Below, piece after piece: positions 1 to 64,000 of a stretch of 64,000 nt of DNA (positions within the stretch are counted from its first letter, which is position 1; each line of letters opens with the position of its first letter). The translations under genes were made by a program, and so were the position numbers. The stretch is from Syncephalis plumigaleata (Eukaryota; Zoopagomycota; Zoopagomycetes; Zoopagales; Piptocephalidaceae), in NCBI GenBank assembly GCA_025201365.1, contig JAIXMF010000008.1, forward strand, positions 558,001 to 622,000, written 5' to 3'. The notes under the pieces were generated by a model. It saw nothing but the letters and a program-made list of their open reading frames with translations. It was not told the DNA's origin and did not search any database.

Positions 1-509
1 CGCTGATGCATTCGATGCTAATGACTATCAAACAAGCACTATACCACCTGTAGGAAAAGTAGAACTGCCACTATAAAACAAAAGGAAAGCAGTATACTAT
101 TCATTCCTAGTAGGCATATATACATATATAACAAGTGCCATGTTTCATAGTTGTTCAATTCGTGTGGTTATTCCGGTAATATACACTCACTTAGTGGTTG
201 TGCTTACACACTTATCGACTATACTTATTCACGCGATTGTTTGTTTATAATAATAAAATATTATTTAATTACTTTTGAATAGTAACTTGTATTATTTATT
301 TAGTTATTGCATAAATCTATTTGTAATATAAAACCTATATAACCTTAATTATCTTTATGATGTCCATGATTCTGCTAGATGATGATAACTTTCACCTAAT
401 AAAGCATCAGGTGTGGTAGTACCTGATAGATTATCTATACAGTAATAGAATGATGATAGACAATATAACATGTCTTAATAATCATACTAGTAATAACTAC
501 AATGTTCAC
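1..509. other. AT-rich 3' flank, no gene seen
   Basis: About 500 bases of AT-rich sequence downstream of the NAPE-PLD stop codon. I see no supported coding exon, RNA gene or repeat here. It probably holds the 3' UTR of the minus-strand gene that ends at 510. Confidence 0.5.
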
Positions 510-2309
510 TCACTTACTTTCAGGTGTTATAGAAGCATTAGAATGAGTTGTTGTACTTTCCGGTAATGAACTGGTTACTACGCGTGTCTCACCCAGTGGT
601 AGTGTAATGAATGAATCGCCTAGCTTGTGATCCTCCACTGCTTTCCTTAGTCGTTCTGGTGGTTCCATATAATGCTATAATGTATTATGAATATGTGCAT
701 GTATGTGTATTAATAAAGTAGCATTGACTTACCTCATCTGACATTAAGAATGTGCCCCAATGTACACCAATTGATAGTTGTGCTCCAATATCTTTATGTA
801 TTTTAGCAGCATCATCTACATTGTTACATCGCAATAATTAACTATTGATATTCATGTCTCAAATAGTAACAACAATTACTTACCAGGATCAATGTGTTGA
901 TGCTCCATATACCATCGAGGTGCATAACTTCCAATTGGAATGGTAGCAAGTGTAACAGGTCCTAATCGTTTACCTATCTCTTTAAACGCTGTACAATAAC
1001 CTGTATCACCACTACATTATAGCTATAGTTAGATAGTGTCATTAGCATACATTCATTATTGAATCTCACCAGTGGAAGAATGATGAAGATGGTCCTTTAA
1101 CGACGAAACCACACCATAATGACTGATTGACATCGAATAAAGAGCGTCCACTCCAATGCTTATTTCGTAGATAATAAGAATTACACTAATTAGCATTCAT
1201 TGATTCATTGAACATGTAATTCAATACGTACCTGTAATGGTGTAGCAGTTACGGTAAATCCGGCATTACCCTGGAATGTATGTTCCTGCCACCAATCGAG
1301 TTCAATCACTTTGTAGACACCTCGACGTGCAAACCAATCACGTAGGCCAAGTGGCACCACCCATTGTACAGTATTGTTAAGTGCATACACTACATGTTCA
1401 TCCAAATGATCGAAATGATTATGCGATACGAGTACAATATCAACATGCAAGTCGGATAGTTGACACGGAGTAGGACGTAATCGACGTGGTCCCAAATAAT
1501 TATTCACTGTACATTGACTAGTATTCATTACAATTAGTAACATGCATCGTAGTTCATTGTATTATGACATTTACCTGAATATCGGATCTGTTAATATATT
1601 GACACCGTCCAATTGTACCAAACAAGTGGACTGACCCAGCCATGTTACAGTTACCGGATATTGATGCTGACAGCGTTGTCCCTCGGGATACAAAAGTTCA
1701 AAGTTAGGCGTGACTAATGGTAATGTCTTCTTCACTTCCTAAATACATGATAACATACTAATGTAAATATTCCTATTCATTTATTATCTACTTGTAACTT
1801 ACCTCTGTTGATTTCGGTCTATGTTGATTCGGACGACCGAACCACCATCGAAGTACATCCCATAGCGTGTGGTCATGCCAGCCAGGATATGGATTAACGA
1901 ACTGTCCATCCACTAATAGCGACCAGTGCTCAGGCGGTACTTGTCCCTCCTCCAACGCCGGTGCTTCTTCATAGCGACGACGTTCAAGCAAGTGACGACG
2001 TCGTTTATGGAACTGACGACGACGTCTAATAGTAAAGTAGGTAACCACGCCCATTACCACTGTGGTAGTGCCGATAACACCGATCCAAAAGCCGGAACGA
2101 CTACCTACACCACGTCTATGTAAGCCTCTTACGGACGTGGAGGCCACCGCTCCTAGAGTACTAGTAGTGGCAGTGGCAGTGGCACTCTTGGTTACTAGTG
2201 TAGGTGAGTCTACCATACGGTGAACCCACGTATGAACGCTATCCACAAGCGAGACGACGACAACGCCTAGTAGTCCATATCTACGCTGACCGTCGTCCTT
2301 TAGAGACAT
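510..2309 (-). CDS. NAPE-PLD-like metallo-beta-lactamase hydrolase
   Basis: Seven exons (2309-1803, 1738-1575, 1517-1232, 1158-1070, 1011-884, 815-733, 674-510) join into a 473-residue frame. The core is a zinc metallo-beta-lactamase fold of the N-acyl-phosphatidylethanolamine phospholipase D family, which releases N-acylethanolamines from membrane phospholipids. Visible hallmarks are [14 protein letters not shown], the HxHxDH motif as SHNHFDHLD, a TP(L)QHWSGR loop, FFHCGDTGYC, and IGVHWGTF near the C-terminus. A hydrophobic stretch around residues 77-95 followed by RRRR suggests one membrane anchor. The start is the first ATG; an upstream in-frame TTG was ignored. The exon 4 acceptor was chosen as AAATAAG just before HWSG, because a nearer AG sits too close to the branch point. 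Family assignment is firm; substrate is inferred from the family. Confidence 0.9.
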
Positions 2310-2778
2310 TACGTCTATAGGATTCAATAATGACGTATGCTATTGAAGGAAAAAAAGAAAAAAGGTAAGTGCAACGTATGCAAAACAAAGTGGCAGGAGA
2401 AAAATATTGCTAGAAGGACAAGCGTGAATTGAAATGACTGATGAGAAAAAAGGATTCTACTCAAATAGTATTTTAATCGGTGTAGTCATCCATGTCACTT
2501 TCAGTATGTATGACTCCTTAGTGATTACAGCGAATGAATGTAAGGGATATCTACACTCTATTGACATGCATATACGCATCCTATTCTTAGATGCATCAAT
2601 CAATTGACTAGTTAAGTGAGTGTATGTTTGTTTATTTACTAAGAAAAGTACACATGATGACATTCGTATAATTATTATGCATTACATGGAATGGTCCTCG
2701 TCGTTTATTCATATTCCATGTATACATATACATACACGTCATTAGTGTCAATACATGTCATGTAGAATTGTCTCAAGT

Positions 2779-3865
2779 CTATTCTACATTGTCGAAATCC
2801 TCAGGGATGTTAAAGTGTTTACGTAGTTCTCTTTGTTCAATATTGAATTTACGTGAACAATAAGCTTGTAGTGCAAATATGTTATCTACAACCAATACAT
2901 GCATATGTGTTAATAATGACTATCATTGCTGTAATAGATAGGAATTCATTATTTACCTGTCCATCGATTGGCTGCTTGTTTAGATATTTCAGCTGCTTTA
3001 CCTATTATTATAACAATTAAGAAATAAATATGTGTATTAGTCATTGATTGAATGGCAATATCAACTAGTATGGCAGTGTGTTACGTTTAGCTTCAATAGT
3101 ATCAGGATCATTGTCTTTGAATTGTTGCAATTCATCAGTGTACTCTTTGTTGCGTGCCTCTGCCTCTGCCAGTGCTGCAAGCAATTGCTCTCGATGATCC
3201 TACACATCATTATTCTATATAAATATATATATCAAAGTAGGTAATAGTGACACTTACCGAGGCAACTCGACGTTGATTAGCCTCCTCGATGGCAGCCTCC
3301 AACACAGCCTTCTTCTCTGTTAACTGGGCCTCTTCCTCTTGTAAACTGGCCAATTTCTGCTCTCTCTATCATTGCATCGTTTCATAATAATAATTATCGT
3401 TAATTGGTGACATGTACGCGTAAACATCGCCTACTTACTACACGATAACTCTCACTAGGGAATGACCAGTAGTAGTTGGACGTGCCAATCTTTTCGCAAT
3501 GCACTAATCCATCATTGACGAGTTCCTGTAGTACATCCTTTACGGATTGCGCCACTATAACAAGTGTGATTAGTAGATAGTATGCTATCAACGACAATCT
3601 ATTGCACTCTATCAATTACCGATGCCCTTTACTTTTGGCAGGATCTTTTCGAGTTCTTTTAGTTGAAATACATCACTCTACATCAATTAGACGATGGTCT
3701 ATATATATATATATATATCATATTCTATTATCATATACGCACTGTTTCGTGAAAGTAATCTTGCATTCGTTGCCTTTTCTCCTCGGCAGATACACCACGT
3801 TTCTTAGACTACTCGCAATAAGTAATACTGCTATATTAGCTGGTATAGTTATTGCCACCTACCAT
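2779..3865 (-). CDS. MND1: Meiotic nuclear division protein 1 (Mnd1)
   Basis: Eight exons (3865-3863, 3808-3743, 3677-3620, 3554-3439, 3365-3258, 3199-3085, 3001-2957, 2885-2779) give 205 residues, the usual Mnd1 length. Mnd1 pairs with Hop2 and helps Rad51/Dmc1 strand invasion in meiotic recombination. The N-terminus reads MSKKRGVSAEEKR, followed by a winged-helix region with VLQELVNDGLVHCEKIGTSN and YYWSFPS. A long coiled coil follows, then NRWTDNIFALQAYC and the conserved C-terminus HFNIPEDFDNVE. The first coding exon is only the ATG, followed directly by GTAGGT; the match to the family MSKK start supports this. A meiotic gene implies a sexual cycle or its remnant. Confidence 0.93.
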
Positions 3866-4167
3866 GATCGGTTTATTGTCAAGTTAATCTTGTAATGGGA
3901 CAAAGTAACGGGGAAGAGAAACGAGCGAGTAAATAATACGAGAAAGGCGTGTTGTTAAATGTAAAAATACGCGTGTATTTTCTCGTCTATTTTTTTTGCT
4001 AATCATGACAATCGATATGACTCATTAGTTTATGCCTACGTTCTGAGCAATAAAACATGAATAGAATTTATTGTAGAAATACTACTCGCAACACTCATGA
4101 ACAAACAACTAAGCAATCAGACATAGGAATGGCATCGAGAAAGAAAGAGGAAGAGAAAAGTATGCCA

Positions 4168-5103
4168 TTAGAATCCTTGATGATGCTGTGTACTTTGGAA
4201 ACCATACGAGAGATTGGCGCTAATGTCTGGATTGAGAGGCAAAGCTGCTGATTGCATGATTGATTCCCTATCATTGTCGTTATGTTCATGCTCTTTGTGA
4301 TTTCTATCACTTGATGAATGAGGTTGTTGCTGATATAAATGACTCATATCACTGCTGCCATTGCTGCTGTTGTTGTTGACACCACCAGCATTGCCACCGC
4401 CAACCTCACCGGTAGCAGAAGACATGGCCGGCATCTGCATTGTGGTTTCGTGCTTTGACGGTTGCACTGCTACTATCGGTGTCTCCCTTACTTGTGCGGT
4501 ATTCGAGGGGTGCGTCATCTTGCTAGGCGTTGGTTCCTGGCTCGTTTGCTGCATGGGCTCCTGCTCCTCTTCCTCACCACGCGCGTGTTGCTCCTTTTCT
4601 CGACTGGCCATGGCATGCGCTGCCTCATGAGGATGATGGTGATGGCTAGTAGCCACAGCTGCCCTAGGAGGTTCTGCACTAGGCGAGGATCGATCCATCG
4701 AATGTTGTGCTTCTGGTCCTCGAGGTTCATATTTTGGATTATCCGGCGAGTTCTTCCACTAGAATTCTCATCATTAGCTTGTCATGTTTGTATTTGTTTG
4801 TTTGCTTGTTTGTTTGTTTGCTTGTTTGTTTGTTTACGTATAGACTTACATTGTTAGCCGCTTGCTTAAAAGCATCACGATGGCTCAAGTCCGGATGTTC
4901 AGACTTGACACGAGCAAGCTCGCTCTTCATGAATTTATTGTAGGGTGAGATACGATACTCACCGGCTAATATACACATTGCAACAAAATGTACAATTAGC
5001 ATCGGCTTAACTTATTACACTAACGAGGCATGACCATCTTATGAAACAGAGCACGCACGCACGCACGCACGCATACACACTTACATCTTTTATCCTTTGG
5101 CAT
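4168..5103 (-). CDS. HMG/YABBY-like small DNA-binding protein
   Basis: Three exons (5103-5085, 4965-4850, 4758-4168) give 241 residues. Residues 8-52 read ...EYRISPYNKFMKSELARV... HPDLSHRDAFKQAANN then WKNSPDNP. This matches a short fungal family with HMG-box/YABBY-like C-terminal helices (PSxYNxFMK, DIxHxxAFKxAAxNW). Such proteins are presumed DNA binding, but that is inferred from fold similarity. The remaining 190 residues are low complexity, rich in Ser, Gln, His, Asn and Glu. Exon 1 codes only MPKDKR plus one base. Intron 2 contains a run of CAAA repeats on the coding strand. Confidence 0.75.
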
Positions 5104-5844
5104 GATGTTGATGTTGATATAGAATAATATCAGTAACAGTAATATATATCCTGATAATGTAACGGATAATAAGCGAATATATGGCGATAACACTAAGTAA
5201 GTAGATGGGCGAGTAAGTAAGTAACTAGGAGTAATAAGTGAATAAGTGGGAAAAACCGTTATTTATTATGAGTGAGACTGCTTCAAATAGTATTTAAGTG
5301 GACTGACACTCGTTTCTCCAAGTGGCTGCATCATTCAAGTACTCACATGGTCAATGTTGTAGACAGCTGTCAGACTTTTAATTGTGATACAAATAGTCAA
5401 CACAACACAAGTAATGGCAAACGATTATTAAACTGTGCCATACTCAAGTGAGTAGGTGGTAAGAAAAGGGGCGTATGTGTGTATGTGTGTGTATGTACGA
5501 GGAGGCAGCAAATGATTATAATTCATCTACGTCAGGGTTGTTGTCATTACTCCTGTCGTCACAATTCAACCATACCTACGAGCGAGCTTTATTTATAGAT
5601 CAACAGCTCTATCATAATAGAAATAGTAACAGTGTAGCATAACAACAATATCAATGATATTCATAGATTGATTGATTGAGACTCTGCTAATAAGGGGCCA
5701 TAATTACATAGCTAACATGCAACTAAATGACTAATCAATGGCGATGCATACTCAAATAGTACATTAACATTCTGTTGTTATGTGTGATATCATTTTTATA
5801 GTACAATTCTGTCATAGCTAATAAGTGTTTACTTGCTAGTTGGC
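5104..5844. other. Intergenic, no gene seen
   Basis: Upstream region of the HMG/YABBY-like gene and 3' flank of the small gene that ends at 5845. It holds an ACGC-type simple repeat at the intron edge (about 5051-5072) and short GTATGTGT tracts near 5471-5500. No ORF or RNA gene can be supported. Confidence 0.5.
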
Positions 5845-6217
5845 TTACGATTCATGATGTTGCTCACTCGTTGTAGTGGCTTCTTCCGCATCCTGACTAC
5901 GAAGCAGTGCTAGTCGTTGTGCATTTCTCTTCAATAACACACGCTCAAGAACCTTCTTCTCGTGTTCTGACATTTCACGCCAATTATTGATACGACTAAT
6001 ACTGCCGTCCTCGTTAATTACTATGATGTCAGTATTAATATGAATAAAGAATGGGCAACCACACTGTTCACTCACCAACTGGACCTAGTTCTTCGAGACG
6101 GACACTATTATTATTACTATTACTGGAATGCTCACTAGTAATAGCTGGCAAACCAAGTAATTGGCCAGTTGTTTCTGGTAAACTCGATTCTGCACTAGGT
6201 GTATGCTCGTTTGTCAT
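5845..6217 (-). CDS. Small conserved protein of unknown function
   Basis: Two exons (6217-6076 and 6020-5845) give 105 residues. The N-terminal 45 residues are Ser/Asn-rich and disordered. The C-terminal half contains INNWREMSEHEKKVLERV followed by LLKRNAQRLALLR. This resembles a short domain I recall from small fungal hypothetical proteins (W-x-D/E-M-x-x-x-E-K then KRN-x-x-R). No function is known to me. Its start lies about 145 bases from the start of the divergent PPR gene, so the two probably share a promoter. The ATG at 6217 was chosen because the frame upstream has no other ATG. Confidence 0.7.
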
Positions 6218-6362
6218 TGTGCAAGCAATAGAACGTAGAAAGCGAATATGGGAAGGTGAAAGAAAAATAAAGAACAAACCGCTGTTAGAAATTGGAAACG
6301 AACGATATTGACGTGTTGCTTCAATTCCATACTGTCTGTCCTTTATGATTTGAGAGAACACT

Positions 6363-7748
6363 ATGTTAAAACAATATGCATGGTTCTCAGTGCGTTCTAA
6401 TCTAAACTTGTACGCTAGGACACTTTTACTTTACGCACCACAAGCATGTAGCAGTCGACTGATATCGCGTCAACGTGTAGAAAACCGACTATTCTTGCGG
6501 ACACTATATACCTTACCTGGACTATTGTCAGATTCTATTGATACTAAACACGAATCTAGTAAGCCTGAAGAAGCAGCAGATCAAGCAAAGCAAGAGGAAT
6601 GTCGATCCGAACCGAATGCAACTCGGTCGCTCAACACTAAGGCAGATTCAGTTACGCGACCATCATATCGATTTTCGCGACGATTCATGGAGGATAATCC
6701 AGAACTAGAACCATTCCATAACGATATACGTAATGCCACATACAATTATGATATACAGGAAGCGGAGAAGGCGTATCAGGAACTAGAGAACGCCAAACTT
6801 AAGCCCAACGAACTTACACTACAACTAATGTTACGCGCACATCTTAGTGGGATATACTCGCGTAATACCGGTCGTGCTCGTACATTGCCATGGCAAAGTT
6901 TACGTCGTATGGAAAAGCTTCTTCGCACCTATAGACGGAACAATAAACAGCTGGTCCCTTCGCAGATGGTGTACAATTTAATGCTGCGCGCTTATGGCTG
7001 CGTGTATCCCGCTGATCGACATAGTGCCTGGCAGTTGTACCAGCAAATGCTCGCCGACGGTGTAATGCCAGGAAAGCGTACGTTCGGCAATCTAATCACC
7101 GTTTACATGCGACGTACGGATGTTGAAGGGGCCGAGCGTGTCGTAGAGGAGATGCGTCGTTTAAAGCGACAACCAAACGGCGTCATCTACTCCATACTTA
7201 TGCACACTTACGTGGAGGCGCGTCGTCTCGTCGATGCCTTGGCCATTTATTATCGAATGCGAACAGAAGGCGTACAGGTCAACGCGCACATCTATACCGA
7301 GTTGATCCATGCTCACGTTAAGGGTAGCGACATTGCGGAGGCGGAACGAATGTATCAGCGAATGCTCGTCAATAACGTGCATCCCACCGTGGTGACACTA
7401 TGCGAGCTAATGCGAGGTTATGCGAAATTCGGTAATGCAACGAAAGCACGGGAAAAGTTCGATGAATTCGCGAGACGTAAGTTGATACCGCCTACAATAG
7501 CCTACAACATTATGCTGCATGCCTACTCAAGCAAGCAAGATGAGACGGGTATGGCGTATATAATGGAGCAACTACGAAGGAGCAACGTGCAATGGGATAT
7601 CGTCACCTATAATACACTTATTCATTGGTATACCAATATAAATGATATCCCTACAGCGCAGCATTATTATCGAGAATTACTAGGTGCAGGACTGCAACCC
7701 GACAATATTACTCGAGAAGCAATGTCAAAGCATCCCTCTGCAACATAA
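6363..7748 (+). CDS. Mitochondrial pentatricopeptide repeat (PPR) protein
   Basis: A single exon of 461 residues. The first 50 residues are basic, with no acidic residues until VEN, and look like a mitochondrial presequence. From about residue 110 to the end run eight or so tandem 35-residue PPR helical hairpins, for example VYNLMLRAYG, GKRTFGNLITVYMRR, YSILMHTYVEARRL, YTELIHAHVKGSD, YNIMLHAYSSKQ and YNTLIHWYTNIND. PPR proteins bind organellar RNA and act in its processing or translation. The specific target cannot be read from sequence. Intronless, unlike most neighbours. Confidence 0.88.
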   Translation: MLKQYAWFSVRSNLNLYARTLLLYAPQACSSRLISRQRVENRLFLRTLYTLPGLLSDSIDTKHESSKPEEAADQAKQEECRSEPNATRSLNTKADSVTRPSYRFSRRFMEDNPELEPFHNDIRNATYNYDIQEAEKAYQELENAKLKPNELTLQLMLRAHLSGIYSRNTGRARTLPWQSLRRMEKLLRTYRRNNKQLVPSQMVYNLMLRAYGCVYPADRHSAWQLYQQMLADGVMPGKRTFGNLITVYMRRTDVEGAERVVEEMRRLKRQPNGVIYSILMHTYVEARRLVDALAIYYRMRTEGVQVNAHIYTELIHAHVKGSDIAEAERMYQRMLVNNVHPTVVTLCELMRGYAKFGNATKAREKFDEFARRKLIPPTIAYNIMLHAYSSKQDETGMAYIMEQLRRSNVQWDIVTYNTLIHWYTNINDIPTAQHYYRELLGAGLQPDNITREAMSKHPSAT

Positions 7749-7815
7749 ACTATTTACGCAAATATAAATAATAATAAACATGAACTACTCGATTGTTGCT
7801 ACGATCGATGTAAAC

Positions 7816-7905
7816 TACAGATTTTTCCCAACCGATTAACATTGTTAGCCATTAACATTTGCTGTTTATTAATAAACAGATTTACACAATTGTTAACACC
7901 ATTAT
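7816..7905 (+). mobile_element. Terminal end of a TA-flanked TIR element (copy a)
   Basis: Starts TA-CAGATTTTTCCCAACC and continues with TTGTTAGCCATTAACATTTG and TTTATTAATAAACAGATTTA. The same sequence opens the copies at 19731, 30599 and 39535. TA followed by CAG is the boundary style of Tc1/mariner-like elements. I find no matching right end close by; the nearest is at 10478, beyond an F-box gene. Confidence 0.7.
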
Positions 7906-8329
7906 CGCATTGCTATTATTATTGAGTAGTTGTCATGATCCTAGCAGTTGAGAGAAATGTTGATGATCGCGATATCATATATTACAATAGTTTTAACAAG
8001 CTATAATGAATTGACAGGAACATTTAGTAAAGGACAACATGGATGCTTGTTATATTCAGTACATTGTTATAATGGCATTCGAGAGGATTCAGATAGCAAG
8101 CTTCAATCAAGCCGAATGAAATGATGACATAGTACATGTAATATCGAGCAACATCCTCTATGCATTGAGAAGTATTCATCAGTTTGTACAGCTTGATGTC
8201 ACAATTGCTACTATAGTTGATTTATTCGATTAATCATCCTGTTCGTAGAAAGTATTAGCATGTGCTACGGTGTAATGATGTATAAACACTACTCTAATTA
8301 ACTAATAAAGTATGATTTATTGATACTTG
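7906..8329. other. Intergenic, no gene seen
   Basis: AT-rich sequence between a transposon terminus and the 3' end of the F-box gene. No ORF, RNA gene or clear repeat is visible; it may be decayed internal transposon sequence. Confidence 0.4.
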
Positions 8330-9964
8330 TTATAGTTCACCGTATTCTTGTATTAGTTGCATACGATTGTCAAAGAGACTATATATCGTACCAACCATTG
8401 CCTCAATCTTCAATTTCCATTTCTGGTTTGGTGCTTCCAATCTGCGTATTATCTCCTTTGTAGTGATGTCTACAAGCCATCGATTTTTTATATGTTTATG
8501 CCTTTTTCCATTAAAAACATATAGATCTCCAATAATATGTCTGATTGAAACTGTTTCCGGTATTTGTAATACTTGGTCGTCATTGTAGGATAAGTCTGTC
8601 CATACTGTTGGCTGTTTGTAATCAATCATTGAATATCTGCATCCAGCCCTCAATAATGGAGTAGGCATATGTAGATCAAATACAGCGTAGCAGTTACGTG
8701 GAGTATGACTTTGACCACTGGATGCTACACTATGCACTATGTATGGTTTATAATCAGTAAGGCCACGTAATTCAATGATCATATGCGAATCGTATGAATT
8801 ATGAGCAAATAATGACGCGTCTTTCACTTTCTCAGGTAGTTGAAACCAGCCACTTCGCAATTGTACAACAGGGTTATTGCTCGAGAACTGGTATAATGCC
8901 CATTCAATACGATCTGTATCATCATCTTTGACTAGTCTTGCCGTGTATACTATTGCTGTATTATTGGTTGTTTTGTAGAAACATCTCGCATTCCATGTAC
9001 CATCAATGCTTCCTGGACACATGATACTGTTATCAATGTCGAATACCATTATACTGACTATATCCATTAATGATTAGTACTAGTTATATGGCATCATTGT
9101 ATAATTAGTACACTCACATATATAACGTGGTGAACCATCGCATTTTTCTTTTGATTCACGCACCAGCAATACCCATTTCCCCTCGATTATCTTCACTTTA
9201 TATCGTGCTGGAACATCGAATGTAGTGAAAACACCACCATGTTTGCGAGATAGTATTCTTACATTAATGTTGTTATCGCTCTCGATTTCCCTAGGAGCTA
9301 CAGCTATGTAATGGTCACCCGTGACATATTTAGGCTGAACTGCATTACCACTATCCAGCGAAAGGACGTTTGGCGATGTGAATAACGTACTGTTATGTAC
9401 AATGTTGTTGCTTGTTCTAAGATGTGAATGTGACGAATATTCTAAAGTATAACTATGACCTGATGGTCCATCGTACCCATTTTCTTGTGTGAAAAATATG
9501 CAATTATCATTAACATCTTTGCGGTAACGTACTCCATCACCATTAGTTACTATATCGATACGCGCGATATTGTATCGTCCATATCGCCAATTATTCTCGG
9601 TGCTCACTCGTCGACGATATGTGTTGTACCAGTCCACATTCTCTAGTAGATCGGCTCGTTTATCCGATGTACATGGATTGTTGGCATCCGTGCGTGCACA
9701 CCATAATACAAATTCCATTTCTTTAGCATAATAGACTCCTGATAGGAAATCCCTATGGTATAGTGCCTGCCATAATACTGTATCGTTTCGAATACTGCTT
9801 CTTAACGAGTGACAACATGCTGATAAACGCACTAATTCGATATGACCAAGTAGACTACGGAAGACACGCTGGTCATGAAATGGAAGAGTATTCAGACAAA
9901 CTAGTAATCTACAAGACGAGTTGGAATTACTCGATATTTCAGTAGTAGTAGTAGTAGTAGACAT
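8330..9964 (-). CDS. F-box-like protein with C-terminal beta-propeller-like region
   Basis: Two exons (9964-9118 and 9057-8330) give 524 residues. Residues 20-75 read LPFHDQRVFRSLLGHIELVR then LSACCHSLRSSI and LWQALYHRDF. That is the usual F-box pattern (LP....... L....L..L..vc..w......d..LW......), so the protein may bind Skp1 and act in an SCF ubiquitin ligase. The following 440 residues form beta-rich segments with no motif I can name. The intron has branch point TACTAATC and acceptor GGATATAG. The poly-Thr start comes from a TAG/ACT triplet repeat. The gene lies between two ends of the same TIR element family (7818 and 10478). Confidence 0.7.
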
Positions 9965-10194
9965 AGTGGAATGGAATAAGAAAGACAGTATGGGGTAGAG
10001 AAATACGATGACGTTATTTTAATCAAGAATACACAAATAAATCATACGCAAGTGTGGATAACAATGAAGCATGGTGTTCAAGTCTTTCTAATTGACGAGA
10101 TATCCTACTGTTACTTGTCATGCATTCTTAATATGAGTATAATCTATAGCAATATACTAGTTCATTATTCTATTAGATGCACACATTAGAATTG
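9965..10194. promoter_or_regulatory. Upstream region of the F-box gene
   Basis: AT-rich sequence 5' of the F-box start. No clear TATA box is visible. It merges into transposon-derived sequence near 10195. Confidence 0.35.
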
Positions 10195-10478
10195 TAAAGG
10201 TGACATGCAAGTTAATGGATTCGAGTATCGTATATGGAATCGGGATATGACAGCATGTCTGAATTTTATTTAGATTATTTTCAGTCTTCGCAATGGAAAT
10301 GGTGTTCCAACACAACTACATCAAAGTGCCATTACTTCTAAACGTTCAAGAAACGAAGAACGACAAAAAACAACTTAGCCGTGATGTATCATCAATCGCA
10401 TCTAAATACGTATTATCATAGCTATTATTTATTCATAAAACCAAAGGTTAATAGCGTTAATCAGAAAAAGAAATCCTG
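10195..10478 (+). mobile_element. Decayed TIR element end with WNRD-type coding remnant
   Basis: Encodes a remnant containing YRIWNRDMTACLNFI that aligns with YRVWNRDMAACLNFI in the element at 30599-31900. Downstream, the right terminus reads ...TTAATCAGAAAAAGAAATCCTG followed by TA. Its reverse complement matches the left termini of the other copies. The WNRDxxAxxN pattern recalls the last RuvC acidic motif of TnpB/Fanzor-like nucleases (RDxNAAxNI), but the rest of such a protein is absent, so the family is uncertain. The coding remnant has in-frame stops and is not functional. Confidence 0.6.
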
Positions 10479-10911
10479 TATTATAGAATAAAGAATGCTA
10501 GTGTAATTGTCGCTTTATTTTTATATAACATTTCGATATGAATGATTAAACAACCATTGGATATATATCCGAAATATAGCGACGAATATAATACGCGTAC
10601 AACAAGGATCATACTAAGAATGTATACAAATTCAATCGAAAGCTTACCATTCAATGAATATGAAAGAAGCCTAAGGAGATACAAGTAACTGATATCATTA
10701 CTATTACTATTTGTACCCTTTTCATAATAAAACAAAAGGTTGTTATCTAGCCGGCTGAATGTACACACATGGAAATACCTACCGTGTGGACCATATAGCA
10801 CTTGTCATAGTCATTAAATAAAACTAGCAAGCACCATGGAATAGCGGCCGTGTTACACTTTCTAAAATAACAAATAATTATAATGTTAGACTATTGTCTA
10901 TAGTAAAGTTG
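10479..10911. other. Intergenic, no supported gene
   Basis: AT-rich. A 106-codon open frame on the minus strand (10481-10801) has no ATG-led conserved domain and overlaps transposon-flanking sequence; I do not call it a gene. The stretch 10802-10911 is the likely 3' UTR of the gene ending at 10912. Confidence 0.4.
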
Positions 10912-11481
10912 TTACAATTGGTGGCTATTGTTGAAACTCGTCTGCGACGATGACTGTACGCTAAATTGATGATACGCGCTCCTCGTAAAGAATGCGTATT
11001 TGGATGGCTTAGCAGCTATTGTTTGCACTTGACTTTGTCGCACGTTATAAGGCAAGTCGAATGAGCCTATTCGTGCTTTTTTAGACATGACAGCTGGTGA
11101 AGAACAAGAGGAGAAACCGGAATCGTCTGCTGAATCTAGTGCCATTGGTTCTGGCAAGTCCAGCTCTTCCATATCGTTCTCGAGCCATGCTTGTACGCTT
11201 GTTTGCCGCGTCAATATTGGTGATAATGGTGGGAGGGGACGCCATATTCCTTGGGACTTGTTCAATGGCGCAGAAGAGTGTGGTACAGCAGTGGTATAAA
11301 ACGAAGATGACGATCGTTCAATCGGTCGCATCATCGTCATACTCTCTTCACTTGGTTTCCGTTCAGACAAGTAATTTGACGGAAAAAACAAGGATTGTAC
11401 TCGTTTCTTGCTAGAAACAAGTGGAGCTGATTTCGATACAACAGCATCTGTTAGAGTTATTGTGGAAGTAACGGGAACCAT
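10912..11481 (-). CDS. Unrecognised Ser-rich, largely disordered protein
   Basis: A single exon of 189 residues from the first ATG at 11481. I recognise no domain. Visible features are a Ser/Pro-rich composition, GIWRPLPPLSPILTRQTSVQ followed by AWLENDMEELDLPEPM (a possible short linear motif with an acidic amphipathic helix), and a Ser run SADDSGFSSCSSP. A basic/hydrophobic patch RIGSFDLPYNVRQ lies near residue 140. The codon use resembles its neighbours, which argues for a real gene. It could be a regulatory protein or a kinase substrate, but that is a guess. Confidence 0.55.
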   Translation of the reverse strand: MVPVTSTITLTDAVVSKSAPLVSSKKRVQSLFFPSNYLSERKPSEESMTMMRPIERSSSSFYTTAVPHSSAPLNKSQGIWRPLPPLSPILTRQTSVQAWLENDMEELDLPEPMALDSADDSGFSSCSSPAVMSKKARIGSFDLPYNVRQSQVQTIAAKPSKYAFFTRSAYHQFSVQSSSQTSFNNSHQL

Positions 11482-11621
11482 TATGGATGCAATAGATAAG
11501 GATAGCGCAAGACACAAAAACGAGCAGAAAGAAAGAAAAGAAAAATGCAGAGAAGAATTACAAGGTCAGACAAAATAAAATAAAAATAAGGATTTTTTTT
11601 ATAATGGTCAAAATATCACAC

Positions 11622-11779
11622 ATATTTATTCAATAAATGATTGATATTTATATAATAAGGCCATGAATTAATAGACGGAATGATCTTGTAGATATACTTG
11701 TACCAAGAAATAATGACTTGAATACCTATATATCTACTTGATGATGTTCTTGTCCTGTTCAGGCAGAAGCGACGGCATT
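11622..11779 (-). other. 3' UTR homologous to that of the micro-exon gene
   Basis: On the minus strand it reads ACATCATCAAGTAGATA, then GGTATTCAAGTCA, CTTGGTACAAGTATATC and CATTTATTGAATAAATATGT. All of these recur downstream of the gene at 13014 (14890-15050). It contains an AATAAA polyadenylation signal. The strong UTR conservation contrasts with the unrelated mature peptide regions. Confidence 0.75.
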
Positions 11780-11968
11780 CTAGGTATGGGACTCTTTGGG
11801 GGGAGGAGATTGCCTGGCGGTATCAGCAGCGGCGGGAGGTTTCTCTATAACTTCTGTAACTTCTTCTTGAGGAGTACGACGGGTTATTGCGGGCTTAGCT
11901 TCAACGGCGACCAGGCTGGTGAGAGCGACAACGGCGACGACAATAGCGAGAACGGCAGAGAACTTCAT
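11780..11968 (-). CDS. Small secreted peptide precursor (intronless paralogue)
   Basis: A 62-residue precursor. Residues 1-24 (MKFSAVLAIVVAVVALTSLV then AVEA) form a classic signal peptide ending at an A-x-A-type site. A pro-segment KPAITRR ends in a dibasic Kex2-type site. The predicted mature region starts TPQEEVTEVIEKPP and ends SPPPKESHT; it has no cysteine and no recognised domain. The DNA of the signal peptide is about 85-90% identical to that of the gene at 13014. The same TATA placement and a homologous 3' UTR also pair the two as recent duplicates in divergent orientation. The mature regions share only the first residues after RR (A/T-P). Confidence 0.85.
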   Translation of the reverse strand: MKFSAVLAIVVAVVALTSLVAVEAKPAITRRTPQEEVTEVIEKPPAAADTARQSPPPKESHT

Positions 11969-12101
11969 GTTGATATCGATTGGATAAGATGGAAAGGTGA
12001 GCTGACTAGAACGAGAGTAGAAAGTAGTGGAGGAGGAGAGTAAAGAGAGTAGAATAAAGTAGAAGAGCAGGTATGGAGATGGTGAGTGTGTCAACAGCAC
12101 C

Positions 12102-12110
12102 ATATATATA
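12102..12110 (-). promoter_or_regulatory. TATA box of the intronless peptide gene
   Basis: The minus strand reads GGCTATATATATGG about 140 bases upstream of the ATG at 11968. The paralogue on the plus strand has GGCTATAAATC at nearly the same distance (136 bases). Conserved sequence and spacing support a core promoter. Confidence 0.65.
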
Positions 12111-12235
12111 GCCATGATGATGGTGGTAGTGGATGTTTCTAATGAACAGGATAAAGCATTTTAAAGGAATCTGATTGGTGGAAAATTCGAGAGAAACTCG
12201 ACGAGGTTCCGAACGTACTATTTTATGATAGCTAT

Positions 12236-12307
12236 AGCAACGTAGCGCAGTGGAAGCGTATTGGGCTCATAACCCAAGGGTCGGTGGATCGAAACCACCC
12301 GTTGCTA
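12236..12307 (+). tRNA. Initiator tRNA-Met (CAU)
   Basis: A 72-nt cloverleaf. The 7-bp acceptor stem AGCAACG pairs with CGTTGCT, followed by discriminator A. The D arm is GCGCAGTGGAAGCG. The anticodon arm GGGCTCATAACCC has three G-C pairs and a CAT anticodon, which is typical of eukaryotic initiator tRNA. The T arm is GGTGGATCGAAACCACC with the initiator-type AUCGA in place of TTCGA. No intron. It lies between the two divergent secreted-peptide genes. Confidence 0.95.
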
Positions 12308-12877
12308 TTATTATTTAAGCTGCTACTTCATCTACTTAGTGATGATATATCACTTTATTATGATAATACAAAGTAGGGGAGTATTTTTCATTTTTATTTT
12401 TTACACTATAGTGTGGTTTCCTAATTAGGAAATGCTACACGTTGATTAGTGGTCAACAATGCAGCCATTGCTAGTAGAAGGCATTTGGTAGTTAGCGAAC
12501 AATGACGTGAACAAAACAAAAGTTTCTTGTTTGATTGATATAGAGAAGAACGGCTAGCTCGGCTACGTATACACTGTTTGCTATATTAGCCTTTGTCGTA
12601 TGAATACTGAATGGCCTTTGCAGGACACATCTCAATGGCATGAATCATACATTGCATAAAACAATAAACACATACTATTACTAGTGGCTGCAATAATGGA
12701 GTATTTTGAAATACCGATATAATGTAGGTTCGGATAATTGACAGATCATGCGGTTACACGACATGGCAAACATTCACCACTCATCTAATTGGTACTATCT
12801 GCTCGCTATACTACCTGCAAACAATGGATTGACGATTCAGCCATATTAATATCCGCCATCATCATCATCATCTTGGC
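12308..12877. other. Intergenic between tRNA and peptide-gene promoter
   Basis: AT-rich and without a supported gene. It carries the upstream control region of the plus-strand peptide gene, including an ATCATC repeat just before the TATA box. Confidence 0.4.
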
Positions 12878-12883
12878 TATAAA
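12878..12883 (+). promoter_or_regulatory. TATA box of the micro-exon peptide gene
   Basis: TATAAA within TTGGCTATAAATCATGC, 136 bases upstream of the ATG at 13014. It is followed by a pyrimidine-rich leader (CTCGCTCTTTTACTCTACC). It mirrors the TATA box of the divergent paralogue and suggests strong, regulated transcription. Confidence 0.7.
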
Positions 12884-13013
12884 TCATGCACATTTTGACA
12901 CACTCGACTTATCATCTTCATACTCGCTCTTTTACTCTACCCTACTCTAGCTGCTATCTACTCTCGTTCTAGTCTGTTTATCTGTTTATCCATTCCACTA
13001 GGCCAACATCAAC

Positions 13014-14832
13014 ATGAAGTACTCTGTCATTATCGCTATTGCCGTCGCCGTTGTCGCTCTCACCAGTCTGGTCGCCGTTGAAGCTAGTCCCGCCTTGGAT
13101 CGTCGTGGTATGTCTGGCCGTGACCCTATCAATTGATGTACTAACCGTAGCCTATTGTTTCATTGTCTACCGATGACTACCGATAGCTCGTAAGTTCATG
13201 TATATTAATGGTTGTTTTGCCATGCTAATCACATTTCAATGTTTATTCCATCTGTTACTTTGTTAATAATAGCTGGTAAGTTAGTTTATTGACCGTAACA
13301 AGTACTAGGCTAATTGTAGTGCAAATCAAAATTATATATAACTACCATTTTCAAGTACCTGTAAGTTATCGTAGTGGCTACAAGCTATCTGTACTAATTA
13401 TGATATTATACATGATCCACCTATTTGTATACAATAGGTCGTAAGCTACCATTTTGATCATATGAATCCCGTGCTAACAAAATTACAACACTCATTCATA
13501 TGTTCCTGTCTGATAGGGAGTAAGTTATCATTCTGACAGTATCGTATAATTGCTAATCACCCTATGACACCTGATCCACGTATGTTCTTGTATGATAGAT
13601 TGTAAGTTGATATTTTATTATACAGTATGGCCGCTGCTTACCATATGACCCATGATTCACATATGTTCCTGTACCATAGCCTGTAAGCTATCACTATGAT
13701 TGTGATGCATGGTGTACTAATTACAAGATGTCACACAATTTATATATTATCGTATTATAGGGCGTAAGTAACCATTTTGATCGTGATGTAGGAGGTATTA
13801 ACTACGGTATGATACCAATCCACGTATGTTTATGATAGGGTGTAAGTTCTCGTTATGATTGTAACAAGTGATGTATTAATTATAACGTGACACACGATCC
13901 ACGTATATTTCTGTGTACCAGTTTGTAAGTTATCATTCTGTCTACAATGTATGGCTGGGCTAACTATAGTATGACACATGATTCCGTATGCTCTCGTATA
14001 ATAGCGGGTGAGTTATCATTTTGACTTCCATGAATGGTTACTAATTACAATGTGGTTCATGATCCGTGTATTCGTTTGTATACGATAGGCCGTAAGTCAT
14101 CATTATGGTTGTAATACATGAATGAGTATTAATCACGCTATGGCACACGATTTTTGTATGTTCCTGTATGATAGCAAGTAAGTCATTATTCTGATCGTAT
14201 TTACGGCGTACTAACTATAATCTGGCCTATGCTCAATACATGTTTACATATGATAGGACGTAAGTTTCCATTTTATTTATAATTTACGAGTGTACTAACT
14301 ACGATATGACACATGGTCGATATGTTTTGCATAACAGATTGTAAGTTATCATTCTGATCATAATGCATGGGTGTACTAATTGTAACATGATATCACTTCA
14401 TGTGTTCCTGTATTGCAGAAAGTAGGCTAGCATTTCGATGATAATGAGTAACGTACTAATTGCAAAACGGCACATAATCCATACGTTCGTATATAACAGC
14501 ATGTAAGTGAGCATAATAATTACACACTATGATTACTAATTATACCATGATGCATGATTCACGTATGACCTTCTATGGTAGCCTGTAAGTTGATACGATT
14601 GCTGTAATGAACGGTGTACTGACTAAAATGTGACACACGATCAATATGGATATTCCTCACGATAGGATGTAAGTTAATATTTCTGATCGTAACGCGTGGA
14701 TGTACTAATCACGCTATGGCACACAATCCGTATGTAATTTTGCATAATAGCTTGTAAGTTACCATTCCAATCTTCATTTACGACGTGCTAACCACAGTAC
14801 AATTAATATTAATTGAATAGCCACCACAATAA
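13014..14832 (+). CDS. Secreted peptide precursor with one-codon micro-exons
   Basis: Exon 1 (13014-13107, phase 1) encodes a signal peptide MKYSVIIAIAVAVVALTS-LVAVEA and pro-segment SPALDRR. The remaining coding bases lie in micro-exons at 13187-13189, 13273-13275, 13356-13360 (5 nt), then seventeen 3-nt exons at 13438, 13517, 13599, 13680, 13761, 13839, 13922, 14005, 14089, 14175, 14257, 14338, 14419, 14500, 14582, 14666 and 14751 (start positions), and a last exon 14821-14832 ending TAA. Phase 1 of exon 1 plus 3+3+5 nt brings the seventeen 3-nt exons exactly into codon phase. The result is 55 residues with no internal stop. After the RR site the peptide begins APVPVGIPGG and ends DIKHPDLPPQ. 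The assembled first codons GCT CCT match ACT CCT at the same place in the intronless paralogue. Function is unknown; a secreted signalling or effector peptide is likely. Exon calls rest on splice signals, not transcripts. Confidence 0.75.
13108..14820 (+). repeat. Tandem array of 21 homologous introns, about 82-bp period
   Basis: Donor sites recur at 13108, 13190, 13276, 13361, 13441, 13520, 13602, 13683, 13764, 13842, 13925, 14008, 14092, 14178, 14260, 14341, 14422, 14503, 14585, 14669 and 14754, a spacing of 78-86 bases. Each unit has a donor (mostly GTAAGTT), ATCATT-T-GAT, a branch point such as GTACTAAT or GTGCTAAC, a segment like ACACATGATCCACGTATG, and an acceptor TGATAG. Three bases then precede the next donor. 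Units resemble one another throughout, so they arose by copying. The three bases between acceptor and donor are the most variable part. The acceptor before 13356 is weaker (TTTTCAAG). One further intron (14836-14887) follows the stop. Confidence 0.88.
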
Positions 14833-15060
14833 GCAGTAAGTAATAATTTACAATAACCATACCCATACTAATTCATTATGATTACAGGACAAGACGAGGA
14901 CATCATCAAGTAGATAGTATAGGTATTCAAGTCAAGAATGGATTGGTGCAAGACCCTTTAGTGTCCATACCACTCAAGTCATTATTCCTTGGTACAACAA
15001 CAAGTATATCTACAAGATCATCATTCAATCATTTATTGAATAAATATGTATATATTCCAA
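14833..15060 (+). other. 3' UTR of micro-exon peptide gene, with a UTR intron
   Basis: After the TAA, GTAAGT at 14836, branch TACTAAT and ATTACAG at 14887 define a last intron. The following sequence is homologous to the 3' UTR of the paralogue and ends with AATAAA at 15039-15044. A phase-1 reading of 14888-14913 would give QDEDIIK and a stop, which a direct exon 1-to-last-exon splice could use. Confidence 0.6.
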
Positions 15061-15266
15061 TTATGCTACAGAATACCTATGAGCTATTACGATGTAATGT
15101 CAATAGCATAGTCTTATTTCACTAATGTGCTTTTATTATAATAATAAAGTTCAATGCATAATATATATATTACGCTAATCAGATCATTCAATCTAGCAAG
15201 CATGACTAGCATCACCAATGATCGCACTTCTTCCGGTACTGTTAGTAAATAAACAAAACAACGTAG
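15061..15266. other. Short convergent intergenic region
   Basis: AT-rich sequence between the 3' ends of the peptide gene and the heme lyase gene. It contains candidate polyadenylation signals (AATAAA near 15141). No gene seen. Confidence 0.4.
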
Positions 15267-16171
15267 CTAATCGCTTGTCAACTGCCGAAATAGAAATCGT
15301 GCTCGATCTATAAGACCAGTGAATGTGGGTGCCGGTCGTACATCCAAGTAGAACGACGCTACTGCCTCTGGCCTCTTTGGATCATGTTGACCTGCGTAGA
15401 AGTCAATAATATAGGTTACTTCCTCGCCGCATCGATCTACTACCCAATCATGTCGATCAAATGGCAATTTATACCTGGTAGTATAGTAATGATGGACAAG
15501 TACGCAGAATGTTATTATTAACAATAAGCATTCCACTCGTATTTTCTACTACTTACCCGAGCCAACTACGTAATCGAGCCTTTAGCGAAATATCCTGAGG
15601 CCGTCCCTGGAAACGTACCAGTGCTGGTCGACCACAATCACTACGCGTATTCTACGCGTGAATTCCTATGATTGCTATCCATTCAATCCGCTTACCTTTC
15701 ATGCATATGCTCCCATTTTAGAATCTCCTTCCAGGCACGTTCGTTGACTGCATTATGAATTGGCACTACCGTTTGCATATCCTCCTCGTTTGGATTCCAG
15801 TTTTTACGACGAAGTGCATTAAAGAACATTTGCTGCGATGGATACACCCACACGCCATGCTTGTTGTCGCCAGTTGCCGCGGGACATGCATTCTCGCCAC
15901 TATTACTTGCACCATCCGACGCGTGAGTGGGTGCTGCCATCGGGATGGTGGATAATTCGCGTTGCGTATCAAGTGACATACGCTGATTGTCCGCACGTTC
16001 TTGATTAGGTGCCGGCATGTAATTGGCCGGATTAAGTGATTCCTTATCCTGTCCCTCTGCTACTCCGTCTGTCTTGCTATTTGGCAAGAAATGAGCGTAG
16101 GCCGCGTGATCTACGGGACATTTGGAAGTAGATGTCTGCCCTTCAACGGGGTTATCCTGCTGTTTAGACAT
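15267..16171 (-). CDS. Holocytochrome c synthase (cytochrome c heme lyase)
   Basis: Three exons (16171-15696, 15640-15557, 15474-15267) give 255 residues. The enzyme attaches heme covalently to apocytochrome c in the mitochondrial intermembrane space. The N-terminal heme regulatory motif is present as SKCPVDH. The core reads HGVWVYPSQQMFFNALRRKN then WNPNEEDMQTVVPIHNAVNE, followed by CGRPALVRFQGRPQDIS and PFDRHDWVVDRCGEEVTYII with the catalytic His in the expected place. Length and motif order match the family. It could serve cytochrome c or c1 (Cyc3/Cyt2 types); the sequence alone does not separate them here. Its start is only about 130 bases from the divergent Ssf1 gene, so they share a promoter. 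Confidence 0.95.
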
Positions 16172-16300
16172 GGTGAATGGAGAAAGTAAATATATGCATT
16201 GGTGTTTTTTTTCTTTTTTTCTTTTTTAACTTTTGAATTTTACGCTTGCTTATTCTTTTATTCATTCGTATTGTCGTTATCACACTGTTACTAATAAATA

Positions 16301-18137
16301 ATGGGTCGTCGTGTAAGTTAACGAGGTGATGACTATCAAGTAACTAGCTGACGAGATACGTGATATATATATATATATATATGTATATCTAGAGAAAAAC
16401 TAGAACGCACGCTAAACAAGCAGCAATACCTGAAGGTGCCAGCGTGGAGAATGCATCTAAAATACCGAAAAGCTTTGTGATTCGAGCCGGTAATCCAGGT
16501 AAAAGTGTATCGGAACTAGTGCATGATATCCGTTCGGTGATGGAACCACATACAGCCTCACGTCTTAAGGTCGGTGATAGTATAGGAAGGCTACTTTTTA
16601 GTATCGCGTTACTCATACTAGTTATTACAGGAAAGGAAAAACAACAAGCTAAAGGATTTCCTTCAAGTAGCCGGACAGCTTGGTGTTACGCATATGCTTA
16701 TATTCGGTCGAACTGAAACTGCGGTCAACTTGCGTATGGCTCGTGTCCCCCATGGTCCAACGTTAACCTTCCGCGTATGCAGTTATTCATTGGCACGAGA
16801 TGTACTCGCTGCACAACGACGTCCCAAATCACCTGGTACCGAATTCCAAACAGCACCACTAGTAAGTAATATGAAATCATCGACTAGTTGTCGCTTTATT
16901 AACGATGATAATCTACAGTTGGTAATGAATAACTTTGGTGGCGAGCAAAAACAAATGAAACTATTAACGGCCATGTTCCAAAATCTATTTGCACCAATTA
17001 ATGTGAAATCGGTAGGAATATACACTCTCTACTATGCTGCTAATGAACAAGTATACTGATGATGCCAATGTGTATACAGATGAAATTATCAGAGGCACGT
17101 CGTGTGGTGTTACTGAATTACAATTCAGATACGGGCAACATTGATTTCCGTCATTATAGCATTAATGTAAAGCCAGTAGGCGTCACAAAGGGAATTAAAC
17201 GCGTGGTCATCAATACCAATCTGCCTAATCTTTCTCAATTTGAAGATGTCAGCGATTATGTATTACGGTAAGTGGCGTAGTGTATATTAGATGGTACATA
17301 GACCAGTGACTAACAACAACAACAACAACAACAATAATAGAGAAGCATTTGCCTCGGAAAGTGATATAGAAGACGGTCCTGAGAATACGGTGACACTATC
17401 ACAACGCTACGTCGGCCGTAATAATCAGAGTTCCGAGCAACGAGCCGTACGTCTAACGGAAATGGGTCCACGTATGGAGTTGAAACTGCTCAAGGTGGAG
17501 GCGGGTCTTTGTGATGGAGAAGTACTATATCACCATCATGGTAAGTAATTCATATAATCGAGAGATATACATATAGTTAATGTGTACATGCGTAATTCAG
17601 TGGTAAGGACAAAGGCTGAAATGAAAGAGCAAGAGAAGCGTATGGCGCAGAAACAACAAGAGAAGGCACGTCGTCGCAAGGAACAAGAGGAGAATGTTGC
17701 ACGTAAAAAGGCAGCATCTGAATTACGACAGAAGCAGGACGAGGCCAATGGCGAAGAAGCAGATGACGATGAAGATAATGATAGCGAAGAAGAAGGAAAT
17801 GACGAAGATGATGTAGAGATTGAAGATGCCAATAATCCACGTAGTCGTAATGGTGGTCTATTCGACTCTGATACGGAGGATGATAATGAATTCAATAGTG
17901 ACGATGACGACGATGATCATATGGAAGCATTTGAAGACGATGACGCTGAAGATGAAGAGAATGAGGAAGAAGCGCCAGAACCAGGTAAGCAATAGTAGTA
18001 ACAATAGCAATAGAGTATATATGTTAATGTATTTCTTTGTTTATTTCATATCCTGAATAGCACGTCCATCTAAAAAGCCTAAATTTACACTAGCTGCTAC
18101 TAAACTCAAGGCCAATCGACGACGATCTATGAAATAA
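16301..18137 (+). CDS. SSF1: Ssf1/Peter Pan-like Brix-domain ribosome biogenesis protein
   Basis: Eight exons (16301-16312, 16393-16569, 16631-16861, 16919-17011, 17080-17267, 17341-17540, 17601-17984, 18061-18137) give 453 residues. The protein acts in the nucleolus in early 60S pre-ribosome assembly and 27S rRNA processing. It starts MGRRRKTRTHAKQ, followed by IPKSFVIRAGNPG, MEPHTASRLKERKNNKLKDF, LGVTHMLIFGRTE, MARVPHGPTLTFRVCSYSL, and the Brix C-terminal RLTEMGPRMELKLLKVEAGL. A basic coiled coil and an Asp/Glu-rich tail end in a Lys/Arg nuclear signal. Intron 2 has an unusual GTCGGT donor. The intron before exon 6 ends in an ACA repeat. Confidence 0.95.
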
Positions 18138-18186
18138 ACTAGTTTCTCATTTGTATTAGCTATTATTAATTATCAATGATAGACAA

Positions 18187-18853
18187 TTAAAGCTTGGCGC
18201 GTGGTGTATCTTTTGGAATATACCATGACATTTCAACTTCCTTTAGCTTGAATCTAATCGTAATCAGTCATTATTAGATGATGATGATGATGATGATGCT
18301 ACATGTATTATAGATGAATTAAAACTTACCCGCATTTCTCATAGAATGGCACATTCTTTTCCGAACAATCAAGAATAACTAGTATACAAGCGATGAGTAT
18401 ATCGGTATTCTAGTTGTAGTCGTAGCACTTACTCTTGTAACATCCCACACTAGCACCAATATACTTGAGTGCTTCAATGATATAACGACCGAATTGTAGA
18501 CCGCGTGCCTCTTTATGCACTACAATGTCTTCGATATGGCCTACTAGTCCATTGCCGCGAATGAATTTACGTTCAATGAAAACAGTACCGGCTGCCATAA
18601 CCTTTGCTCGTTTCGTGTCCTCAATAACTATCGTGTAGTATTCATGGTTGTGGGCTTTGATATAGGTAAACCGTTCCAGAAAGGTTGCCTTTGAGTGTTG
18701 GCCTACTTCCGTCAAGTGACTTAGAGCCTCGATAAAGCCTTTCTCGTAGTCGTCAATAGCGAGTGGACGAACAACATAGCCACTAGGTAGTGCCTTCTGC
18801 ACTTGAGGCGAGATTAGTACACTGGAGAACAGCTGAGTTGGTAAAGCAGTCAT
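18187..18853 (-). CDS. GNA1: Glucosamine 6-phosphate N-acetyltransferase
   Basis: Three exons (18853-18433, 18378-18330, 18253-18187) give 178 residues. The enzyme transfers acetyl from acetyl-CoA to glucosamine 6-phosphate on the path to UDP-GlcNAc and chitin. The GNAT signature is clear: KVMAAGTVFIERKFIRGNG, GHIEDIVVHKEARGLQFGR (Q/RxxGxG/A acetyl-CoA loop), then LDCSEKNVPFYEKCGFK and SWYI. Length and motif order match Gna1 of other fungi. It shares a 268-bp promoter region with the divergent Ess1-like gene. Confidence 0.93.
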
Positions 18854-19121
18854 ATTGAAAGGGGTGCAGTTTTGTGTGTAGTATGTATAGAATAAGCAGT
18901 GGAATAGTCAACTAGATGATGGTAGTTGCACTATGAGTAGAAGGAAGAGAAGAAGCAGAAGCAGAAGCAGGAGAAAAGAAGGAAGGAGATGTGGAATAGG
19001 ATAAGTAACGGAACAGATGGCGCAACCCTCAAATGAACTTACGATTCCCTTTTCTTCCTTCTTTCTCTCATTCTCTCATTCTTTCTTTTACTCTTTAGCG
19101 TAAACGTGCTGCTTGTTGATC

Positions 19122-19674
19122 ATGAGTGACGGCCAAGGCCCGCTACCACCCCATTGGGAAGTGCGACAGTCAACGTCGTTCAATCTTCCATACTACTATA
19201 ATACACGTACGAAGGAGAGTCGTTGGGAGCGACCTCAATCAGAGGGACAACAAGTGGAGCAGGTGCGCGCTAGTCATCTACTCGTTAAACATCGCGAGAG
19301 TCGTCGTCCCGCTTCATGGCGTTCGGTAAGTTCAAGGAGAGTGGGAGGAGGAGGAAGGATACTATCTTATATATATATATACTGAAATACGCGTATCATT
19401 TCTATAGAGTCGTATCACGCGTAGTAAAGAGGAAGCCGAAGCAATTATTAGAGAATATCGTGCACGTATTGTCTCGGGTGAAATTACTCTAGCAGCTCTC
19501 GCGACTACCGAGTCTGATTGTTCTAGTGCCACGCGTGGCGGTGATTTAGGTTTTTTCACGCGTGGTCAAATGCAGCCAGCCTTTGAGAATGCGGCATTCG
19601 ACCTTGAAGTAGGCGCCATGAGTGATCTAGTATGGTCAGATAGTGGTGTACATCTTATTCTACGCACTGCGTAA
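19122..19674 (+). CDS. ESS1: Pin1/Ess1-type peptidyl-prolyl isomerase (parvulin)
   Basis: Two exons (19122-19325, 19408-19674) give 156 residues. It has an N-terminal WW domain (LPPHWEVRQS...NLPYYYNT...ESRWERP) and a parvulin domain beginning VRASHLLVKHRESRRPASW. That domain contains the basic phosphate-binding loop KHRESRR, ALATTESDCSSATRGGDLG, FFTRGQMQPAFENAAF and the terminal SGVHLILRT. It isomerises pSer/pThr-Pro bonds, including in the RNA polymerase II tail. All expected active-site positions (His near the start, the Cys/Asp position as SDCSSA, C-terminal His) appear to be present. The neighbouring upstream stretch is rich in GAAGCA repeats. Confidence 0.95.
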
Positions 19675-19728
19675 TTATAATCTCATTGATTATCCATTAT
19701 ATGTTATCATTAATCCACATTAATCAAA

Positions 19729-19815
19729 TACAGTGTTTTTCCAACCAATTAGCGCTGTTAGCCTTTAACTTCTGTTAATTATAAATAAGCTTGCACAATC
19801 AATAAGCATTTGTTT
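19729..19815 (+). mobile_element. Terminal end of TIR element (copy b)
   Basis: TA followed by CAGTGTTTTTCCAACCAATT, then AGCGCTGTTAGCCTTTAAC and ATAAATAAGCTTGCACAATC. It is the same end sequence as copies at 7818, 30599 and 39535. It lies between the 3' ends of two convergent genes; no second end is visible nearby, so it looks like a solo terminus. Confidence 0.6.
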
Positions 19816-19896
19816 GCTCGCTACTATATAAAATCATTCAAACAAATGGTTTATTTCATTTCGATTGAATCTTAAGCGTAGTAAGTAGGCTATTCT

Positions 19897-21192
19897 CTAG
19901 TCGTACTTTCCACTTATTAGGTCATATTGGGCAGTAAGTTTGAAGTTCATTACCATCAGCGGTGGGATAGCTTCGCCCATTGAAATCATTAAAGCTTTCA
20001 GGGCTTCTCGTTTCTTGTTGTGTTTCTCGAGCTCATCAGGTGTAATAGTGGGACCAGGAGTAAAGTTTATGGCTGGTTTTTCTCCATAGCTGGAAAATAG
20101 TGAGTCGATAAAACGACTAGTACTTCGAACATCATCAATAAAAGAGTTGTAAATTACTGTTAACTTAGATGTTGGAGATAAATTAGGATTGGCCTGCAAT
20201 TCTCTGAAATCCTCGTAGATAGTTGAACAATCAAAGTGAAGCAGTTTGATGTCATATAACTGCCCCATAGCGTTTTCAGCAATCCAAAAATCTATTATGA
20301 CAATGGTTAAATTCATTCATATGATAATAGCAATGGCTTACTTCTTGTTACAATGCTGCCGTACACGACTCCTACTTCATTAAGGGTTGAAATAGCTAAA
20401 CAATATTATTATTAGCGCTAGTATTCAAATTGTTATTTCTACTAATATACATACCATCCATTACTCGAGCAACTATACTCGGTAGTTGTTTAATCGAGGC
20501 AAATGTAGAGATTCGCCTAATGAAAATATGGAAGTTTTCATATTTACGGGGTTGCTCAAATACAAAGCATCCAATTTCCTTATCTGCCGTTTGGCCATTA
20601 GCTATACGCTTAAATAAAATAGCATCTAATTTCTGCTTATTATACGGAGCGTCTATTCTATCGACAGACTAGATAACAATAATAACAATGATGGTGTAAG
20701 TCAATGATATCAAGTATTATAGCTGTAACTTACATCATAGAATCTCTTTGCATTTGCATATCTTTTACTTCCCTTATAGCATGCTATAAGGGCATTTTTA
20801 TTGCCCCACTTCATTTCCTTCTGATGTCGGGGAGTTCTAAAATTAAGTGGCCATTGGATCGGTTCAAGATTATATTTCTTGGGAAAATGTATGTATAAAC
20901 GCTTAGTCTCTTGATCTACTGTCGTATCTATAGTTATCTCCTCTGGTGGTTGACGGTTACTTGGAGGTGCTGGAAGTGTCGGTCTAAATGCATTATTCCA
21001 GTTATTACTTCCAACTTGCATATTAGTATTGGGCTGCTGATTCCATGGTTGTCCTGCCATTGGCATTTGATTCAGGTTGTTATTGCTGAATGGAAATGGT
21101 GTACCCCGCATATTCATGCCATTTACGTGATGAGATAACATCATGCATACACATAGTGTGATTGCAGATAATGAAGTTGTGCTGTATTTCAT
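19897..21192 (-). CDS. Secreted pseudokinase-like protein
   Basis: Four exons (21192-20734, 20668-20455, 20395-20342, 20291-19897) give 373 residues. Residues 1-25 (MKYSTTSLSAITLCVCMMLS then HHVNG) are a signal peptide. An Asn/Pro/Met-rich linker follows. From about residue 135 the pattern resembles a protein kinase fold: IGCFVFEQPRKYENFHIFIRR as a hinge-like segment, ISTLNEVGVVYGSIVTRNFWI at the place of the HRD loop, and YDIKLLHFDCSTI at the place of DFG. The catalytic Asp of HRD is Ser and the DFG Asp is His, so an active kinase is unlikely. The kinase relation is my inference from pattern spacing; an unrelated secreted fold remains possible. The first ATG was used; upstream in-frame codons lack ATG. 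Confidence 0.6.
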
Positions 21193-21937
21193 GGTTATCT
21201 CGGTCGAGTAACTTGTTGATATGTCGTCAATAAACTTGGTTCTTGTAGCCACACTTGTGCTGATCTATATCGACCACTAGTGCAGTGTATTGCGTATACT
21301 AAATGGAATGGCTCAAACGCGTAGTTCTATGAGGAGACTTGACTACGGTAAGCTGAAGAGGAGAAAGCGTAATTATTATCGATAACCAAGTGTTGATACT
21401 TTTGATAGCCTACTTATAGCTGTAGATGAAATGATAAAATTCTAAGCTTCTTACAATAATACATGCAGCCCATTAAAGCACATATGCCATCCGCCATATT
21501 TGAGCTCAACCATGATTGTGAATATTTGTTTTTGGAGGCCATGCTAAAATTTGCCGATAAAGTACTCATTAAGAATGCTCCATGGACCATTTGGAAAATG
21601 AAAATGGATACCATCTATAAATAAATGCAGCGTGCAACATAAGCAATCCATAACTAGCGGTCCAGTATCTGTTGTGAGCAGTACCCTATGCGCCCTATAA
21701 GAGTACTTTACGCCCTCGCCATGCTCGCTAAAAAGTACCTCATATGCCCAGCATGAATATCGAATACCTTACGCGTCATATGCAAGTCAAGCCACTCGCT
21801 ATGCTCTATCCACTTCCCTCCTACATTGAGTAATATCAACCATATGAACAATGATCTTATAGATTTGAATTGTATTGTGGCAATGAATAAACATTCGAAT
21901 ATTACACGATATGATTAGTATTAATTGTATCTACCAT
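21193..21937. other. Intergenic, no supported gene
   Basis: Upstream of the secreted pseudokinase gene. A minus-strand frame (21414-21614) lacks conserved motifs. The segment 21660-21830 is slightly richer in C+G, with repeated ATGC/TACGC words, and resembles nothing I know. Confidence 0.35.
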
Positions 21938-22202
21938 GCTAATCAATAGCTACTTGTAAGTACATGACATGGCAATATCCAACTATACTAGTACACTTGT
22001 ATCATCTACCTTATAGAATTGATTATGATAGTTATCGCTATCAATAATGGATCCATTACTAATACTGAATTGTTATTATTATCATGCTATATCAATTGGC
22101 ATTTCTATGGTAATAATGGTGTTAACTAATGGGCAAATCTATTTATTAATAAACTGCAAACGTTAAAGGATAAATGCGCAAATTGGTTGGGAAAACCCTG
22201 TA
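21938..22202 (-). mobile_element. TIR element fragment (copy c), very similar to copy d
   Basis: The reverse complement of about 30599-30857 matches this segment at roughly 93-95% identity, including ATGACATGGCAATATCCAAC, CATGCTATATCAATTGGCAT and the terminus GCAAATTGGTTGGGAAAACC then CTG-TA. The match stops at 21938, just before the WNRD coding remnant of copy d would begin. High identity means a recent common source. Confidence 0.8.
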
Positions 22203-22239
22203 TTATCCATATCGTTCACTTGTACCCGTTTATTCCGTT

Positions 22240-23924
22240 ATGTTGCCATATCGTATGTTCCAACGACTACTAAGCCAATCGGCTGTCACTAGAGTAAGTA
22301 GTGTTTTCTTTATTTACTTACAAGTACAGCGCCTTTTGGTATGTCTATCTTTCCAGTAGAGAACTAATCAGAGTGACGACTATAGCCTGTAGATGGGTTT
22401 GTCGGTGCTATTGGCAATACACCATTGGTAAGTTGTTTATCTACGCTTTACTTTGTAATAACCTGTCATTAACATTACGTAGATTCATTTGAAGCGTATC
22501 AGCGAGGCAGCAGGTGTGACTATTACGGCTAAAGCGGAATTTATGAATCCCGGTGGTTCCGTTAAAGACAGAGCTGCTCTTTATGTTATCAAAGATGCCG
22601 AGGAACGTGGTAAGTAGACTACTTGGTGCATTGATAGATGTTATAGTTACTATAGTTGTTGCTGTTGCTTGTATCGATTAACATATGTACAATATAGGAT
22701 TAATAAAACCCGGTGGCACTATTGTTGAAGGTACAGCAGGTAATACCGGTATAGGTTTGGCGCATGTCTGTCGTGCTAAAGGCTACAAATGTGTTATCTA
22801 CATGCCAAACACTCAGGTGAATAACAATGCAGTAATCATCAAGTACAGGCGTAGCTTACGTGTAAATGCTCCTATTACGCTGTAGAGTCAAGAAAAGATT
22901 GATTTATTGCGTATGCTTGGTGCACAAGTCCATCCCGTGCCAGCAGTGGCATTCGATCATCCTGACAATTATAATCATCAGGCAAAACGATACGCCGAAT
23001 CAATTAATAATGCCGTATGGACAAATCAATTCGATAATACGGCTAATCGACGAGCACATATTGAAACGACAGGTCCCGAGATATGGCGACAAACGGGAGG
23101 GCAGATTGATGGGTTCACATGTGCCACAGGTACAGGCGGTACATTGGCGGGTATAGCACGATATCTCAAGGAGCAGAATAGTCAAGTGAAGGTATTCCTG
23201 GCAGATCCACCCGGTTCCGTATTATACTCGTATATCAAGAGTGGTGGCACACTTAATGAACGTACGGGCAGTTCAATCACGGAAGGTAAACGATTAGCGA
23301 GATAATGCAGAGTATCTGATGACTAATCTATCATTATAATACAGGTATTGGTCAAGGACGAGTTACTGACAACTTGAAAAAGGACATAGAATTGATGGAT
23401 GGTGCACTACACATTGCTGATGAGAAATCAATTGCTATGGTAAGGAGTATATCGTATTATTATTGGTGATAATAATGAGCAAGCTTACTCATACGTACAT
23501 GTATTGCACAATCTATATCGCGTGTTATAGTTGTATCGACTATTAGACGAGGAGGGCATCTATGTGGGTGCGTCATCAGCGTTGAATATCGTTGCTGCAG
23601 TAGAAATGGGACAGCAACTAGGTAAAGGTAAGTGGACTATGAACGAGTGTCGCGAATAGTCATGACAATAACCATGCTTATTATGTGTAGGAAGCCATGT
23701 GACCACCATTCTATGTGATGGTGCCTATCGATATCAATCGCGATTGTTCAGTAAGTAGCGATAAAGTCAAATGTAAAGTATACGAGTAGTAACATAACCA
23801 CTGTGTCTATGATGATATGGCGAATGTATTTGTTTATTCACAACCAGGTCGTCAATGGCTAGAAAGTAAACAGTTACTACAAGCTATTCCTCAACATCTA
23901 CAAAAATACATTGTGTTGCCATAG
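22240..23924 (+). CDS. Mitochondrial-type cysteine synthase (O-acetylserine sulfhydrylase fold)
   Basis: Nine exons (22240-22293, 22386-22427, 22483-22609, 22698-22816, 22886-23285, 23345-23439, 23531-23627, 23691-23750, 23848-23924) give 356 residues. It is a PLP enzyme of the beta-substituting family. The lysine that binds PLP is in [14 protein letters not shown]; the phosphate loop is ATGTGGT and the substrate loop [14 protein letters not shown]. The long insert [20 protein letters not shown] and the C-terminal [20 protein letters not shown] place it with the fungal mitochondrial Mcy1-like group. The short basic N-terminus ([18 protein letters not shown]) fits mitochondrial import. Confidence 0.95.
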
Positions 23925-24640
23925 GAGTAAGAGAAGAGTAAGAGTAAGATGATATCTAGTATAATGAATAAATCATTATTGTAATAGCTGTAGTAGCAAT
24001 AGTTGCTGTTGTATAAAGATGAATAGATAGAAGCGTATGCTAGATAGTATCTTGTCTATTAGTTCATATTAGATGGTCGAGTATTCTATAATATGTTGTT
24101 GATGTTCAAATCTATATCTCACTCTCTCACTCTATCGAAATATGAACACTCCCCTTTTTCCTCATTGACAATCTCTCTCTCTTTCTCTTTCTCTTACTCT
24201 CGTGTACGAAGCCATCATACACACACCGCATTCTGCTTTTCTTTTATTTTACCATAAGGCACACCCACACCCACACTCATACTCATACTCATACTCACAT
24301 ACCACAGCACACATAACATTATATTACCACTACCACTATCACTACTATTATCACCACTACTATCATATTATTACTATTATTATCAACACGTACGTCTTAT
24401 TTACAAAGTGGTTAACCAGTCGAAAGTGGAATTCAATATATGAGTGAAGGGCTATACTACACTGTTTACTTGTAACTCTAGTCATTAATAATATATATAC
24501 ACACACACGTACGCACAACTATTGACACCGCGGTCTAATGTGAGTAGTACTGGATAGCTTGTTATTATTCGTAATCTTACTTCGGGATCCTACTATTACA
24601 ACGCTCTATTAGTATACCGGGTATTCGTTTACGTTAAACG
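23925..24640. other. Intergenic with CT- and CA-rich simple repeats
   Basis: It holds the 3' end of the cysteine synthase gene and the leader of the Rco1-like gene. CTCTCTCT/TTTCTC (24165-24200), CACACCCACAC/ACTCAT (24261-24300) and TACCACTA tracts are present. No separate gene is supported. Confidence 0.5.
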
Positions 24641-27552
24641 ATGACGGAAGACACTAAGACATCACCACCACCGCCGCCACCTGCCGCAACACGTCTTATT
24701 ATCACGATACCGGCATTGAAGACACTGAGAACAAATAGTGAACGTGCAACCACACACTGGAGCACTACTAATACTACTACTACTGCCACCAATAATAATC
24801 ATAGTAGCAACAGTAGCAATAATAGGAATAGCGGTACTGGACGTAGATCAGGTCGAGGTAGAGCAAAGAGAACCATGCCTGATACATCATCATCATCTGC
24901 AGTGGCAGTGGCAGCAGCAGCATCGACTAAAGCAACAGCATCACCATCAGCAGCAGCATCGACTAAAGCAACAGCACCACCACCATCAGCAGCAGTATCG
25001 ACTAAAGCAGCAGCATCGACTAAAGCAACATCAGCTACAGCTGCCATACATCGATCAACCTCCTTACCGCCATTATCATCTTTATCTAGGGTACATCGAC
25101 AGACAGCCAAGACATTTACACAAACACGGCGACGATCACCGCGTGTAGCAAGAGTTGCAAGCACATCAACCACTCCTGCCACTACTGCCATCACAACAGT
25201 AACAGAGAATACACCATCCACGGTTTTACACGAAAAACAAACAAAAGAAACATCTGAAACGACATGGCACTCATCATCATTTGTATCATCTGCTATTGAG
25301 AATACAAATACAAATACAAATACAAATGCAAATGCAAATACGAATGGTGAAACTAATGGCCATTCCATTACATCTAATTCGACTACACCTGCCCTTACAC
25401 ATCATACAAATGGTGAAGTAGCGACAACATCCATGAAGGTGTCGATATCGAATGGCAATCATGTTGAAACAGAGAAGCGCACATCATTTTATAGAAAGCC
25501 TGGACGACGACAATGTATAAAACTAGTAAATGGAGCAACGAATAATGTAGTCACTACTACTACAGCTACTCCTACGGCTACTCCTACTCCTACAGCTAAT
25601 GGATATAGCTCATTGGAGGTGTCTCCATCACCTGTTATGCGTACCACTTCATTGCCTACACCGTCATCATTATCACAGAAGTAAGTTGAATATCGATTAC
25701 ATGAAGTCAATAATAATAATAATCGTATTGCTAGTCAAGGTATTACTATGTCTGCCACAATGACTAGTAATGGTACTACGGCTACACTACAAGAAACAGA
25801 AAAGAAACCATCACGACGAACAGCATCACGCGTATTACGCAGTCAATTTGATTATACAAAGGTAAATAATCATATAGAATCATTATTGCTAATAATACTA
25901 ATCTATATACATATATACATATATATATAAACATATCTAGCTGGCCACTGATCATAATCATGATACTTGTGATGCTTGTGGCGGTGAAGGTAAATTCCTA
26001 TGCTGTGATGCGTGTCCTGCGGCATTCCATTTCGGCTGTATGGATCCACCAGTGTCACCTGATGCCGTGCCCGAAGGTGATTGGTATTGTACACGATGTC
26101 GACTAGCAAAGGTATTCATACGTGTGCCATTGAATGTAATCGATATGAGCTTGTATCACTAATACACTTTTATGTATCTACATTATGTTATATAGGGATT
26201 GTCACCCATCATACAAACAATGCCTTCAGAACAGATGGCAGGTCCATTTCAAGGATTGATTGATCAATTAAACGGTCAGAATCCTAAAATGTTCCGTTTA
26301 CCCTATGATATACGTTCGATATTTAAAGGAGGTAAGTAGTGCTGCATTATTCATTATTCATTATTCATTTACATATACTATTGATTAGTGGGTAGTAATT
26401 CAGTGGGTGAATATGTCGATCTTAATGAGACGAAAACCAATAGAGAAATGTAAGCATGCTTGATTTGCTTACTCGTTATTGTATATTTACTCTTATTGAT
26501 CATTATACATATATACTCTATTCTTCATTCTAGTGCCGAGTCAGATATCAATCAGTTGAAATCGAGTAATGGTCAGATTCGATTATGCTTTACTTGTCGT
26601 AAATCTGCATTGCAGGGTCCAATGGTCTCATGCGATTATTGTCCGTTGCATTGGCATATGGATTGTATATCACCGCCTATGGCATCACCACCTAATCCAC
26701 ATCGTCGTTGGATGTGTCCTAATCATGCTGATCACGTAACAGTAAGTGTAACTAATGAATATGTCTCTATAGTAATAGTAATAGTAATAATAATACTGTG
26801 AATGTGCTTGCTAGTTGGGTAAACGAAAGAGGCAGTTTAGACAGGAGACGTCACTTACGGTGGATGATCCATTGATGCCCAACGATGGTAATGTCGATAT
26901 TGCCTTGCATGATACATCGGAATTCCATGAAATACCATCGAATCATGGGGTACGCTATCGTATACCGGCATGGAGTGTGAAACTGGGATTTATACGTGCA
27001 GCACATGCGTAAGTAAAGCAAATCATTGATATAGATAGACAGACAGATAGATATATGGCTTACTGTAAATGTAAAAGACGTCGTCCATTACTGCATGAGA
27101 AGGAGGATGTCTACCTTCCTGATCCACTAAAGAAATCCATTGAGGATGCATCGATTGAAACGGCAAAATTTACATTACAAGAGGTATGTTTAGACTAGTA
27201 GAAACATGCAGTTATTGACTAATAATTATTACGCTAGTTTGAGATTGCTCAATGGTTAGCAGAACAGCGTGTATTACATAGTAATAGCAGTAATAGCAAT
27301 GTTGATGATGCTACTGTTACAACATCGAATGATCATAATAACTGTATCAATGGGAGTAATCATCTAGATGCTTATGAAAATAAGAATCAGAATCAATCTA
27401 TTACTACTGTGGTTGAGGTAATATATATATATATATATATATGAATGGTTTAGATGAGAGTTAACGTTTAGTTTGTTTAGGATCATTCAATGGATATCTG
27501 TGACGCTAATAGCTTGGATGTAGATGTAATATCTTCAACGAAAACTATTTAA
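24641..27552 (+). CDS. RCO1: Rco1/PHF12-like double PHD-finger subunit of Rpd3S-type deacetylase
   Basis: Ten exons (24641-25680, 25735-25861, 25941-26111, 26196-26331, 26389-26449, 26534-26741, 26815-27008, 27078-27183, 27238-27417, 27481-27552) give 764 residues. PHD1 reads CDACGGEGKFLCCDACPAAF then HFGCMDPP...GDWYCTRC. PHD2 reads CFTCRKSALQGPMVSCDYCP then LHWHMDCISPP...WMCPNH. Between them lies the conserved linker QLNGQNPKMFRLPYDIRSIF. This order and linker are typical of Rco1, which targets the Rpd3S histone deacetylase to methylated gene bodies. The first 350 residues are low complexity (Thr/Ala/Ser/Asn) with AAAASTKAT-type repeats and an NTNTNTNANANTNG run. Confidence 0.9.
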
Positions 27553-27832
27553 AATGAGACATGACCATTGACAACAACAACTAAAAAACAAAACCTGGTC
27601 ACTATTGTCTGTCTCTTCTACTAATTGAACAGTCTATGTTTATATATATCTAGGACATTATTATACTGTTTATCTGTACTTTACACATTACCGCATTTTA
27701 TTTATTGTGGATATTTAAGGAAAAAAAAATAATAAATTACACTTTGGAATAACTAAGGCAAAGAAGAAGGAAATATGGACAATAATCAATAGCACTAATA
27801 GTAATAGTAGTAGCAATGCTAACGTGTGCAAG

Positions 27833-30258
27833 TTAGCTCGCACCTAATGTAGAGAGATGCTCGGGGAACTTGTGGTTTCTATAGGCTAAACAGTGGAGAA
27901 CAGGTCCAATTGGTATTTCTGGATCATAGAGAAGTTCTAGTGTTTGCACATAAGTAAGATTAGACATGATGGTCGAGTATAGTGCCTCGAGTTCTCGTTC
28001 CTCTGTTGTCTTCACGTCATGGCCAGATGTTAAAGGACCGGCTAATCCCATGGCAATAAGTGCACGCTCCCAAGCATCATCAGATCGACGATAGTTCGGA
28101 TACCACATCTTGGCGATACGTCGAACTTGCGGCACTTGATTCCAATGATATAGCCATGTATCATTATCATTCATGATGGTGCGAAAAATACGATGGAATA
28201 TCTCGCGTAATGCTGGATGATCCGTTTGATACATATATAGCCATTCTATATTCTTCATGCACTTTTCTTCAAATGGCGCGCAATACTTGTCAAGCGGTTG
28301 TAGGTTATCGCGCATCACGATATGTTCAATGAGTTGCCAGGCAAGCGTCGAATTGAGCGAGTCGCAGTATAGTTGCAATTCTCTAATACCATGATGATAG
28401 CCTAGGAATATCGATAACTCGCGTATATCAATCAATGTTGCCAGATCAAAAGGGAGAAAGTCTCTTCCGTAGATAACATCGAGCATTAACTTTAGGGAAC
28501 CATTCAGTAATGGTAGAGGAATGTCACGCGGCGATGTATCCTGATTATTCCATAGGGACAGTTTGTCCATTGCTTCGCTACAACGTAGATGTAGCAATAC
28601 ACGATGCACAGCAATTGTTTGACCATCGGCAGGATCGCGTAATTCTAAATCGTGATATGGCATGTCGTCTGGCACGCGAGTAATCTTTTCTGTCGTGGCA
28701 AATAGTATTTTCTGCGTATTCGCTTCATTCTGGCCTGTTGCATAACATTCCCGCATACTCCATAGCTCATTGATGTCAGGCACCAATAACATGGAAGAAG
28801 AAGCATCGTCATTGCCGTCGTTATTATCTGATATACCATATTGCAATGGTTTGAAATAGTTAAATGGTATGCTAAAAGAATGACATGATACATATATATC
28901 ATTAGTTACATGATAGATACAATTTTGTAGATATAGATATGATCGTTTACTTACTTGACACCTACGGATGCTGTATGGGTAGTACGCCAAGTAATGGCAG
29001 ACATGGTGTATTTACGCGGTATGTAAGGATCGAGTAGGGCGGCCATCAGAAAAGGCGCGTCAAGTTTAGCCAATGGTACTAGTTTCCAAACATTGTCCAT
29101 TTCCTCCGCTAATGGCAACTCTTCTCGGCATAAACGAGCAAACTCTTGCTCCAACTCTTCATGTGACATGTTCTCGTAGCGTTGCTCCTTCTGCTCGTGT
29201 AATGACGGCGAATCAGGCTGGTCGTCCGCGTGTTCCACCTCTTGCTTGTCCTCATCGACATCATTTCCATCGCTAAATGATGTATACGAGAGTGGCATCG
29301 TCATACGATAGAGTAGTTCCGTGTGTCGTTGATGTACCGATTCATCATAGCCATCTGGATAGTAGTGACGTACGATACGTCGTGCCAATCGATAAAGTGC
29401 CATCGTATCGTTGACGCGTCCCTCGTAGAGCAATTGCTCCACTGTACCAATCGATACAAAGTCAATGTCGTCCCAGGTACGCCATTCCTCTACGCGTGCC
29501 AGTACGAACTCTTCCGTAAGCAAGTCCTCATAGCCGCGCTCACGAATACATTCGGCAAAATGGACAAACTGGTGTAGATCTAGGCCTTTCGCTCGTTCCA
29601 TAACCATCTCGGGTATTTCGGGTACTTGTAACAAATCGGCCAATGCGTAAAAGTCACCCAGTGCTAATACTGGTACCTCGACTGCTCCCGTGTACATATA
29701 GTTGATGAGGAGCATGGTCACATCGAATGGATCGTCGAACTCCAGTGTATACGAGGATGTTTGCGATTCGATGAATCCGTCATTAATATTGAATAATGTA
29801 CGGAAATATTTGGACTGCCACCACAAGATAGATCGATGTAGATAGTACATACGTTCTGTCTCCTTTTCCTCTTCTTCATATTCTTCATCCGTGAGTTCTT
29901 CTTTATTGACGATATCGACCTGTTCACCCTTGCTTTCATCTTTGTCCTCTTCATCCGCAAGAGCGGTCATTGCTAAGGCCAATACATCAATGTCATCTTC
30001 AACGGATGTCGATGTTACATCCGTGTCTTGACAAACAGCATCAGCATCAGCATTAGCATCAGCATCATTGCTGTCTTCTGTACCAATGACTATTGCCACA
30101 TTGTCGAATGCTGTCTTGCTTCTTGGTTGACGTACGGTAAGAATAAAGTCTGAACAGTAGGCCATCTTATCGAATTCCCTTTGCTCGGCGATATTGATGG
30201 AGAACTCGCATGGGTGTTCGAAACCCAATAGATTCCAAAAATCTCCCAATGCCTCCAT
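27833..30258 (-). CDS. Large BTB/POZ-domain protein with two BTB-like units
   Basis: Two exons (30258-28955 and 28871-27833) give 780 residues. The first BTB-like unit runs from AYCSDFILTVRQPRSKTAF to LHRSILWWQSKYFRTLFNIN then SSYTLEFDDPFDVTMLLINY and MYTGAVEV. An acidic insert of about 70 residues (Asp/Ala/Glu repeats) splits it between strand and helix. The second unit, from about residue 500, reads HDLELRDPADGQTIAVHRVL...LLNGSLKLMLDVIYGRDFLP. Each is followed by a helical BACK-like stretch. BTB proteins often act as Cullin-3 adaptors; whether this one does is inference. Confidence 0.75.
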
Positions 30259-30596
30259 GATACTAGTGTAAATCGTGTAGGTAAACAGCACAAATGGATA
30301 TGTAAATATTATATGTAAAAATGAAGAAAAAGCAACGTAAATCAAGTAAGAAGCAGTAGTAGCGGTACTAGTAGTGACAGCGACACGAGTATCGTCAACT
30401 ATCGAACCCCTTATCCGTTAGCTGCTTTATAAGTGTGCTTCAACGCAGGGATGATGATGATGATGTTGTTGTTGTTAGTCAATCTCTGTCAAATACTGCA
30501 TACGTTGTGACATTGACTCAGGTTGACCAAAAAACATCATCAACACCATCATCATCATCATTATCATTGTGTTTACGTTAATTGTGACTAATAACA
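30259..30596. promoter_or_regulatory. Upstream region of the BTB gene
   Basis: Leader and promoter of the minus-strand BTB gene, with GATGATGATG/TTGTTGTTG triplet runs near 30450-30475 and CATCATCAT near 30540-30560. No gene seen. Confidence 0.45.
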
Positions 30597-30598
30597 TA

Positions 30599-31900
30599 CA
30601 GTGTTTTTCCATCCAATTTGCGCATTTATCCTTTAACATTTGCAGTTTATTAATAAATAGATTTACACAATTGTTAGCACCATTATCACCATAGAAATGC
30701 CAATTGATATAGCATGATAATAATAACAATTCAGTATTCAGTAATGGATCATTTATTGATAGCGATAACTATCATCATCAATTCTATAAGGTAGAGGATA
30801 CAAGTGTACTAGTATAGTTGGATATTGCCATGTCATGTACTTACAAGTAGCTATTGATTATCGTGTATGGAATCGGGATATGGCTGCATGTCTGAACTTC
30901 ATTCAGATTATTCGTAGTGTTCGTAAGGACAACCTTATTCCAACACAATTCCATCGAGGTGCCGTTTCTCCTCCTGATCCTAGCACGTCCGCAAAGCATT
31001 CACTAAATGAAGATCAAGATCAAGAGGGATCTAAACAACAAATAACAAATTAACCCGGTTGTATCGTCAACCGTCCCAGTCCTTCTCCAAAGGGAGGGGG
31101 GCTGGGAAACAGAATACGGGGGTACTTGTACTTGTAAGTGTTAACTATCATTTATTCGTAAAAACAGAAGGCTAACTGCGCAAATTGGATGGAAAAAGCC
31201 TATTTTTTCACCTACGATTTTTCCACTAGATCCGCTACCTAATCCAATGTCGCCTTCCACTTTTTCCTCACTATTCGCCACCTAACTCTTGTCGCCACCT
31301 CCTATCCTTCTTCTTCCTGCTGCCGCGGGAAGAGACACTCGCTTGGGATCCCCTCAGTGGCGTGACAGGAGCCGTCATTGCCCCAAGAAGTGTCCGGGCT
31401 GCTATCCAGATAGGCCAATCTTTGAAAGAAGAGAACTGGAGGGCCTCATGGCCATGGGCTTTGTCCGTACGCTGCCAACCTCACAAGAGGGAAATGGACG
31501 GTCAGTAATGACCAGGGTTTGATCAACCAACTTCGGGTCGAAGAAAATGACGGAAAATAAAGACATACAAGTATTAACAGAATTACCCAGTTTAACAAGA
31601 TAGGCCCTAGCCCACATCAAGATGGTGACCAACAGTATATCGGCACCACCCACTCAGCAATGAGTGGATCCTTTCCGGGACTTCGTCGATGAGGCAACAT
31701 TCCGAACGGAATACATAACCCCGATGGCAGCCCCTTCGTGACGCTAACACAGGGCCGGCGCACGAAAAACCGTGGCGGTCTAACTCGAGTAAAAGTTTCT
31801 TTTCTTGAGCATGCACTCAATTTTATTATAAATCTAAGAGAGCAGAGACCCACAGGCTTAAATAAATAAAAAAAAAAAAAAATTGGATGGAAAAAGCCTG
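30599..31900 (+). mobile_element. TA-flanked TIR element (copy d) split by a retroposed insert
   Basis: The left end is TA-CAGTGTTTTTCCATCCAATT then TGCGCATTTATCCTTTAAC. The right end is GCGCAAATTGGATGGAAAAA then GCCTG-TA, an inverted copy of the left. TA at both sides (30597-30598, 31901-31902) and CAG...CTG ends suggest a Tc1/mariner-like transposition style. The inside carries a short coding remnant (30835-31053) with YRVWNRDMAACLNFIQIIRS and a Ser/Gln tail, far too short to be a transposase. The right end is interrupted by a poly(A)-tailed insert at about 31202-31881. Non-autonomous and broken. Confidence 0.75.
31202..31881 (+). mobile_element. Poly(A)-tailed retroposed insert with about 18-19 bp target duplication
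   Basis: The host sequence AATTGGATGGAAAAAGCCT occurs just before (31183-31201) and just after (31881-31899) this segment. The segment ends in TAAATAAATA followed by about 14 A. A long target duplication plus a 3' A tail is the mark of LINE-driven retroposition. The body is clearly more GC-rich than the window, with a pyrimidine-rich 5' part and open frames on both strands but no reverse transcriptase motif. It may be a SINE, a 5'-truncated LINE or a retrocopy of a host RNA; I cannot tell which. Confidence 0.75.
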
Positions 31901-31902
31901 TA

Positions 31903-32621
31903 ATCATTCATTCATTCATTCATACACACAAAATATCTATACGCGAGATGATCGCAAAGTCCAATCATTTTATTAAACACAAAGTTATTACAATCTATTC
32001 TATTGGAGATCAGTCTAGTATGCAAATGTATAATCACTTTGTACGCGTATATGTGAATGGGCGTGTTATTGCCTAGCTGGTCAACTGCCATAACTTATGA
32101 CGTATAATCTGTAAGAGTATAGATAAAAGAGTAGGAGTAGTAGGAATAATAATGATAATAATGATAATATGTATGAGTATATGATCGTTTAAATAGGATA
32201 GCCCCAATCTAGTTGTGCATTTCAATGGTCGGACAGAAGGCCAGTATCGAAATGACAGATGAAGCAAATGGATGATTGCTGATGTAAATGATTGTGTGAT
32301 TGTGTAAATGCAGATTATATCAAGATATACTCGCACCAACAATATAACGATGTTGTTGTAGGAAGCAAGTGGGATGATCTTTAATTCGACAGAGTGTATA
32401 ATGCAATAACTCGGCCAAAAACAATAACAACTCGTTAGTTGCTGCTGCTGTTGTTGTTGTAAAAGTGCAAAGAAGAGTGTAACAATATGTACCCGTTATA
32501 CAACGGTGTACAATGCGTCGTAATATCTTATTATATATGTATGTGTATGTATCAATGGAAATGCTTGCCAATAAATATAATAGACAACGAATGAATGAAT
32601 GAATGAACACGAGTAAAGATG
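31903..32621. other. Intergenic, 3' flank of a methyltransferase gene
   Basis: ATTC repeats (31904-31921), ATAATGATA tracts (32140-32170) and a TTGCTGCTGCTGTTG run (32435-32460). No supported gene. Probably 3' UTR and spacer. Confidence 0.45.
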
Positions 32622-34037
32622 CTACAGTGTCAGTTTAGGTGATGGCGAAGCGGGTGTTAATGTTCCACTTCGACCATTCCTCCCTAGTGGCTTGCGACCA
32701 ACATAGACGTGAAGCATGGAATAGCCGCGTAGTTCATCGAGATGACCAAAGCAATAGTCGTATAGCTCGTCATACTCGTAAACGTCCATGATGTCGAACT
32801 GGGCGACAATTGCACGGAATAACTTAAAGTAGTGCTGGGCTGTTCGACTCACTACATGTCCGATGGCTTCACCCCAATCGCCTGCCGGAATGTTGAACTG
32901 TTGCTTTTTAATCTCGACAAGTCCTGTAAGCTGCATCAACATATCCAGATGACATATGGCTCCAATCTCCACACCGGAACTACGTAGGATGGAGGCAAAT
33001 GTACTGCGGAATTGTTTCGTTTCCGGTGATTGAACTTGAAAATCAAAGTCAACCTCTAGCAATTCGATGTGACCACCTGGCTTGCAGATACGATACAGTT
33101 CAACCATTACTCTAGGCCAGGATTCATCGGGAATGAAGTAGCGCATGTGGCGCATTTGAATGTAATCGAATTGATCATTCTTGAAGGGAAGGCCTAATAA
33201 ATACACATACGAATAATCGTTTAGAATGTTACAAGTATAGCAGATCATGCTTAATCGACATGACACTTACCACCAGGACTTAGAATGTCACCTATAACGA
33301 ATTCGGCATTTGACGGCCAACCATCCCTGTCAATCTCATTCTGCATATCCACTGCGGTGAACTTGGCTTTAGGGAATTCTTTGGCCATTTCCTATTATTA
33401 CGTATTATTACGGGTGTATACAATAGCAGATTGTAGTACCACTTACTCTTGTCCAAATTCCACTTTTAGTGCCAACCTCAAGTATCCGTTTTGGATTGGA
33501 TAGCGTCGCCATGTGATTACCACGTAATACGTATTTATATATAGAATGGTTTATTTTTGTCCTATTGAATCGGCCGAGGAGTGCGTTAGCGTGCATGTAC
33601 ATGGGCAATTGTCATGCTACTTACTGCTCGGTCTCCTCGCTATCCACGGGAATTGCGGAAACGTGTCCATTCATGTCGAGTATAATTCGTTCACGGCCAT
33701 CAAGCCAAATGGCATTATCGGATCTGCTTAACCCGCGATCACTAATCACACTCTGTGCCTCGCTACTCGATCCATGCTCGGACACGGTGATACAGTCGCT
33801 ACCCTCGAATGTTTTCAGACTGTTGGCTCGTCGACCTTTCACCTCGCGATACCACATCTTGAATCGCTTTACGGAGGGCGATTTCATGCCTGAATCTTGG
33901 TCCGATTCGGTATAGTTGCTGAGTGACAGGTCTTTGTTTGAGGAGTTGGAGGATGCACCGCCTCTAGAACGACCGGAATTACTCTTTGAAATGCTGTAAC
34001 CCGCGGTCGACAGTCTACTCGGGTGGTTGTTGCCCAT
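32622..34037 (-). CDS. SAM-dependent methyltransferase, myristoylation-type start (paralogue 1)
   Basis: Four exons (34037-33625, 33561-33447, 33391-33271, 33193-32622) give 406 residues. It begins MGNNHPSRLS, a plausible N-myristoylation signal, followed by a Ser-rich disordered region. The class I Rossmann core starts at RILEVGTKSGIWTR (motif I), then FPKAKFTAVDMQ (motif II acidic), NAEFVIGDILSPGGLPFKND (motif III), YIQMRHMRYFIPDESW and ICKPGGHIELLEVDF. A late PAGDWGEAIGHVVSR segment is shared with the three other copies in this window. This fungal family is related to LaeA-type methyltransferases in its core; its substrate is unknown. Confidence 0.85.
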
Positions 34038-35722
34038 GGTTTATGGTTATTCCGCTCACGGAACTAGTGGCGTACAAAAATAAGAATAATAAAGAATAGG
34101 TTTTGCAATGGCAGTTTAGTTTGAAAGAACAGCTACAGCAACTAGAAAGCGCAACAAGCTATACGCATTAAAGCCTATCTATCTAGACACTACGTGTATG
34201 TATATACGCCGCACAAAAAGAAAAGTAAGAATAATAGAAGAAGACGAGTGTATATGAAGGGTGAGTGAGCGAGTGAGTGAGTGGTAGTTAGCTAGAGTGT
34301 TAGCTAAAGAATGAGCGAGCGAGCGAATGAAAGAGTAGTGTGTGTATATGTAGTGGCGGCAAACATACCAATGGAAACAAGATGCAGGGAAGCGAAACAG
34401 ATGTTACGCCTACAAGTAACAAAAGAATACAAAGGACGAACGGAAACAAAAGCTTGAGATGCTAATTAGGAAGCGAATGACCAGAATATATGACGCAAAG
34501 TGGACAAGTGGACAGGTATGTGTCTGGTCAGGCGTTCCTTCCACCTCAGACACTACTACAGTGACTGATACTACTACTACTATTATTACCGCTGTTAGTG
34601 TTACAAACAACTATGAATTTCGTCCAACCGTATCTCTAGAAAGACAGAATCAGGGATGAAAATGAGAGTGAGTGAGTCGCATGTATCTACATGTGCTTCA
34701 CTTTCCCGAACAAATAAAGACAGAGGGAGAGACAACATCCACACTATGATATGTGGAATGAATGAAAGAAGCGTGTGGTCGTGTGTGTGTATGTATGTGT
34801 GTATGTATGTGATACGCGTGATTTCCTTGGATATAGTGCAATCCCAGTATGGCGATAAATCAGTAGCGGAGAAAGGCGGAGTATCAAATAAATGCTACTA
34901 ATCGTCATAATTGCTAATTTATAGATGAACCCACTAGCAGCAATAGTACTAGTAGTAATGGCTATAAGAAGCCAACCACATGGCACTTCATGTGTATTCA
35001 TTTCTTATCTGTCTGATTGACCATGTACTAGCACTCATACACCATAGCGTGGCTTGTAAGGTTGAAGTGCAAGGAGTGCAAGGAGCGTGAGTGTGTCTAC
35101 TGCGCCATCATGAATAGTGTTTACTACACATGCAGGTTCATCCATGCCAATAAACGATGGGTTCATTCATTCATTCATCATGTAGGATCTAGGTTAGAAT
35201 TGACTTGTTCTAGCAGGCCTTGCCCGTTAACTATCGGATAAAGTGTAGCGCTTTTTCTTGTTCTATCCTCTTACTTGTAACAAATCGGAATAAAATGAGG
35301 TGTATATCAAGTAATCTGCATGGATTATTATTAGTATTATTATCATTGGTACTTAATACGCAAAGTATACTATTACAACAATCATTACTATTTATTATTA
35401 GTTACATGCTATGCAAAGTGTAAATATACGAATTAGCTTGAATCGTAAACTAAAAGAACAGGGCAGTTGTATAGAATATTCATTTTCAATGGCTATATTG
35501 GGTGTTTCCTTTTTTAGCATGTGGTATTTGATACTACAGCAACTTCAAGTCATGCACACACACACACACAGAGAGAAAGAGAGAGAGAGAGAATCACATT
35601 GTCATCACACTGTAGACATATCGTATTGTATGATGATGATTACTCGATGAAATGTATGTGTTAATAATATCTATAGTCACTATGGACTATATTCATTTAT
35701 TCATTCAAGCGAGATCCGATGG
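34038..35722. other. Intergenic with simple repeats
   Basis: Promoter side of one methyltransferase and 3' side of the next. GAGTGAGCGAGTGAGTGAGT-type repeats (34260-34330), GTGTGTATGTATGTG (34781-34810) and a CACACACACA/GAGAGAGAGA block (35555-35592). Short open frames have no recognisable content. No gene supported. Confidence 0.5.
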
Positions 35723-37225
35723 TTATACCGCTGGATACATGGATATACCATCAAATGCTTGTTCTGGTTTCTGTGCCGTATATACCGCAAAACTAAAGTG
35801 AGCCCGCCACTTGGTTAAACGTTGTAGGCACACATCCACCAGATTGTCATAGACGGCGATATCAGAGGATGGCAGTGCAGCAAGGGGAAACTCTGTCATC
35901 GTGCTAAAGGCATCGCGTAGAACACCCTCGAGTAGTCGACCGGTGAGATCGCCCCATTCACCGCATGGCACATAGTGAAGTTCGCGTTTAACATTGACGA
36001 ATCCCGCTTGCATAAGCAATTGATCAAGTTTCAACTCGCCGCTATGTAGTAGATTGGCCTTGCACAGCAGACTGTTGAGGAATTCCTTGAATTGTACGGC
36101 CTCTGAATCGTTACGTTCATTGATAAACTCCAATCCAATGTAGGATAGTTCAACCATGCCACCTGGTCGACAAACCTGGAACATCTCTGGCACGATACTA
36201 GACCAGCGACTATCGGACAGTAGAGGATGCAGGAAACGACGGTGAACAAAGTCGAACAGTTCACCTGACCATGAGGCAACTAAATCAATAAAGATATTAG
36301 TATATTAATTACAATGATTTGTTATTTGTCACTTACGATCAGCTAGCTTGTCATTGGTATGACGAAAGTTACTAGGATTCGGCGAGTTTAGACTAAAGGT
36401 GGCGCTTTGACGTCTTGTTCGTTTGTAACTATAGTTACAATCGTCCATACGTTCACTCATATTCCATACTTCAGCGGTGGGGAATAGGAGTGCCACCTCG
36501 CGTGCCCATGTATCAGTGCCACCGCAGTCCATGTTGAGAATGCGTTGAGCTCGATCGTTCGTTGCACCGTCAATGGGTGCGTAGAATGTTCGTCCGAGAT
36601 AGTATTTAAACACATGATGTAGGGTGTCAGAATACTCGTAGATACTCGCATCGAGGAATATCGTCATTTGAGTGGCACGATCGAACTGATAATAATGATT
36701 ATTATCCATACTGGTGAACGAATCCGCACTAGAGGAATGATTAGAAAGTGATGTCATAGAAGCGGAAGAAGGTGAGTGAGCACGTCGAATGAACGCAGGT
36801 TCCAAATGTGTGTTGAAACGAGCACGTAATGACTGAGTGCTTCCAGTGTTGCGATGTCGTAATCGACTAATGGCATTTGATGAGTGTTTGCCATCCGTTG
36901 TCGATGCACTACCGCTACCATCGCCATGTTGATTACTGGTGCGTTTCAAGTTGAAATCACTTAACCAGTGGCGTAGGCCACGAAAGCGTCCTTTAATCGG
37001 TTCATTACCCACGCTGCTTGAATCGCTGGTAGCTGAATCGGGTGTCATATCACCGACCGACACACTCACCATAGGCGGTGTATGTCGTAGATTGGCGAAC
37101 TCTTGTGCAGCTGCGATATTAATGGCAACGATGTTGCTTCCAGTGGAACCAGCCAATGATTTGCTGCGAGTATGCATTTGATCGTTTTGGTGCATGTTTA
37201 ACGGAGCAAGTAAAGTGTTGACCAT
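35723..37225 (-). CDS. Divergent SAM-methyltransferase paralogue 2, degenerate motif I
   Basis: Two exons (37225-36337 and 36279-35723) give 481 residues. The first 200 are Ser/Arg/Asn-rich and disordered. The methyltransferase core aligns with the other three copies: HVFKYYLGRTFYAP, ILNMDCGGTDTWAREVALLF at motif I, FDFVHRRFLHPLLSDSRW, VCRPGGMVELSYIGLEF and VPCGEWGDLTGRLLEGVL. Motif I usually reads D-x-G-C-G-x-G; here it is MDCGGTD, and the segment between motifs II and III is replaced by Arg/Ser/Asn-rich sequence. SAM binding may be lost. It lacks the MG myristoylation start of its paralogues, beginning MVNTLLAP. Confidence 0.8.
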
Positions 37226-38080
37226 AATTCTAACGATAGATGAGATGCTATTGCGTTGTTAATAGATGATGTAGTTGATGTAGTTGTTTCTTTCGCTAGC
37301 TTGTATTGATGAATATCAAACGTAACAACAAGGATGATGGAGTAGTAAGCGTAGTAGTAGTAGTAGTGATTTCTAATAATGCAAAAGCAGAATAATGTTG
37401 TTAAGCAGTCTATTACAATAACCAGAAAGTAACTGCGTTGACGAACAAACAAACAAGTAGTAGTAGTAGTGGTAGTAGAAGTGTTTCAAGAAATAAAGGA
37501 TAGAAGAGTACGATGATAAGGTTTGTAATATGATGGATTAAACGATAAATGTATGAAGGAAATGGATAAGCAAGTGGCTAGTTAAGAATGCTGTCCTAGT
37601 TCGGTGACTTGACGAGCTCTATATAAAGAAACGTATAAGTGTAAGAAAGAAGGAGTAATTTCTTGGCTTCCTATCGCATAAAATGGCTGACCTCATAAAG
37701 ATATATAGAATGAATGTGGAAAATGAATAGTACGGAATGTATAGAATTATAGCGGAGTATTTATAACATTATAACGATTGGATGACACATTTTAACGGCG
37801 CTCATTATAGAATGTACCACTCCCATATTTTATTACTCCTGTCATGTCCGCCCAACGCTATGGGAAGAATGGGGTGCTAGAAGAGGGAGAGAGAGAGAGG
37901 CAAATAATAGATATACTATTTCCGGATACGACTACTCATCGTCTATTGTGTTCGTATATGTGCATCTATTCCTCTCTTAGAAAAGAAAAGGAATAACCGC
38001 TAATGTGTACTGCTATTGTCCTCTATTAGTATAGGGCACGTTTCGGTTATTTGCCCAAACAATGGATGAATAGCCACATG
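37226..38080. promoter_or_regulatory. Upstream region of methyltransferase paralogue 2
   Basis: It contains GTAGTAGTAGTAG triplet runs (37340-37365, 37455-37480) and a GAGAGAGAGAG tract (37880-37902). No separate gene is supported. Confidence 0.4.
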
Positions 38081-38227
38081 TTTCATGTAACGGTTTATTG
38101 TCATGTCAACGTGGCCGTAACTACATACACGGTGTTATGGTGATACATGAACGTGGATGTGGTTCTATTATTCACCTTCTACATGCTATACAGTATTGTG
38201 GTGGTACTCATTATAGTTTATTACGAT
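38081..38227 (+). repeat. Dispersed repeat, copy 1 (about 147 bp)
   Basis: Nearly identical (about 96%) to 40160-40306 in the same orientation. One frame is open across both copies and reads ...GVMVIHERGCGSIIHLLHAI then QYCGGTHYSLLRW. The differences between copies are partly silent or conservative in that frame. The HERGCGSIIHLLHAI part is positioned like the WNRDMAACLNFIQII motif of the TIR element remnants, so this may be the C-terminal end of another transposon protein. The family is not identified. Confidence 0.6.
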
Positions 38228-39532
38228 GGAGAACGGTCGTTGATTAATACAACCAAAATGTTTACGTATTTGCGTTTGAAGGATTGTATCTACATTCCGG
38301 CAGTTGTGTGATGAAATCTAATTATTTCTAATTATTTTCTAATAAGCTAATTAACATTTTATTAATATTCATTGTATCACCTTATTAGTCATTATTCACT
38401 CTATATCTTCTCTCTTTACTATCTCATCTCTCCTTCATTCATTTGTTTATTCACTCGTTCCATAATCACGTAACTATTACCGTAACACTCATAGACGATA
38501 GCAATGCTCGTTAACTCACACACACTCGTTTATTGCTTTTTATTCTTTTATTCGTTCTCTGACCACACATACACCACTACAACTCATGCTTTTCCTCTTA
38601 CTCCACCTTCGTTTATTGTCATCTACAGGCTACGCTTAGCTGCAAGCGTATACTACTTGTCTTTGTGTTGTTCTCGGTCGGTCGTCTTGTCCCCGTCTAG
38701 TCTGCTGCTTTGCCACTGACTACTTGTCGAATATGTTGATTGTATGTCGCGTACTCGTATTTTGTATCGCTACTCGTCGGTAGCCACACTCCAATATGTA
38801 TACTCTGTCATAAGCACACTTTGCTCTTCACGCTGTGTAGGAGTTGGTTCTTTATTCGTTGTCGATCAACGTGGCATATACCCCACTGGGTCTTTCATAC
38901 TGGTCTATCCTCTATTCAATTCTCTCTTTCTCGCTCCCTTGTCTACTTGCTTGCGACACTCCCTTGCCCTCACTCGTGTATTTCTATTATTTTATGCCGT
39001 GCTCTTTATTCACTGTGTATGCTTGCTACGTTGTACCACTTTATTCGCGTTGACTTGCTGATCATTGCTCGTAGTATGTGGGGACACGTACGCATACGTA
39101 ACACTCGCGCTATGTATTAGGCACCACACTTGCTTGCCAGCATACAACGTCTCCACTTGCTGCTTTGCACTACTTACTCGTGATTTATAAATATATGCAA
39201 GTACGCGGTACTCGTGTTAATTACTAGCCAGTGCTGTTTGTTCATCCAATTGCGACATGTATACGTAACGAACACTATGCCTTCTACTCGTGTGTTGTGA
39301 AAGTACGCGTACATACATAATATCCGCGCTAACTACTATCTATCGCGTCGCTTAGCATTTTGCATTTGTAGTGGTACTGTCTGACACTGTATTGCATATT
39401 GTAAATGTGCCGAGTAACTCCTATATGATGGCTATATCTTTATTTGCATAGTATATATCAATAGCTAACATAGCACTAATAGAGGGTAATGGCGGCATTT
39501 GTACATCCATTCATTGATCATTAGCATGCTAT
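38228..39532. other. Pyrimidine-skewed non-coding stretch
   Basis: From about 38390 to 39340 the plus strand is strongly T+C-rich with recurring ACTCG, CTTGC and CACTC words. Three overlapping open frames exist, but their products have no domain and look like translated low-complexity sequence. It resembles the pyrimidine-rich leaders seen upstream of genes here, so an unannotated non-coding transcript or long leader is possible. Nothing firm can be called. Confidence 0.35.
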
Positions 39533-39625
39533 TACAGATGTTTCCAACCGATTAACACTGTTCGTCATTACCATTTGCTCTTATTAATAAATAATCTTGC
39601 GCATTCATTAGTGCCATTATTATTG
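39533..39625 (+). mobile_element. Terminal end of TIR element (copy f)
   Basis: TA-CAGATGTTTCCAACCGATTA then CACTGTTCGTCATTACCATT and TATTAATAAATAATCTTGCG. This is the same terminus as at 7818, 19731 and 30599, with moderate divergence. No matching right end is visible. Confidence 0.6.
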
Positions 39626-40159
39626 AAGTCAATATATACCATTAGTGTCTGTGTATGCAATTAACGCTCTCTCTAGTACATTCGCCTTATAGCCGCTATT
39701 AATCGTGTTCATTGTATGACTGCGCATACAGTATCTTAGTATTATACATTGAACATCGTATGCTTATAAATATGATGCTTTATTAGCATTCTAAATAAAA
39801 CATTATATCTATCGACTATATCCTACATTGTAGCGTATCTATTAATGTGCGCAACGTAGCCAATCGTAGTAACATTTCGCTGACTGTAAATGTTGCTTTG
39901 CAAATGCTTAAACATCATATGTTAATTCAAGTAGCCAGAATACAGAGCATACTAGACACATATGCATTAAAATAAGCTAGGCATACCATTATTATTATTA
40001 TTATTTGGCAGATACATTCTCGGTGCAAGGTAAATTCTAGTTATGTAGAGCATTGTTCAATGCGACCTTAATGGCATTCGCATTGTGGTAATAACATGAG
40101 GTGAATGCTAAACAAAGAACAAAACATCTGCTAAGGGAGTATTCCATACACACATACTT
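39626..40159. other. Intergenic, no gene seen
   Basis: AT-rich sequence between a transposon terminus and the second 147-bp repeat. It may be decayed transposon interior. Confidence 0.35.
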
Positions 40160-40306
40160 CATGTTACGGTTTATTGTCATGTCAACGTGGTTGTAACCAC
40201 ATACACGGTGTTGTGGTGATACATGAACGTGGATGTGGTTCTATTATTCACCTTCTACATGCTATACAGTATTGTGGTGGTACTCATTATAGTTTATTAC
40301 GATGAT
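40160..40306 (+). repeat. Dispersed repeat, copy 2 (about 147 bp)
   Basis: Second copy of the segment at 38081-38227. In this copy the open frame reads ...CQRGCNHIHGVVVIHERGC with a CxxxC-type pair upstream, which would suit a zinc ribbon. It ends 70 bases before the stop of methyltransferase paralogue 3. Confidence 0.6.
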
Positions 40307-40375
40307 TGTTTAGATATACAAAATGATAAATGTGAGCGGTATAATGTGTGTGTTTGTGTGTAGGGAGCACATCTA

Positions 40376-41795
40376 TCACATTACGGCTGGCATTGATCTT
40401 CTTTTCTTTGCTTTTTTCGTAGTACCAGATGGTTTACGTGCCGTGTACATGTATATAGTAAAGTAGCCATTAGCATCACTGAGTGCATCATAGGCACATG
40501 CGATTTGTGTATCAAATTCCTCGTAGGTTAAACTGCTTCGTTGTACGATAATCTCGCGCGAATCTTGTATCCAACTGACGATCGCTTCACCCATAAGCTT
40601 GCCTGGAATACCGCCCCATTCACCGACAGGAATGTTGATACTCTTACGATCAATGTCGACGAATCCGGATTCCTCAAGAATTTGATCAAGTCGATCGCAG
40701 ATTGCCATGCTAACCTGATTCTTACTAATGGACATGTTGTACGCCTCTAGCAACGAGGCCACGATTTTGTTCGGTCTTTGCGTCTCAAACTGACGTTCTA
40801 TCAAGTGAATCTGGCCATTCGGTCTGAGCGTACGCGCCATTTCCGCAATCAATCCTTTCCATGCATCGTTCGGAATAAATACATACATAAATCGCTGATG
40901 AATCAAATCAAATGAACTATCAGGAAATGGTAGACCTACGTGAGACATAACAACATGTCATAAATTGTTAGTCAATGGTTCTATTTTATTTATACATATA
41001 GCCACACATTGTCATCAAATGCTACTACTCACCTTGTAGAATGTCACCATACTGAAAGTCGCAATTCTTTGGTAGTACTCGTTCTTTAATCTGCTCAACA
41101 ATATCGAGTCCTGTAAATCGTATATGAGGATAATCGGTGGCCATATCCTAATAATGTATAGGTGTGTGTATTAGTTGTGCTGCTATCATAACAATGCTAA
41201 TAATAGTATATAGGTATAGCTTACCAATATCCAGGTACCTTCACTACACCCAGTGTCTAGTACACGTTTCACGTCATTCATAGGCACAATACAATTGGTA
41301 CGAAGTGTATATCGCATTACTTGATGCACAGAGGATAGTCTATGATCATTACATAGCCACATTATTAGTATACTCGTTTCTCATCTATAGTCACATGTCC
41401 ACTTACCGGTGTTGTTCATCCTCACCATCACATGAGAATACAGCCGGTCTACCCGATTGCATCACTAGATACTTTTTACCATCTATAAACTCCCATTTGG
41501 CAGTATTCTTTCCATTTTTAGAGCGTGTCATACCAATCAGGCTTTTGCCTGAAGATGGACATGTATCCATCGATGCTGAATCGCTACCAAGCTCATTCGT
41601 GATATTGTGCCAGAATGCCCATATACGTTTTGGGCTGGAGGGTGATGTATCGGAAGATGATGAGACCGATTCTGTTGATCGCATCATGTGGGGTGATCTT
41701 CTACTACTCGTACCGTTCACATTATCACTAGGCCATCTAATTAGATTCGCGGATTGGGCACGTTGCCTATTTGTTTTCGATGGTGAATTCCCCAT
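40376..41795 (-). CDS. SAM-dependent methyltransferase, myristoylation-type start (paralogue 3)
   Basis: Four exons (41795-41407, 41339-41225, 41147-41033, 40935-40376) give 392 residues. It starts MGNSPSKTNRQRAQS, a strong N-myristoylation signal followed by basic residues, which suggests membrane association. A Ser-rich linker leads to the core: RVLDTGCSEGTWILDMATDY (motif I), IRFTGLDIVEQ (motif II), CDFQYGDILQGLPFPDSSFD (motif III), LRPNGQIHLIERQFE and IPVGEWGGIPGKLMGEAI. The tail is basic (KKAKKRRS). Intron positions match paralogue 1 exactly (before the motif I region, inside motif I, before LPF), confirming common descent. Confidence 0.87.
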
Positions 41796-43246
41796 GATGC
41801 TCGTATGTATGATAATTAATGGGATGCTAACAGAAAAGGCATTGAATATCAAAGTATGACCGATCAATCAATTATTCTTTTTCTTTTTCTTTAACTGTCA
41901 AGTATATAGTTCGATTTGTAGTGGGATATTCGATGATAGTAGTCAATGACTGCTTATAAGGAAGCAAGTATTATTTAAGAATAAAAGAGACACTATAATT
42001 TAAGGATCTAAATAAGTGGATGTACTAGTAGTAGGAAGAATAGGAGGAAGAAGAAGAAGGGATGAAAGGAAAACTCGAGTACACGAAAAAACCTGAATAG
42101 CACACACGCACCGTTAACTCGTCTTATTTATGGAGAAAATAGCAGTAGCAGTAGCAGTACAAGTCTTGGCAGGATTGGTGCGGTAGTGCGAGCACACTTT
42201 ATGACGATTATACGGACAAAGGAAAGTAGTAGAATTTTATTGTCTGAGTCATAACTATATAAGGACATTCTGGCGGACTTGGTAAACAAGTCAATCCATT
42301 CCGATCGTATTCTTGAATGGACATGCGATAACACACACAAAAAAGCCTGTAGTAGGATAGCGTGTGTAAATAGTGTTACAGGTCCTATTTTACCGATACA
42401 GTCTCCTACGTGTGTATATACACTCATTTAATGGACAAGCTGTGTGAAATGTCATATAGCACGTTCGCTCATAGACATGGAGATAATACACAAAATGTAC
42501 ATGTTGATTAGCTTTATTGAATTAATGTATATTGGCCATTGACATTGGTGATGTCAGTCGGTTTCAAAATATCTTACGCGTGATGTGCTCTACCTTCCTC
42601 TTTCCTCTAAGAAGACGAGACAAGACAAGGCACGCACCATGCCACATGATGTACAATAACCGGGTCTGCAAATAGCCGACAGTTCCGGTCTACTCTTCTG
42701 AATGGTAATAGGTGCACCACACGACATCACGTACATATACAATTATGGCAATAACATCCATTGACGCTGTTGAGTTCAAAGGGCCCAGGTTAGAGGGACA
42801 AAGAGAGGACAATAGAATGATGCTTATCTGTTTGCTATCAGGATATGCAGAGTTGTTGCCTATTTCTCCGTAGCGTATGACGCAATTCCGAGACATTGCA
42901 GTTGCCTACTTGTTGAATAGAATTCATTGTAATGCATAGCAAATAATAACGATGAGTTGGTACTTGATGGGAAATGGTAGTTTGATTGAGTATTAACCTG
43001 GATTTGAAGCTACGATGTTTCCACCTTCTATAATCATCATCAATGCTCATCCATTTAGCAGTATCAAATGATACTATCACACTTGTGACTATTAGTAATC
43101 ATGAAGAGTAGTTGAATGTAATCAATTACTTATTTACTTATTTATTGCTATTAGTAGAATACACATGCGAATTTGACTCAAATGATCGAGAAATAAACTA
43201 GGCTATCACACGCGTTACTAGAACTATCAGAGAACAGTGGTCATGT
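41796..43246. other. Intergenic, no supported gene
   Basis: Leader of paralogue 3 (41796-42100, with GAAGAAGAAG near 42040) and downstream flank of the REEP-like gene. Minus-strand frames at 42690-43080 include SFDTAKWMSIDDDYRRWKHR, which looks protein-like, but I cannot build a full gene around it. It could be a gene relic. Confidence 0.35.
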
Positions 43247-44508
43247 TCAGTCTTTGTCAATAATGCTAAATGACGCATCTTCATCGGTGATATCACCTAA
43301 TGGATTATGATGATGTTTTCTACTAAGTTCTGCCTCTTCTGCCTCTAATTGTTGAAGCATTTGGGCTAGACGTGCTTTTCGAGCACGTATTGCCTGTTGA
43401 TCTGCCGCTGTAACACGCGCACCACTAGTGGTTGCTGTAGTGGTGGCTGTTTTAGTACCAGCAGCAGCAGCAGCATCTCCACCACCATTTGACGTATCGC
43501 TCATATTGGCAAATGCAGCGGCACTCATACCAATTGCTCTCACAGCATCTGCTGTCCATCCACCTAGAGGTAGGCCGGCCAATAGTCCAACTAGACCACC
43601 GCTACCCTTATTCGCCATATCATTTATAGTAGTTGCTTGTGCCACATTATTGGTATTGGTAGTATTGGCATTGGTCAATGGCTAGATGAACAAGTTAGCA
43701 TTATACGGATATTAAACAACAACAATAGCAACAACAACAATGACCATGCTTATATTTACCTCGGATGGACTGCCTAGTAAGAGGCGTTGCAAGAGACGAA
43801 ATCCATAGCGAACCCACGAGAAGAAGGCATTACGCGCTTGTCGTGTTGCCTCCACAATAGCCGCGTCAATGTTTGTCTCATTCGCGACTAGACATGGTTC
43901 TAGCACGTAGCGATAAATAATCAAGGAACCATTCGCTTGCGGTAGAACCATCCAGAAAGTAAAGATAACCTTTGCCAAGTAATAGAATGGCACCCTATTC
44001 ATTCATTCATTCATTCATCATTAGTTATCATGATTACGCGTCGTTTTATCATGTAGTTGACGACTACTTACCAAAAGAAAAATTCATCCAATATCCATTC
44101 TACGTAGTGCCATACGGCTAGGACACACCAGTAGGTTAGCCAGCGTGCTTGTTCAAGCCGAAGTAACTCGAGCGGATCTAGCTGTTTCTCCTCGATCATC
44201 GTTACATCCTCGGTCTGAGTGGCGGTCATTCCCGTCGTATTAGGGGACGTGGCCATACGTTTCGCCACACTACCCGCCCAACTGAGCCATGTCGTGTTGG
44301 GCGTGCCGGTTTCGCGTTCCAACTCTAGGGCATCGGCGGCACTAAGGCATTTGTAGCTTGCATAAGCTGGATAAAGGAATCCTATTGTATAACTGTGATT
44401 CGTAAGCAATCTCTTTCTCTCCCTTAAATGAACTAGTATGGTCGACAAGTATGATCGTGGTCGTTCCACTTACCAGATGAGATAGGAACACAAAGAGAAT
44501 AAACCCAT
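43247..44508 (-). CDS. REEP/Yop1 (TB2/DP1/HVA22) family ER-shaping membrane protein
   Basis: Four exons (44508-44474, 44392-44072, 43994-43760, 43681-43247) give 341 residues. The family signature is clear: CYTIGFLYPAYASYKCLS, then WLTYWCVLAVWHYVEWILDE and FFFWVPFYYLAKVIFTFWMV, LPQANGSLIIYRYVLEP. These hairpin membrane segments bend tubular ER. An insert of about 70 residues between the two hydrophobic blocks and a long Ala/Thr-rich C-terminal tail with a short coiled coil (IRARKARLAQMLQQLEAEEA) make it longer than Yop1 and more like animal REEP1-4. The exon 1 start is the short MGLFSLCSYLI segment. Confidence 0.88.
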
Positions 44509-45989
44509 TGTTGATAAAAAGAAATAAGAAAACAACAATAACAACAAAGTAACGGTAGTGATGAGAAGATAAGTTGACGTGGATAATCTCAAGTTTATCA
44601 GGAAATAAATATGAGTGAAGACGAGACGAGTCGTGATGTGTTGTGTTGCGTGGTTACACTTTTTAGTTTTAATGAGGGAGAAATTCTAAGCCTCATTTAT
44701 GATGAATGGTAGTATAATCACACTCATATGTATACATCTATACGCGAACATTATATTATTATATAATAATATTGATTAATGCCAATCATAACATTCTAAA
44801 TAGTGTAAATAAATAAATACGTGATATATAGTACTACTGTTACTAGTAATATAAAACAGGATGTCGTTCAAGGGACTTGACTTGACTACTTGGCAAATAA
44901 GCAACTCTACAATGGAAAGAACAAAGAGAAGAATACGACATTGTAGTAGTTAGCGCGTGTATATACGAATGGTTGAGTGATTGAATGATTGAGTGGATAG
45001 ACCAACTCATGGCTTGTATCATGCGTGATTTTGCGTGTATGCGTGTACGCGTGCCAATGGAACTATCACCAATGCAACTCTAGCGTGGAGGTTGGTGTAT
45101 TCAGTCCGCATGGACAAGGCTGATGTTATCGTCGTTGTCGTTTCTTTTACGGCATCATTGCATGACGATGGCGAATTCGTGTAAACTAAACGAACACCTT
45201 AGCCTTGTGTACATTCATTGCATGATGCATTGTACTAAAAAAAGGATTACGATAACAAATAAAAACGACGAGCAATTCATGGTTTATTCATTTATTTATG
45301 TAATATTACCAAAATAAATAGAGCTACCACTTGTAAATCATAATAATCTACCTATTCTATTCTACTTTGTAGTATAATAGCAGTTGGAATAACATGCGGT
45401 TATAGTATCAGTAATCATGTAGATATGCTTAGCACGTAAGAGGCATGCTTCCTGGTTATGATATGGCCATGCATTCTCATACGACATGCACACATGCGAT
45501 AGGATGTAGTGTGTGCGTGCTATAGAGATGATGTGGACCGCGGATAGTCACCGATAATTCACGAAGATCACTACACGCGTTATCAATGCTGGTTGTGAAT
45601 TAGTGGGTCATCCACTCGTTCGTACGCATTCTAGTCGCTTGAACTTGCCACCATATGCTTCTGTTTCTTCATCATCCTCCGCTTCTGCTTCCTTCCGTGT
45701 GACTTTTACTACACTTGCATCGTATTGCTTATAATACAGCGAATATCGTGTCACTGCACCGACCATCTACTTTCGTCTAATTAACATTTCTTTGACTCGC
45801 TTATTGTTATCCATTTGTATTTTAAACGTAAGTTGTGTCTAATCGTTTATCCACTCCTCCATCCTAATTGTCCAGCTAGATAATTATCCTCGTGCACACT
45901 TGAGTTACTATCACCTATTACCCTACTCTATCCTTATCCATTACAATAATTTCTTTATCCATTATTCTACACAAGCAATAACAGAAACA
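44509..45989. promoter_or_regulatory. Divergent promoter region, REEP-like and methyltransferase 4
   Basis: About 1.5 kb between divergent starts. From about 45640 the plus strand becomes pyrimidine-rich (TTCTTCATCATCCTCCGCTTC), like a leader. GTAAGT at 45829 and AATAACAG at 45982 could bound a 5' UTR intron just before the ATG at 45990. A 64-codon frame at 45123 has no support. Confidence 0.45.
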
Positions 45990-47378
45990 ATGGGTGCTGA
46001 AGCGTCAAAATATCAAATTGGTAGCGTACCAATCACCGCTGAAGATATAAGAAAGCTTCCCAATGAACACATACTAGCACTGTGCTCTTCCTTGGATAGT
46101 GTTACCAATAGTACGCCCAGTACACTATCCGTCAATGATCATGTTGCGATGCCTCGTGGTAAGCCACTTCGTCTACAGCGTAAAGGATTGCAACCGCGAT
46201 CCAAATCATCACGATGCTTATCGAAACAGTACGCACAGCATGAGTATACATGTACGCATTGTACGCATACAACACGTCCACAAGGCAAATTGTTTGAACC
46301 GCTCTTAATGGTCGAACCCGCCTCTTATAATCATCGATTAACCCCGCAAACCGGGTCTAGTAATAGCTCGGTTCTGCAAAGAACCTGCACTCAAGATAAT
46401 CGTCATGGTGGTCGACCCGTGACGCCCAATCATCTCATGCATCTAGTGAATGACTCTAACGCTGCTAGAGCTAATGAGCCAACCATTAATGCAACACTAC
46501 TCGTGTCCAAACCTGACTTTGCCTTTGTATCGGGCCGTCCACACTTGTCGGTCAATGGTGTTCCCGCGTTGTTACCCGCCGATACTGCGGCCATTGTCAC
46601 GCAGGATATGCTTCATGACACGATCTACTACGCGTTAGGCACGACACATTTCTCGCCTGTACCGCAACCGCGCGAAATCCTCGATGTCGGCTGTGGTTCC
46701 GGTCGTTGGCTCGCCGATATGGCCAAGGTCTTCCCCAATTGCCACATGCACGGTATCGATCTGGTCGAGCCGAAACAGTTCAACAATCTACCCGCTGGCT
46801 GTAGCGTGACTCTCGCCGATCTACACGACGGTCTGCCCTTTGAGAGTAATCGTTTCGATCTCGTACATCAGCAAGCGTTACGCTTCTTCATCCCGAATAA
46901 TCGTTGGCCACTCGTGGCCGAGGAACTATTCCGCGTTTGTCGTCCCGGTGGCCATGTGGAACTCGTCGAGTACGATCTAGTGGCCGATCCCACCGATCGT
47001 GAGGCGAATCGTCTACTTGGTGCACTCCATTCCGTGACACGTATGGGCGGTATAGAATGGGAGGCGGTGCATCATCTACCGCAACTACTGCGTATCTCGG
47101 GCTTTGAGCGATCACGCTGTCAAATCGCCGACTTTACCACGAGCAGCTCGGATGATGTGACAGCTCGTGTACTCGCCAAGATAATCGCTCGACTGCTCCG
47201 TGATAGTCGTCCATTGGTCGTTGATCGATTCAATCTACTTAGCGGCAAGGATTTCGACAACTTGGTCGCGTCCACCTGCGGTCTACAAGGAAGACCGCGT
47301 ATTCAAATGAAACTCTACATTGTCACCGGTTGCAAGCCAAGCAATGTGGCTGGCACCGGTGTTCGTTTTGGCTCGTAA
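45990..47378 (+). CDS. SAM-dependent methyltransferase, myristoylation-type start (paralogue 4)
   Basis: A single exon of 462 residues from the ATG at 45990. It starts MGAEASKYQIG, an N-myristoylation-type signal. After about 215 disordered residues, which include a CxxC/H cluster YTCTHCTHTTR, the core is canonical: EILDVGCGSGRWLADMAKVF (motif I), CHMHGIDLVEP (motif II), CSVTLADLHDGLPFESNRFD (motif III), FFIPNNRWPLVAEELFRVCR and PGGHVELVEYDL. It lacks the introns of paralogues 1 and 3 and has GC-richer codon choice in its C-terminal half, so it may derive from a retrocopy or be highly expressed. The upstream in-frame extension was rejected because MGAEASK matches the starts of the paralogues. 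Confidence 0.88.
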   Translation: MGAEASKYQIGSVPITAEDIRKLPNEHILALCSSLDSVTNSTPSTLSVNDHVAMPRGKPLRLQRKGLQPRSKSSRCLSKQYAQHEYTCTHCTHTTRPQGKLFEPLLMVEPASYNHRLTPQTGSSNSSVLQRTCTQDNRHGGRPVTPNHLMHLVNDSNAARANEPTINATLLVSKPDFAFVSGRPHLSVNGVPALLPADTAAIVTQDMLHDTIYYALGTTHFSPVPQPREILDVGCGSGRWLADMAKVFPNCHMHGIDLVEPKQFNNLPAGCSVTLADLHDGLPFESNRFDLVHQQALRFFIPNNRWPLVAEELFRVCRPGGHVELVEYDLVADPTDREANRLLGALHSVTRMGGIEWEAVHHLPQLLRISGFERSRCQIADFTTSSSDDVTARVLAKIIARLLRDSRPLVVDRFNLLSGKDFDNLVASTCGLQGRPRIQMKLYIVTGCKPSNVAGTGVRFGS

Positions 47379-48534
47379 ATCTTGCGATTTTCTCTACGCT
47401 ATTTCCTCCTATTATTGCATTTACAAGTTTCCTTTTCCAGTTAGGCTACCAAGTTTTCCACTTGCTTCTCTCTTTCCCTTTCTCTCTTTGTTTCTATCTG
47501 TTTTTGTACCTACATTTTGTTATTGTTACTATTTCTACTACTACTGCTTAACTATCTACATTATTATCGTCAGTATTTTGTACAATTTTGTTTTTATTCT
47601 TTATCCTGCACGCTTATCAGTGCATTGTTTGTAGTTTATTTTTGAATAGCTAATAAGCATCCATTATCATCATCATTATTCTATCGTATCGTATTCGTTC
47701 GATTGTTTCCTCTTACAATTAAATTCATCTACATGTCAGATAAACGAGACAATCTTTGACATTAAAATTAAGACCATACGCTACATTACGCTATACATGT
47801 TATCATTTGTTCATATTCTAATCTTATGTGAACGCACTCTGTATCCATTAAATAGTAATTGACTTCAATGACACCATGTCTATTTAGTTATCGTATAAAA
47901 TATATTTATTTATCGCAATTAATAATACGTATAATAATTGATGATACATTATTGAATTGTTACATTGGTTATTCGTCGATGCTGTTGCCAACATTATGCT
48001 AAAATGAACCAAAGAAGGTTTCCAATAACGACTAGTGTGTATATATATATATAGCTGTATATATCTGTATAGATGATGAGTGATGAATGAAGATGAATGA
48101 TGAATGACAATGATGGGGATATGCCTCTATGGGAATAACGGAACACTACTAAGAAATAAATAAACACAAAAAACGAAAGGGAAATGGAAAAAAGTACTGT
48201 AAATACGAGAGTAGAAAAACATGCAAACGTTGCTGCCACTGTTATACACGAGATAACAGATATATAAAGAAAAGGAAACATGCACACATCTTGTCATGCA
48301 TAGATGTTGCAGTTCTTCCATAAAGATATAATCATTATAAATGAAGGAGAAGAAGGAGGAAAGAGGAGAAGGAGAAATCGTAAGCGAAGTAAGTAAAATT
48401 GTCAACTCAAAAATATGACTACTAGCAAAAAAAGCCTATCAAGAACAGCATAAAGTAATATCAAGTCTAGTTGAATATCATGAGCAATGCCATACACCAC
48501 TAATATTGCTGTTGTTAAACTAGAATGCGATCAT
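47379..48534. other. Convergent intergenic region, no gene seen
   Basis: T-rich 3' UTR of paralogue 4 (CTCTCTTTCCCTTTCTCTC at 47467-47490) and the 3' flank of the hydrolase gene. A GAAGGAGAAGAAGGAGG-type tract lies at 48340-48375. No supported gene. Confidence 0.5.
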
Positions 48535-50527
48535 CTAGTTACATTGAGTGTAGGTCGCCACCTTACTCAGGTAGTCGGTGATATTGTTAATGGCACGATG
48601 ATAAGCAGCCGATCCAGCCAGGGTAGGTTCTACCGCGTAGTTGTGTACGGCGCCCTGTTCAACTAGTATAGATACATTGGTGCCTGCCTCCTCTAGCATG
48701 CAGGCATAGGCGACAATATCCTCCACAAATAATTCGCGACTGCCCACCACAATAAGCGAGGGTGGAATACGTGTGGGAACAAGTGCTTGTTGTGCTGACG
48801 CGGCAGCAGTTGTCGTAACAGCCGAGGAGGTGTTAATATCGGATACACCACATGGTTCCATAGCGGCATAGGTGGTGGCCGCTAGTAGAGCCGTGCGTTC
48901 ATTGGGTATCATTGAATTGGCAACCGATGGGGTAGAGGAGACAGCAGATCTAACCACTTCAACTGTATTAGGCGTGGTATAATAGGATTTCGTTGCTGAT
49001 GTTGTTGTTGCTGCTGAACGATCATTACTACTAACTCTACCGAGATAAGCATTAGCCCAGGTTAATAGACTGCGTGGAGTAAGTATGTCGGTGCTGATAT
49101 TACGACAAATAGCATCGGATGTCGGGTAGAGACGCACCCATGGCGAGATTAATACAAGAGCATCGGGTTGTTCCGCTGCTTGTAGATGCTGTACAGTGGA
49201 GATGGCGAGGTTGCCACCGGCCGAATCACCCGCCAATACCATCTTCACCTTATCGACGCCGGGTATCGCACGCAAGTCGCGTATTGTCTGGCAGATACGA
49301 TGAATAGGCTGAGGGTAGACTGCTTCGGGTGCGAGCTCGTATTCTAACAAAGCCACGGCAACTCGAATGCCTTGTTGCTCCAGTTTCTGACGCCACGTAT
49401 TAACAGACTGCGTTTGTAGCAAAGGGCTACCACTACAAAAACCGCCACCTGGTTGCACAAAGTAGCAACATCAATGATAAGCAACGAGCACATACGTGTT
49501 TTTTTGTTTTGTTCTATTTGGTTCTGGAACCTACCATGAATATAGACAATAAGAAGGTCGACCTCGTTTCGGGATAAACGAGTACGAACTGACCATGGGG
49601 TGTCGCCCAGCCAGAAAGCAGGTAGAGTTGAGTCGTGCGCAACTAGTAGACCGCGAGAACGAATCCAGCCGCCCAAGCGAGTTACAAGTCGTTGTTGATG
49701 GATTTTAAGTGAGATGTTTCCGGCCCGACACCAGCGGATCATCAAATGTTGTGCTAGAGACCAGCCATTGACGGGTGGTCCAAAAGTGGCATGTATCACG
49801 GGAACGCCTAGTAGTAAGAAGGCTACAAAGGTATTAGAGGACATGTATGGAAGTATGGAAATATGAGACGTATGGATTGGGTGTGTATGATATTAATTTC
49901 GTGTGTACTACCATGACAGATCATGAGCTATACGGGACAAGGCGAATGGCCATTAAGCGTGACCATAACAATGATGCTATTGAGGATATAGAAATGCACA
50001 CATGTATACATGAAATGAATGGTATCAAAAAAACAAGAGAAAGGAGAGAGCGAGCGAGCATGTACGTATGTATGTACGTATGTATGTATGTAGATATGTG
50101 CAATTACCGATCAATGCAACATCAATCATGTCACAGTTCGCCCACTGTCTATGTATGCATGGTAGACTGTCACTTCTAGTCAGAAAGAAGTTCCAACCGG
50201 ATGCAGGTGTTACCAGCCACGAACTAGCTGAGGTGTAGCCAGGCAGCACAAACCTTGACATTTTACAGCCCCTTTGTTATGGTATCGTCTTTCACTCTCC
50301 TCGAACGAGTGTGGTCGGTATGCATATACCCACATAACACTACCACTATTATCGTTCTACTATCGCTCTACTAGCACAAGCGACATAACATGTATGCCAT
50401 CGCATCTATGGAACCCCCCTCCTCCTTTCCCCCAGCTATGTATGCAGCTATTACATGATTACTTACTGGCATGAAAAATAAATCCGGTAAAATAGACAAC
50501 GTCGGCCAAGAGCTGAACAATCTCCAT
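48535..50527 (-). CDS. Membrane-anchored alpha/beta hydrolase (HSL/esterase type)
   Basis: Three exons (50527-50467, 49822-49535, 49448-48535) give 420 residues. The hormone-sensitive-lipase signature IYIHGGGFCSGSP is split by intron 2. The nucleophile elbow is VLAGDSAGGNLAI. Asp in SRELFVEDIVAYA and His in GAVHNYAVEP complete the triad. The N-terminal MEIVQLLADVVYFTGFIFHA is a membrane anchor or signal. An insert of about 80 residues rich in Ser/Thr/Ala follows the nucleophile region. It probably hydrolyses a carboxyl ester; the substrate is unknown. Intron 1 is 644 bases, far longer than normal here, and contains a foreign-looking GC-richer block. Exon 1 is inferred from signal-like sequence and frame agreement. 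Confidence 0.82.
50040..50280. repeat. Microsatellite plus GC-richer block inside the long hydrolase intron
   Basis: A GTATGTATGTACGTATG microsatellite (50063-50093) is followed by a block (about 50120-50270) with higher GC content. On the minus strand it includes GCTGCCTGGCTACACCTCAG and GTTCGTGGCTGGTAACACC. It is unlike the surrounding intron. It may be an inserted short element, but I see no poly(A) tail or target duplication. Confidence 0.35.
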
Positions 50528-53500
50528 ACCTATACGCGGAAAGGTCAATAATCTGATTCGTTGCAGTGTTGTAAACAGCAGAATATTTCAAGCGTTGACG
50601 AATAGAGTCTTTAAGTAGAAAGTTGGTCAAATAGATGCGGTAAGAGTGAAATAGCTAATAGCTATTCGCGTAGAGAAAGGAGTATAGAAGGAAGGAATCC
50701 AATAAAGCAATTCAAATAATCAATAGGCTTATAATAGAATTCCAAAAGAAGAAGCAGTACAAGAACACGAAAACCGCTCTATTTCTAGAGTTTGTAGGAT
50801 CGCAGCAATGGCAACAGCAACAGCAACGCAACGGCAACTACGACAACTACAATAACAATAATGGTAACAACAACAACAACAACAACACAGCAACAGCAAT
50901 AAGAATAAGAATAACAACAACAACGTTTCACTAAGAATAAATAAAAGCTATACGGTAGTTGACGTGGTTGATAGCTAGTTACTACCGTGTCGTAGTAGTA
51001 ACAATAGCTGCGCAATAAAGTATCAATGAAAGAGAAATAAAGAAGGATAAGAGGAGGAGGAGGATAGAGGAAAGAAGAGTGGATGTGTGGTGAATGGTGT
51101 TTGTGTGAATGTGGGTGGATAAATGTACTAGTGTGTTATATCGAATATAACAGTAATTTTGATGAACAAGAGTCGCTGGCAAAAGGGGAGACACGCGCGT
51201 GCTATGGATTAAAAAATAGGATAAAGGGGAGTTGACAGGCCGAGGCGAAAAAAAGCCAGAGAGAACAGTTAATGTGGACCTTTCTCCCCGCAATGGATGA
51301 CACGTGAAGAGCGAATTACAAACTTGGAAAATGAAAAACATCAACCAGATAGACCCGATAATACTCAAGATTAAGTAGATAGAACAGTTCCAAGAAGAAG
51401 AAAGAAGAAATAAGCTCGATAGAATAGCGCACTTGATGTGTATAATATCAATTAGGAAGCAGATTCATTCCTAGTGGTTATGGTGCTTACAATGCTGCTT
51501 CGTAAATTGATTAGTCAATCAAGGGCGTGTATTTACTGTGTGTTGTAACAAGAATGCCAACGATTCAAGTCGTAATACGAAACGCGAACACAATCCTAAT
51601 ACGAAGAGCCACCCGTTGACAGTAGAATGAGCGAGTGAGAGGGGTGCACACGCATATGTGTGTATATGTACGTGTGTGTATGTATGGGTATATCGATGTG
51701 TTTTAAAGATGATGCGGTGTGGCCACAAGTTATTGGATGGATCAGAGATGCGCGACGTATGGTCAAATGATAATAGTGGCGTCATGAGTAGACAAGATAT
51801 GTATCAGGTGTACACGAAATAGACGATGTCAATGTGAATAGAACACCAAAGTGTAAACAAGTACTATTGTAACCGGAAATAACGTGCTGTTATCTACTAA
51901 ATAAGTAGGGTGTCCACACGCTCACCCATCTATCTACTTGTACATTCATATGTGCATTCATATCTATGTACATTCATACACTATATGTAGATCTGAGAAT
52001 CATCGATATATATATATATATATTGACATGGATCATATCAATGGAGTATCATTAGTGTTACCACTACGCGTTGAAGCAAAGGTGAATTCCATGTCATTCG
52101 CTACTATTATCAGTATCCGTAGTTGACTAGTATAGTATGTTGATCAGCCATAATGGATCTACTGAAATGATAACAATAATGGTGTACAAAGGAGCAATGT
52201 ATACACGTACACGCATCAATCGATTGAATATAAGGACTCCGCTTAAATAGACTACCATAATGGTAGGATGCTAATTATAGACGCCAATGTTTGGGAATAG
52301 ACTAGAGTGGCATTTCAAATCATTAAACTGTACTTACTTGACAGTTATTGAACGTGGATATAGATGGATAAATAACACGGTCAATAGTCACCAGTAAAGG
52401 TAGAGATAACGTGTGCAGTGCAGTGCAGGATTGATATGGTGCAGTAGTGTAGTAATAAGCAATAAGTAAGCAGTAATAGAAAAATGAGTAAGGAAGAAAA
52501 ATACTATAGACAAGATACGATCACTACAGCCAATAGAGCAGTATATATATATATATATATATATGGTGAACCAACTAGACACGTAGAACAATATTAAAGG
52601 AATCAAACAGAGTGAGAAAGATAGAGAAACAGAGAGGAGGAAGATAGAGGAGGAAATGAGAGAAATACACGACGTGTAGCACGAATTAGGACTGTCTCGC
52701 TTAAATAGTGAGCAGTAACAAGAATGATATGGACACACAAGTACACCACGTGCTGGATGAGCTGTCTACGTCGATTACCACAATCAGCTAGGAAGAATAG
52801 CAAGAGAACAAGTAGAACAAGAATAGGTAAAAATAACGAGAGAAATTACCTCGGCCAAAGGAATGATCATCGACCAGTTAAACGTCAATGGAGTGTGCAT
52901 TGTGTGTTTGCGTGTTTGCGTGTGTACATGAAAGAATCTTGGCATTATTGGCCGGGCATAGTGAAGTAAAGTGTCGACTCCATATAGACAAGGTGTTCCC
53001 TATCATTATTCGTACCATCAACAACAACAACCATATTATTCACTATAAAATAAAACAATCATGATTAATAATGAACAAGAATGACCTCGTATGCAATCAT
53101 TAAAAGGATTAACATCCCAACGCCTTTGATTAACGAATGATGCTTGCAGTATGCAGCAATGTGTGATTGTACAATGGTGAACAGTTTTACCATGATTCAG
53201 ACTTGTACCAAAGTGATGTTTAGCATGTTGTGAATATTAGACGAGTACAACGTGTAGATGATGAGGCAGAGATAGCATAATGATTCATTAATAGGTCGGC
53301 TTATGGCCGTGGCAAGTTGGCGATTGTTGAGTGTGCACAGGATTGTACCACCTAGTTGCAGGAAAATGCCGAGCACTCATCCATGGCTATCAGTATCAAT
53401 ATCAGCAACAGTAACAATAACATCTATACAATTGAAATTACGTGTGAGTCTACATGGATGCCATACTTTTTTATTAGGATAGATACATAATGCACTCTAG

Positions 53501-53711
53501 TCGCTATGTTATTGGATGCATAAATAAAATAGATAAAAAATTATCAGTATCGGTTACTACGTGCTGCTTTCACCTTTTTGTTGCTATTCCTTTTTTGTAG
53601 TTAGTCAGTCAGCTACTTTAATACGATAACCATCGTTACTATATGATCCGACTCGTAGTTTATCCAATAATAAAGGTGTAAAATACGGATTAGTAGCTTA
53701 TCGTTGCTTTC
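50528..53711. other. Long gene-poor interval with simple repeats
   Basis: The 5' side of the hydrolase gene and the promoter of the TatD gene. It contains a CAACAG/AACAAC-rich block (50805-50930), a purine-rich stretch (51030-51080), GTGTGTATATGTACGTG (51655-51690), ATATAT runs (52007-52022, 52541-52563) and GTGTTTGCGTGTTTGCGTG (52903-52925). Several open frames exist, but they match simple repeats or have no recognisable domain. No gene can be supported. Confidence 0.45.
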
Positions 53712-54605
53712 ATGTCGTCGCTTATTGACTGCCATGCCCATCTGTATCCTCCCTACTGCACGTTAGATGAGTTAGCATCGGGCTTTGGTGTTGCCACCAC
53801 CCAGACGATGCCAGTATGCGTGGTGGTCACCGAGTGCTACGATGATATTCGCGCGCTGGATACTTGGTTGGCCTTGCCGTCCATGGCATCACTCGCACAT
53901 CGTATAGCACTTTGTGTGGGTCTACATCCAATGCAACGCTTAACGGATACAAACACATGTGCGAGTATACGTGTTGCCGACTGGGTTGCGTCACGCGATC
54001 ATCTAGAAGCTTATGCAAACAGTTCAGCTAGGGTCGTGGGCATCGGAGAGATTGGTCTTGACTTCTCGCCTCACATTCTGGCTACACATCCAGAGGGTGC
54101 GGAGACAGCGCGTGAGGAACAACGCGTTGTGTTTAGGGAGCAGCTTGAGCTGGCACGACGATTGAACCTACCGGTAAATGTTCATTCGCGCCAAGCGGGT
54201 CGTCATGTTCTCGAGGTGCTTCGCGAGGTAGGCTACACCGCTGCCAACGACGATGATGCGAAGGAACAAATGCCCAAAGTACTTTTGCACGCATTCGACG
54301 GACGACCAAAGTATATTAGAGAGGGATTGGCACTGGGTGTGTACTTCTCCGTGGCCCCATCTCTCGCCCGTGATCCGATGCTCGAGCGTCTAGTACAACA
54401 GGTACCAATTGATCGATTGGTATTAGAATCGGATACACCGGCACTTGGCATGGTACGCGGTGAGCGTAGTACACCAATCCAAGTGCAATGGGTATGCCAA
54501 CGGATTGCCGAGTTGAAAGGCATGACGATATCTGAGGTGGCCACCATTACCACGAACAATGCATATCTTATTTTCCCAAAACTAAAAACACTAAGCGTTA
54601 ATTAG
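53712..54605 (+). CDS. TatD-family metal-dependent DNase/hydrolase
   Basis: A single exon of 297 residues. The TIM-barrel amidohydrolase signatures are present: the N-terminal metal ligands in LIDCHAHLYPP, GLHPMQ, the Glu-containing VGIGEIGLDFS, then QLELARRLNLPVNVHSRQAG, LLHAFDG, and the C-terminal LVLESDTPALG. These are the usual TatD metal ligands (two N-terminal His, Glu, two mid His, late Asp). TatD enzymes are Mg-dependent 3'-5' nucleases in DNA repair and apoptosis-like DNA breakdown. The overall pattern is closest to the TATDN3 branch. Intronless. Confidence 0.93.
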   Translation: MSSLIDCHAHLYPPYCTLDELASGFGVATTQTMPVCVVVTECYDDIRALDTWLALPSMASLAHRIALCVGLHPMQRLTDTNTCASIRVADWVASRDHLEAYANSSARVVGIGEIGLDFSPHILATHPEGAETAREEQRVVFREQLELARRLNLPVNVHSRQAGRHVLEVLREVGYTAANDDDAKEQMPKVLLHAFDGRPKYIREGLALGVYFSVAPSLARDPMLERLVQQVPIDRLVLESDTPALGMVRGERSTPIQVQWVCQRIAELKGMTISEVATITTNNAYLIFPKLKTLSVN

Positions 54606-54719
54606 CAAATAAACTTGTTTAATGAATTTATACAAATAAAAAGTCATAACTAACAAACTAATGATTACGATTACGATTTTAATGACATATTTTCATCATT
54701 TATTACAACTAGTCTATTT

Positions 54720-56082
54720 TTACAATGCTTCCTTCCCCATACCGATATAGCACCACTTGTTCTCTTCTGTGACAAGTACCACCGTAGCTGCGGCTGTAGA
54801 ACGCCATTTACCGTTACATGCACCAAACTCTGTCTCATAACGACGCATTACCTCGACAAACTTTGGAACATGCTCATCTAAATGGGCTATTGCCATCTGT
54901 GTGATATTCGACCACGAATAGAGGTTGGCATCCGTAAATGGCTCGAGTGCACTGGATTGATCAAATGTGGGCCTGCCCTGGCAGATGTAGATAGCTAACA
55001 CGAATAGCCATAGTGCACGCACCATACGTAATCTTAATGGCATTGTCATGCATGGATAGAATAGATCCACCGCATTGCTAATGGTGATAATATGCAGGAT
55101 GAAGAAGTCGAAAAGTTGATTACAAGCACTGCCGATATACAAGTCTACGGCAAGATGTCTAAGTTCTAGTAATTTTACATCGACGTTATCTAATAAGAAT
55201 GTTCCATTAGCAATGTATACGTACTAAGAAGTGTATGTGGCATATTCACCTTCCGTGATAGTTACTGCATGATAATATTCTTGAATAATAGACGAATAAT
55301 TATCGAGTAATGGATTAAATAGTACAAGAATCTGCTCATCAATCCAGTCGAAGCTATCGAGTCGATTATCTTGACGCACACGCTCAAGCACTTCCTGGAA
55401 ATATGTCGCAGGCCTAGTCAATGTCGTATCGTAGTCGTGGTAAAGCGTATCGGCGTATGATACTAAAGACACGTCGGCACAACTAGCAAATGCCAATGCT
55501 TCCGCTAAGACAGCATCATCACGGTAACGTATCGCATATCCCAGATGAATAGCCGGATGTCCAACGGCACCTAGTAGTCCAGTGAATGCTATCGGGAGAT
55601 ATTGCTGTAAAGTGGCATCGAAACCAAGCTTTTTTACTTTCTCGTCGTAATAATCCAAGAAGCTAGAATAACACCTAAACAGATGGCTGCTATTAGTATT
55701 GGACATTCATCATTCATTCATTAGTGTAGATATTACATTGGATCGCCTACAGGAGGGTACTGCTCGTCGGGTGACAGCGTTTTCTTACGAGGATGCATTG
55801 GTTCAAGTCTCTTTCGCTTATACTCGTAACACTCGATTAAACGCGACGAGTCCGCTATCATGAATGTATGGAACGATAGTTAGTATGCGTATGCACTCGT
55901 ACAGTTATTAAAGCATGCTTACCACCTAGCTCTGCCAAGGAATACAAATCATAAAGAATATGATTAGTGTAGTACTCTTTATAGCGAATATCGAGTTTGG
56001 TATGATTCTCGTGAATCAGTCGACGTAATGTGTCAGCAACTTGTGTGGTATTCCTTGTCATAACTTGAATATGACTAGTCAT
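54720..56082 (-). CDS. Questin oxidase-like (DUF4243) protein
   Basis: Four exons (56082-55923, 55854-55737, 55674-55250, 55189-54720) give 390 residues. Features of the questin-oxidase-like family are visible: YKEYYTNHILYDLYSLAELG near the N-terminus, VGDPMCYSSFLDYYDEKV, LPIAFTGLLGAVGHPAIHLG then YAIRY, and late HLDEHVPKF. In filamentous fungi such proteins are Baeyer-Villiger-type oxidases in polyketide pathways; many homologues outside clusters have unknown roles. No polyketide genes lie in this window. A hydrophobic stretch (LWLFVLAIYICQG) late in the sequence is unusual. Confidence 0.75.
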
Positions 56083-56521
56083 CTGAGTACTACTAGATCT
56101 AAACAAGTTTATACTTGTATGTGTATATAAAGAGGAAGAGGGAGATAGGTTTACGAACAGAATAGCAGTAACAATAGGGGAAAGTAATAAAGTTCTGGTA
56201 CGGTCTTTTATTACGAGAACACTATCTATACCACTCATGCTAATCCCTGCAAGAATAGCTGCAATGATCTTCCTATAAATGTATATTGAATAATCAATCA
56301 CATAATGTCATAATATAGATGTATATTTATAAGAAAACTAAAATCGTTTACTGGTTAGACGTGATATACAATCGATATATAAAAGTCATGTGTTTGGAAC
56401 AAAAAACAAGAGCAATGTAGACTCATTATCCACTCGATGTACTATGCAAATAGAAAACTCAATCATTGTGTAATATACGTGTATATTACAAGCAACGAGT
56501 AGTAGAGATGGCATAGATCTC
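56083..56521. other. Intergenic, no gene seen
   Basis: Promoter side of the questin-oxidase-like gene and the 3' flank of the next minus-strand gene. AT-rich; nothing else supported. Confidence 0.4.
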
Positions 56522-57583
56522 TTATCGATAATCATCAAAGCCATCGTCTATCAGTTGACTATGCTTGCTACGATGACTAGAGATTGACATGTTATCTCTT
56601 CCCTGATACGTATTACTAGTTCTACTGCTGCCATGACTGTCATATTTACTAGTGAAGCTGCTATCCATAGTCGATTGATAGTCGGTAGTATAGTCGCTTC
56701 CCGTTGTACTATAATAGAACATGTCATCGTCGCCATAGCCGAATACGCCGTAATCCTTGAAATCATCGCCTTGTGCAAAATCATTGTCATAATTGCTTGC
56801 TTTAATGGCCACTTTATCCATCGATTCGAATGGTGTTTTCTCGCGTGATCCTTTATGATTGTTTGTCGTCGTCGTCATTGTTGTCGGCTCAGCTACGATT
56901 GTTGTTGCGCTCGTGTTAGCTGATGTGTCGGTTGTCATGCTGTTATTCAGCTGAACACGACGTAGACTACGTTTATTCGCATGAGCGATTTGCGCTGCAT
57001 GTGGAAGTGTAGCAATATCCACGTCAGGATCATACGTGAACTTCTCCGAAGTCAAATCGTGAATATGGTCCATATCGGCATCTTCTTCGAACTTGTTCAT
57101 GCACTCCTGACATGTGGCATACTCGCCCTTCTTCCATTGCGTTGAATTGTATGCGGTTTTCGGTTTCGTTTCTGAACAATAGGAACATGTTCGTACAGGT
57201 ATTGGATTGTTGTTCACCATACCACGGACCATGCCTTGACTGCTTCTACTTGATTTTACGCTAGCATTAGACGCGGACGAGGATGCAGGGCCGTGTCTAT
57301 CGTCTGAAGTGCCAGATGAACTACGTGGTCCCGATCTTGATGACGAGCCACCACCACCACCACCACCACTACATTGCAAACAAAGTGGAGGTCGTTTCTT
57401 TTGAGCCAGCTTTGCCAATTGAGTCGGATTAAAGTGATTGCGAGTCTTCTCTGTATTGCAGCCAAAGCAATGAATCATTTCTCCTCCGGCGGCACCTCCT
57501 TGAGAGCGATGACCGCTATAGCCACCACCATTGGTGCCAGGTGGCTTGTTGAGATTTACTTTCCATGCGTTACGTTTCGGCAT
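56522..57583 (-). CDS. Protein with two Stc1-like CxxC zinc motifs
   Basis: A single exon of 353 residues. Motif one is CFGCNTEKTRNHFNPTQLAK followed by RPPLCLQC (residues 40-72). Motif two is CSYCSETKPKTAYNSTQWKK followed by YATCQEC (about 133-160). Each has the CxxC...F/Y-x-x-x-Q...CxxC layout of the Stc1 domain. In fission yeast Stc1 links RNAi to the Clr4 complex at centromeres, but many fungal Stc1-domain proteins have no known role. A Gly run and Ser-rich linker join the two. The C-terminal half is Thr/Ser/Asp/Tyr-rich and disordered. The duplicated motif is unusual for the family as I know it. Confidence 0.65.
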   Translation of the reverse strand: MPKRNAWKVNLNKPPGTNGGGYSGHRSQGGAAGGEMIHCFGCNTEKTRNHFNPTQLAKLAQKKRPPLCLQCSGGGGGGGSSSRSGPRSSSGTSDDRHGPASSSASNASVKSSRSSQGMVRGMVNNNPIPVRTCSYCSETKPKTAYNSTQWKKGEYATCQECMNKFEEDADMDHIHDLTSEKFTYDPDVDIATLPHAAQIAHANKRSLRRVQLNNSMTTDTSANTSATTIVAEPTTMTTTTNNHKGSREKTPFESMDKVAIKASNYDNDFAQGDDFKDYGVFGYGDDDMFYYSTTGSDYTTDYQSTMDSSFTSKYDSHGSSRTSNTYQGRDNMSISSHRSKHSQLIDDGFDDYR

Positions 57584-57998
57584 ATTGACACTATTCCTTA
57601 TAGTGAATATGAATATATCATGGAGTGTACTAAGAAACGAGGCAGTAAAATAAAAAAGATCAATAGTAGGAAAAGGTAAGGTTAACGAATGGCTTACGAA
57701 TCACATAGGCTATTTTTGAGGGAAAGGAAAGTGACATAATAAACAATACAAGTCGAAATCATTGTAATATATTTAAGTGTACTGCACCTCATCAATGTAT
57801 AAATCTTATAGACCGTAACATAAAGAATAGCTAACAAGGTATCTATAGCTACTATACACTCAACAGTATTATCTATCAGAGATTAATTACCTATAAATGA
57901 TCATCCATGATATTATTGAAGATTATCGTCCGCGCTTTTTGTTTTTGGTTTTTTGTTGTTGCTATTCTTGTCGTTCCTTCTCCTTTCTCAAGTTAATT
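57584..57998. promoter_or_regulatory. Divergent promoter, Stc1-like and cohesin genes
   Basis: About 415 bases between two divergent starts. AT-rich, with a T-rich leader before the cohesin ATG (TTTTTGTTTTTGGTTTTTTG). No other feature. Confidence 0.45.
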
Positions 57999-60900
57999 AT
58001 GCCCACTACCACCACCACAAGAATAACACGACAAACTCGCCAGCCTTCTATTGATGCTGTAGATATGGACGAGCCATCGTCTAGTAACGCACCAGCCAGT
58101 GAGGCTGTTACCATGGAAGCTGACGATTTGGAACAGGATCCGGTTGAGAACTCTGTAAATAATACCTGGACGTTATACGGTAAATGAAGCTAGCTGTATG
58201 CCGTGTAGACACTAATACCACTGGCTGTAGAGCGTTTAATGTCAGAGACGATTCCAATTACAGAACTGGCCACCAACTGGTTCTCCTCCTATGAGGAACA
58301 GCCGACCAGTGCACTTGCCGAGCTAATCAACATACTTATTCGCGTGAGTGCTCAATTTCATTATTGTTCTCAGTGTATTGACCCGTTCCATAAATGTGCA
58401 TGTTTATTTATCTAGGCGTCAAAATGTACCGGTAGCATTAATGGCGAGCAATTGGACGAGCATGATAGAATACCTAGTATATTGGAGAATCTCCAGACCG
58501 AATTTGATAATGTATGCTGCAATGATTATTTAGTAGACATCCAATGCACATACTTACATTGAATATAGACTGGCAAGGCGGATTATCCATTTGCTGGTCG
58601 TGATAAACCGAGTCGTGTACTACGTGCGAATATAGTACATTACTTTGAGCAGATTATATCCGATGCTGGTGATGCACAGCTATGGGATGGACAACTTGTA
58701 AGCGTGCTCACAGCGTGGATTACTTGCATGTCTAGGTAGGGGTCTTTCTTTTTCTTTGCAAGTACATATGCTTACCTATTTGAATTAGCTCGCAATTCAG
58801 ACCATTTCGTCATACTGCCACTGTTGTGGCACTTGCCATTGCAGGTGCATTGTGTTTCATCGGTCAGCGTACGACAACCACGCTACGTACACTGCGACAA
58901 CAATTGGAGACGGAACAAAAGAAGAGTCGTCCAAATGCACAACGTGTCACATCGATTCGCACGCAAGTGGAATCACTTGCTAGTCGACAAGGAGCATGCG
59001 ATGAAATGCTCGATCACCTATTCGATGGGTAAGTATACGTATTGTCATTGTGTAGTACACGGGCTAATTACATCATACGGTTGCTCATAGTATATTCGTG
59101 CATCGCTACCGAGATATTGATCCTGCAATCCGTGTGGATTGTGTCTCATTCCTGGGTGACTGGGTTATTCGATATCCAGATCGATTTGTGGATAATCAAT
59201 ATATACGCTACTTAGGATGGTCTATGACAGATAATGCAAGTTAGCCAGCGATAATATTTATTAGTAATCATATAATAATCACTATTGTCTATATGTATAT
59301 TTAGATGCCACATCCACGAATTGCAACATTACGTGCTCTCATTAAACTGCATCGTGATCGTGCGCTTAACACCGTTATAACACCATTGACGGAACGATAC
59401 AAGCCGCAACTATTGCAACTGGCCACGCGAGAGAAGGACATTAATGTACGTGTACCAGCCATTCAATTAGCGGTCATATTCGGTAAACAAGGTGCTTGGG
59501 AGACGGATGAGGAGCGTAACGAGCTTTGTCGTCTCATTGTGCATCCTCAACCAAGAATTCAGAAAGGTAATGTGATTGACATTGAATGGTGAAATCATTC
59601 ATATGTATATATATATGCATGTATCTAATGACTAATGTCTGTTGAATATACCGTTTAGCCATTGCCCCTCTTTGCGCACAAATGATCAAAGAGGAGTTTA
59701 TAGAACCGGCACTCGACGAGGCAAAGCACGATGCATCTCATCAAACGGCAACCATCAATGAAAGCTGGATAGCCTGGAAGGCATTTGCCGCTTTCTGTTT
59801 GCAACATTTCGGTGATGCTATTTTAACTGTAGCTGCAAACACGCATAAAACATCGATTATCGATAATATTGTTGCTGCATTATGGAATGACATTAGTGTC
59901 ATTAAGGTTTGTTACAATTTACTATTACTGTAATAACCACTGTTACTAATGGTAATATCATGTAGGAGTGGCGTGCTCTAGCTGATCTACTAGCCATGGA
60001 TCACTCGGTAGCCATCACTACTGGCAAAAAGTCTAAAAGACGACAGTCAAGTATGGGACATACTGGTGCACAGCAACCCTCTTATCATACGCTGAATGAG
60101 CAAGAGGAAGCAATTCTACTCAATATACTACCAGCTTCTATCCGTTTACTAGTGACACCAAATGAAAAGGGATTAACTCGTCGTTCTACAAAGCAAGAGG
60201 CATCGACAGACGAAATACACAAGGATATCTCCATTTATTTGATGTCTATACTACCGAATCTATTTGCAAAATATGGACCAGATGCCAATCGAGTTGTAGC
60301 ATTGCTTGCCATTGTTCGATTACTGGACTTTGGCAATTACTTGACATTAAATCAACCTGCAGTAAGTTTCCATTAGTAGCAATAATAGTGGCAACAGATT
60401 ACAAATAATAAGTAACAAATGATCATTAGGAATTAGCAGATCTACTAGAACAAGTGGCACGAGCATTCCTTAACTTTGATCATACCATGTCGAGTGTTAC
60501 ATCTGCAGCTGCAGAAACACTAAGAGCAATGCGTATATGTGCACCGGTAGCACAACAAACGAGTATGAAGTTATTGGAGATACGTGACATGATATTGGAA
60601 CCATTCTGGACAACCTGTGCTGACAAGGTAAATATACATATACATACAATGACATTTACGTAGAAATAAGAGTAAATATAGAGACTATAACTAAATTACT
60701 AACAATGACAATTATAATAGATCCAATCATTGAATAGTTTATCCGCGAATGAACAAAGTGTAATTAGTACAGTGGTGACACGCATTGAAATATTACTACG
60801 CTATTTGGACGTAGCAGATATACTGAATGAGTGTCGTAAAAATGAAACTATTGCTCAATTACTCGGTAAACTAATGGGCATGCTTAGTATGGATCGTGTA

Positions 60901-62768
60901 GATGATGTTAAGGCAAGTAGGAGTATTGATATAATAACTATTACTGACAATAATCTTGCATTGAATAGTTAATGGAATCCACATTGAATCTACATTATCG
61001 TGCTATTCTGTGGATGATTCGTGAACAATATGAAATGGTACCAGAAACATTCGGAAGAAGCACATCCGGCAATGTGGATCATTATATGGAATTGGCTAAA
61101 TGCTCATTGGAGCAATGCACTCGAATCATAAACAACATCACGTCAAACTCGAGTGAATTAAAGCAACGAGCATTTAATATTGGCTGTCAGCTTTACTGGA
61201 TGATCTTCGTGAATCAAAATACAGCCAATAACAACAACAATAACAACAACAATAATAATAGCAATCGTATACTAGAAACTAGTGTAATTCCATGTCCTGT
61301 GGAAGTACAACGTATCTATTCACAATTTATCGAACAGCTAATTGAACAGCATGGCGATGTATTGTATGAATCAATGGGAACCTACTCTGAAGATGATGAC
61401 GACGACGAGGATGACGATGATAGAGCAACTAGAGGCAAATCAAGAGGAGTTGTTAATAAGAATAGCGATAATAGGCCAGAAGGTAAATGTTCAGATATGT
61501 ATATGTGACAATCACACGGCTAATGAATTAATATGTACGATGATAGATGATCATGCTGAACATACACTACTAATCATGTTGGGTTCATTTGCACGATGCA
61601 TCATTAGTGGTGCCTTTGATCCATCACGTGCCACACAAATATTGGCCAGTTATGGAAGATTCAGCGGTGCATTCGATGAGCTTGTACGGAATATTATCGA
61701 GAAGACCAGTATGTCTACTGAAGTAGTATCAAAGAGCTTAAAAGAAGTAAGTAGACATCATGGTGATGTCATAGAGTAGCTAATATATAATTGTTTAATC
61801 ATTGATTATTCCTAGTCATTTGATCATGTTACCTTCAAACGATTACCCTCGCTAGAATCAACTCTGGGATTAGCGCGTCTACTTGTAGACAATTGTTCAG
61901 GCACATCATTGGTCGATCTACATTGTGATGGTATCACATTTGTTATTAGTAAGATGGCAGGCTATACACGTGTCGGTAATACGCGTATTAAGATGGATAT
62001 GCTACGTTATTTCCGAGTATTGTCTATTCTAGCGAAGTATATACAACCTGTTGAGGCAAATGAAATGTAAGTTACAAATTTGCTATTGTGTGTTGTTTCA
62101 TTTAACCCTAACTATTCGCTAGTTTGACATTCCTCGAGACTACATGTAACGAGCATAATGTTCATCCGAATAATCGAGCAAAGTCGTGGGATCCATACAC
62201 GGCTTACACCAAGTTGTTAGCAACCATTAAGGATAGACCAACCACAACAACAACAACCGCAACAACAATGATGATGGATGAAAATCGCATTCTAGATTCA
62301 CCATTATTAGCGATGAATAAGCAGCGACATTCACATGCTATGCAATCGGCAATGGTAGATGAGCATGAACAAATGGAGGATGATATGAATCAACTTGATA
62401 TGTTGGCACACGATTTACGTCAAATGCCTGTTGATGGTAACAATGCATTGAGTACATCTATGCATACTCCACCACGTCAACATGCAGTGCGACATCGTGA
62501 CATTTCACAACAACTCGATACGGATGTCCATAACACGAGTGTACTCGATGATACACCCACACTCCGTGGCAAGAAGCGTGATTTTACAGCATCACTTATT
62601 AGTACGAATAGCGATGATAGTGCCGCCGACAATGAGAATGGTAGTAATGACGGTAACAATGATCAAATGGAGCAGTCATCGGGTAATGAGAATGTGATAT
62701 CAGATACAAATGAGTCGAATGGTTCGTTGAATACACGACCAAAACGTATTCGTGGCAATCGTCATTAG
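57999..62768 (+). CDS. SCC3: Cohesin subunit Scc3/STAG
   Basis: Fifteen exons (57999-58179, 58231-58343, 58416-58511, 58569-58735, 58801-59028, 59091-59235, 59305-59566, 59659-59906, 59966-60361, 60430-60627, 60721-60912, 60969-61482, 61547-61746, 61816-62066, 62123-62768) give 1278 residues. Scc3 binds the Scc1 kleisin and loads and holds cohesin on DNA. The N-terminal STAG part is followed by the conserved SCD region: IFVHRYRDIDPAIRVDCVSF, LGDWVIRYPDRFVDNQYIRY, LGWSMTDNMPHPRIATLRAL. HEAT-like helices fill the middle. The tail is acidic, Asn-rich and ends in basic PKRIRGNRH. Introns 6 and 11 have GC donors (AAT|GCAAGT and AAG|GCAAGT), which are rare. Confidence 0.93.
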
Positions 62769-63002
62769 AACAACGTATTAATCAATAAGCGTATAGTTAG
62801 TGTGCAAGTATTAATACGTACTCATGATGAGCAGTTATTAAAGTAAATTAGTATTATCCCGATGAATGATTCGTATACTTGCATGTAATGAAGTGATTAT
62901 TTAATGGTTGCATCATACTAATGGATGTTTATTAGCATAGCAACGAAAGAATCACGAATGATGATTAGTTTTGAGTAGGTAGCCGCTAGCTTGTAATGCT
63001 CA

Positions 63003-63756
63003 TTAGGCTACAAGCGTTTTTTCAGTATCAATTGATGCTGGCAATGATGATGTAGCATCAATATCCTCGATGGTATCATTCATTCCTGTTTCCCATTGTA
63101 GCATAGCACGTCGTACTAGAATAATAAGCACAACTTGTAGATATGCTCCAATGAGTACGAGGTAGGCAGCATCCGCATCTGATTGTTGTATACACCTGTA
63201 TATTAGCAAAGTAGAAACAGTAGAATGACTTGTCTGTCTACTTACCTATTAATTGAACGCCTATAATTAAACTAGCGACTGCTAGTAGCCAGGCACAAAT
63301 ACCGCCTAGAAACACGGCCCAAAAGAACCAGTGTCTACCACGAGTGTCACGCTGGCTCGTGGTGTCTCTCCACCAAAAATGAATAAAACTAAATATGAGA
63401 TAGACACCGAGTAGCACGTAGGATACATAGCCGATTATACTATGCGTTGACGATACTACAGATTGATTTTGTCCAGGTCCAAATACAAGTATTAATAGAC
63501 CGATGGTCGCTAGTAGAAAGGTGGCGATTAGCGTTTTAACGTAGAGACAGGTCCATAGAGAGGTGGGTCGTGCCGAGTTACGATGATGCTCGATCCAATT
63601 ATACTGCATTTGCATCTCAAAAACCGCAGTCAATGGAAAACATAAAAGGACGCTCACCTAGCACGATGCTATCAATGCTGCAACAAAATCGCGATACGCT
63701 AATGGAACACTTACCCCGGTGAACACGATATGCATTAGTAGAAAAAAGTCGTCCAT
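63003..63756 (-). CDS. Polytopic membrane protein, cytochrome b561-like
   Basis: Three exons (63756-63715, 63657-63246, 63178-63003) give 209 residues with five or six hydrophobic helices: FFLLMHIVFTGVSVLLCFPL, LIATFLLATIGLLILVFGPG, HSIIGYVSYVLLGVYLIFSF, WAVFLGGICAWLLAVASLII and AAYLVLIGAYLQVVLIILV. His residues in the MHIVFTG, THSIIGYV, FIHFWW and RHWFFW contexts resemble the heme-ligand spacing of cytochrome b561/ferric-reductase-like domains, where heme b carries electrons across a membrane. No DOMON domain is present. The b561 assignment is an inference from helix and His pattern. Confidence 0.6.
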
Positions 63757-64000
63757 GATGATATTAAGTTTGTATATATGGAATGCGAAAGTAGTGATTT
63801 CCTTTATGATATGCGAAATTTACAACAATATTGAAATACTCATGATCTATACTGACATTTATAACCAGTCTCGCTGGTAGTATTGTAGAGTAGAATGAAC
63901 AAAAATCATTCATAATCCCATACTTGTTATTAATTATTATGGATGTATGTGTGTCTATTGGAATATGTTGTACAACAACAGGAAAATCGTAAGAATGAGC

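Follow-up and report, generated by a model that had tools for sequence, protein, structure and literature searches.

Predicted one-codon exons in a family of putative secreted-peptide genes of Syncephalis plumigaleata

Introduction

The closest described counterparts of the gene reported here are the micro-exon genes of schistosomes, which, in the published accounts as far as they were available, encode secreted proteins, carry most of their coding sequence in very small and mostly frame-neutral exons and are a struggle for automatic annotation (PMC10526429, PMC4350168), traits that recur in the gene as we predict it. The available text of one of these accounts puts their exons at 6-81 bp, with 15 bp typical (3-81 in its abstract), and their introns at 100 to almost 5,000 bp (PMC10526429). 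Other systems show a partial likeness. Aphid bicycle genes have internal exons that are almost all in phase 2. Introners are known for many similar introns per genome, with target-site duplications of 3-9 bp in some families, according to the portion of their description at hand (PMC9860276). At the level of single exons, plant APC11 and VPS55 indicate that even 1-nt exons can be spliced (PMC8831610), and Drosophila homothorax has a 3-bp exon (PMC7392893).

Here we describe a gene in a 64,000-nt stretch of DNA (the window) from Syncephalis plumigaleata, a parasite of other fungi that belongs to the Zoopagales; the window lies in a contig of 975,987 bases (C362). A TatD protein encoded in the window has 74% identity to the one from S. 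pseudoplumigaleata and 83% to a metagenome protein. With a probability of roughly 0.92, judged from sequence, it is a protein-coding member of a large S. plumigaleata family of secreted-peptide precursors, in which the mature part is encoded mostly in one-codon exons joined by ordinary splicing. Compared with schistosome micro-exon genes, it belongs to another kingdom and no sequence was seen to be common to both; one codon is here the usual exon size, and the introns are uniform, about 80 nt long and similar to each other. Whereas phase 2 internal exons characterise bicycle genes, the window gene runs in phase 0 past its leader, one codon at a time. It is like introners in its many similar introns, but the exact one-codon spacing present here is absent from the portion of their description at hand (PMC9860276). 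The ultra-short exons of APC11, VPS55 and homothorax, as presented in the available text, are single exons, unlike the runs of seventeen or more found here. We class the architecture with that of micro-exon genes in general, found here in a lineage unrelated to theirs and taken to the extreme of one codon per exon; searches of open-licence papers brought up no earlier account of genes built in this way, nor of any micro-exons in Syncephalis.

Results

Exon chain of the window gene

Donor, branch-point and acceptor weight matrices were trained on 153 introns from 12 other loci, all on contig C1, with the window excluded; the training introns themselves came from between 3-nt exons, and the model scores introns only. 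The chain finder that uses these matrices is blind to reading frame and weights exon lengths of 1-60 nt equally. Started from the exon 1 donor, it returned internal exons of 3, 3 and 5 nt, seventeen of 3 nt and one of 15 nt (Table 1), with 22 introns and a score of 639 bits, thereby arriving at the same chain, up to the stop codon, that an earlier note on this DNA had read from the sequence alone. The same model never exceeded 13 bits and one intron in 100 Markov shuffles, nor 28 bits and two introns in 165 random 2-kb pieces of the window. A looser finder, which accepts weak introns and exons of up to 400 nt, reached at most 39 bits on 31 other 4-kb tiles of the window, with one 3-nt exon in total. 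Its scores alone are unspecific on reversed loci, because 40 reversed sequences of 20 loci produced chains that reached 185 bits and 27 introns; these again held one 3-nt exon in total. A chance motif as the source of the exon chain is ruled out by these controls together with the genome-wide pattern counts given below.

Table 1. Predicted features of the window gene and its neighbouring paralogue (window coordinates).
Feature	Position	Strand	Description
Exon 1	13014..13107	+	94 nt = 31 codons + 1 nt; predicted signal peptide, short pro-segment, end Arg-Arg
Intron 1	13108..13186	+	79 nt; GTATGT donor, TACTAAC, TAG
Exon 2	13187..13189	+	CTC, phase 1; blind splice chain
Exon 3	13273..13275	+	CTG, phase 1; blind splice chain
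Exon 4	13356..13360	+	TACCT, 5 nt; brings phase back to 0
Exons 5-21 (seventeen one-codon exons)	13438..14753	+	blind splice chain; separating introns 75-83 nt
One-codon exons 5-12	GTC 13438, GGA 13517, ATT 13599, CCT 13680, GGC 13761, GGT 13839, TTT 13922, CGG 14005		
One-codon exons 13-21	GCC 14089, CAA 14175, GAC 14257, ATT 14338, AAA 14419, CAT 14500, CCT 14582, GAT 14666, CTT 14751		
Exon 22	14821..14835	+	CCACCACAA TAA GCA = final three codons, stop, 3 nt of 3' UTR
Intron 22	14836..14887	+	52 nt, inside 3' UTR
3' UTR exon	14888..15060 (approximate end)	+	sequence common to family members with and without introns
Uninterrupted paralogue	11780..11968	-	62-codon frame; same signal peptide and 3' UTR; head-to-head with window gene

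The joined frame is open for 55 codons, the length proposed earlier, and stops in exon 22 of 23; the predicted secreted peptide is APVPVGIPGGFRAQDIKHPDLPPQ. The last coding exon had been given as 12 nt with the stop, which is right as far as the TAA, the exon continuing for 3 nt of UTR. Introns number 22 rather than the 21 first counted, because a 52-nt intron follows the stop codon; its acceptor was set at 14887 from uninterrupted relatives, the chain finder itself having taken a later one. Donors are GTATGT in intron 1, GTGAGT in intron 12, GTAGGC in intron 17 and GTAAGT or GTAAGC in the other 19. The description of all branch points as TACTAAC-like was slightly too sweeping: CTRAY is present in 18 of the 22 introns, TATTAAY takes its place in introns 9, 10 and 13, and the best that intron 7 offers is TGCTTAC. 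Over the whole window, the pattern AG-NNN-GTRRG has 38 matches on the + strand, of which 19 are units of the window gene in one 1.6-kb run and 19 are scattered elsewhere. A tRNA-Met gene (12235-12308) lies between the window gene and its head-to-head paralogue; at gathering threshold, the search for RNA families in the window returned nothing beyond one tRNA.

Precursor and products

The N-terminal part of exon 1 is hydrophobic and common to its matches, and was called a signal peptide by eye. Genome-wide, exon 1 has 150 scored matches from 172 candidates (E up to 10 allowed; weakest listed E 0.019), and these commonly stop at residue 32. A GTATGK donor stands exactly at base 94 in 17 of 24 distinct copies, and in 67 of 149 match rows the open frame extends to 44 codons, as read-through into intron 1 would give. 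Exon 1 closes with RR in 22 of 23 listed copies (RH in L039), which places a dibasic site between pro-segment and mature peptide as in Kex2 precursors, so a Kex2-type protease would release the mature peptide; from these residues we infer Kex2 cleavage of the precursor. Since the signal-peptide exon ends at RR, it is the mature peptide that the one-codon exons would encode, and the earlier choice of that term was apt. In the family members L046 and L050, AVVE is followed by a second RR.

A micro-exon run at another locus (L049; C1:2470000-2479000, minus strand) is preceded by a long exon, which codes for a signal peptide and for four near-repeats that all close with RR: three copies of DHVPPAAFRSLERR and one variant, Kex2-like. 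By this arrangement it is a predicted repeat-type Kex2 precursor.

The long products predicted from contig C79 (L064 and L069), contig C68 (L070 and L066) and L044 have a common C..CC..C framework and little else alike; its spacing is C-x(12-15)-CC-x(8-12)-C if the 2-nt exon of L044 is counted as one residue. No uninterrupted copy of a cysteine-rich product was found, by a type of search whose empty answer proves nothing. Four spliced products had no Pfam match above cut-off, and hits to Wzz (E 0.17) and Brix (E 0.066) were disregarded. The 6 and 37 matches from protein searches were all S. plumigaleata or jgi/ena metagenome proteins, with no schistosome protein among them, although such word-based searches can miss distant relatives. 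Related signal peptides occur in metagenome proteins, two of which (P0139 and P0141) end in GTSGHGHI(G/N); they look like read-through of a matching intron 1, which suggests that the exon-1 architecture may exist in other Syncephalis.

A genome-wide family

The earlier note had treated the locus as a single unusual gene. Its gene model is supported by reading frame, stop avoidance, conservation and uninterrupted paralogues, but the gene is one member of a large family spread over the genome. Across the 32.6-Mb genome, three consecutive 3-nt exons (exact GTAAG donors, spacers of 60-90 nt) occur 1,999 times (902 + 1,097), against 10 times for the reversed pattern. With the middle exon changed to 4 nt there are 0 matches, and with 6 nt there are 37. 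The middle codon is never TAA or TAG (10 in the reversed control) and twice TGA, compared with 134 cases of GAA or GAG. Within modelled chains, 200 pattern matches correspond to 371 three-nt exons, and the genome total would thus be about 3,700 3-nt exons, a rough figure in which duplicate contigs are counted.

These counts bear on whether the array could be a noncoding tandem repeat with an 80-bp unit containing AG-NNN-GTAAG, such that splicing joins exon 1 directly to the 3' UTR exon and removes the array as a single intron. The units are indeed alike, with a mean intron identity of 0.66 at lag 1 within a gene and 0.62 between genes, against 0.51 for shuffled sequence. Such a repeat is nevertheless at odds with the genome-wide lack of TAA and TAG in the middle triplet, with a spacing of 3 nt but never 4, with a terminal stop that falls in frame and with a spliced array that matches an unbroken ORF as a protein (see below), and we consider it exceedingly improbable. 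A simple satellite is ruled out by the stop and frame statistics.

From 22 sources, chain modelling produced 21 chains that scored 100 bits or more (none from L047), and the near copy of the window, L068, was left out of the counts, leaving 20. In these, 3-nt exons make up 352 of 426 internal exons, and most of the coding sequence lies in very small symmetrical exons, as in micro-exon genes. Among the 352 there is one stop codon (TGA, in L067), where 7 would be expected under independent base positions. Sixteen chains, L068 among them, start at the 94-nt exon 1; their last coding exon closes with TAAGCA, TAAGCG or TAAACA in 16 of 16 cases, and the terminal TAA is in frame in 14, though the finder never used frame. 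A 2-nt exon breaks the frame of L044 and L067, the latter also having the TGA exon, and both may be decayed copies. Our script scores 12 of the 16 chains as in frame and open; L071 fails this count because two TAA stand in tandem, and L050 because one 87-nt block stayed unsplit. Leaders differ in length between in-frame family members and make the total a multiple of 3. The leader 3-nt exons of L046 and L050 are in phase 1, so each holds parts of two codons; these two loci also have a leader intron with a GC donor (CTG|GCAAGT).

In 168 introns flanked on both sides by 3-nt exons, lengths are usually 78-82 nt, and TACTAAY stands most often 42 nt before the acceptor. The stretch from branch point to acceptor is free of AG in 265 of 358 introns (68 expected from composition), and the stretch upstream of the branch point in 194 (97 expected).

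Uninterrupted relatives and deposited models

The signal peptide and 3' UTR recur in several paralogues without the introns, and these serve as natural cDNAs that show the junction logic. Where exon 1 would be joined through a 3-nt exon to the exon after it, L063 reads CGTCGTGCTCCACAA and L055 reads CGTCGTGCTTCTCAA, as joining predicts, and the 3' end of L055, TAAGCA-AACAAGACAAGAACAT, is the sequence expected after removal of the last intron from genes like L042. For the mature part of the window gene, no matching uninterrupted sequence was found past residue 43 of 55. The spliced leader AVVERRAP of L046 and L050 is present unbroken in another ORF, on contig C130.

The strongest such case came from L041, on contig C1, in which the exons of at most 30 nt (67 of 70) were joined, its 5' end not being settled. 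One frame of the spliced product stays open for 88 residues, until a predicted 1-nt exon brings a stop. This frame can be aligned with residues 20-102 of protein P0133, 36 of 85 positions being identical (42%; 5 gap columns; E 9e-16 as a single comparison), and the matched part of P0133 is encoded without interruption at two places, C318:1455923-1456228 and C220:4122-4427. The score is 142, or 136 once two blocks had been split by eye; after the split, 3-nt exons supply 44 of the aligned residues, and 24 of these are identical. Against 136, the maximum was 64 in 1,000 shuffles of exon order and 29 for the unspliced DNA. Given this residue-by-residue agreement with an unbroken ORF, the codons of L041 are either older than the introns or have survived intron loss.

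Deposited models of the family, where examined, are mostly partial or run into introns. P0122 contains QEWNEF, the product of six successive 3-nt exons, and EWNEF is contiguous in no forward frame of its locus (5.4 kb examined); after QEWNEF, the model continues into an intron, and by our reading it also omits some of the 3-nt exons. P0123 shows read-through into an intron of the intron 1 type. BDF22DRAFT_698013, as we read it, drops the chain codons TGC and GAC and keeps their neighbours.

This last model might reflect the use of codons as cassette exons, by which each gene would give a pool of peptides and each skip would drop one in-frame residue. Almost all units past the leader are frame-neutral, and schistosome micro-exon genes use alternative splicing in this manner, according to the text available (PMC4350168). 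On the other hand, the splice sites are mostly strong, and the order of cysteines and the match in length between L041 and its protein relative suggest full inclusion as the conserved product. Cassette use is rather doubtful on balance, and it adds to the best explanation, one-codon exons joined by ordinary splicing, and does not replace it.

Conservation and codon choice

A second copy of the region, L068 (C179:64461-68900, 4,440 bases), is 95.6% identical to window positions 11569-15994 and is either a segmental duplicate or a second haplotype; a close copy of the paralogue at 11780-11968 adjoins the gene there as well. Between the two copies, the introns differ at 102 of 1,736 bases (5.9%) plus 20 gapped columns, a comparison in which the last intron ran to the later acceptor and about 44 UTR bases are included. 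Exons 2-22 differ at 0 of 77 bases, which has a probability of 0.009 at the intron rate, and exon 1 differs at 4 of 94. In their choice among synonymous codons, the 3-nt exons track five uninterrupted family members, exon 1 of these included (r 0.60); compared with nine ordinary ORFs from the window, they show no agreement (RSCU r 0.02).

An acceptor, a 3-nt exon and a donor in a row look like a recursive splice point, and adjacent introns would be hard to recognise simultaneously; the 3-nt pieces could hence be ratchet points in the recursive or nested splicing of one long intron, usually absent from the mRNA. Exons that are discarded, however, have no need of stop avoidance, of an exact size of 3 nt or of conserved codons, and we hold this to be very improbable.

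Discussion

In the reading that we prefer, protein-coding with one-codon exons, exon 1 would provide the signal peptide, the pro-segment and an Arg-Arg (Kex2-type) site, and U2-type splicing of uniform introns of about 80 nt would join the one-codon exons into the mature peptide. Each intron would be recognised by a strong GTAAGT donor, a TACTAAY about 42 nt before the acceptor and an AG-poor tract between the two. The introns would then hold all the information that the spliceosome needs, leaving the codon between two of them free, barring stops; signals of this strength, in introns so short and uniform, favour recognition by intron definition. With three bases between acceptor and donor there is hardly room for U2AF at the one and U1 at the other together, and neighbours would therefore probably take turns. 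The earlier note had concluded that the introns must go in order, which goes too far: flanking a 3-nt exon would make two neighbours mutually exclusive and imposes no strict 5'-to-3' order, and neighbouring introns are probably excised at different times without one. We infer, from the features set out above, that the transcript is spliced as in the predicted chain.

How the arrays arose is a separate matter, on which the data are divided. Our picture is of one intron family that has presumably spread inside coding sequence at three-base spacing, by insertion, by duplication of units, or by both. Intron identity is 0.62 between genes against 0.51 when shuffled, and 19 within-gene pairs are at least 90% identical. 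The arrays may lengthen when a codon and its intron are duplicated in tandem as one unit, and not through separate insertions, which as an account of origin only is quite possible, if short of an even chance. Adjacent codons are identical in 26 of 299 cases, against 15.3 in within-gene permutations (P 0.001), an excess that fits duplicated targets and duplicated units alike. Furthermore, 13 of the 19 highly similar pairs (68%) have a common preceding or following codon, compared with about 7% of intron pairs less than 70% identical, and L045 has period-two repeats. However, only 9 of the 19 have the following codon in common and some have neither flank in common, identity at lags 2 and 3 does not significantly exceed expectation (P 0.22 and 0.29), and L041 aligns residue by residue with an unbroken ORF. 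It is unlikely, in our judgement, that the introns are mobile elements which duplicate three bases on insertion beside their own copies, each adding one in-frame, removable codon. Insertion with three-base duplication and duplication of codon plus intron each fit parts of the data on origin.

Syncephalis are mycoparasites (PMC10386755, in the text available, and general knowledge), and from this lifestyle and the predicted secretion we would guess that the peptides act where parasite and host fungus meet. Genes with one-codon exons would, we expect, largely escape standard gene finders and short-read aligners.

Our results push exon size and exon density to the level of the codon in roughly 2,000-4,000 exons of a single genome, a rough range that counts duplicate contigs. 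They offer a natural system in which to ask how the spliceosome copes with dozens of mutually exclusive adjoining sites and whether intron definition suffices, and raise the question of what a parasite gains from fragmenting the genes of its secreted peptides. If the mobile-intron reading is true, the length and content of these peptides would evolve, and perhaps vary by splicing, one amino acid at a time.
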